Notes under the pieces: generated by a model
What the model was told of the DNA's origin: nothing
The model's database searches: none
What the model saw: the letters and a program-made list of their open reading frames with translations, nothing else
Translations under genes and position numbers: made by a program
Shown here: positions 1 through 34,306 of the stretch, piece after piece
How the letters are laid out: each line of letters starts with the position of its first letter
Numbering within the stretch: position 1 is the stretch's first letter
DNA from: Elusimicrobiales bacterium
Lineage (GTDB): Bacteria; Elusimicrobiota; Elusimicrobia; Elusimicrobiales; UBA9959
Length of the DNA: 34,306 bases
Assembly: GCA_031082205.1 (NCBI GenBank)
Contig: JAVHLJ010000026.1
Coordinates: 1 to 34,306, forward strand
Reading direction: 5' to 3'

Positions 1-177
1 CTCTACAACGCGCTGCTGGCCGACGGCGACGACCGCTCCCAGCAGCTCGTGCACTACGACCTCGCGCTCGGCCTGCGCGGGGGCGACGGCCGGCCGCTGC
101 CCGACGTCGTGCTCCGCGGCGCGGCCGGCGGGCCGGGCGGCGCCTCTTTCGGGGAGGAAATAGGCGCCTGCCGCTGA
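1..177 (+). CDS. 3' end of an unidentified gene (partial)
   Basis: Frame 1 is open from the first base to a TGA at 175-177, giving 58 residues that begin LYNALLADGDDRSQQLVHYD and end EIGACR. The Gly/Ala/Arg-rich composition and GC-rich third positions match the neighbouring genes, so this is probably the end of a real gene whose start lies outside the window. I do not recognise a domain. No clear hairpin terminator follows, and the next gene has its own AT-rich promoter region about 20 bases further on. Confidence 0.55.
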   Translation, partial: LYNALLADGDDRSQQLVHYDLALGLRGGDGRPLPDVVLRGAAGGPGGASFGEEIGACR

Positions 178-196
178 AATCCGCCGAAGATTTATA

Positions 197-202
197 TATA
201 AT
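197..202 (+). promoter_or_regulatory. -10 box TATAAT for the DMT-like membrane protein gene
   Basis: A perfect TATAAT lies in a short AT-rich stretch (190-215) that stands out from the GC-rich surroundings. Transcription would start near 209, giving a leader of about 30 bases that contains the SD-like AAGGGG at 223-228, 10 bases before the ATG at 239. No good -35 box is visible. Confidence 0.5.
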
Positions 203-238
203 AAAAAGATAATTTAGAGTTCAAGGGGACCCGAAGAG

Positions 239-1411
239 ATGATAAAGACGCTGAAAACCGTATTGACCCAGAGAACCCACGAAGGCACCACCGAGAGGCT
301 GCTGCAACTGGCGCTGGGCTACTTTATAACCTACATAGCCACCGGCATAGCCCCCAAGTACTTCCTCAACAAGGCCCCGGGCTTCCCGGCCATGAACGAC
401 GTCTACTTCATGGTCTACTCGACGGCCTTCTCCAGCCTCTTCTGCGTCGCCCTGGTGATCTTCTGGAAGTGGTACAGGTTCAAGTCCCAGGAAAGCACCA
501 CCATGCTGGGCCTGACCTTCCCCAAGGAATTCCTCTACATCATCCCGTCGGGCGTCTGCACCGCGGTCATCATCCCCACGACCACGCTGATGTACCTGCT
601 GCCGATATCCGTCATGGTGGCCATGATCATCATGCGGGCCAGCGTGGTGGTCCTCAGCCGCATAGTCGACGAGATCCAGATCCGGCAGGGCCTGCTCACA
701 AAGAAGGTCTACTGGGAAGAGAACGTCGGCGTGGTGCTCGCCCTGGCCGCGGTCGGCCTCAAGCTCTGGTACGTGCGCCCCGGCGACTTCGACTTCGTCC
801 AGAACGCCGCCGCCATGACCATCCTCACCAGCTACATCATCGCCTACGGCGTGCGCATCTACATCATGAACTACTTCAAGAACACCCGCGCCAAGGGCGT
901 GCCCTACGATAACAAGGGCTTCTTCGCCGTCGAGCAGATCTCGGCCAGCGGCACCATGCTGATAGCCACCATAGCCGTGCTGTTCTTCATGACCGGCAAC
1001 CCCGACAATCCCAAGGACTTCGTCGTGAACTTCCAGAACGCCTTCAACGCCCCGCACGAGCAGTGGTGGAAGGCGGGCGTCGCCGGCATACCGTTCGGCA
1101 TCGGCGCGTTCTTCTCGGTCTTCCTGTTCATGTTCCAGGGCCGCACCGCCACCTTCGCCGGCCTGGTCAACCGTCTGACCTCCCTGATAGCCGGCACCAT
1201 GGCCACGCTGGCGGTATTTTTCCTGATGAAGATGAAGCCGCCGAAGCCCGAGGACTGGGTGGCGCTGGTCATAATCTTCATAGCCCTCTGGTTCCTGGGC
1301 CGCTCCGAGAAGAAGCGCGCCTGCGAGCTGGCCAAGGCGAAAGAGATAGCGCCGGAGCCGGACACCGAGATCACCTGCGACCCGTCCAACGGGTCCGCGC
1401 CGGCGAAGTAA
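239..1411 (+). CDS. Polytopic membrane protein, DMT/EamA-like
   Basis: This 390-residue protein has about nine or ten hydrophobic segments, at roughly residues 21-43, 53-79, 95-145 (two or three helices), 160-178, 190-212, 228-250, 270-295, 300-325 and 330-350. It ends in a short charged cytoplasmic-type tail. The number and spacing of helices resemble the ten-helix drug/metabolite transporter (DMT) superfamily, which includes nucleotide-sugar transporters, but I see no decisive motif, so substrate and family are uncertain. The ATG follows an SD-like AAGGGG and a TATAAT. It lies 70 bases upstream of ugd on the same strand with a hairpin between them, so a link to sugar-nucleotide metabolism is possible but only inferred from position. 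Confidence 0.75.
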   Translation: MIKTLKTVLTQRTHEGTTERLLQLALGYFITYIATGIAPKYFLNKAPGFPAMNDVYFMVYSTAFSSLFCVALVIFWKWYRFKSQESTTMLGLTFPKEFLYIIPSGVCTAVIIPTTTLMYLLPISVMVAMIIMRASVVVLSRIVDEIQIRQGLLTKKVYWEENVGVVLALAAVGLKLWYVRPGDFDFVQNAAAMTILTSYIIAYGVRIYIMNYFKNTRAKGVPYDNKGFFAVEQISASGTMLIATIAVLFFMTGNPDNPKDFVVNFQNAFNAPHEQWWKAGVAGIPFGIGAFFSVFLFMFQGRTATFAGLVNRLTSLIAGTMATLAVFFLMKMKPPKPEDWVALVIIFIALWFLGRSEKKRACELAKAKEIAPEPDTEITCDPSNGSAPAK

Positions 1412-1435
1412 ATCGGTCGTTTTCAAACTATACCG

Positions 1436-1468
1436 CGCCGGCATGCTCGATGAGCGTGCCGGCGGCTT
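1436..1468 (+). terminator. Hairpin between the membrane protein gene and ugd
   Basis: Arms CGCCGGCA (1436-1443) and TGCCGGCG (1457-1464) enclose a second stem, GCTC (1445-1448) with GAGC (1452-1455), around a three-base loop. The whole stem is 13 pairs including one G-T. Only a short CTTTAT follows, so it may be a weak terminator, an attenuator or an RNA-stability element ahead of the ugd SD. Confidence 0.5.
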
Positions 1469-1480
1469 TATGAGGGAGCG

Positions 1481-2812
1481 ATGAAAAAAACCAGGAACGA
1501 GAAGGTCAATATCTGCATGGTCGGGGCCGGTTACGTCGGGCTCGTCTCCGGCGCCTGCCTGGCCGAGCTGGGCCACCGCGTGGTCTGCGTGGACAACGAT
1601 CCGCGCAAGATCAAGATGCTCGAAAAGGGCGTCATGCCCATCTACGAGGACGACCTGGAGAGGGTCGTTAAGAAGAACGTAAAGGCCGGGCGCCTGCATT
1701 TCGCCTCCTCGGTCAAGGAAGGCATGCTGCACGAGGGGCACCGCGCCGACGCCGTATTCATCGCGGTCGGCACCCCTCCGCGCGACGACGGCTCCGCGGA
1801 CCTGAGCGCCATAGAGAAGGTTTCCGAGCAGGTGGCCCTCAACATGACCGACTACACGGTCATAGTGGAAAAATCCACCGTGCCGGTCTCCACCTGCGAC
1901 TGGATAGAGAAGACCGTCAAGCGCAACAACGGCCGCCACATACCCTTCGACGTGGCCTCCAACCCGGAATTCCTGCGCGAGGGCACGGCCGTCTGGGACT
2001 TCCTGGAGCCGGACCGCGTCGTGGTGGGCGTCAGCTCCAAGCGGGCCGAAGAGCTCATGCGCCGCGTCTACAAGCCGCTCAAAAAGGCCCCCATAGTGGT
2101 CACCAGCGTAAAGAGCGCCGAGCTCATCAAGCACGCCTCCAACTCCTTCCTGTCCACCAAGATCTCTTTCATCAACGCCGTCGCCAACGTCTGCGAGCGC
2201 ACCGGCGCCAACGTGGAGGACGTGGCGCGCGGCATGGGGCTGGACAAGCGCATCGGCGCCTCGTTCCTCAAGGCCGGCATCGGCTTCGGCGGCTTCTGCT
2301 TCCCCAAGGACCTCGAGGCCTTCTACTGGCTCAGCCGCCAGGTCGGCTACGACTTCGACCTGCTCAAGACGGTAAAGGACATCAACGAGGGCCAGAAGCT
2401 CTGGATGGTCAAGAAGGTGGAGGACGAGCTCTGGAACCTCGAAGGAAAGACCGTCGCGCTGCTGGGCCTGGCCTTCAAGCCCGAGACCGACGACATGCGC
2501 TTCGCGCCGTCCATAGACATAGCGGCCGAATTCCTCAAGCGCGGGGCCAAGGTGCGCGGGTTCGACCCGGTCTCGCAGGAGAACGCCATGAAGGTCATGA
2601 AGGGCGTCCACTTCGCCAGGGACGCCTACGACTGCGTCAAGGGCGCCGACTGCGTCTGCCTGGTCACGGAATGGAAGGAGTTCGCCAGGCTGGACCAGAA
2701 GAAACTGATGACCGCGGTGAAGCATCCCATCATGGTGGACGGCCGCAACCTTTACGACCCGGCGAAGATGCGCGACCTCGGCTGGACCTACAAGTCGGTC
2801 GGGAGGCCCTGA
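1481..2812 (+). CDS. ugd: UDP-glucose 6-dehydrogenase
   Basis: The enzyme oxidises UDP-glucose to UDP-glucuronate with two NAD+ in the cytoplasm, feeding polysaccharide synthesis. The 443-residue length is normal for the family. The N-terminal Rossmann motif GAGYVG is at residues 15-20, followed by GTPP near 97-100, KSTVPV near 131-136 and NPEFLREG near 161-168. The catalytic cysteine is C273 in [10 protein letters not shown]. The residue before the Cys is Phe (F272), where the family usually has Ser. An SD-like GAGGGAG precedes the ATG. The stop codon overlaps the start of the next gene (TGATG), so the two are translationally coupled, and together they convert UDP-glucose to UDP-xylose. Confidence 0.96.
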
Positions 2813-3744
2813 TGCGGATACTGGTCACCGGCGCGGCCGGCTTCCTGGGCAGCCACCTGTCCCGCTACCTGCTGGCCAAGGGCCATTCGGTAATCGGCCT
2901 GGACAACTTCATCACCGGCAACATAGAGAACATCAAGGACCTCTTCGGCAACGACAGGTTCTCGTTCACCAAGTACGACGTGACCAACTACCTGCACGTG
3001 CCGGGCAAACTCGACGCCGTGATGCATTTCGCCAGCCCGGCCAGCCCTATCGACTACCTCAAACACCCCATACCGACGCTGAAAGTGGGAGCCCTGGGCA
3101 CGCATAAAGCCCTGGGCCTGGCCAAGGACAAGAAGGCCATCTTCATGATAGCCTCCACCTCCGAGGTCTACGGCGACCCGCTGATAAACCCGCAGCACGA
3201 GGGCTACTGGGGCAACGTGAACCCGATAGGCCCGCGCGGCGTCTACGACGAGGCCAAGCGCTTCGCGGAAGCCATGACCATGGCCTATCACCGCTACCAC
3301 GGCGTGCAGGTGCGGCTGCTGAGGATCTTCAACACCTACGGCCCCAACATGCGGCTGGAGGACGGCCGCGCCGTGCCCAACTTCATGGTGCAGGCGCTCA
3401 AGAACAGGCCTATAACGGTCTACGGCGACGGCAGCCAGACCCGCAGCCTCTGCTATGTCTCGGACCTCATCGAGGGCATATACCGGCTGCTGCGCAGCGG
3501 CCACAACGGACCCGTTAACATCGGCAACCCGCATGAGATAACGCTGCTGGAACTGGCGCAGGCCGTCAAGAAGATAACCGGGAGCCGGTCGAAGATAGTA
3601 TTCCGCCCCCTGCCGACCGACGACCCCAAGGTCCGCCGGCCCGATATCTCCAAGGCGCGCAAGCTGCTGAAGTGGGAACCCAAGGTCGGCCTGGAAGAAG
3701 GCCTGAAGAAGACCGTCGCCTACTTCCGGTCTAAAGTGAAGTAA
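2812..3744 (+). CDS. uxs: UDP-glucuronate decarboxylase (UDP-xylose synthase)
   Basis: This short-chain dehydrogenase/reductase-family enzyme converts UDP-glucuronate to UDP-xylose with bound NAD+. From the ATG at 2812 it is 310 residues. GAAGFLG (7-13) binds the dinucleotide. [16 protein letters not shown] (near 75-90), [10 protein letters not shown] (114-123) and [19 protein letters not shown] (132-150), with catalytic Y145 and K149, are the hallmark stretches of UXS enzymes. A longer open frame starts upstream inside ugd, but the family N-terminus [13 protein letters not shown] fixes the start here, overlapping the ugd stop by one base. UDP-xylose is a donor for surface glycans. The two glycosyltransferases in this window are possible users, which is inference. 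Confidence 0.95.
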
Positions 3745-3757
3745 AAACGGTAAAAAC

Positions 3758-3783
3758 GGGGTCAGGTCTTTACTTTTGACCCC
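3758..3783. repeat. Isolated palindromic repeat copy, REP-like
   Basis: GGGGTCA (3758-3764) and TGACCCC (3777-3783) form a 7-bp inverted repeat around a 12-base centre that begins GGTCTT. Sequences starting GGGGTCAGGTCTT are, from memory, common in unrelated bacterial genomes and often sit next to REP-associated Y1 tyrosine transposases. No transposase is present in this window, so this would be an isolated copy between convergent genes. Confidence 0.45.
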
Positions 3784-3790
3784 AAATTAG

Positions 3791-3819
3791 AAGGCCCCGG
3801 GCGCGGAACCCGGGGCCTT
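3791..3819. terminator. Bidirectional terminator hairpin between convergent genes
   Basis: A perfect 11-bp stem, AAGGCCCCGGG (3791-3801) with CCCGGGGCCTT (3809-3819), has a 7-base loop. It lies between the decarboxylase gene and the C11 peptidase gene, which converge. The T-tract is weak on both sides, slightly better (TAATTT) reading leftward. Confidence 0.7.
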
Positions 3820-3841
3820 CGTCGTCTCTAGCCCGATCTTT

Positions 3842-5164
3842 TTACGGCTGGTTCATCCAGGTGACGAACTCGTCCCAGCGCGAATCCCTGGCCCAGGCCA
3901 GCTCGCTGTAGCCGTTGGCGAGGCCCGAGTAGGGGAAGTACGCCGCCATGCCCTTGGAGAGCGTGTACTGCTTGGGGCCGCTCCAGAAGCTGCCCTGGCT
4001 GTCGCGGGTGCGGTTGTGCAGCATCAGCGAGCCGGTGATATAGTCCATGAGCGCCTGGCCGGCGGCCCTGACCTGCTCGTTCTGGGAGCCCTCGACCACG
4101 CGGCGGGCGAAGTCGTACATGTCGCGGTTCTCGCCTATCGCGTAGTTGATGGCCGCGTTGCGGGCGGTCTTGGCCAGCGCTTTCTCGCCCGAGGCCATCA
4201 TCGCGTCGGCGAAGGCGTTGCTGACGGTCAGCAGGCCGCCCACGGCCGAGGCGCGCGCCAGGCTCTGGGTGTAGCCCTGATTTATCTTATCGTAGTGGTT
4301 GGCGTAGGCGTCCACGGTCAGCCTGCCCACTTCCTGCGGGGTCATCGCGGGCCGGGCGGCTATCGGGCCCAGGAAGTCGTTGTAGGTGTAGCCGTCGCCG
4401 GGCTCGGTCTCCTCGGAACCCACGATGAAGTCCGCGTAGTCCTTGATCTCGTAGACCACCTCGGCCATCTGCATCAGGCAGGCGTCGGTGCTGAACACGT
4501 CGACCTTGCCTATTTCGCGCAGCGCCATGGCCAGTTCGGGGGTGGTGATGTGGTTGCCGCTCTCCTCGTCATAGGAGATGCCCTTGTTCTCGTCGGCCTT
4601 GTTCTTGAGCCAGCCGTCCCCGTGGTTGGAGACTATCAGCATGTACTTCTTGGCCGGGAAATTCTCCTTGGCCCATTTGCCGAAGGCGGCCAGGTTGCGG
4701 TAGTCGCCCTGGTCGATCATGCCGAGGTCCTGTATCATCCTGGACCCCATCCTGGTCATGTCGGAATCTTTCTGTATCAGGTAGCGGCGGACGCCGGTCC
4801 AGTCGCCGTCCGAGGCGTCGTGGCCCTGCATGCGGCCCACTTCGACCACGATGTTGAGCTTGTCGGTGGAGCCGACCAGCTCCATCTCGTTTATGTCGCG
4901 CAGGAGGAAGCGCTCCAGGTCGTTCTTGGCGCTGGAGAAGACCATGATGGTCCACTCGGCCTTCTCTTTCTTGCCGAAGAGCCAGTCGAATATACCCTTG
5001 TCCTGGTCCTGGGCGGCTATCGCCTCGGCGGGCACGGAGAGCTCGACCTGCGAGATCCTCTCCATTATGTCCCCGCCGCGGGAAGAGCCGTCGAAATCGA
5101 CGGACCAGCCCTGCACCGGCATTAGAAGGGCCGCTATGGCTGTCATCGTAAGCTTGCGTATCAT
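3842..5164 (-). CDS. Secreted clostripain-family (C11) cysteine peptidase, copy 1
   Basis: This 440-residue protein has a signal peptide (MIRKLTMTAIAALLMPVQGWS). The peptidase C11 fold follows: WTIMVFSSAKNDLE near 71-84, catalytic H181 in SNHGDGW and catalytic C229 in STDACLMQM, matching the His/Cys dyad of clostripain. The family cleaves after basic residues, usually Arg, and is often exported. An open frame extends 43 codons further upstream, but the ATG at 5164 is chosen because it begins the signal peptide and has AGGAGG (5170-5175) five bases before it. A paralogue with the same layout lies at 24219-25628. No internal self-processing site was identified. Target proteins are unknown. Confidence 0.9.
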   Translation of the reverse strand: MIRKLTMTAIAALLMPVQGWSVDFDGSSRGGDIMERISQVELSVPAEAIAAQDQDKGIFDWLFGKKEKAEWTIMVFSSAKNDLERFLLRDINEMELVGSTDKLNIVVEVGRMQGHDASDGDWTGVRRYLIQKDSDMTRMGSRMIQDLGMIDQGDYRNLAAFGKWAKENFPAKKYMLIVSNHGDGWLKNKADENKGISYDEESGNHITTPELAMALREIGKVDVFSTDACLMQMAEVVYEIKDYADFIVGSEETEPGDGYTYNDFLGPIAARPAMTPQEVGRLTVDAYANHYDKINQGYTQSLARASAVGGLLTVSNAFADAMMASGEKALAKTARNAAINYAIGENRDMYDFARRVVEGSQNEQVRAAGQALMDYITGSLMLHNRTRDSQGSFWSGPKQYTLSKGMAAYFPYSGLANGYSELAWARDSRWDEFVTWMNQP

Positions 5165-5207
5165 GGCTGCCTCCTGACCTGCTTGACCTGCATCAACTTC
5201 CATCAAT

Positions 5208-5235
5208 AGTCTAGCCTCCCGCGGTTCCGGGTCAA
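5208..5235 (-). promoter_or_regulatory. Promoter of C11 peptidase copy 1
   Basis: On the minus strand TTGACC (5235-5230) and TAGACT (5213-5208) are 16 bases apart, putting the start site near 5201 and giving a leader of about 37 bases that contains the AGGAGG. Confidence 0.5.
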
Positions 5236-5256
5236 AGGGTCCGGGGACCCCCAGTT

Positions 5257-5278
5257 TTATGGGCCTAAGGGCCCATAA
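5257..5278. repeat. GGGCC-TAAG-GGCCC palindrome upstream of C11 peptidase copy 1
   Basis: Perfect 9-bp arms TTATGGGCC (5257-5265) and GGCCCATAA (5270-5278) surround TAAG. The palindrome lies about 57-77 bases upstream of the predicted start site of the C11 gene and is also upstream of the divergent SWIB gene. Similar GGGCC/GGCCC palindromes with TTAA-type centres occur at 24120-24136 and 34206-34219. Confidence 0.55.
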
Positions 5279-5324
5279 TCCCGCCCCGCTCATTGACCCG
5301 GCGCAAGGCGCGCGGCGGCCGTTT

Positions 5325-5335
5325 TTTGATACTAT
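5325..5335 (+). promoter_or_regulatory. Extended -10 promoter of the SWIB gene
   Basis: TTTGA runs directly into TACTAT, which fits an extended -10 element (TGnTANNAT). The start site would be near 5342 with a leader of about 27 bases. No -35 box is evident at the usual spacing. Confidence 0.5.
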
Positions 5336-5368
5336 GTAGCCAGGACACCATTTTTAAGGAGAATACAT

Positions 5369-5614
5369 ATGGCTAACCCCAAGTTCATGAAGCCCATGCA
5401 GCCCGACGCGGACCTGGCGGCCGTGATAGGAGCGGAGCCGGTAGCCCGCCCCACCGCGGTCAAGAAGATGTGGGACTATATCAAGGCCAACGGCCTGCAG
5501 GACAAGGTCAACAAGCGCAATATCAACGCGGACGACAAGCTGCGCAAGCTGTTCGGCAAGGACCAGGTCACCATGTTCGAACTGGCGGGCATACTTGGCA
5601 AACACCTCAAGTAA
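5369..5614 (+). CDS. SWIB/MDM2-domain protein
   Basis: This 81-residue protein consists almost entirely of one SWIB domain. ARPTAVKKMWDYIKANGLQD (about 26-45) and NADDKLRKLFGKDQVTMFELAGILGKHL (about 53-80) match the pattern of the fold. SWIB domains are known from eukaryotic SWI/SNF subunits, from chlamydial proteins (including a fusion to topoisomerase I) and from stand-alone bacterial proteins. The bacterial role is not firmly established, and a nucleoid or transcription role is inferred. AAGGAG (5356-5361) sits seven bases before the ATG, and a strong terminator follows, so the gene is monocistronic. Confidence 0.9.
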   Translation: MANPKFMKPMQPDADLAAVIGAEPVARPTAVKKMWDYIKANGLQDKVNKRNINADDKLRKLFGKDQVTMFELAGILGKHLK

Positions 5615-5653
5615 GGCTTTGCCGGGGGACGCCGCGCTGCGCGGAGCCCCCGA

Positions 5654-5683
5654 AAAAAGGCCGGCTGCGAAGCCGGCCTTTTT
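5654..5683. terminator. Bidirectional intrinsic terminator
   Basis: AAGGCCGGCT (5657-5666) and AGCCGGCCTT (5671-5680) form a perfect 10-bp stem with loop GCGA. It is flanked by an A-run on the left and a T-run on the right, so it should stop transcription from the SWIB gene and from the M16/EamA unit. Confidence 0.88.
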
Positions 5684-5706
5684 CATTTATACCCGCCGTG
5701 GCGGGC

Positions 5707-6129
5707 TTATTTGAAGATTATGAGGAGGGTTCCCGCCGCTATCATGGAGGCCCCGGCCCACTGGTAGGGGCCCAGCCTCTCCCCCAGGAAAAGCACCGAG
5801 AGCCCTATGGCGAAGACTATGCTCAGCTTGTCTATGGGGGCTACCAGCGAGGCCGGGCCGGTCTGCAGGGCCCGGTAATAGCATATCCACGACAGGCCGG
5901 TAGCAAGGCCGGACAGGACCAGGAAGATCACGCTGTGGCGGTTGAGCTCCAGCGGGTTTCGCCATTCGTTCCTGGCCCAGACCAGGGCGCCCAGGAATAC
6001 GATTATCACCATCGTGCGGATAAGCGTGGCCAGGTTGGAGGGGATGTCCTTCACCCCCACCTTGGCCAGCACGGCGGTCAGCCCCGCGAAAAAGGCCGCC
6101 CCCAGGGCGAAAAGCTTCCAGTCGGCCAT
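5707..6129 (-). CDS. Half-size EamA-family transporter
   Basis: This 140-residue protein has five hydrophobic segments (about 5-22, 33-52, 66-85, 90-115 and 121-139), one EamA repeat instead of the usual two. Typical EamA features are the PASLVAPIDKLS stretch before helix four and the FLGERLGPYQWAGASMIAAGTLLI ending. Single-repeat members are thought to work as dimers in the inner membrane to move small metabolites. The substrate here is unknown. It begins three bases after the stop of the M16 peptidase gene and so belongs to that transcript. Confidence 0.88.
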   Translation of the reverse strand: MADWKLFALGAAFFAGLTAVLAKVGVKDIPSNLATLIRTMVIIVFLGALVWARNEWRNPLELNRHSVIFLVLSGLATGLSWICYYRALQTGPASLVAPIDKLSIVFAIGLSVLFLGERLGPYQWAGASMIAAGTLLIIFK

Positions 6130-6132
6130 CCT

Positions 6133-8895
<2,763 letters not shown>

Positions 8896-8950
8896 TATAG
8901 GGTCTCCCGGAGGCGCGGCCGCGGGGCCGCGGTACTTTTCCAGATATATC

Positions 8951-8980
8951 ATTATCTTATAAAACAGCGGCGACCGTCAA
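8951..8980 (-). promoter_or_regulatory. Promoter of the M16 peptidase gene
   Basis: On the minus strand TTGACG (8980-8975) and GATAAT (8956-8951) are separated by 18 bases. The start site would be near 8944, leaving a leader of about 50 bases with the GGGAGA SD. Confidence 0.55.
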
Positions 8981-9259
8981 AGGCTGGGCCGGCCCTTAAT
9001 CCTTTGGGCCCAGACTCTTATAGGCCTAAAGACCTAATCCGGGGCCAGTTATCCACAGGAGAACCTGTTAAAAGTCAATATAACTGTTAATAACCGGGCG
9101 ACATGACAGGCAAAACAGCCCAGGCTGAGCCAAAAGGCCCAAAACCGTGTAGGATAAAATACAGCGCCGGGCAGGGCCCCCGGGACCTTATTAGGGCCGG
9201 GGTATTTTCGTACCCTATAACAAAGGGAACGGGGGCAGGGAATTGAACGGAGAAAAGGC
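8981..9259. other. Intergenic region with palindromes and a DnaA-box sequence
   Basis: Between the divergent M16 gene and the small ORF at 9260 I see no convincing gene. There are several short palindromes: GGGCCGGCCC (8986-8995), TGGGCCCA (9005-9012), a partly symmetric AGGCCT...GACCT at 9022-9035, and ACAGG/CCTGT arms (9055-9059, 9064-9068). TTATCCACA at 9049-9057 is an exact DnaA-box consensus but stands alone. TATAAC (9216-9221) may be the -10 of the small ORF. Confidence 0.4.
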
Positions 9260-9436
9260 ATGAACACCGCGCAGGACAACCCCGACGACAAGCATAACAG
9301 GGAGAGAGGGTATCCCCACCTCATAAAACTGACCGAGAGCAGGCCCGGCTGCCACGGCTCATACCTCTGGGTTTTCGGCCCCAGCCGCAGGCCCGCCAGA
9401 AAATGCTGGCGCGACGGACGCAATACGGTCAACTAA
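9260..9436 (+). CDS. 58-residue small protein, unknown
   Basis: The reading frame starts MNTAQDNPDDKHNRERGYPH and ends GRNTVN. It has an SD-like GGAG (9249-9252) seven bases before the ATG, a possible TATAAC at 9216-9221, and a clean hairpin terminator 20 bases after the stop. The product is hydrophilic and basic in its second half (SRRPARKCWRDGR), with Cys at 31 and 49 and no membrane segment. I do not recognise a family. The alternative is a small RNA ending at the same terminator. An overlapping antisense frame (9049-9432) lacks any start signal and is considered a shadow. Confidence 0.5.
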   Translation: MNTAQDNPDDKHNRERGYPHLIKLTESRPGCHGSYLWVFGPSRRPARKCWRDGRNTVN

Positions 9437-9456
9437 GGGTCCCCAACCGGGACGAT

Positions 9457-9489
9457 AAGAGCCGGCCCCACGCCGGCTCTTTCATTTAT
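9457..9489. terminator. Terminator between the small ORF and the HDAC-family gene
   Basis: AAGAGCCGGC (9457-9466) and GCCGGCTCTT (9472-9481) form a perfect 10-bp stem with a 5-base loop, followed by TCATTTAT. The hairpin overlaps the stop codon end of the convergent gene, so it can serve both strands. Confidence 0.75.
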
Positions 9490-10381
9490 ACGCTTTCAAT
9501 ACCGTCTTTATGGAGCCGGCATGGAGGCGGGCGGCGCCGGCGGCTGCTTTGCGATAGCCGCCGCCGAGCGTTACGGCGAGAGGGATGTTCCTGTCGCGGC
9601 AGAGGCCGGCGACGAAAGTTTCCCTGCGCCGCAGGTCGGCGGGGGACAGCGCCAGGCCGCCGAGGAGATCCCCCCGGCAGACATCGGCGCCTGCGAGATA
9701 GATCACGAGGCCCGGCTTGAAGCGGTCCATAGCCTTCGGCAGGGTCCGGCGCAGCGCGCGCAGGTACGCGGCTCCGCCGGTTCCGCGCGGCAGCGGGACG
9801 TCCAGCGAGCTCTTTTCCTTCTTCTCCGGGTAAATGTCCGCCTGGTGCATGGAGAAAGTGAAAACGGACCGGTCGCCCCGGAAAACAGCGGCCGTGCCGT
9901 CGCCCTGATGAACGTCGAGGTCGACGATCATGACTTTTTTGACGCCGGCCTCTTTGCGCGCCTTGAGGGCGGCCAGCGCCAGGTCGTTCACCAGACAGAA
10001 ACCCGCGCCGCGGTCCGCGCGGGCGTGATGCGAACCGCCGCCGCAGTTTATGCCGAGGCCGCCGTCCAGCGCCAGCTGCACGGCCTTTACCGTCCCCCCG
10101 GCGTGCAGCAGATGGGACCGTATCACGGCCTTCGTTATCTTCATTTCGGCCGCGGCCGAGTCGGCCGCCGTGAACCGGCCGGACAGGCATTTGCGCGTCC
10201 AGGCGGGCGTGTGGACCGACAGCAGGTCCTTTTTGGATATCTTAGCCGGCGCCGCGACATCGGCGGCGGTCACGGACTTCTCCCTGATGAGGACGTCGAA
10301 AGCGAGCCGGAACTTGTCCGGCCGGAACACATGGCCGGGCAGCGGCGCCGAGTAGCCGGGCGAAAAAACTAGGACAGCCAT
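9482..10381 (-). CDS. Histone deacetylase-family amidohydrolase
   Basis: This 299-residue protein shows the arginase/deacetylase-fold signature of the HDAC/AcuC/acetylpolyamine amidohydrolase superfamily. GGGSHHARADRGAGFCLVND has the tandem His pair H118/H119. VDLDVHQGDGTA carries zinc ligands D156 and H158. The third ligand is D233 in AGADVCRGD, and the LGGGY motif carries the catalytic Tyr. The reaction is zinc-dependent removal of an acetyl or similar acyl group from an amine. The substrate cannot be told from sequence, and acetyl-CoA synthetase, polyamines or proteins are all known substrates of relatives. Its start overlaps the end of the CPBP gene by 13 bases, making it the last gene of the secA operon. 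Confidence 0.92.
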   Translation of the reverse strand: MAVLVFSPGYSAPLPGHVFRPDKFRLAFDVLIREKSVTAADVAAPAKISKKDLLSVHTPAWTRKCLSGRFTAADSAAAEMKITKAVIRSHLLHAGGTVKAVQLALDGGLGINCGGGSHHARADRGAGFCLVNDLALAALKARKEAGVKKVMIVDLDVHQGDGTAAVFRGDRSVFTFSMHQADIYPEKKEKSSLDVPLPRGTGGAAYLRALRRTLPKAMDRFKPGLVIYLAGADVCRGDLLGGLALSPADLRRRETFVAGLCRDRNIPLAVTLGGGYRKAAAGAARLHAGSIKTVLKAYK

Positions 10382-11085
10382 GGGTCGAGATCCATTATCA
10401 CCACCGCCCTGAGTATGAGGTTATGCAGGCCGTGCAGGAGGCAGGGCACGGCCAGGCTGCCAGTGCGGCGGTAGGCCAGGGCGTATAGCGCGCCGTTTGA
10501 GAATATAAGCAGCAGGCTTATCCAGTTGCGGCTGCCGTGGAAGATCATGAACAGGAAAGAGGTCCAGAGCAGGGCCTTCAGGAAGCCGGCCCTTTTCATG
10601 ATGTAATTGAGCGCCAGGCCGCGCAGCATTATCTCCTCGCAGGCGGCGATGAACATGGTGCTGACGGCGATGAAGAACAAGTTGCCGCCCGAAGTCCAGA
10701 GCTTCTCTATCGCGGCCGGGGCCTCGGTGTCCGGGTAATAAAGATAGATCAGCTTCAGCCCCGTCCAGGTCAGGACGAGATCGGCCAGAAGGAAAAGAGC
10801 CAGGACGGCCGCGGTACGGCCGAAAGGTTTCAAAGAAAATACGGAGCGGATATCCAGGCCGATATTTTCCTTCTCGTTATAGACCTTGAAGGTCAGTATG
10901 GTCAGGAAGAGCGCCGCGGAGGCGGCCAGGAATTCCGCCATGTGCGCGGGGAGGGACGGGTATCCTTCCGAAAGTATCTCATTTAAGCCGAAATAGGTCA
11001 GCGAAGGGACGGCCAGCGTCAGGCCGGCCAGCGTGGTGGAGCGCAGCAGCCAGCGCTCTTTCTTAGGCGCCGGCGGCGAGCCCAT
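10369..11085 (-). CDS. CPBP-family intramembrane metalloprotease
   Basis: This protein of about 238 residues has seven or so hydrophobic segments and the three conserved CPBP (Abi/CAAX protease) motifs: EEIMLRG, FMIFHGSRN and HGLHN. The family includes CAAX prenyl endopeptidase Rce1 and bacteriocin-immunity proteins, and its bacterial substrates are mostly unknown. The start is uncertain. The ATG at 11085 lies 18 bases after the lnt stop and gives a sensible cytoplasmic N-terminus (MGSPPAPKKERWLL). A GTG at 11106 overlapping the lnt stop (GTGA), or an ATG at 11139 inside lnt, are alternatives, and none has a strong SD. It lies between lnt and the HDAC-family gene on one transcript. Confidence 0.88.
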   Translation of the reverse strand: MGSPPAPKKERWLLRSTTLAGLTLAVPSLTYFGLNEILSEGYPSLPAHMAEFLAASAALFLTILTFKVYNEKENIGLDIRSVFSLKPFGRTAAVLALFLLADLVLTWTGLKLIYLYYPDTEAPAAIEKLWTSGGNLFFIAVSTMFIAACEEIMLRGLALNYIMKRAGFLKALLWTSFLFMIFHGSRNWISLLLIFSNGALYALAYRRTGSLAVPCLLHGLHNLILRAVVIMDLDPWLS

Positions 11086-11102
11086 GACCGACCCGGCGTC
11101 GT

Positions 11103-12608
11103 TCACAGGAAGAGCACCGCCAGCAGGAAAGCCGCGCATATCGTCAGGCAGAGCCAGCCGAACCAGTCGCCGTTGTGGGCGTAGAAGGATCTAGGCAGTT
11201 CGGGAGCCTCTACCTCCGCGGCCAGGACGCCGCGCTCGTCCAGGTCCAGCCGGTGCGTGACGCGGCCCCACGGGTCTATGAACGCCGAGATCCCGTTATT
11301 GGCCGCGCGAAGCATGGGCCGGCGGTTCTCGGCCGCGCGAAAGACATTGACCGCGAAATGCTGATGCGGGCCGGCCGTATCCAGGTACCAGCCGTCATTG
11401 GTCATGTTGACCAGCAGGTCCGCGCCTTTGAGCGCGTCCCCGCGCGAAAGATACGGGAAAACGGATTCATAACAGATACCGGCCGAGATCTTAAGCCCTT
11501 CGTATTCCATGAGCCCCTGGAAGCGCGTGCCCGGAGAGAACTCGCCCAGAGCGCCCAGCGTGCGCAGCGCGCCGCCGAATATCCCCGTGAGCGGGATATA
11601 TTCGCCGAAAGGCACCAGCTTGCGCTTATTGTAGAAGGACTCCTGCCGCCCGTCGGGACCGATAAGGAAAGCCGAAACATATCGCCCGTCGCCCTTGGAC
11701 ACCGAGCCGACCAGCGAATAAGTCCCGCTGGAGACCGAGGTCAGCCAGGAATAGATCTCCTCGTCGTCTATCCAGCCCGGCAGGGCGTTCTCCGGCCAGA
11801 TGACGAGCCCGGCGCCCGCGGCGCGGGCTTCGGCGGCCAGGCCGCCGAGCCGCCGCTTTATCTCGTCCGCGTAAGACTCGTCCCATTTGCGGTAGAAATC
11901 CACGCAGGGCTGCAGCGCGGCGGCCTTGATGGTCCTGCCGGGCGGCAGCGCGTCGGCCTTCTTCAGCTCGCCGTTGCCGAAAAGCCAGAGAAATCCCGCT
12001 ATTCCCAGCACCCAGCCCAGGCGGCGGACCTTGCGGGCCGGCGTCACTTCCCTGAAGAAAGCCGATCCGATGAGCGTGCCGGAGAAGGCCAGCGCGAAAC
12101 TCAGGCCCCAGGGCCCGGTGAGCGAGACGATCTGTATCAGCCTTTCGTTGGGCCACTGCGTGTAGGCGAGAAGGAACCAGGGGAACCAGAGGCCGCCGTC
12201 GGTGAGCAGGACTTTCGCCCATTCTATCAGCGTCCAGAGCGCGGCCAGCGCGAAAGGGAAGGCGGAGACGCCGGCGCGCCTGAAACTGCGGCCGAGCAGG
12301 CCGAACAGGCCGAACTCCAGCGCCAGCAGCGCGGCCAGCAGCGCCACGCCGCCGGCCGCCAGGCCGGGCCCCAGGCCCCCGGCGCGCATGGTAGGGAAGA
12401 GCCAGTAGAGCAGGCCGCAGTAGAACAGGAAACCGGCCAGCCAGCCGTAGAGGAAGCCGGCGCGCCGCGAGGCGGAGAACCACAGGGCGGCCGTCAGCGG
12501 GGCCAGGGCGATCCAGGCGAAGAAAGGGGAACCTATGCCGGGCGCGGAGAGTATGAGCAGGATGGCGGAAAGTACTGAGAGGGCCAGCGGCGAACGGGCC
12601 AGGCGCAG
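11103..12608 (-). CDS. lnt: Apolipoprotein N-acyltransferase, non-canonical start proposed
   Basis: Lnt transfers an acyl chain from phospholipid to the N-terminal Cys of lipoproteins in the inner membrane. The periplasmic nitrilase-like domain carries the Glu-Lys-Cys triad: E in WPENALPGW, K in FYNKRKLVPFGEYIP and C in AGICYESV, at about residues 273, 328 and 379 in this numbering. One helix follows at the C-terminus. The first in-frame ATG is at 12389, but the open frame continues upstream to the secA stop and encodes a clear Lnt N-terminus (PLALSVLSAILLILSAPGIG, then FLYGWLAGFLFYCGLLYWLF). That stretch has no in-frame ATG, GTG or TTG. A CTG at 12608, six bases after CTAAGG (12620-12615), gives 501 residues, the usual Lnt size. 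The start is therefore inferred. Confidence 0.85.
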   Translation of the reverse strand: MRLARSPLALSVLSAILLILSAPGIGSPFFAWIALAPLTAALWFSASRRAGFLYGWLAGFLFYCGLLYWLFPTMRAGGLGPGLAAGGVALLAALLALEFGLFGLLGRSFRRAGVSAFPFALAALWTLIEWAKVLLTDGGLWFPWFLLAYTQWPNERLIQIVSLTGPWGLSFALAFSGTLIGSAFFREVTPARKVRRLGWVLGIAGFLWLFGNGELKKADALPPGRTIKAAALQPCVDFYRKWDESYADEIKRRLGGLAAEARAAGAGLVIWPENALPGWIDDEEIYSWLTSVSSGTYSLVGSVSKGDGRYVSAFLIGPDGRQESFYNKRKLVPFGEYIPLTGIFGGALRTLGALGEFSPGTRFQGLMEYEGLKISAGICYESVFPYLSRGDALKGADLLVNMTNDGWYLDTAGPHQHFAVNVFRAAENRRPMLRAANNGISAFIDPWGRVTHRLDLDERGVLAAEVEAPELPRSFYAHNGDWFGWLCLTICAAFLLAVLFL

Positions 12609-12716
12609 CGCCGGCCTTAGCGCGGCGAGGCGGGAGCGGAGCGACGCCGCTCCGGCGGCTCTTTCGTGGTCAGTCCCGTTCCTGGTCAGAAAACGCCCCC
12701 GCCCCGGGGCCGGCCG

Positions 12717-15350
12717 TCAGCCGGCGCCGTGGCACTTCTTGTATTTCTTGCCCGAGCCGCAGGGGCACGGGTCGTTGCGGCCGACCTTGAGATTGGAGAA
12801 CTTGTTCTCCTGCTTCTTCACCGCGGCGGCGGAAGGCGGCCGGACCGGAGAGCCGCCGCCGGAGGGGGCGGCCTGCGGCTCCATCTCGGGCCGGCGCCGC
12901 ACCACGGGCGGCAGCTGCACCCGGAAGACGTATTCCACCATCTGGTCGCGCACGCGCGCCAGCATGCGCTCGAACATCGCGTAGGACTCCTTCTGGTACT
13001 CTATCAGCGGGTCCTTCTGGCCGTAGGCGCGCAGGCCCACTCCCTTCTTGAGATGGTCGAGCTCGTAGAGGTGGTTCTTCCAGATATTGTCGATGATCTG
13101 CAGCAGCAGCACGCGCTGCAGTTCGGCGAAGTCCACGCCGCGCTCCTTGAACTCTTCGACCCGGCGCTCATAGGACTTCTCGGCCTCCTCGCAGAGATGC
13201 TCCACCAGGCCGGCTCCCCCCAGGCGATGCAGCTCTTCGGGGGTGAAGTCGGCGGCGATGCCGAAGGTCTTACCCAGGAAGGCGTTGAGGCTCTCCATGT
13301 CCCAGAGCTGCACGTGCTTGTCGTCCGGGGCGAAGGTCGCGCACTGCTCCTCCACGCTCTCGCGTATCATGCTCTTCACGCGGCCGGCCACCTCGCCGCC
13401 GTCGAGCACTATATTGCGCAGCTCGTAGACGGCCATGCGCTGCTTGTTCATCACGTTGTCGTAGTCGAGAAGCTGCTTTCGGGCGTCGAAGTTCATTCCT
13501 TCCACGCGGCGCTGCGCGCCCTCTATCTGGCGCGTGACCAGGTCGGACTCTATGACCTCGCCCTCCTCCATGCCCAGCTTCTCCATGACGTAGGAGATGC
13601 GGTCGGAACCGAATAGCCGCATCAGCTCGTCCTCGAGCGAGACGTAGAACACCGAGCCGCCCGGGTCGCCCTGGCGCGCGCAGCGGCCGCGCAGCTGGTT
13701 GTCGATGCGGCGGCTCTCGTGGCGCTCCGAGCCTATGACCTGCAGGCCGCCCAGCCCGCGCACGTGCGCCTGCTCGGCCTCGTCCGGCGGCGTGCCGCCC
13801 AGTATGATGTCGGTGCCGCGGCCGGCCATGTTCGTGGCTATCGTGACCGCGCCTTTGCGGCCGGCCTGCGCGATTATCTGAGCCTCCATCTCGTGGTACT
13901 TGGCGTTGAGCACCTGGTGCGGTATGCCCTTGGCGCGCAGCATGGCGGAAAGTTTCTCGGAGCGGTCTATGGAGCGGGTGCCCACCAGCATCGGCTGGCC
14001 TTCTTTCCAGCGGCGCTCTATCTCGGCCACTATGGCGTTGTTCTTCTCGCGCTCGGTGCGGTAGATCTGGTCGGCCCAGTCCTTGCGTGAAAGCGGCCGG
14101 TTCGGCGGTATCTCCACGCAGTCGAGCTTGTAGATCTCCCAGAACTCGCCGGACTCGGTCATCGCGGTGCCGGTCATGCCGGCGAGCTTGGAGTAGAGCT
14201 TGAAGTAGTTCTGGAAGGTTATCGTGGCCAGCGTCTGGTTCTCCTCCTTGATGCGGAGGTTCTCCTTGGCCTCTATGGCCTGGTGCAGGCCGTCGGACCA
14301 GCGGCGGCCCGGCATCAGGCGGCCGGTGAACTCGTCGACGATGATGATCTCGCCGTCCTTGACCACGTACTCGTCGTCCTTCTTGAACAGGTGGTAGGCG
14401 CGCAGGCCCTGCGTCAGGTGATGCGCCCACTCGGCGCCGACGTCGTCGTAGATATTGCCGACGCCCAGTATTTTCTCGGCCTTCTTCACGCCCTCTTCGG
14501 TTATCGTGACCGTGTGGCTCTTCTCGTCCACGATGGCGTCGTAGCCCTTGCCCAGGTCGGTGCCGTCGCGCTTAGCCTCTATCTCCTCCTTGTCCGTTAT
14601 GAAGCGGACATTGAGCAGCGGCACCACCCGGTTGACTATGTAATACTTGTCCGTGGACTCCTCGGCCGGGCCGGAGATGATCAGCGGGGTGCGGGCCTCG
14701 TCTATGAGGATGGAGTCGACCTCGTCGACTATGGCGTAATGCCGCTCGCGCATGACGCGCTCGGACTTGTCCATCACCATGTTGTCGCGCAGGTAGTCGA
14801 AGCCTATTTCGTTGTTGGTGACGTAGGTGACGTCGCAGGCGTACATCCGCCGGCGCTCCTCGTTGCGCATGTCGTGCTGTATGAAGCCGACGGTGAGGCC
14901 GAGGAACTCGTGCACGGGCCCCATCCAGAAGCGGTCGCGTCGGGCCAGGTAATCGTTGACGGTGACCACGTGGACGCCCTTGCCGGTCAGGCCGTTGAGG
15001 TAGGCGGGCAGCGTGGCGACGAGGGTCTTGCCCTCGCCGGTGCGCATCTCGGCTATCTTTCCCTGGTGGAGTATGATGCCGCCGACCAGCTGCACGTCGT
15101 AGTGGCGCATCTTGAGCACGCGGCGCGCGGCCTCGCGCACGGTGGCGAAAGCTTCGGGCAATATGGAGTCGAGACTCTCGCCCCCGGCGAGACGCTCCCG
15201 GAACTCGGCGGTCCTGGCCTTGAGCTGCTCGTCGGAAAGCCCGGCCGTCCCCTCCTCGAGCGCGTTTATCTTCTCCACTATGGGATAGACCAGCTTGAGG
15301 GCGCGCTCGCTCTTTGTGCCGAAAAGGGATTCCACGAGTTTTGTAATCAT
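12717..15350 (-). CDS. secA: Preprotein translocase ATPase SecA
   Basis: SecA drives post-translational export of unfolded proteins through SecYEG. At 877 residues it is close to the normal length. Walker A is [13 protein letters not shown] (GEGKT at 105-109), the DEAD-type Walker B is [20 protein letters not shown], and NMAGRGTDI marks the second nucleotide-binding fold. The C-terminus is the zinc-binding SEC-C motif, [17 protein letters not shown]. The ATG at 15350 has no SD. A possible -10 (TTTAAT, 15364-15359) lies only eight bases before it, so the mRNA may be leaderless or nearly so. The TGA at 12719-12717 is in the same frame as the downstream lnt open frame. Confidence 0.97.
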
Positions 15351-15358
15351 ATAGAATC

Positions 15359-15364
15359 ATTAAA
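15359..15364 (-). promoter_or_regulatory. Possible -10 box of secA
   Basis: TTTAAT on the minus strand ends eight bases before the secA ATG. No SD and no clear -35 are present. If used, the transcript would start at or within a base or two of the initiation codon. Confidence 0.3.
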
Positions 15365-15447
15365 CAAAATTCCCCCCGCCCCGTGGAAGCGAGCCCGTAA
15401 TACTTTCGCGCGCCGGACGTATATCAAGGCGGAGGACCGGTGGATAT

Positions 15448-16131
15448 ATGCTGAGCGTTCTTCTCGCGCTGATCATGCCCCTGCGGGCCGCGGCGGAAGG
15501 GTGGCCGGCGTTCACTCTGAACGACGTCCCGTCCCGCCGGCGCGTGGCCCCCTCCGATCACATATGGGTGCCGCCGGTGCCGGAGCCTGTCCCGGTCAGG
15601 ATGGAATGGGAGGAGATAGCCCCTTTCGAGACCGTTCCGGTATTCAGCCCTTACAGGCGCGGGGCGGTCTCCGTGCGGAGCGCGGTCAAGGTCAAGGTAA
15701 AGAAAGACAAGGGGGAGGCGGTCGTCTCCTTTCCCGGGGTATTTTTCGGAGAGCCCGCCCCCGGCGACGGGGCGAGGCTTTACATCCGCGTCGGGGGAGG
15801 GGACGGCGCGCCGGCCTCCGTCTCCTGGGCGGCGGCCATCTGCCACGGCGAGCGTTATCTCGGCTACAAGGGGGCGACCTTCACCCTTCCCCGGGGGTCC
15901 GGCGATCCCGCCGTTTCCGAGACCCTGGCCACCGGCGACGCCAGGGCCCTGATAGCCCGCACCCACCCCTGGCTGTTCGTGAAAGAACTGAAACCGGACG
16001 ACCTGTGCTCGGAAAAGGCCTCCGGGACGCTGGCCTCTTTCGGCGCGGCGCGGCTCCCCCCCTCCGCGGGAGGCGCGGTCCTCCGCTACGACGCGGCCCG
16101 GAACGCGCTGAAGATAACCTGGAAGCGCTAG
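15448..16131 (+). CDS. Secreted protein of unknown function
   Basis: This 227-residue protein has a short signal peptide (MLSVLLALIMPLRAAAEG). The mature part is mixed, Pro-rich near residues 40-55 (HIWVPPVPEPVPVRMEWEE), then beta-rich with single cysteines near 131 and 187. I recognise no family. GGAGG (15431-15435) lies 12 bases before the ATG, a rather long spacing. TAATAC near 15398 could be the -10. It is divergent from secA and followed about 70 bases later by the GT4 gene, whose own promoter-like element suggests separate transcription. Confidence 0.75.
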   Translation: MLSVLLALIMPLRAAAEGWPAFTLNDVPSRRRVAPSDHIWVPPVPEPVPVRMEWEEIAPFETVPVFSPYRRGAVSVRSAVKVKVKKDKGEAVVSFPGVFFGEPAPGDGARLYIRVGGGDGAPASVSWAAAICHGERYLGYKGATFTLPRGSGDPAVSETLATGDARALIARTHPWLFVKELKPDDLCSEKASGTLASFGAARLPPSAGGAVLRYDAARNALKITWKR

Positions 16132-16181
16132 TTCCCGATATGCCCGCAAAAGGGCGCCGGATTTACACACCCCGCTTTTAA

Positions 16182-16192
16182 TTTGATTAAAT
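16182..16192 (+). promoter_or_regulatory. Extended -10 promoter of the GT4 gene
   Basis: TTTGA followed by TTAAAT fits the TGn-TANNNT extended -10 pattern seen at other genes here. It ends 12 bases before the ATG at 16205, so the leader would be only about five bases. Confidence 0.4.
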
Positions 16193-16204
16193 CAAGCCAG
16201 GAAC

Positions 16205-17320
16205 ATGCGACTGACTTTCCTGATAAACTCGCTCGGAGGGGGAGGGGCGGAGAAGGCCATTACGCTGCTGGCCGAAAGCCTGGCGCGCCGCGGCCATGAC
16301 TCGCGCATCGTGACCGTCGATCCGACCGTGCCGGATTTTCATCCGGTGCCGGCAGGAGTGGAGCGCGCCTCTCTCGGGGCGGACGGCTCCCCCTGCAGAT
16401 GGTTCGAACCGCTCCGGCACCTTCGCAGGATAAAGGCCCTGAGGAGGACCGTGACGGAAGGAGCCCCGGACGCGCTCATATCTTTCATCGACGCCACGAA
16501 CGTGCTGGCGCTGGCGGCCTTCCCCGGCGGGGCGCCGCCGGTCGTAGCCTGCGAGAGACTGGACCCGCGTTTCTCGTTGACCGGTCCGCACTGGCGCTTT
16601 CTGCGCCGCCTCCTCTACCCGAAGGCCGCGGCCGTCGTCGTCCAGACAAAGGCCGCCGCGGAAGCGGTGGATCGGTACGGATGGCGAACGGTGACGATAC
16701 CGAACCCGGCGGTCCCGTATCCCCGGGAGGCCGGAAAGCCGGAATTCCTGAGGCTGGGGCATAATATCGCGGCGGCAGGCCGGCTGACAAGGCAAAAAGG
16801 GTTCGACCTGCTGCTGGGCGCTTTCGCCCGCATAGCGCCGTCTTTCCCGGACTGGCAGCTCACCATAGCGGGCGAGGGCCCGGAGCGGGCCGGACTCGAA
16901 AAGCTCGCCTCGGAACTAGGGCTCGCCGGGAGGGCCGTTTTCCCAGGCGCACTTCCGTCCCTCGCCGGGCTTTTAAGGAATTCCGACCTTTTCGCTCTTT
17001 CATCCAGGTTCGAGGGCTTTCCCAACGTATTGGCCGAGGCCCTCGCCTGCGGATTGCCAGCGGTAAGTTTCGACTGCCCTTCCGGCCCGGCCGAACTGAT
17101 GCGGGACGGCGTGGACGGGCTGCTGGTCCCCCCCGGCGATGAAAAGGCGCTGGCGGAAGCTTTAGCCGCGCTCATGGGAGACGAAGGACGGAGGCGCGCG
17201 ATGTCCGCCGCCGCGCCCGATGTCCTTCGCCGCTTCTCCATGGGAGCCATCGTCGACGAATGGGAACGGCTGCTGACGGAAGTCCGGCGCGGCGCAGGGG
17301 ACCGGGGCCGCCCGCGCTGA
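16205..17320 (+). CDS. Glycosyltransferase family 4 protein
   Basis: This 371-residue GT-B-fold retaining glycosyltransferase starts with the donor-independent loop MRLTFLINSLGGGGAEK. The C-terminal half has AAGRLTRQKGFDLLLGAFA (about 197-215) and the E-x7-E type donor-binding stretch RFEGFPNVLAEALACGLPAVSFDCPSGPAE (about 268-297). Such enzymes add a sugar from a nucleotide donor to a lipid-linked or other glycan at the inner face of the membrane. The overall pattern resembles PglH-type N-acetylgalactosaminyl transferases, but donor and acceptor cannot be assigned. AGGA lies only two bases from the ATG. The gene is alone on its strand, converging on the hypothetical at 17335-17979. Confidence 0.9.
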   Translation: MRLTFLINSLGGGGAEKAITLLAESLARRGHDSRIVTVDPTVPDFHPVPAGVERASLGADGSPCRWFEPLRHLRRIKALRRTVTEGAPDALISFIDATNVLALAAFPGGAPPVVACERLDPRFSLTGPHWRFLRRLLYPKAAAVVVQTKAAAEAVDRYGWRTVTIPNPAVPYPREAGKPEFLRLGHNIAAAGRLTRQKGFDLLLGAFARIAPSFPDWQLTIAGEGPERAGLEKLASELGLAGRAVFPGALPSLAGLLRNSDLFALSSRFEGFPNVLAEALACGLPAVSFDCPSGPAELMRDGVDGLLVPPGDEKALAEALAALMGDEGRRRAMSAAAPDVLRRFSMGAIVDEWERLLTEVRRGAGDRGRPR

Positions 17321-17334
17321 CTGGAAGGTCCCGT

Positions 17335-17979
17335 TCAGGAAAGGTTCAGCGCCAGCTTCTTGGCCTCGTCCATGAAATCTCGGTACCCGCCGGGGTCGAC
17401 CAGCGAACAGCCCTTGAAGACCAGCAGCCATTTCCCGGCGCCCTGCGCGCTCCAGCCGGGATGCTCCTTCAACGAATACGCCATGTCGCGCGTGAAGAAT
17501 TTCTTCAGCGCGCCCATGTCCCGGCCGTAGAGTTTTATCCCCTCCGGCATATCCCCGAACTCCGCCATGTCCACGGCTTCCAGGCCCAGGGCCTCGTCGG
17601 GGGCTTCGCCGCCGGCCGAGAGATGGAATTCCGGGAAGTCGGCCTTGGGCACGCAGAACAGCGCAACCGTGCAGGCCCGCGGCCGGGCGGAATCGCCGGA
17701 ACCGAGCGTCGTATGATGGTCGAAGTAGAAGGCGCGCATCCCGTCTTCGGGGGGCATGCGGAAAAGCAGCTTGCCGACCCCGCCCCTGCCCTCCATGAAG
17801 AAGGGGAGACCGCTTTCTTTGAGTATGGCGGCCTCCGGCCCGTACTCCTCCACGTCGACGAAAGTCTCGGCCGAGACTTTGGACATGGCGCGTCGCCGGG
17901 CGCTCTTCCGCCGCGAAGAGAACAGGAAAAACACCGCTGCGACGGCGACAGCCGCCCCTATCAGCAAATAAGTGCTCAT
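17335..17979 (-). CDS. Membrane-anchored protein of unknown function
   Basis: This 214-residue protein has one N-terminal membrane helix (about 4-20, STYLLIGAAVAVAAVFFLF) followed by a basic stop-transfer stretch (SSRRKSARRR), so the remainder should be cytoplasmic. The soluble part (about 40-214) contains FYFDHHTTLGSG, LFCVPKADFPEFHLS and GKWLLVFKGC. That pattern recalls a widespread uncharacterised family in which a YRYTTGSG-type motif is followed by LPxFxLxPE. This match is from memory and unproven. Its promoter appears to be the extended -10 at 18000-18010, with AAGGGGG (17990-17984) close to the ATG. Confidence 0.75.
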   Translation of the reverse strand: MSTYLLIGAAVAVAAVFFLFSSRRKSARRRAMSKVSAETFVDVEEYGPEAAILKESGLPFFMEGRGGVGKLLFRMPPEDGMRAFYFDHHTTLGSGDSARPRACTVALFCVPKADFPEFHLSAGGEAPDEALGLEAVDMAEFGDMPEGIKLYGRDMGALKKFFTRDMAYSLKEHPGWSAQGAGKWLLVFKGCSLVDPGGYRDFMDEAKKLALNLS

Positions 17980-17999
17980 GGAACCCCCTTGACCTCTTG

Positions 18000-18010
18000 G
18001 TTATATCAAA
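18000..18010 (-). promoter_or_regulatory. Extended -10 promoter of the membrane-anchored unknown
   Basis: On the minus strand TTTGA is followed by TATAAC (TGn-TATAAC). The start site would be near 17993, giving a leader of about 14 bases that is mostly the SD AAGGGGG. Confidence 0.5.
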
Positions 18011-18088
18011 TCCGCCCCCCCAGGGGCGCGCGCGGTATTCCGTTCCTGGCGCCGGCGCCGCCGGAGCGGCGGCCCGCCTATCCGCGCG

Positions 18089-19039
18089 TCAGCCGTTCTT
18101 CCTTCCGGAAACGGATACGGAGAAGCCCAGGCGTCTCGCGGAGAGACCCGCCTCGCGGAACCAGCCCTCTACTTCCGCGTAAGTGTGCTTGAACTGATAC
18201 CTTGGAGAATACCAGTCGAAGGTGTCGAGCACCCTCTCTTCCGCCCTGGGACTGTTGGATGACGGCAAGATCATTTCCATAAAAGCGCCGAATTTGCCGA
18301 GCCTTTTGACGTAATACAGCGGGACCGCCGCGTGGGACAGCAACCACAGCAGCCTGACCGGCATCCGGCAGGTGAAAAACCTGTAAAAATCGGTGATCCT
18401 GTTCCTTATCTTCTCGAAGCGGGATTCGTCGGAATACACCCATATGGAAACCGCGCCTCCCGCGGCCAGCAGGGGAGGAAGTTTCAGGAAAGCCTCCCTC
18501 GTCGAAGGAGTATGATGAAGCACGCCTATGCTGTATATGAGATCGAAAGACTCCCGCCTGAAAGGCAGGTTGAAGATATCGGCCTGCACCACGTTGGCGC
18601 CCGGCAGCCTGCGCGTGTTCTCCACCGCCGTCTCGACCGCGAAGGATAGGTCGACGCCGACCACCTCGGCCGCCCCCATACCGGCGGCTATCTCCATGAA
18701 CCTGCCGGTGCCGCAGCCTACATCCAGCACTGCACGGCCTTTCAGTTCGGCTTCGGAAAAGCCCGTCTTCTCCTTGAATGTATCCAGGGAGTCCGACAGC
18801 TTATTATGGCTGTCCAACTGCGTCTTCCGGTAAAACAGCCATTCGAAACTGAAATTGCGGACATACTTGTCCGTCCCCACGAACCTCGGCACGAAATTGA
18901 TCACGGGATAGGTTCTGCCGCAGCCCCGGCACGACAACTCTCCTTCCCTGACCTCCCCGGAATCGGCGCTTATCTCCCGCAAGGAAAGATCGGCGCCGCA
19001 GGACGGGCAGCACAGGAATCGGAGAAGTCCGTGTTTCAT
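18089..19039 (-). CDS. Class I SAM-dependent methyltransferase with N-terminal zinc ribbon
   Basis: This 316-residue protein starts with a Trm112-like zinc-ribbon segment: CCPSC at residues 10-14 and CRGC about 28 residues later, then YPVINFVPRF. A class I Rossmann methyltransferase follows, with motif I VLDVGCGTGRFME, acidic VGVD, and the IYSIGVLHHTP motif IV/post-IV stretch. This architecture is common among glycan- and natural-product-associated methyltransferases of unknown substrate. The chosen ATG (19039) precedes the ribbon directly, and a GTG five codons upstream lies inside the promoter. A TATAAT ends six bases before the ATG, so the mRNA should be leaderless. It follows trmL by 78 bases but appears separately transcribed. 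Confidence 0.88.
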   Translation of the reverse strand: MKHGLLRFLCCPSCGADLSLREISADSGEVREGELSCRGCGRTYPVINFVPRFVGTDKYVRNFSFEWLFYRKTQLDSHNKLSDSLDTFKEKTGFSEAELKGRAVLDVGCGTGRFMEIAAGMGAAEVVGVDLSFAVETAVENTRRLPGANVVQADIFNLPFRRESFDLIYSIGVLHHTPSTREAFLKLPPLLAAGGAVSIWVYSDESRFEKIRNRITDFYRFFTCRMPVRLLWLLSHAAVPLYYVKRLGKFGAFMEMILPSSNSPRAEERVLDTFDWYSPRYQFKHTYAEVEGWFREAGLSARRLGFSVSVSGRKNG

Positions 19040-19045
19040 TCTGAA

Positions 19046-19051
19046 ATTATA
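19046..19051 (-). promoter_or_regulatory. TATAAT box implying a leaderless methyltransferase mRNA
   Basis: On the minus strand a perfect TATAAT is followed by six bases and then the ATG. A start site seven bases downstream of the box would be the A of the initiation codon. There is no SD. The -35 region is weak. Confidence 0.55.
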
Positions 19052-19117
19052 CACTAATCGGCGAGGCCGGGGTCCGCGGGCCCCCGCCCGCCCTCCGGGA
19101 CTCTGGAAATCCCGCGC

Positions 19118-19567
19118 TCAGGCCAGGCGGCGCAGGCCTTCGTAGAGGGCCACGCCGGCGGCGGTGGAGAGGTTTATCGAGCGCATGCGCGGCGCGCTCA
19201 TGGGGATGCGGTACATCCTGTCGGCGTACCTTTCATAATAGTCGAGCGGAAGGCCCGCGGTCTCGCTGCCGAAAACAAGACAGGAATCGGGCCGGTAAGG
19301 CGCCTCCCACAGCGTCCTCTCGCCGCGCGTGGAGAAGAAGAGCAGCGAGGGGTCCGGTCCGAGCGTGCCGAGGAAATCCTCGAAGGTCGGAAAGACCGAA
19401 TACTTCAGGTCGGGCCAGTAGTCCAGCCCCGAGCGGCGTATCTCTTTGGAGTCTATTTTGAATCCCAGTTTGCCGGCGAAGACCAGCTCCGTGCCGGTGG
19501 CCACGCAGGTTCGGCCGATATTGCCGGCGTTCCAGGGGATGTCGGGATTGACCAGTACGATCTTCAT
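19118..19567 (-). CDS. trmL: tRNA (cytidine(34)-2'-O)-methyltransferase
   Basis: This 149-residue SPOUT-class (trefoil knot) enzyme methylates the ribose of the wobble nucleotide in tRNA-Leu isoacceptors using SAM. Family motifs are all visible: VNPDIPWNAGNIGRTC near the start (8-23), VFGSETAGLP near 100-109, and IPMSAPRMRSINLSTAAGVALYEGLRR at the C-terminus forming the knot and SAM pocket. Length is typical for TrmL/YibK. Its ATG overlaps the response-regulator stop by one base (TGATG), making it the last gene of the glycan-type operon, an unusual place for a tRNA-modification gene. Confidence 0.93.
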   Translation of the reverse strand: MKIVLVNPDIPWNAGNIGRTCVATGTELVFAGKLGFKIDSKEIRRSGLDYWPDLKYSVFPTFEDFLGTLGPDPSLLFFSTRGERTLWEAPYRPDSCLVFGSETAGLPLDYYERYADRMYRIPMSAPRMRSINLSTAAGVALYEGLRRLA

Positions 19568-19929
19568 CAGCGCAGCAGGAAATATATGCCGGCCAGCAGG
19601 CGCTCGACCTCTATCGGCTTGCGCAGGATGGAAACGCGGTCCAGCGTGAGGTCCACGTCGAGGTCGCCCTGAGTCCCGGTGACAAAAAGGACCGGCACCG
19701 GGATCTTCAGCAGCTGGCGCACGCTCTGGAAGACCCGCTTGCCGCCGCCGCCTGGCATGTCCCAGTCGAGTATGAGCAGGTCGGGCTTCCAGTTCTGGCA
19801 GGCGCCGGTCCCCATCAGGCCGTCCTCGGCCGTTTTCACCTCGAAGCCGCTGTCCTCCAGGACGGTCTCGTAGAAAGCCCGCAGGTTAGGGTCGTCGTCC
19901 ACGGCCAGTATCTTTTTCTTGTCCGTCAT
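19567..19929 (-). CDS. Single-domain response regulator (CheY-like)
   Basis: This 120-residue protein is one receiver domain with no output domain. The acidic pocket is D11-D12-D13, the phosphoacceptor is D55 in LLILDWDMPG, the conserved Thr is in FVTGTQG, and the conserved Lys is in ILRKPIEV, so phosphorylation competence is intact. No cognate kinase lies beside it. The only histidine kinase in the window, at 30524-32803, is distant. It starts 21 bases after asnB and is coupled to trmL. It could act by protein-protein contact on another member of the operon or on a motility or secretion partner elsewhere, which is speculative. Confidence 0.92.
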   Translation of the reverse strand: MTDKKKILAVDDDPNLRAFYETVLEDSGFEVKTAEDGLMGTGACQNWKPDLLILDWDMPGGGGKRVFQSVRQLLKIPVPVLFVTGTQGDLDVDLTLDRVSILRKPIEVERLLAGIYFLLR

Positions 19930-19950
19930 TCTTTCGCCCGCTTCTCCCGC

Positions 19951-21870
19951 TCAGCCCACCCGGAAACCGTCGGCGAACTCGCCATGCCAAAGTTCCAGCA
20001 TCAGCAGCGCCCAGAGGCGGTAGCCGTTGTCGCGCCGGCCGGTCTGGTGCTCGTCCCATAGCCGGCGCAGCTCCGCTTCCTTGAAATAACCGCGCCCCAG
20101 CGCCTTGCCGGAGAGGCAGCGTTCCTCCCAGAGGCCCTTCAGCCCCCCGCGGAACCACTGGCCCAGCGGTATGCCGAAGCCCATCTTGCCGCGGCCGTAT
20201 ATCTCCGGCGGCAGCATGTCGCGGAACGATTCTCGCAGTATCCACTTGGTGCCGCGCACGCCCTTTATCTTCAGCCCGCCCGACAGGCGGAAGGCCAGCT
20301 CGACGACCTTGTGGTCGAGGAAAGGCGAACGCGCCTCCAGCGAATTCGCCATGGACGCTATGTCCATCTTGGTCATCAGGCATTCGGGCAGGTAGGAATG
20401 GTAGTCGGCGTAAAGCAGGCGGTTGACCATGTCCTCGCCCTCCGTGCCCTCGAAAAGGGCGGCCAGGTACCGGGAGGCGTGGTCGTAGCCGTGGCCGCAG
20501 AGGTTCCGGAAACCGTCCGAAACTATGCCGGCCTTCTCGTCGGGCTTGAAGAAGGCGACCGTGGACATGTATATCGACGGCAGGGTTCCGCCCAGCGTCG
20601 CCCGCAGGAACTTGCGCGCGCGCCAGATGGTGTTGTACGGCGCCGAGCCGCCCCGGTCCGGCAGCAGCTCGGCCAGCGCGAGCCCCGCTTTCTTGACGGG
20701 GCCGGGCAGGCGGCTGAAGGGCCAGGCGGCCTTCATCGCGGAGTAGCGCATGTAGCCGCCGAAGGCCTCGTCGCCGCCGTCGCCGTTGAGCGCTACGGTC
20801 ACCGACCTGCGCGTCTCGCGGGAGACGAAATAAGAGGGGAGGGCGCTGGAGTCGGCGTAAGGCTCGCCGTAATGGCGCACCAGCGTGGGCAGGACCGAGG
20901 CCATGTCGGCCTCCACTATGAACTCGTTATGGTCGGTGCCGTACATCTTCGCCACCCGCCTGGCGTAATCGAGCTCGGAGAAGGCTTCCTCCTTGAACCC
21001 GATGGCGAAGGTCTTGACCGGCTTTTCCGAAGCGCGGGCCATGAGGGCGACCACGACCGAGGAGTCTATGCCGCCGGACAGGAAGGCGCCCAGCGGCACC
21101 TCGGAGATCAGCCGCAGGCGCGTGGCCTCGGCCAGCTCGGAGCGCACCATGTCCTTTATCTCGCCGAGGGGCAGGTGATCGAGCTTCTCCTTTCCAAGGG
21201 GAAGGTCCCAGTACCTGGAGATCTCCGCTTTCCCGTCCTGCAGCACCATTACCGAGGCGGGCTCCAGCTTGCGCGCGGCCCTGTAGATCGTCATCGGGCT
21301 CGGGATATACTGCAGCGTCAGGAAGGCGTCGACCGCCACCGGATCGACCTCTCGCGAGACGCCGGGGGCGGCGGCCAGCGGGGCCAGTTCCGAGGCGAAG
21401 GCGATGAAATCGCGGCCGAGCGCGTAGAAAAGGGGCTTTTTGCCCATGCGGTCGCGCGCCAGTACGAGCCTCTTCCTGCGGGCGTCCCATATGGCTATCG
21501 CGAACATCCCGCGCAGGTACTTCGGGAAGTCCGCCCCCTTCTCCTCGTAGAGGTGTATTATCGTCTCGGTGTCGGAGCGGGTGCGGAACTTATGGCCCTT
21601 GGCCAGCAGGTCCGCGCGCAGCTCCTCGAAATTGTATATCTCGCCGTTGAACACTATCCACGCCGAGCCGTCCTCGTTGGAGATGGGCTGATGGCCCGTC
21701 GAGATGTCTATGATGGAGAGCCGGCGCATCGCCAGCCCGATATTATCCTGGGAGAAATAGCCCTCGTCGTCCGGGCCGCGGTGCACGAGCCCGTCGTTCA
21801 TGGCCTTGAGCTCCGCCCGCGTCACCGGCTCCGGGGAGCCGAAATTATACCTGCCGCATATTCCGCACAT
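19951..21870 (-). CDS. asnB: Asparagine synthetase (glutamine-hydrolysing)
   Basis: This 639-residue protein starts with the class II glutaminase domain, whose catalytic nucleophile is C2 (MCGICGRYNF), with RGPDDEG and the NGEIYNF stretch. It continues into the synthetase domain with the PP-loop SGGIDSSVV. It makes Asn from Asp, ATP and glutamine nitrogen, or in glycan clusters may amidate a sugar acid or related acid. The cluster setting between a GT4 gene and a response regulator favours a role in surface-polymer modification, but biosynthetic Asn production cannot be excluded. AAGGAAAA precedes the ATG, and only 13 bases separate it from the upstream gene. Confidence 0.94.
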   Translation of the reverse strand: MCGICGRYNFGSPEPVTRAELKAMNDGLVHRGPDDEGYFSQDNIGLAMRRLSIIDISTGHQPISNEDGSAWIVFNGEIYNFEELRADLLAKGHKFRTRSDTETIIHLYEEKGADFPKYLRGMFAIAIWDARRKRLVLARDRMGKKPLFYALGRDFIAFASELAPLAAAPGVSREVDPVAVDAFLTLQYIPSPMTIYRAARKLEPASVMVLQDGKAEISRYWDLPLGKEKLDHLPLGEIKDMVRSELAEATRLRLISEVPLGAFLSGGIDSSVVVALMARASEKPVKTFAIGFKEEAFSELDYARRVAKMYGTDHNEFIVEADMASVLPTLVRHYGEPYADSSALPSYFVSRETRRSVTVALNGDGGDEAFGGYMRYSAMKAAWPFSRLPGPVKKAGLALAELLPDRGGSAPYNTIWRARKFLRATLGGTLPSIYMSTVAFFKPDEKAGIVSDGFRNLCGHGYDHASRYLAALFEGTEGEDMVNRLLYADYHSYLPECLMTKMDIASMANSLEARSPFLDHKVVELAFRLSGGLKIKGVRGTKWILRESFRDMLPPEIYGRGKMGFGIPLGQWFRGGLKGLWEERCLSGKALGRGYFKEAELRRLWDEHQTGRRDNGYRLWALLMLELWHGEFADGFRVG

Positions 21871-21883
21871 CTTCGTTTTCCTT

Positions 21884-23074
21884 TCAGTCCCCGGGGCCCG
21901 CGCCGGCGTAGATATCCAGCAGGTCGTCGGTGACCCGCGCCATCGAGTAGCGCGACACGGCGACCTCCCTCGACCTCTCCCCCATCCTGACCGACAGCGA
22001 AGGCTCTGCGATGAACCTCATTATATGGGCCTTTAGTTCGCCGCGGTTCAGCGGGTCGAAAAGGAAGCCGTTCTCCCCTTCCGCCACGGCTTCGCGCGCG
22101 CCGCCCACGCGGCTGGCCAGCACCGCGAGGCCGCAGGACATGGCCTCGAGCATGGAATTGGACAACCCCTCGGCTATGGAAGGCAGTATGAAGACGTCCG
22201 CGGCCCTGTAATACGGGCGCAGGTCCTCCTTCATCCCGGCCAGAGAGACGCTGTCCGCGAGACCCAGCGCGTCAACCGTCTTCCGCACGGCGGCCGCCTC
22301 GCCGCCGGTACCCACTACAACCAGACGGGCCTCGGCGGCTGCCCCCTTCTCCGAGACGATACCGGCCCACAGCTCGACCAGCTCCCTCACCCTCTTCTTG
22401 GGGTCCAGCCTGCCGACGAAAAGGAAGACGCGGGAATTGCCCAGCCCGAGGGCGGCCTTGGCGTTGAGCTTCTCCTGGTAGAGGGGCGGGGAATAGCGGC
22501 TGGTGTCCACGCCGTTGCGGAACGGTATGAGGCGGAGGCCCCCGAAGCCCGGCTGCTCGCGGAGCCAGTCCAGGACCTCGGTGTTGAGGACCATCAGGCT
22601 GGGATTGGCCTTCTTGAAGAAGGCCAGCTTCAGGCGGCCCGGCAGCGTGGCGCGCGAGAGGGTTATCTCGTTCTGCGCCTTGCCATCGGCCAGCTTGACG
22701 AAGGTGCGGCTCCCGGTGAAGCGGGAGGCCAGCAGGGCGGCCACGGCGTGGGAGGAGGCCAGGTGGACGTGCACCACTTCGTAGCCCCCCTTGCGCCGCA
22801 TGAGGTGAAAAAAGGCCCCGGCCATGAAAAGGAAGGTCCGCATGTACCCCGGGCCGGGGCATCTCAGCCGCAGGACCCTGACGCCGTCCACCGTCTCCTC
22901 CGCCGGCGTGCCCGGCAGGCGCATGGTCAGCACCGTGACCGCGACGCCCCTGGCGGCCAGCGAGCGGGAGAGTTCCAGCGCCTGCCTCTCCGCCCCTCCC
23001 ACGGCGGGGAAAAAGCTCTGTATCAGCATCGCCACGGAGCGCGGCGCCCCGGTTTTCACGCGTTCATTTCCCAT
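21884..23074 (-). CDS. Glycosyltransferase family 4 protein
   Basis: This 396-residue GT-B enzyme has the N-terminal donor/acceptor loop QSFFPAVGGAERQALELSRSLAARG (about 19-43), then FVGRLDPKKRVRELVELW (about 218-235) and the C-terminal donor-binding stretch ILPSIAEGLSNSMLEAMSCGLAVLASRVGGAREAV with the E-x7-E spacing. The specific sugar is unknown. Its start overlaps the flippase-like gene by 11 bases, and asnB follows at 13 bases, so the three are one transcript. It is only distantly similar to the other GT4 enzyme at 16205-17320. Confidence 0.92.
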   Translation of the reverse strand: MGNERVKTGAPRSVAMLIQSFFPAVGGAERQALELSRSLAARGVAVTVLTMRLPGTPAEETVDGVRVLRLRCPGPGYMRTFLFMAGAFFHLMRRKGGYEVVHVHLASSHAVAALLASRFTGSRTFVKLADGKAQNEITLSRATLPGRLKLAFFKKANPSLMVLNTEVLDWLREQPGFGGLRLIPFRNGVDTSRYSPPLYQEKLNAKAALGLGNSRVFLFVGRLDPKKRVRELVELWAGIVSEKGAAAEARLVVVGTGGEAAAVRKTVDALGLADSVSLAGMKEDLRPYYRAADVFILPSIAEGLSNSMLEAMSCGLAVLASRVGGAREAVAEGENGFLFDPLNRGELKAHIMRFIAEPSLSVRMGERSREVAVSRYSMARVTDDLLDIYAGAGPGD

Positions 23075-24050
23075 GGCGTCCGGAAAAATCCCTCCACACC
23101 TGCCCCAGCGACTGTCCCATCCAGTAAAGGAAGAGGAGCCCGGTGACGGTCTGCACGGCGTATACGCTCACGTGCATCCAGCCGGCCATAGCGACCCCCA
23201 CGTTCATGTCCAGGCCCCAGCCGGACATGACGCGCGCCAGCGCGTATTCCATGTTCCCGAAATAGCCCGGCACGCCGGGCACGGAGACCGCGGCCGCGCT
23301 GGTGAAGAGAAGCGTGACTCCGCGGGTGAAGGTCAGCATGCCCCCGATGCCGAAGGCCAGGGCCGCCAGGTACATGCTCAGCACGCTCAGCGACCACTGC
23401 AGGACGCCCAGCAGCAGCACGATGATCGCGGTCCTGGGCCTGTGAAGCGCCTTCGCCCCCTGCGCGGCCTGGCGAAAAGCTTTTTCCAGGACGGGCAGGC
23501 GGCGGAAGAGCCTGCGCAGGGGGCGGCTTTCCGCCGCCTCCTCCGCGAAGATCAGCGCGCCGGCGGCGGCCGCCACCACGCCCAGCCCGGCCCAGAAGAA
23601 ATGGGCGTACTGGGCGACCGTCTCTCCCATGCCGCCCAGGGCCGCGCCCGCCAGGAAAAAAGCGACGATGACCAGGAGGTCCAGCACCCTTTCGACCACG
23701 ATGGTCGAGAGCACGGTCAGCACCGGTATGCGGAAGAGATTGGCCGCGAAAGCGGCGCGGGCGAACTCTCCCAGCCGGAACGGCAGGACGTTGTTCAGGG
23801 CGAGGCCCACGGATTGAAGGCGGAAGCAGTCGTAGAAGCCGGCGGGGAACAGCGGGGCCAGCAGCAACTTCCATTTCAGCCCCCGTATCAGGAGGTCGGC
23901 CGCGACAAGGGCGGCCAGGGGAAAGAACCAGCGCCAGTCCGCGGAAGCGACGCTGCGCAGGAATATGTCCCTGTCCACGTTCCTGAAAGCCAGGTAGAGG
24001 AAACCCAGCGACACCGCGGCGCCCAAAGTGATGGATATGCGTTTTTTCAT
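23064..24050 (-). CDS. Lysylphosphatidylglycerol synthase TM-region/UPF0104-type flippase-like protein
   Basis: This 328-residue integral membrane protein has about eight helices. The signature stretch LQSVGLALNNVLPFRLGEFARAAFAANL (about 78-105) and STIVVERVLDLLVIVAFF (about 114-131) are typical of the lysylphosphatidylglycerol synthetase TM/UPF0104 family (TIGR00374-like). There is no aminoacyl-transferase domain. Members next to glycosyltransferases are often taken as lipid-linked glycan flippases or accessory proteins. It is the first gene of the operon, directly behind a TATAAT at 24080-24075. Confidence 0.9.
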   Translation of the reverse strand: MKKRISITLGAAVSLGFLYLAFRNVDRDIFLRSVASADWRWFFPLAALVAADLLIRGLKWKLLLAPLFPAGFYDCFRLQSVGLALNNVLPFRLGEFARAAFAANLFRIPVLTVLSTIVVERVLDLLVIVAFFLAGAALGGMGETVAQYAHFFWAGLGVVAAAAGALIFAEEAAESRPLRRLFRRLPVLEKAFRQAAQGAKALHRPRTAIIVLLLGVLQWSLSVLSMYLAALAFGIGGMLTFTRGVTLLFTSAAAVSVPGVPGYFGNMEYALARVMSGWGLDMNVGVAMAGWMHVSVYAVQTVTGLLFLYWMGQSLGQVWRDFSGRHGK

Positions 24051-24074
24051 TTCCCGCCCGACCCGGGCACGTCT

Positions 24075-24080
24075 ATTATA
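24075..24080 (-). promoter_or_regulatory. -10 box of the flippase/GT4/asnB/RR/trmL operon
   Basis: TATAAT on the minus strand sits in an AT-rich stretch 24 bases before the ATG at 24050, with GGGAA just ahead of that ATG as a weak SD. No -35 consensus is visible. Confidence 0.5.
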
Positions 24081-24119
24081 TATAAAGAAAATATGCTCCC
24101 CTAGGTCCTACTCCGGCCT

Positions 24120-24136
24120 GGGCCTTAAAACGGCCC
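24120..24136. repeat. GGGCC-TTAAAAC-GGCCC palindrome upstream of C11 peptidase copy 2
   Basis: GGGCC (24120-24124) and GGCCC (24132-24136) flank TTAAAAC. The palindrome lies about 61-77 bases upstream of the predicted start site of the second C11 gene, the same position as the 5257-5278 palindrome relative to the first C11 gene. Confidence 0.5.
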
Positions 24137-24184
24137 GTTTTTGGGTCCTGCGCCTCTTAAGAAAGTCCGTCTTTAACGCTAAAC

Positions 24185-24190
24185 TATACT
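24185..24190 (+). promoter_or_regulatory. -10 box of C11 peptidase copy 2
   Basis: TATACT is followed by a leader of about 22 bases that holds AGGAGG (24203-24208), 10 bases before the ATG at 24219. No convincing -35 is visible. Confidence 0.5.
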
Positions 24191-24218
24191 CATCAAACCA
24201 GCAGGAGGCAGTTTAAAG

Positions 24219-25628
24219 ATGAACCTCAAAGCCCTTTCCCTTATACCCGCCGCCCTTCTCATGTGCGGCTCTTTCGGTCTCAACGCTCAGGAGTTCGACC
24301 TGGACTCCCTCACCCTCTCCGGGGTCCCGGCCATAGAAGTGCCCGCGGCCCTGGAGGACGCCTCCCGCGCCAAGCCGGGCCCGCTCGCCCAGAAAGAGTG
24401 GACCGTCCTGGTCTTCATGAACGCCAAGAACGACCTCAGCGAGAGCAGCCTGCTGGGCCTGGTCGGCAAGTGGGCCGAGCGCGACATCAAGGAGATGAAG
24501 CAGGTCGGCACCACCGACAAGGTCAACATAGTGGTCGAGCACGGCAAGGCGGGCGAGGGCTCGCGCCGGCTGCTCATCAACAAGAAGGGCGGCATCTTCT
24601 CCAGCGGCGAGACCAAATACTCCGAGGACAAGAACGCCGACATGGGCGACTACCGCCGCGTCATAGACTTCGTGAAATGGGGCAAGCAGACCTTCCCCGC
24701 CAGGAAATACATGCTGGTGCTCTGGAACCACGGCCTCGGCTGGATAGACCCCAACCTGCAGCAGCACGCCGCCGGCACCGGGACCAATAACAAGGGCATA
24801 CTCTTCGACGACGACACCAAGAACTACGTCCGCACCCACCAGCTGGGCGAGATCCTGCGCCAGGCCGGCTACGTGGACATACTGATGCAGAACGCCTGCC
24901 TCCAGCAGATGGCCGAAGTTCTCTACGAGATGAAGGACGGCGCGGGCCTCTTCGTCGGCTCCGAGGAGACCATGCTGGCCCAGGGCTTCGACTACGAGAA
25001 GCTGCTCAACTTCATGAACGCCGACGTCAACTTCACCAACGAAAAGTTCAGCGACTTCCTGATGCAGTGGTACCGCGACTTCTACGCCGGCGGCATGAGC
25101 GTAGGCCCGCTGACGATGCCGCTGGATTCCATACCGGCCCAGCTCTCCACCGTCCGCCCCGGCCCGCTCTCCGAGCTGCCGGCGCGGCTCGACGCCTTCA
25201 CGGCGGCGGTGATGGCCAATAACGAGACCGAGGCCGTCCGCAAGGCCGTGGCCGACGTCGTCCGCTTCACCAGCATCGACCCCTCGGACAAGAAGAAGCT
25301 GCTGGCCTACTACGCCGACCTCTACGACTTCGCCGGCATAGTCGGCCGCAACGCCCGCTCCGCGGAGGCCCGCCGGGCCGCCGAGAGCCTGCAGGGCTTC
25401 ATCAAGAACAGCCTGGTCATGCGCAATGTCGGCATCAACGCCGACGCCGAGAACGGCTACGCCTACTCGCGGACCGGCGGCATCGCCATCAACATGACGC
25501 TCAAGGCGAAGAACGTCCCGCCGCAGCTGGCGGACATCCACGAGACGGACTACTCCACCCTGTCGCTGTCGCGCGACTCGCAGTGGGACGAGTTCCTCTC
25601 CTGGGCCGACTCGGTCTGGCGCAACTGA
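24219..25628 (+). CDS. Secreted clostripain-family (C11) cysteine peptidase, copy 2
   Basis: This 469-residue protein has a signal peptide (MNLKALSLIPAALLMCGSFGLNAQ). The C11 domain begins at KEWTVLVFMNAKNDLSE (about 59-75). Catalytic H171 lies in LWNHGLGW and catalytic C227 in MQNACLQQM. Copy 1 has Asp before the Ala-Cys (TDAC), whereas this copy has Asn (QNAC), so the S1 or oxyanion surroundings differ slightly. The C-terminal end LSRDSQWDEFLSWADSVWRN parallels the end of copy 1. The gene is monocistronic, with its own TATACT, a strong AGGAGG and a strong terminator. It probably acts outside the cell or in the periplasm. Substrates are unknown. Confidence 0.92.
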   Translation: MNLKALSLIPAALLMCGSFGLNAQEFDLDSLTLSGVPAIEVPAALEDASRAKPGPLAQKEWTVLVFMNAKNDLSESSLLGLVGKWAERDIKEMKQVGTTDKVNIVVEHGKAGEGSRRLLINKKGGIFSSGETKYSEDKNADMGDYRRVIDFVKWGKQTFPARKYMLVLWNHGLGWIDPNLQQHAAGTGTNNKGILFDDDTKNYVRTHQLGEILRQAGYVDILMQNACLQQMAEVLYEMKDGAGLFVGSEETMLAQGFDYEKLLNFMNADVNFTNEKFSDFLMQWYRDFYAGGMSVGPLTMPLDSIPAQLSTVRPGPLSELPARLDAFTAAVMANNETEAVRKAVADVVRFTSIDPSDKKKLLAYYADLYDFAGIVGRNARSAEARRAAESLQGFIKNSLVMRNVGINADAENGYAYSRTGGIAINMTLKAKNVPPQLADIHETDYSTLSLSRDSQWDEFLSWADSVWRN

Positions 25629-25651
25629 AGTCCGCTTAACCGAACTACCCG

Positions 25652-25687
25652 AAGCCCCGCCCCCCTCCCGGGCGGGGCTTTTCTTTT
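25652..25687 (+). terminator. Strong intrinsic terminator of C11 peptidase copy 2
   Basis: AAGCCCCGCCC (25652-25662) and GGGCGGGGCTT (25670-25680) form a perfect 11-bp stem with a 7-base loop, followed by TTCTTTT. Confidence 0.9.
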
Positions 25688-25697
25688 CCCCGGCGGC

Positions 25698-25726
25698 TTG
25701 ACCCCGCGGCGCGCTTTTGATAGCAT
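25698..25726 (+). promoter_or_regulatory. Promoter of the TetR operon
   Basis: TTGACC (25698-25703) and TAGCAT (25721-25726) are 17 bases apart, and the -10 is preceded by TTTGA (extended -10). The start site falls near 25733, inside the palindromic operator that follows. Confidence 0.65.
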
Positions 25727-25754
25727 ATATATGAACGAACGCTCGTTCATATAT
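25727..25754. promoter_or_regulatory. TetR-type operator overlapping the start codon
   Basis: Perfect 12-bp arms ATATATGAACGA (25727-25738) and TCGTTCATATAT (25743-25754) surround ACGC. The GAACG-CGTTC core is typical of operators bound by TetR-family dimers. It covers the start site and the A and T of the initiation ATG at 25753, so the regulator probably represses its own operon. Confidence 0.8.
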
Positions 25755-26370
25755 GGCCAAAGCCGCGGTCGAACGGAAAAAAGGCGCTCCCCCCAACCTG
25801 GACAGGATACTGTCGGCGGCCTCGCGCCTCTTCACCACCAAGGGCTTCAACGGCACCTCCACCAGGGATATAGCGGCCGGGGCCGGGGTTTCGCTCGGCA
25901 ATATCTACAATTACTTCTCCACCAAGGAGGAGATCTTCGTCTCCCTGCTGGCCAGGCGCGAGAAAGAGTATTTTGACCCCGGCCAGCCGCTCATAAAGGC
26001 GCTGACCTCCACCGCTTTCCCGGACAATATCGAAAACCTCGGTTTCGCCTCCCGCGAGACCGTGGAGAAGTTCTCGGACTACATACTCCTTATATACGTG
26101 GACGTGGTGGAGTTCGAGGCGCGGCACGTCAACAAGATGTTCGCGCGCATGCGGCAGGGCTACGCCGCCGCCCTCAAGGCCTCTCCGGCCGGCAAGGGCA
26201 GGATCGCCCCGGACATAGACCCCGCGGGCGCGCTCATGATGGTGACCTGGAACTATTTCAACTATTTCATCATGGAGAAGCTCTTCAAGGTGAAAGGGCA
26301 TTACGGCCTGGCCGACGCCGAGGCCGTCAAACTGTTCGCGAGGGTGTTCAAGCGGGGGATACTGGCATGA
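25753..26370 (+). CDS. TetR/AcrR-family transcriptional regulator
   Basis: This 205-residue protein has an N-terminal three-helix DNA-binding domain: ILSAASRLFTTKGFNGTSTRDIAAGAGVSLGNIYNYFSTKEEIFVSLL (about 19-66), the TetR_N pattern. A helical ligand-binding domain follows (about 70-205) with no recognisable ligand class. There is no SD before the ATG, which sits within the operator palindrome, and an in-frame stop just upstream rules out a longer start. Its stop overlaps the CoA-transferase start (ATGA), so it heads a three-gene operon with the CoA-transferase and thiolase. An acyl-CoA or short-chain acid effector is a reasonable inference. Confidence 0.94.
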   Translation: MAKAAVERKKGAPPNLDRILSAASRLFTTKGFNGTSTRDIAAGAGVSLGNIYNYFSTKEEIFVSLLARREKEYFDPGQPLIKALTSTAFPDNIENLGFASRETVEKFSDYILLIYVDVVEFEARHVNKMFARMRQGYAAALKASPAGKGRIAPDIDPAGALMMVTWNYFNYFIMEKLFKVKGHYGLADAEAVKLFARVFKRGILA

Positions 26371-27701
26371 CCACGACCATCGAAAGACCGGCGGCCGGGC
26401 GGAAAGCGGCCTACGCCGAAAAGCTGATAACCGCCGACGAGGCCGCCGCGAAGATAAAGAGCGGCGACGACGTGGTGGTGGCGCAATGCGCCTCCGAGCC
26501 GCAGGGCTGCATGGCGAAGTTCCACACCGCCGCGCCGCGCGTGAAGGACGTGCGGGTGTTCTCGGTCCTTACGCTCAAGCCCTACGATTTCTACATGCGG
26601 CCGGAGATGCGCGGCCACTTCGAGCTGGCCAGCTGGTTCCACGCGCCGGGCTCGCGCCAGGCGCTGGCCGCCGGGGCCGGCACCGTGACCTACGTGCCCA
26701 ACATGCTGCACCGCGCGGCGACGGACCGCCTGCAGGCCCGCAAGCCGGACATCTTCTTCGGCACCTGCACGCCGCCCGACGCCAAGGGCTTCGTCTCGCT
26801 GTCGCTCGGCATCACCTACGAGAAGGACGTCCTCGAGGCCGCCGATACCGTTATACTGGAAGTGAACCGGAACCTGCCGCGCACGTTCGGCGACACCCAT
26901 CTGCACGTCGGCGACGCGGACTGGTTCGTCGAACACGACCAGGAAGTGCCCGCGCTTACCTCGCCCGACCCCGACGGGACGGAGAAGACCATAGGCAATT
27001 ACATCGCCGAGCTGGTGGACGACGGCTCCACCATACAGCTGGGCATAGGCGGCATCCCCAACGCCTGCGCGCTGGCGCTCAAGGGCAAAAAGGACCTGGG
27101 CGTGCACACCGAGATGATGGTGGACTCCATGATGGAGCTCTACGAGGCCGGCGCGGTGACCAACAAGCGCAAGACCCTGCTCAAAGACAAGTTCGTCTGC
27201 GCCTTCGCCATGGGCTCGCGCAGGCTTTACGACTGGCTGCACGACAACCCCGCCGTGGAGTTCCGCCGCGGCAGCTGGGTGAACGACCCGGCCGTCATCC
27301 GGCGCAACTCCCGCATGGTCTCCATCAACACCTGCCTCACCGTGGACCTGACCGGCCAGGTAGCCAGCGAATCCATCGGCCCGGCGCAGTATTCCGGCAC
27401 CGGCGGCCAGACCGACACCGCCGTGGGCGCGAAGGAAGCCTACGACGGCCTGGGCAAGAGCATCATAGCCTGCCGCGCTACCGCCAAAAAAGGCGCCGTA
27501 TCCTGCATAGTCCCCACGCTGGCCGAGGGCACCGCGGTCACGCTGCACCGGGCCAACACCGACCATATCGTCACCGAGTTCGGCATAGCGCGGCTGCGCG
27601 GCCGCACGGTACGCGAAAGGGCCAACGCGCTGATAAACGTCGCCCATCCCGATTTCCGCGCCGAATTAAGGAAGCAGGCGGAGAAACTGGGCTATCTCTG
27701 A
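26367..27701 (+). CDS. Acetyl-CoA hydrolase/4-hydroxybutyrate CoA-transferase family protein
   Basis: This 444-residue family I CoA-transferase has the two-domain layout of butyryl-CoA:acetate and 4-hydroxybutyrate CoA-transferases. IQLGIGGIPNACALAL (about 223-238) is followed by the catalytic Glu E249 in VHTEMMVDSMMEL, whose carboxylate forms the glutamyl-CoA intermediate. The C-terminal half has VASESIGPAQYSGTGGQTDTAVGA, typical of the family. The reaction moves CoA between short-chain acyl groups, usually with acetate. Acceptor and direction are not decided by sequence. It is coupled to the TetR gene and precedes the thiolase gene by 37 bases. Confidence 0.92.
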   Translation: MTTTIERPAAGRKAAYAEKLITADEAAAKIKSGDDVVVAQCASEPQGCMAKFHTAAPRVKDVRVFSVLTLKPYDFYMRPEMRGHFELASWFHAPGSRQALAAGAGTVTYVPNMLHRAATDRLQARKPDIFFGTCTPPDAKGFVSLSLGITYEKDVLEAADTVILEVNRNLPRTFGDTHLHVGDADWFVEHDQEVPALTSPDPDGTEKTIGNYIAELVDDGSTIQLGIGGIPNACALALKGKKDLGVHTEMMVDSMMELYEAGAVTNKRKTLLKDKFVCAFAMGSRRLYDWLHDNPAVEFRRGSWVNDPAVIRRNSRMVSINTCLTVDLTGQVASESIGPAQYSGTGGQTDTAVGAKEAYDGLGKSIIACRATAKKGAVSCIVPTLAEGTAVTLHRANTDHIVTEFGIARLRGRTVRERANALINVAHPDFRAELRKQAEKLGYL

Positions 27702-27738
27702 GTTTCGTATTTCAGTTAATCTAACGGAGGGAAATGAA

Positions 27739-28920
<1,182 letters not shown>

Positions 28921-28941
28921 GCTTAGACCAACGAATAAAAG

Positions 28942-28969
28942 AGCCCCGGGCCGCCCCGGGGCTTTTTTT
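28942..28969. terminator. Terminator between the thiolase and small-peptide genes
   Basis: AGCCCCGGG (28942-28950) and CCCGGGGCT (28955-28963) form a 9-bp stem with loop CCGC, followed by a T-run (28963-28969). Reading leftward, CTTTTATT follows the same stem, so it can also serve the convergent small-peptide gene. Confidence 0.88.
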
Positions 28970-28990
28970 ATATACCGCGACCTGTCCGGC

Positions 28991-29203
28991 TCAGACCGGG
29001 GTGGGCGGCGGGACCGGCGGGCAGTCGGAAGGGCAGTGCACGTACTTGGGGCAGACCACCCAGTTCTCCGCGCAATCGCCCTTTTCGGCCATCTCACCGA
29101 AGATCATGAAGGCCTGGAACTCCAGCCTGTCCCCGGCCTTCTCCAGCGTAAGAACGTCTTCGGAGCCGAGATTTATGGATTTGATGAAAGACTTCGTTTT
29201 CAT
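28991..29203 (-). CDS. Cys/Pro-rich 70-residue small protein, sigma-54 controlled
   Basis: This 70-residue product begins MKTKSFIKSINLGSEDVLTL and ends CPSDCPPVPPPTPV. The first 40 residues are ordinary and mildly acidic. The last 27 hold all four cysteines (44, 51, 57, 61) and seven of the eight prolines in a CP-x4-CP-x2-CPP pattern. There is no signal peptide or membrane helix. The ATG at 29203 is chosen over upstream codons because AGGAG (29214-29210) is six bases before it. The overall look (leader-like front, Cys-rich end) resembles a ribosomal peptide precursor or a metal/disulfide-binding peptide, but no modifying enzyme is adjacent, so no function is assigned. A sigma-54-type promoter precedes it. 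Confidence 0.75.
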   Translation of the reverse strand: MKTKSFIKSINLGSEDVLTLEKAGDRLEFQAFMIFGEMAEKGDCAENWVVCPKYVHCPSDCPPVPPPTPV

Positions 29204-29295
29204 TTGATTCTCCTGGGGTTTCCCCCGCCTCTCTATTATTCGAGCTTCAGGTCCGGGGCTTCTCAGCCTCAACGCCCGGCTCTTACCAAAAACAG

Positions 29296-29311
29296 AGCAA
29301 TTTTTATGCCC
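29296..29311 (-). promoter_or_regulatory. Sigma-54 (-24/-12) promoter of the small Cys/Pro protein gene
   Basis: On the minus strand GGGCAT, AAAAA, TTGCT matches the sigma-54 consensus TGGCAC-N5-TTGCW except for the first and sixth bases. The -24 GG and -12 GC are ten bases apart. The start site would be near 29285, giving a leader of about 80 bases. Confidence 0.8.
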
Positions 29312-29350
29312 ATAATTCCGCTGTTTTAAAGATTTTTCCGCCAAATAAGC

Positions 29351-29371
29351 GCAAAAAATCAATTTTTTTGC
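29351..29371. promoter_or_regulatory. Inverted repeat, possible activator site for the sigma-54 promoter
   Basis: GCAAAAAA (29351-29358) and TTTTTTGC (29364-29371) surround a 5-base centre. It lies about 65-85 bases upstream of the predicted start site of the small-protein gene, where bacterial enhancer-binding proteins commonly bind. The neighbouring stretch to 29390 is AT-rich and carries CATAT/ATATG arms. Confidence 0.4.
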
Positions 29372-29391
29372 ATATTTTAATTTTCATATGA

Positions 29392-29425
29392 AAAACAGGC
29401 CCCGGATCTGACCGGAGCCTGTTTT
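29392..29425 (-). terminator. Terminator of the secreted 313-residue protein gene
   Basis: AAAACAGGC plus CCGG (29392-29405, one mismatch at 29401) pairs with CCGG plus GCCTGTTTT (29412-29425) around a 6-base loop. On the minus strand it ends in a run of five T (29395-29391) and lies just after the stop of the gene at 29439. Confidence 0.78.
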
Positions 29426-29438
29426 CGCGCGGCCGCAA

Positions 29439-30380
29439 CTACTTTATCACGCTGACCGTGCCGCTCTTACCCTTCTCTATGTAATCCTCGGTGAAGCCGG
29501 CTTTCTTGACCTTGAAACCCCATTTCACGTAGTACTTGTCGGCCTTGGCCCTGAATTCGGCCTCGTCTTTCCCGGAGGCGAAGTCGGCGAGCTTGAAGGT
29601 CATCTTGAAATCCTGCCGCAGCCAGTTGAGCGGGAACTCGAAGAACCTGGTGCCTTTTGAGGAATCGAACATCTTGTCCTGCACCAGCTCGACGCCTATG
29701 TGGACCTTGCCAAGGTCATAGTCGCCGGTGAACTGGTTCCGGACCGTCATGGTGAACTCCTCGCGCACGTCGTCGTAGGAGAACTGCGCCAGATCCGCGA
29801 GAGAAGCCTCGGGCTTCTGCGGCTTCCGCTGCCCGGGGAAAAGTTCTATGGAATACTGCCAGCCGCCGTTCTTATCCCGGTAGGTGTATTCGAAAGGCGT
29901 CTGCCGCAGGACGAAAGACCCTTTCTGCGACTGGAAGTCGAAGCACACCTCTATTCTCTCCTTATCGAATTGCCTGAGTTCGCGCTTGTGTATCACGAGG
30001 TCGATGTCCGCGGTGTACCACTGCGTTCTGTTCTCGCATTCCGACCAGGTCACGTACTGGCCGTTCACCATGCCGCTGACGTCGCGGCATTCCTGCCACA
30101 TGAAAGCCCCTTCGACCGGGGTCCTGCGGTTGATGGCCGCCCCGTCGCGGGAATCCAGCTCGACGGTCTTGCAGACTTTACGCTGGTGCCAACCCCTGTC
30201 GGAGATCTTGTAAACGGGTTTGGCCGCGGGTTCCCCGGCCACGACCTCCGCGTCCCCGATAAGTTCGTCCAGCCGGCCGGCCCCGATAGCCGCTTTGCCG
30301 TCGAAGTCCACTTTAATTTCTTCCGCGCCGGCATAAGAGGCCGCCGCCAGAAGCATAAAAAATATTTTGAGATATTTCAT
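29439..30380 (-). CDS. Secreted protein of unknown function, sigma-54 controlled
   Basis: This 313-residue protein has a signal peptide (MKYLKIFFMLLAAASYAGA). The mature part (about 20-313) is rich in aromatic and charged residues and looks beta-rich, for example QYVTWSECENRTQWYTADIDLV near 109-130. Cysteines near 70, 98, 117 and 144 could pair in the periplasm. I recognise no domain. The ATG at 30380 is chosen over an upstream codon because it starts the signal peptide and has GGGGGAG a few bases before it. A near-perfect sigma-54 promoter lies at 30442-30427. The histidine kinase gene is divergent, and the sigma-54-driven small-protein gene lies downstream on the same strand. Confidence 0.8.
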   Translation of the reverse strand: MKYLKIFFMLLAAASYAGAEEIKVDFDGKAAIGAGRLDELIGDAEVVAGEPAAKPVYKISDRGWHQRKVCKTVELDSRDGAAINRRTPVEGAFMWQECRDVSGMVNGQYVTWSECENRTQWYTADIDLVIHKRELRQFDKERIEVCFDFQSQKGSFVLRQTPFEYTYRDKNGGWQYSIELFPGQRKPQKPEASLADLAQFSYDDVREEFTMTVRNQFTGDYDLGKVHIGVELVQDKMFDSSKGTRFFEFPLNWLRQDFKMTFKLADFASGKDEAEFRAKADKYYVKWGFKVKKAGFTEDYIEKGKSGTVSVIK

Positions 30381-30426
30381 CGTTTCTCCCCCGTGCCCGT
30401 ATTGTTTTGACCGTCGCAAAACATGG

Positions 30427-30442
30427 AGCAATTTTTATGCCA
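30427..30442 (-). promoter_or_regulatory. Sigma-54 (-24/-12) promoter of the secreted protein gene
   Basis: On the minus strand TGGCAT, AAAAA, TTGCT matches the consensus TGGCAC-N5-TTGCW at all but one base. Eleven of the bases from the -20 side through the -12 box (CATAAAAATTGCT) are shared with the other sigma-54 promoter at 29311-29296. The start site would be near 30416, giving a leader of about 36 bases. Confidence 0.85.
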
Positions 30443-30489
30443 CAACAATAAAGGGACGGGGATGCCCGGCAGACGCCGGCGGCCCGGAT

Positions 30490-30506
30490 AAAATCGGGGC
30501 GATTTT
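30490..30506. repeat. AAAATCG-GGG-CGATTTT inverted repeat between divergent promoters
   Basis: Arms AAAATCG (30490-30496) and CGATTTT (30500-30506) surround GGG. It sits about 20-35 bases upstream of the kinase start codon and about 75-90 bases upstream of the sigma-54 start site of the divergent gene, so it could be an operator for either. Confidence 0.4.
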
Positions 30507-30510
30507 TTGT

Positions 30511-30516
30511 TATTAT
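30511..30516 (+). promoter_or_regulatory. -10 box implying a leaderless kinase mRNA
   Basis: TATTAT ends seven bases before the ATG at 30524 and no SD is present, so the transcript would start at the initiation codon. Confidence 0.5.
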
Positions 30517-30523
30517 TATCCCC

Positions 30524-32803
30524 ATGGGAGATACGGCGGGGCTGGTCCTTGTAGTGACCATGGGCAAGGAGCTTCCTGAGGAGCTCAGACCTTCCATGTC
30601 CGGCCGCGGGCTGGATATCGCCATAGTTCCCACCCTCAACTACGCCGCCGACCGCCTGGCCAAGGGCGACTGCATGGCCATAGTGGTAGATTACGCCAAA
30701 GTCTCGCTGGAGGAACGCGAAGCTTTCCTGGCGCTGCATAAGCAGTATCCGAAGGTCCACTTTTTCTCGCTGGAAACGATGGCCAGCAATTCCCCGGAGC
30801 ACCTGGCCCCCCTGCGCAGGCTGGGCTGGCCCATGCCCAACGGCTTCGCCGACCAGATGCGCGCCATAGACCGCCAGATAGTGCTGCTGGCCGAGCAGGT
30901 GCTGTTCGTCACCGGCGCGGTCCAGACCGCGCTGCAGAGCGCCGGCGTCAAGCCGGTCTCGCTGGAATCCACCAACGACCTGGCGGCATTCATCGCGAAG
31001 CAGAACGAAGCGCGCATAGCGTCATCCCAGCGCAAGAAGCCAAAGAGCCTCTGGTCAAAGCTCAGCGGCGGCGAAGAGGAGAACCCGGCGGGGGCGCAGT
31101 TCCTGGGCAACGTGGTGGTGGCCCAGTTCAGCGGCAGGCAGGAGGACGCCGAGGCGCTGGACGCCGAGATACGCCAGGCGGCTCCCGAGGCGGTATGCTA
31201 CCTGGTCTCCGGCACGGACACGGTGCGCTACGCCCTGCAGTTCCTCCGCGAGGGCCGGCCCGTCTCGCTGATGCGGGAGCACGCCGGGCGCGTAGCCGGG
31301 ATACTGGCCGAGCTGGCCGGCGGCGGCGCCGAAACGCGCCTCAAGGAGCGCGAGAAGGAACGCATACTTCTCCTGGACAATTTCAAGCCGGCGCTCACCA
31401 TGCTGGGACAGGCCCTGCTCGGCGCGGGCTACGAGGTGACGGCTTCGATGGACGGCGGCGAAGCCCTGGGCCTCTGCAAGAAGGGCAGCTTCCACCTCGC
31501 CGTGATAGGGACCGCCATAAGTTTCGCGGAGCATTCCGGCGCCGAGCTGGCGCAGAAACTGCGCGAGCGCGATCCTGACATGCGCATCATCTTCATGGTC
31601 GACCAGTACCCGCTTAAAGCCGCCCTGCAGGGCGTCAGCCAGGTGGTGGAGCTGGGCCTGGACGACGCGCTCCTTAAGCCCGTGGAGCCCTCGCGCCTCA
31701 TCTTCTCCGTGCAGAAGGCCCTGGAGGCCCGGTTCCTCAAGCTCGAGAACGCCCGCCTGCTCAAGGAGACGCAGGCGCAGAAAGAGCAGCTCGAGCTGAT
31801 AAACGGCTTCCAGAAGAAGTTCTTCGCCACCGTGGCCCACGACGTGAAAAGCCCTCTCACGGCCATCATGGGCTATTCGGAAGTCCTGACCGGCAAGCTC
31901 AAGAGCATGCCGAGCGAGCAGAAATACGCCGCCAATATCCAGACCTCGGCCAAGACGCTCAACGTCCTCATCTCCGACCTCGTAGACCTGGCCGCCATCG
32001 AATCCGGAAAGCTGCGCGTGGAAATAGGCGCGCTGAACCTGCTGGCCGTGATCAACGACGTTTACGCCCGCGTCGAGATAGCCGCCCAGAAGCGCCAGCT
32101 GACGCTGATAAAGGACGTTCCGCCCGCCCTGCCGCCTATGGCCGGCGACGACGCCCGGATCGGGCAGGTGGTGCAGAACCTCTGCACCAACGCCATACAG
32201 TACACCAAGGAAGGCGGCAAGATAACCATAAAGGCCGAACTCAAGCCCGACCGCGTCGAAGTGAGCGTGATAGACACCGGCATCGGCATCTCGAAAGAGG
32301 ACCTGCCGCGCGTCTGGGAGCGGTTCTTCCAGACCAAGGAAGCCCAGGGCATGCGCAAGGCCGGCTTCGGTCTCGGCCTGAAGATCGCGCGCGAAATAGT
32401 CCAGCGGCACGGCGGCGAGATGGGCATAGAGTCGGAACTGGGGGTAGGCTCGCGGTTCTTCTTCCACATCCCGGTCAAGGAAGGGGCGGAGCTCCCTCCA
32501 CCCCCGCCGGCCGCGCAGAAGGCTCCGGAGCCGGCGCCGCAGCCAGAGCGGCCCGCTGTCCCGGCGCCCCCCCCGCCTCCCGCTCCGCAGCCGAAGCAGG
32601 AGCCGCCGGCCCCGGCGCCGCCGCCCATCGCCCCGGTCCACATAGTCCCGGCCCCGCTGCCCCTGGAACCGCGGCCGGGCCAGCCTCAGCCGCCGCCCCC
32701 GGACCCCGGTCCCGCTGCGGCCCCTCCCCCGCAGCAGCCGGCTCCCGCGCCGCAGCCCGGCCCCATGCCGACGCCTCCGGTACCGAGGAAAAAGAGATCC
32801 TGA
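30524..32803 (+). CDS. Hybrid-type histidine kinase with degenerate receiver domains and Pro-rich tail
   Basis: This 759-residue cytoplasmic protein has no membrane helix. Residues 1-260 look like one or two receiver-like alpha/beta folds lacking phosphorylation residues (LVLVVTMGK near 7-15, VLFVTGAV near 126-133). Residues 281-400 form another receiver-like domain (ILLLDNF) that keeps D285 and a K385 in LLKP, but the phosphoacceptor position reads LAVIGT without Asp. HisKA follows with H439 in AHDVKSPL, then HATPase_c with the N box QNLCTNAIQYT, DTGIGIS and GFGLGLKIA, all intact. Residues 658-759 are a proline-rich tail with many PPP runs, likely disordered. It therefore appears able to autophosphorylate but not to use its own receivers. 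The substrate regulator is not adjacent. Confidence 0.92.
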   Translation: MGDTAGLVLVVTMGKELPEELRPSMSGRGLDIAIVPTLNYAADRLAKGDCMAIVVDYAKVSLEEREAFLALHKQYPKVHFFSLETMASNSPEHLAPLRRLGWPMPNGFADQMRAIDRQIVLLAEQVLFVTGAVQTALQSAGVKPVSLESTNDLAAFIAKQNEARIASSQRKKPKSLWSKLSGGEEENPAGAQFLGNVVVAQFSGRQEDAEALDAEIRQAAPEAVCYLVSGTDTVRYALQFLREGRPVSLMREHAGRVAGILAELAGGGAETRLKEREKERILLLDNFKPALTMLGQALLGAGYEVTASMDGGEALGLCKKGSFHLAVIGTAISFAEHSGAELAQKLRERDPDMRIIFMVDQYPLKAALQGVSQVVELGLDDALLKPVEPSRLIFSVQKALEARFLKLENARLLKETQAQKEQLELINGFQKKFFATVAHDVKSPLTAIMGYSEVLTGKLKSMPSEQKYAANIQTSAKTLNVLISDLVDLAAIESGKLRVEIGALNLLAVINDVYARVEIAAQKRQLTLIKDVPPALPPMAGDDARIGQVVQNLCTNAIQYTKEGGKITIKAELKPDRVEVSVIDTGIGISKEDLPRVWERFFQTKEAQGMRKAGFGLGLKIAREIVQRHGGEMGIESELGVGSRFFFHIPVKEGAELPPPPPAAQKAPEPAPQPERPAVPAPPPPPAPQPKQEPPAPAPPPIAPVHIVPAPLPLEPRPGQPQPPPPDPGPAAAPPPQQPAPAPQPGPMPTPPVPRKKRS

Positions 32804-32818
32804 CGGACGCGCGAAGAG

Positions 32819-32855
32819 AAAGGCCCCGGTTCCCGCCGGGGCCTTTCCCTTTTCT
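32819..32855. terminator. Bidirectional terminator between the kinase and lipase-like genes
   Basis: AAAGGCCCCGG (32819-32829) and CCGGGGCCTTT (32836-32846) form a perfect 11-bp stem with a 6-base loop, followed by CCCTTTTCT. The two flanking genes converge on it. Confidence 0.85.
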
Positions 32856-32863
32856 CCAGCTTT

Positions 32864-34165
32864 TTACCTGAGCAGGCCCGTTACCAGTTCCGCGACCGGG
32901 CGGCTGAACGCTATCGTTACGTGGTTCTCGTCCAGCACGACGGAGCGGATGGGCGCGGTGCGCGAGGGATGCGTCAGGTCGGCCGTGTGCGACGCGCTGT
33001 CCACGAAGATCAGCCCGTCCGAGGGCCCGTCCTTCTCCGTCTGGGGAACGTTCTCTATCCTGTTGTTATTGCCGGCCACCACCGTGACGTCGATATCCGG
33101 GGGGACGGGATACTGGCGCAGTCCGTTGAGGAAATTCCCGCCCTTCATGATCGCGGAGTTGAGGCCCTGCGAGTGGCTGACATAGCCCTGGCCGCCGTAG
33201 ACCGTGGTGTAATGATCCGGCGACGACATCGAGACCGGGTAGCGGCCGGTCCAGTCCCACAGCGTCTGCTGCTGCATCGGGAAATTGTCGCTGTAGATGC
33301 TGAACTCGAAAGTGTCGCGCCACTGGCCGTAGACCAGGACGCGGTCCCAGCTCATCGGCGCGTTGGCGGCCAGTTCGTCCTTCATGAAATAGTAGTTGAA
33401 CTCGGGATGGCGGAAGGCGAAGTCCTGCCCCCGGTGCGGGGTACCCAGCGTGACCAGCGAGTCCACCTCGCCGCGGTAGGGCGTCCAGCCGGCGCCGGCG
33501 CGGTAGCCGGAAACGTAGACGCGGCCGACGAGGCCGCCGGCGCTGTGGCCGACCAGGGAGAACCTCCCCTCGCCGGTGGCCGCGGCTATTATGTCGATGG
33601 CGTCGGCCAGGTACTGAGCCTCGTAGAACAAGTTGCCGTGCTTATGCGGGAAAGTTATGGCGAAAACGCGGTTGCCCTGCGCTTCCAGCGCCTGCAGCAG
33701 GCCGGGCCTGCCGGGATCGCCCAGCTGCACGGCCGGCGTGGCCCAGGCGCGGTTGGCGTTGTCGGAAGCGCCGTGCAGCAGCACGACCACCCTGCCCGTG
33801 TTGGAGTTCCAGCGGGGCCCGTAATGGAGCAGGAAAGTGCCGGTGCGCGGCATGTTCGTGCCGAAGGCGTCGACTATCTCGCGCGTCTCGTGGCGCGACT
33901 TGTGCAGCATGGGTTCGGAGGCGAAAGGCCGGGCGTAGTCCTGCCAGCACTCGATGCGCTCCCAGTACTTTGACGGGACGGAACGGAGCAGGCGCAGGCC
34001 CTGCGGCGGCCGGGCGCCCTTTTCCTCCGCGGGTGCCGGCGGGGGGACGGACGGGACAATGGCCGGCGCCTTGGCGGCGGCCTCGAGCTGGGACAAAGAG
34101 CCGCCTGAAGCGGCTTCCGCGGAAGTCGTCATAAAAAGAAAGGTCAGTATAAGGGCGAATTTCAT
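32864..34165 (-). CDS. Secreted alpha/beta hydrolase (lipase/esterase-like)
   Basis: This 433-residue protein has a signal peptide (MKFALILTFLFMTTSAEA). A Pro/Ala linker follows (about 33-55), then an alpha/beta hydrolase domain with the oxyanion-type VVVLLHGASDNANRAW (about 126-141) and nucleophile S208 in LVGHSAGGLVGRV. The GHSAGG elbow and a following LGTPHRGQDFAF match secreted lipases, esterases and PGAP1-like hydrolases. The acid and final His of the triad are not assigned with certainty. DHYTTVYGGQGYVSHSQGLN near 316-335 and LDENHVTIAFS near the C-terminus are candidates. No SD is evident, and a TAGAAT (34182-34177) lies 11 bases before the ATG. Substrate is unknown. Confidence 0.88.
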   Translation of the reverse strand: MKFALILTFLFMTTSAEAASGGSLSQLEAAAKAPAIVPSVPPPAPAEEKGARPPQGLRLLRSVPSKYWERIECWQDYARPFASEPMLHKSRHETREIVDAFGTNMPRTGTFLLHYGPRWNSNTGRVVVLLHGASDNANRAWATPAVQLGDPGRPGLLQALEAQGNRVFAITFPHKHGNLFYEAQYLADAIDIIAAATGEGRFSLVGHSAGGLVGRVYVSGYRAGAGWTPYRGEVDSLVTLGTPHRGQDFAFRHPEFNYYFMKDELAANAPMSWDRVLVYGQWRDTFEFSIYSDNFPMQQQTLWDWTGRYPVSMSSPDHYTTVYGGQGYVSHSQGLNSAIMKGGNFLNGLRQYPVPPDIDVTVVAGNNNRIENVPQTEKDGPSDGLIFVDSASHTADLTHPSRTAPIRSVVLDENHVTIAFSRPVAELVTGLLR

Positions 34166-34306
34166 CGCGAACTTACATTCTACCAGTTGGGCCGGGGTTT
34201 ACCGAGGGCCCTAAGGCCCCCCGCGGCCCGGGTCCCCCGGCCGGGGCCGGGAGAGCTATTCAGGCAGTTCGTTTACACCTTCCCCTGCCCAAAAGCATAT
34301 ATTGGC
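34166..34306. other. Upstream region of the secreted hydrolase gene
   Basis: This 141-base end segment holds TAGAAT (minus strand, 34182-34177) as a likely -10 and the palindrome GGGCC-CTAA-GGCCC (34206-34219), then GC-rich CCCGG/CCGGG runs to about 34250. No gene is recognisable before the window ends. Confidence 0.4.

Follow-up and report, generated by a model that had tools for sequence, protein, structure and literature searches.

Does a solitary gene for a short cysteine- and proline-rich peptide in the genome of an Elusimicrobiales bacterium encode a RiPP precursor, and if it does, which enzyme would act on it? The gene lies on the minus strand at positions 28991-29203, stop codon included, of contig JAVHLJ010000026.1 (GCA_031082205.1), the whole 34,306-nucleotide stretch that was analysed and that we call the window; it runs from an ATG at 29203 to a TGA at 28991 and gives the 70-residue peptide MKTKSFIKSINLGSEDVLTLEKAGDRLEFQAFMIFGEMAEKGDCAENWVVCPKYVHCPSDCPPVPPPTPV. 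We treat it as an orphan precursor gene on the basis of its translation, a family profile and a syntenic ortholog. The first-pass annotation had singled out the composition of the tail, and all four cysteines (residues 44, 51, 57 and 61) do lie in the last 27 residues, with the CP-x4-CP-x2-CPP spacing that it gave; the same segment holds all eight prolines (52, 58, 62, 63, 65, 66, 67 and 69) rather than the seven of eight that had been counted. None of the window's other open reading frames of at least 40 residues, 182 in total with this one, combines at least four cysteines with at least seven prolines in its last 27 residues.

The start codon is preceded by a good Shine-Dalgarno sequence (AGGAG, 29210-29214, minus strand), as had been claimed, and 108 nucleotides upstream of the frame lies a sigma-54-like promoter site, GGGCATAAAAATTGCT (29296-29311, minus strand), which matches 11 of the 12 positions of the pattern TGGCAYRNNNNTTGCW, with one mismatch. 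On the 3' side a hairpin resembling an intrinsic terminator (28942-28963, minus strand) is common to the peptide gene and a convergent thiolase gene (27739-28920, plus strand; Pfam Thiolase_N/C), which serves here as a flanking landmark only and is also the neighbour in the sister-species contig G003:C29. Read together, the three elements plausibly delimit a one-gene transcript, and expression of the frame is likewise plausible. Upstream, a gene for a secreted-looking protein of 330 residues (29439-30431, minus strand) has an exact sigma-54-like site of its own at 30427-30442; the protein has no Pfam match and no defined family membership, and bears no relation to the secreted genes beside the other clusters with proline-rich (Pro-tail) precursors. 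Its ortholog adjoins the orphan precursor in G003:C29 as well, and we regard it as a neighbour that may or may not belong to the peptide system. Pfam matches on the flanks include a CoA-transferase/thiolase pair, a TetR regulator, a histidine kinase and glycosyltransferases, among others, and the 12 window proteins run against Pfam contain no RiPP enzyme. The earlier statement that no maturation enzyme sits next to the peptide is thus right for the window; such enzymes are encoded elsewhere in the same genome. The window also encodes a secreted clostripain-family protein (Peptidase_C11; 24219-25628, plus strand) with homologues near loci L036 and L050 and a possible paralogue at 3845-5293.

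To place the peptide among known families we compared it with Pfam and NCBIfam, where it had no match at E values up to 10; the 24 family members described below gave only scattered weak matches to unrelated families. When 101 related genomes were searched with the peptide alone, 31 had matches at E≤1, many of them weak, the strong ones being confined to one taxonomic family. An iterated profile search of the fetched Elusimicrobiota DNA then yielded 26 rows, or 25 places once L032, which duplicates the L036 contig, was removed from the counts. These 25 include a prematurely terminated copy in the window's own genome that is absent from our 24-row alignment A1. The L036 row of that alignment has one extra residue at its start and lacks one at its end, an offset that the codon comparison described below corrects for. 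Against its own genome the profile recovers the window peptide at E 3.5e-20, the window sequence being one of the profile's 24 rows. That the frame is a chance one could be argued from its shortness and from a one-mismatch promoter match that lies within chance genome-wide; against this stand a syntenic ortholog of 79% identity with front and start conserved, and 24 further places of the family. Since the family exists, we consider the chance reading refuted and its probability negligible.

Outside the phylum, two matches of the one-sequence scan were set aside as chance, one in Chloroflexi, where only the Cys/Pro tail matches and does so inside another reading, and one in Hoeflea, located in a ribosomal-protein-like frame, which we take to be bL21. 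Viral contigs scanned with the family profile gave 13 pattern matches and no relatives. A public sister contig is available as DNQL01000304.1 (Elusimicrobia bacterium UBA11179).

The alignment divides the family into a shared front and variable tails. The front, of about 33 residues, has the consensus IIKSLNLTxGEVLTLEKAxDRMEFEAL, and M1, N11, L20, K22, R26 and E28 are invariant in all 24 rows; tails are 24 to 77 residues long and contain 2 to 12 cysteines in no fixed spacing. At least two cysteines occur in every one of the 25 tails, and 23 of the 25 fronts have none. In the window peptide the leader-like front would correspond to residues 1-33 (29105-29203, minus strand), a boundary estimated from A1 and from dN/dS, and the presumed core to residues 34-70 (28994-29104, minus strand), as suggested by its four cysteines and eight prolines, its dN/dS and the variation of tails across the family. 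Two or three members with differing tails stand in tandem at G004:C47, G033:C81, G037:C10 and G001:C15. A tree of the leaders places the window copy among the Pro-tail precursors with support of 38/88, too low for us to count it as proof of that grouping.

Some further peptides, found later, are outside the 25 places. G041:C5 (L091, 9374-9652) carries another lone Pro-tail precursor, with CTGRIPEPPPPTC in its tail, that resembles the precursor in the genome's own G041:C104 cluster. G050:C9 (L105, 5704-7047, minus strand) has a long, secreted-looking frame upstream of a maturase, whose C-terminal end bears a Cys-rich tail along with the precursor motif, apparently a fused precursor. At G044:C15 (L092, 12190-13015, minus strand) a tandem array of three peptides adjoins a distant radical-SAM and M50 pair. 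Their tails contain cysteine and their front (NIIESVEFLAxDDLLVAELDxRLSFxA), though divergent, is similar; they are perhaps a sister family.

To find out which genes accompany the precursors, we clustered the neighbours at 20 loci, the window and 19 others. A radical-SAM/SPASM gene is present at 17 of the 20 (two of the 17 being fragments, at a contig end in L051 and cut short in L049), an M50 protein at 15 and a secreted TPR-type protein at 11, and Pfam assigns Radical_SAM and Peptidase_M50 to the partner proteins. The three loci lacking the maturase are the window, its ortholog in G003:C29 and G003:C61, all with lone precursors. The CxxxCxxC motif with its three radical-SAM cysteines and seven cysteines of SPASM type, assigned by a spacing rule that we assume to hold, are kept in all 14 aligned maturases, and the M50 HExxH motif is present in 13 proteins. 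The conserved front, the variable Cys-rich tail, the tandem paralogues and these neighbours all support the original reading of the gene as a RiPP precursor, and the window peptide very probably belongs to this RiPP-like family. The same annotation had also allowed for a small peptide that binds metal or forms disulfides, which is the less likely alternative. A protein of this kind, outside the RiPPs and with unrelated enzymes merely neighbouring its relatives, would fit the Cys/Pro-rich tail taken alone and the standalone position of some members; the adjacency and co-occurrence of the maturase, the tandem copies that join one front to different tails, and a cysteine number that varies from 2 to 12 without fixed spacing all speak against it and leave it very improbable.

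Several other genes were noted beside the precursors. L038 (1444-8605, G003:C61) and L041 (10434-18421, G033:C81) have a block in common, with a PmbA/TldD-domain protein (the domain was tested in L038), a preceding frame that by eye is TldD-like, small radical-SAM proteins and a histidine kinase; TldD/E are leader-processing proteases. Secreted trypsin-like proteases are encoded directly upstream of Pro-tail precursors in L047 (10257-11201, G037:C2) and L051 (472-1578, G017:C113).

Precursor and maturase also occur together across genomes. We searched 59 genomes of this taxonomic family with the precursor profile at E up to 1e-6 and the maturase profile at E up to 1e-50, and found the precursor in 14 and the maturase in 15: 13 genomes have both, one the precursor only, two the maturase only and 43 neither (Fisher 3.5e-10, with no phylogenetic correction). 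In the precursor-only genome, G020, the maturase is cut after 85 codons and has frames beside it that by eye look transposase-like; the precursor and TPR gene beside it (G020:C87, L049) are intact. Of the maturase-only genomes, G056 has both its copies near or at contig ends, and G002 has a complete maturase on a contig where the precursor was undetected. Phylum-wide, the precursor is found in 13 of 294 genomes and maturases above 700 bits in 12, all within this same taxonomic family, to which G017, with a maturase fragment at a contig end, also belongs; weaker and more distant maturase matches occur in three of the 294 genomes outside it. Restriction to Elusimicrobiota is a statement about these 294 genomes and the one-sequence pattern scan only.

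Comparison with curated models indicates what kind of enzyme this may be. The best NCBIfam model for the maturase is TIGR04463 ('rSAM_vs_C_rich'), which two maturases match over most of its length with 124 and 135 bits (cut-off 525); for the maturase of the window's own genome the geopeptide model gives 117 bits (cut-off 400), PapB 108 (340) and SCIFF 86 (425). The M50 partner has two NCBIfam matches, LiaK/YydH (29.4 bits for one protein and 39.2 for another, cut-off 225) and the daptide protease (30-33 bits, cut-off 300). As all these scores fall below the cut-offs, the partners resemble RiPP machinery and reach no curated family that we saw; judged by sequence, this is an uncatalogued precursor family with an uncatalogued maturase subfamily. 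By sequence profile the closest solved structure is 5wgg (82 bits), listed as 'Radical SAM domain protein', which we take to be CteB.

Several known systems offer points of comparison. With the ranthipeptide/SCIFF group (CteA-CteB, PapB, freyrasin) the Elusimicrobiota system has in common a short precursor, a leader followed by a Cys-rich core and a radical-SAM/SPASM maturase, here with ten conserved cysteines and matches to the PapB and SCIFF models and to 5wgg; it differs in maturases far below the PapB and SCIFF cut-offs, precursors that match none of the NCBIfam precursor models, tails without the fixed six-cysteine pattern, and M50 protease and secreted TPR partners. TIGR04463 is the best model, but at 124-135 bits against 525 the maturase is not a member. 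The epipeptide system (YydF/EpeX, YydG/EpeE, YydH/EpeP) likewise pairs a radical-SAM enzyme with an M50 membrane protease, whereas the Elusimicrobiota M50 proteins score 29-39 bits against 225, the maturase has seven SPASM-type cysteines and the cores are Cys-rich. Parts of PMC10885120 describe M50 proteases acting in the epipeptide and pearlin pathways, and the role of EpeP; thioether-forming enzymes are treated in sections of PMC8326336.

Because of these nearest maturase models, thioethers would be the most likely chemistry. The enzyme might instead make something else, by epimerisation or by carbon-carbon or carbon-oxygen cross-links, leaving the cysteines to form disulfides or bind metal; the M50 partner's best resemblance, to epipeptide (YydH/LiaK) and daptide proteases, and the widely variable cysteine spacing among tails would suit this. 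Since 5wgg and a number of the nearest maturase models belong to thioether formers and cysteine is the sole recurrent feature of the tails, we consider it improbable.

How does the window copy itself fare? Its syntenic ortholog in the sister species (G003:C29) has the order thiolase, precursor, 330-residue protein, and frame, start, Shine-Dalgarno sequence, sigma-54-like site and front are all kept in both species. Homologues and a conserved neighbour, both of which the first-pass annotation had pointed to as tests of its reading, thus exist; the cysteine pattern it also expected holds less well, the ortholog keeping only Cys 51 and 57 and replacing the other two. By the Nei-Gojobori method residues 1-36 have a dN/dS of 0.24 and residues 37-70, from few sites, one of 0.66, so that the tail appears nearly relaxed in this comparison. 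Apart from this ortholog's neighbour, the only relatives of the 330-residue protein are distant ones in G001 and G002, and the precursor island therefore seems common to two species only.

We searched the window's own genome for a dedicated Pro-tail maturase and found none, only a set on contig C88 and a fragmentary one on C61. On C88 maturase and M50 protease are intact as reading frames; the precursor copy there is interrupted by a stop at codon 3, and the TPR gene is mostly gone relative to G003, where an intact relative exists. The C61 set has a complete protease and maturase residues 281-471 and runs off the contig, so precursors beyond its end are possible. When 20 maturases were placed in a tree, those from Pro-tail clusters came out as one clade with moderate support (86/94), and the C88 and C61 enzymes fell into two other, better-supported groups (97/98 and 95/98). 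Because of this separation the resident enzymes may not accept the window tail, which is our main doubt. The gene could then be the relic of a lost Pro-tail cluster whose maturase has gone from the lineage, with the peptide unmodified or drifting: the separate clade has no representative in this genome, the ortholog lacks two of the four cysteines, tail constraint is weaker, and on C88 the resident precursor is disrupted and little of the TPR gene is left. Against such decay, both species have kept the frame, start, Shine-Dalgarno sequence, promoter-like site and front (dN/dS 0.24), and lone precursors recur, with other standalone copies at G003:C61 and G041:C5; on this evidence we think a relic unlikely.

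The sigma-54 promoter proposed earlier gains its weight from the family. Genome-wide, the pattern with up to one mismatch has 21 matches against 33 for a backward-read control, and at least two matches turn up in 10 of 100 shuffled versions of the window, so we dropped the idea that a single site is significant by itself. Within 250 bp upstream, a site of at least 11/12 accompanies 16 of 25 family members; among some 4000 randomly chosen stretches of that length, 1.1% have one. The window's site is kept upstream of the sister-species ortholog. NtrC-type activators with a sigma-54-interaction domain are encoded near precursors at G037:C10, G001:C19 and on the window genome's C88, and histidine kinases near several precursor clusters; activators, sigma-54-like factor or kinases of this sort may control the window copy. 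The genome has two proteins with a sigma-54 DNA-binding domain. One, of 350 residues with a Sigma54_DBD domain (L035, 4147-5196, minus strand, C88), has a sigma-54-like site just upstream and adjoins the maturase cluster and NtrC-type activator; the other is on C32. The short factor and the activator beside the C88 maturase could be dedicated to the pathway.

Our preferred account is that of a standalone RiPP precursor modified in trans by a resident maturase and then freed of its leader. Signal-type control, through the sigma-54-like promoter and an NtrC-type activator, would lead to synthesis of the 70-residue peptide; its front (residues about 1-33) would dock on a radical-SAM/SPASM maturase encoded elsewhere (C88, or the contig-truncated C61); the enzyme would modify the Cys/Pro-rich tail, most likely with Cys thioether cross-links; and the membrane M50 protease encoded beside the maturase would cut off the front and release the product towards the envelope. 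What the comparisons establish directly is the gene and its family, the conserved front with its variable Cys tail, the maturase and protease that adjoin and co-occur with precursors in relatives, and a standalone arrangement kept in two species; docking, chemistry, cleavage, trans action on the window copy, regulation and a biological role are what we infer. Trans modification would be needed because the enzyme is not adjacent, and it has a precedent in the prochlorosins and SyncA, for which parts of PMC10783134 describe a conserved leader, hypervariable cores and genome-scattered precursors served by one enzyme. Conserved leader, variable cores and scattered lone precursors also mark the Elusimicrobiota family; the prochlorosins differ in their LanM-type lanthipeptide synthetase and Nif11 leader, and precursors per genome are few in Elusimicrobiota. 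With the missing adjacent enzyme, the two of four cysteines in the ortholog, the separate Pro-tail enzyme clade and the decayed C88 cluster against it, we judge the account as a whole probable, with considerable reservation. A bolder version, which we offer tentatively as possible and rather doubtful, would see an unrecognised Elusimicrobiota RiPP class with sigma-54 control, dispersed lone precursors, promiscuous radical-SAM/SPASM maturases acting in trans, M50 release and Pro-rich cores (VPPPxP next to Cys) with a new type of cross-link.

In the open-access journal literature we found no paper on an Elusimicrobia RiPP/radical-SAM system; in the portions of PMC8692599 and PMC11834409 that bear on them, Elusimicrobia appear only in BGC counts. 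Nor did the open literature yield papers on the geopeptide, TIGR04463, TIGR04280 or NF038107 families. The phylum is mostly uncultured and its natural products have received little study; the finding would add to them an uncatalogued family of precursors together with a subfamily of maturases. Enzyme-first mining limited to neighbours would miss precursors placed like the window copy, and this lone copy makes trans maturation and leader-only recognition directly testable with one small gene and one enzyme.

What the first reader, a model, noticed from the sequence alone, without database searches (positions are those of the whole stretch)
29296..30442. Two near-identical sigma-54 promoters drive an unknown small peptide and an unknown secreted protein
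Minus-strand sites at 29311-29296 and 30442-30427 both read GGCATAAAAATTGCT across the -24/-12 elements, with exact GG-N10-GC spacing. Each sits at a suitable distance before an unrelated unknown gene on the same strand. This is direct sequence evidence for a small sigma-54 regulon of unknown function. No enhancer-binding activator is encoded in the window, so the controlling signal is unknown. The divergent histidine kinase is a candidate upstream sensor by position only.
Basis: partly seen in the sequence, partly recalled or inferred. Interest (0 to 1): 0.72.

Follow-up and report, generated by a model that had tools for sequence, protein, structure and literature searches.

The report
Sigma-54 regulon for radical-SAM peptides
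Two matching sigma-54 switches in an uncultured Elusimicrobia bacterium belong to a conserved control circuit, with its own sigma factor, activator and DNA docking sites, that turns on genes for small peptides probably cross-linked by a radical-SAM enzyme, plus a family of secreted proteins.

Summary
GGCATAAAAATTGCT occurs twice, exactly, on the minus strand. The genome is an Elusimicrobia MAG with two RpoN proteins and two strong enhancer-binding activators, each RpoN beside one activator. The "unknown small peptide" (28991-29203) is a paralogue of the peptide heading a cluster on contig C88: Cys-rich peptide, radical-SAM/SPASM maturase, M50-type protease, lying beside rpoN2 and its NtrC-type activator (EBP2). 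Both peptide promoters carry the perfect palindrome TTTTCATATGAAAA 83 bp upstream; it occurs nowhere else in 2.75 Mb. Across relatives, the peptide family (conserved leader, hypervariable Cys- or Pro-rich tail) and the secreted-protein subfamily both usually have sigma-54 promoters. The dyad TTTTC-N4-GAAAA is about 71-fold enriched 20-160 bp upstream of such sites, often as pairs 18-21 bp apart. Best reading: a dedicated RpoN2/EBP2 regulon for RiPP-type peptides and an accompanying secreted protein; the window peptide is an orphan precursor probably matured in trans. The neighbouring histidine kinase is not supported as sensor. Sigma-54 control of natural-product genes has precedent in Myxococcus; I found none for a RiPP or for Elusimicrobiota. 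Transcription, modification and function are untested.

The parts
29296..29311 (-). sigma-54 promoter of the small peptide (GGGCATAAAAATTGCT, -24/-12)
   Evidence: exact 15-mer; conserved with its flank in relative G003:C29
29381..29394 (.). TTTTCATATGAAAA, candidate enhancer (binding dyad of EBP2), 83 bp upstream of the promoter
   Evidence: only two exact copies in the 2.75 Mb genome, the other at the same distance (-83) from the C88 peptide promoter; Markov expectation 0.003; motif enriched upstream of sigma-54 sites
28991..29203 (-). 70-aa RiPP-precursor-like peptide: conserved leader (KSFIKSINLGSEDVLTLEKAGDRLEFQAF), variable Cys/Pro-rich tail (CPKYVHCPSDCPPVPPPTPV)
   Evidence: BLASTP E=3e-10 (pairwise) to the peptide of the C88 radical-SAM cluster; family of 28 in relatives
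30427..30442 (-). sigma-54 promoter of the secreted protein (TGGCATAAAAATTGCT)
   Evidence: exact consensus; site kept in G003 inside otherwise poorly conserved upstream DNA and 57-66 bp before the start in most close homologues
29439..30380 (-). 313-aa protein with a signal-peptide-like N-terminus, no known family; member of a sigma-54-controlled Elusimicrobia subfamily
   Evidence: no Pfam or PDB match; homologues in 46 relatives; AlphaFold model unusable, pLDDT 46

Best explanation
Both sites are genuine -24/-12 promoters used by RNA polymerase carrying an RpoN paralogue, most likely RpoN2 on contig C88. A phosphorylated NtrC-type activator (EBP2, encoded divergently from rpoN2) binds the dyad TTTTC-N4-GAAAA about 60-140 bp upstream and opens the promoter. 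The regulon switches on (i) RiPP-type precursor peptides with a radical-SAM/SPASM maturase and an M50-type protease, on C88; (ii) an orphan precursor in the window, probably modified in trans by the C88 maturase; (iii) rpoN2 itself; (iv) a secreted protein of unknown fold; probably (v) a second radical-SAM peptide operon on C1. Shown from sequence: promoters, dyads, gene linkage, precursor family and conservation. Inferred: binding by EBP2, choice of RpoN2 over RpoN1, trans-maturation, cross-link chemistry. Unknown: the signal and the biological role of the peptide.
For: Exact sites. Two RpoN genes and two strong bEBPs, pairwise adjacent; EBP2 has REC, AAA+ and GAFTGA, and RpoN2 has the RpoN-box-like SRRSITQYRK. 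The C88 cluster carries peptide, rSAM/SPASM and M50 genes, with a TGGCATTAAAATTGCT site upstream of rpoN2. The palindrome is found only upstream of the two peptide genes, both at -83; rpoN2 has dyads at -94 and -114. Family of 28 precursors with a conserved leader; maturase in largely the same genomes, with a CX3CX2C core and a CX2CX5CX3C SPASM pattern. 20 of 28 precursors have a sigma-54 site scoring at least 10/11 within 450 bp, against 2.9% of random positions. Secreted subfamily: 8 of 10 close homologues have a site about 57-66 bp before the start (the eighth, L262, after correcting its start), against 0 of 4 distant paralogues scanned. Dyad 71-fold enriched 20-160 bp upstream of sites, 10 of 11 close pairs spaced 18-21 bp.
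Against: The G000 secreted-gene promoter has no dyad scoring at least 9/10 within 500 bp, so its activator is uncertain. EBP2 and rpoN2 occur in many relatives without the maturase, so the module must control more than these peptides. The C88 precursor has an amber codon at position 3 (or starts at a later TTG) and its accessory gene is truncated, although intact homologues exist in a close relative; the cluster may be decaying in this MAG. Eight precursors of other genomes lack a site. The dyad was defined from two of the sites tested and the loci are related, so the p-value overstates independence.
Confidence: 0.8

Rival explanations
1. The promoters are sigma-54 promoters but are served by the other pair, RpoN1 and the activator on C32 with its adjacent PAS histidine kinase, at least at the secreted-protein gene.
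For: C32 encodes a complete RpoN-kinase-activator set; the secreted-gene promoter in G000 lacks the TTTTC-N4-GAAAA dyad.
Against: rpoN2 and the C88 peptide operon carry the same promoter type and the dyad and are linked to EBP2; several close homologues of the secreted gene carry the dyad.
Confidence: 0.2
2. The promoters are real but the peptide is not a RiPP precursor: it is a small structural, metal-binding or regulatory peptide that happens to share a leader-like N-terminus.
For: No family in Pfam or NCBIfam matches the peptide; no product is known; the window copy has no maturase beside it.
Against: Members sit directly upstream of the radical-SAM/SPASM maturase and M50 gene in many genomes; conserved N-terminus with hypervariable C-terminus; a cultured relative, Lutispora thermophila, has a similar layout with ICDKICD-type peptides.
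Confidence: 0.12
3. Chance AT-rich repeats resembling -24/-12 elements.
For: Short motif; some matches elsewhere are probably fortuitous (for example C88:27037 between convergent genes).
Against: 8 against 1 over the reversed-pattern control in the genome, conservation of site and position across species, dyad enrichment.
Confidence: 0.03

Closest known systems
sigma-54/EBP control of natural-product genes in Myxococcus xanthus (Nla28; PMC7910581)
   Same: sigma-54 promoters with EBP sites drive biosynthetic genes for natural products (abstract).
   Different: There: polyketide and non-ribosomal clusters, with promoters mostly inside genes. Here: ribosomal peptides, intergenic promoters, an rpoN paralogue and activator lying beside the peptide cluster, and a defined dyad.
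Cys-every-fifth (CefB), PapB ranthipeptide, TIGR04463 and geopeptide radical-SAM/SPASM maturases (NCBIfam)
   Same: Best profile matches of the maturase over most of its length (E 3e-29 to 4e-36 for the two Elusimicrobia copies tested).
   Different: Scores of 102-125 bits against curated cut-offs of 340-600, so not members; the precursor matches no NCBIfam model.
HExxH/M50 proteases of daptide and epipeptide (YydH/LiaK) systems
   Same: The third cluster gene matches these and Pfam Peptidase_M50 locally (E 2e-7 to 3e-6).
   Different: About 30 bits against cut-offs of 225-300; different companion genes.
PEP-CTERM response regulator PrsR (TIGR02915)
   Same: EBP2 is an NtrC-type regulator matching at 228 bits; a RpoN-linked regulon of exported products is a loose parallel from my own knowledge.
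   Different: Cut-off 503 bits not reached; no exosortase or PEP-CTERM gene was seen.

Membership tests
sigma-54 (-24/-12) promoter | GG-N10-GC with TGGCAY-N5-TTGCW consensus | tested here: met
   30442 site 11/11, 29311 site 10/11
sigma-54 (-24/-12) promoter | genome encodes RpoN and a GAFTGA-type activator | tested here: met
   two RpoN, two strong bEBPs with GAFTGA
sigma-54 (-24/-12) promoter | upstream enhancer site | tested here: inconclusive
   clear dyad at the peptide promoter; none scoring at least 9/10 at the secreted-gene promoter in G000
sigma-54 (-24/-12) promoter | transcript start about 12 bp after GC and activator dependence | not testable with these tools
   no RNA data
radical-SAM RiPP system | radical-SAM/SPASM maturase (CX3CX2C core and SPASM cysteines) | tested here: met
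   invariant C104, C108, C111 and C346, C365, C404, C407, C413, C417, C433 in 19 homologues; Pfam Radical_SAM
radical-SAM RiPP system | adjacent precursor with conserved leader and variable core | tested here: met
   28 precursors; the window copy is an orphan paralogue without a maturase beside it
radical-SAM RiPP system | peptide is actually modified | not testable with these tools
   needs mass spectrometry
Cys-every-fifth (CefB) family, NCBIfam NF038107 | score above curated cut-off 600 | tested here: not met
   102 bits for the C88 maturase, 125 for a relative
geopeptide maturase TIGR04280 | score above curated cut-off 400 | tested here: not met
   117 bits
PEP-CTERM response regulator TIGR02915 | score above curated cut-off 502.6 | tested here: not met
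   228 bits

The most novel reading that the evidence does not exclude
A sigma-54 paralogue with its own activator serves as the switch for several unrelated radical-SAM peptide systems scattered over one genome (C88, the window orphan, C1), read out through one TTTTC-N4-GAAAA enhancer code conserved across genera of an uncultured lineage.
Probability: 0.45. Interest if true: 0.8.

Novelty: new variant of a known kind. Interest (0 to 1): 0.68.

Why it matters
It gives an almost uncultured phylum a concrete, testable signalling-to-peptide circuit: sigma factor, activator, candidate kinase family, enhancer code, precursors, maturase and protease are all named. The enhancer-plus-promoter signature is a regulatory handle for finding orphan RiPP precursors that cluster-based mining misses, as the window peptide shows.

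Tried and rejected
Neighbouring histidine kinase as sensor: rejected on similarity. Structure of the secreted protein: AlphaFold with a 2-row alignment gave pLDDT 46, so no fold search was run; a 13-row profile found nothing in the PDB. Further copies of the precursor in the genome: only two found. Site C88:27037 considered as a promoter and set aside: it lies between convergent genes, antisense to the activator operon. C98 near-copy of the palindrome: upstream of a gene without a sigma-54 site scoring at least 10/11, treated as chance. The literature searches run found no paper on sigma-54 control of a RiPP or on Elusimicrobia RiPPs of this kind; PMC3162934 notes that sigma-54 is absent from Elusimicrobium minutum. 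A count of 9/11 for secreted homologues in my notebook is superseded by 8/10 here.

Full report
Observation. The two sites are exact and on the minus strand as stated. Both have GG-N10-GC; only the base 5' of the GG differs. Each is followed by an ORF with a plausible start: the peptide ATG at 29203 with GGAG upstream, and the secreted protein ATG at 30380.

Genome. The window is contig C18 of a 2.75 Mb, 98-contig genome. Its relatives, listed by name, are mostly Elusimicrobia MAGs. The genome has two RpoN genes (C88, C32) and two strong sigma-54 activators, each beside one RpoN. The C32 set also holds a PAS histidine kinase. Two RpoN copies are common in the class.

Regulon in this genome. 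The 16-base motif at up to 3 mismatches gives 16 hits against 6 for the reversed control; the strict consensus gives 8 against 1. Genes downstream of good sites: rpoN2, the C88 peptide operon, the window peptide, the window secreted protein, a secreted trypsin-like protease (C19), signal-peptide-like proteins on C14 and C77, and a Tat-type peptide followed by two radical-SAM genes on C1. Some hits on C56 and C88:27037 may be fortuitous.

The small peptide. It is 38% identical (E=3e-10, pairwise) to the peptide at the head of the C88 cluster. That cluster runs peptide, short accessory ORF, radical-SAM/SPASM maturase, M50-type protein, then convergently EBP2, with rpoN2 divergent from EBP2. Among 246 relatives, 28 family members were collected, sharing approximately M-x5-IIKSLNL-x3-EVLTLEKAxDRMEFEALP followed by unrelated Cys-rich or Pro-rich tails. 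The maturase is found in largely the same genomes. In G003 the window locus is syntenic, with peptide, palindrome, both promoters and secreted gene all kept.

Enhancer. The perfect palindrome TTTTCATATGAAAA occurs exactly twice in the genome, at -83 of the two peptide promoters; Markov expectation is 0.003. rpoN2 has TTTTCTTTTGAAAA at -94 and a 9/10 copy at -114. Over 37 fetched loci, 31 of 58 dyads (at least 9/10) lie in the 1.6% of sequence that is 20-160 bp upstream of a sigma-54 site, and 10 of 11 close pairs are 18-21 bp apart, about two helical turns. Caveat: the motif was defined on two of these sites and the loci are related by descent, so the nominal p-value is too small.

The secreted protein. 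It has no Pfam or PDB match. Its close homologues form a subfamily with an FDG-like motif near the mature N-terminus. Of ten close members (L254-L263), seven carry a strong sigma-54 site 57-66 bp before the start (L254-L256, L258-L261), and L262 does so once its start is corrected; L257 and L263 have none, and the distant paralogues L264 and L266-L268 have none. Several also have the dyad. In G000 itself the dyad is missing, so its activator is the weakest link. Between G000 and G003 the upstream DNA is poorly conserved apart from the promoter core.

The kinase. The kinase at 30524-32803 is divergent from the pair but is not of the family found beside these genes in relatives. No sensor is assigned.

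Comparison. Sigma-54 control of natural-product genes is documented in Myxococcus (PMC7910581). The maturase belongs to the broad radical-SAM/SPASM RiPP group but scores far below the cut-off of every peptide-maturase family listed. Lutispora thermophila has a similar cluster (maturase 35% identical, M50-type protein, ICDKICD-repeat peptides).

Limits. Everything here is sequence inference from MAGs. The C88 precursor carries an amber codon at position 3 and the accessory gene is truncated; an intact homologous cluster exists in a close relative. Activity, chemistry and function remain to be tested.

Noticed in passing
L033 (G000:C1) 8117-11487: Sigma-54-like site with enhancer-like dyad at -55 before a Tat-type 104-aa peptide, a radical-SAM protein, a 278-aa protein and a DynA-like radical-SAM/SPASM protein: a second, different RiPP-like operon.
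   Followed up: partly
L027 (G000:C88) 11830-12094: The C88 precursor frame has an in-frame TAG at codon 3 and the following accessory gene is much shorter than in relative G003, where both are intact; decay, sequencing error or a later TTG start.
   Followed up: partly
L027 about 8773-8955 (+); L116 1984-2166 (-); L129 1003-1185 (-): A conserved protein of about 60 aa is encoded immediately downstream of the sigma-54 activator in several genomes; no convincing family.
   Followed up: no
L189 (Lutispora thermophila DSM 19022) 5420-11534: Cultured bacterium with a related maturase, M50-type protein and precursors rich in ICDKICD repeats: a possible experimental model.
   Followed up: partly
window 3842-5293 (-) and 24219-25628 (+): Two clostripain (C11) peptidases with signal-peptide-like N-termini and an FD motif near the mature N-terminus resembling that of the secreted protein family.
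   Followed up: no
L115, L116, L122, L113: A distinct histidine-kinase family (46-80% mutual identity) sits beside precursors or the activator in G001, G003 and G033: best candidate sensor family.
   Followed up: partly
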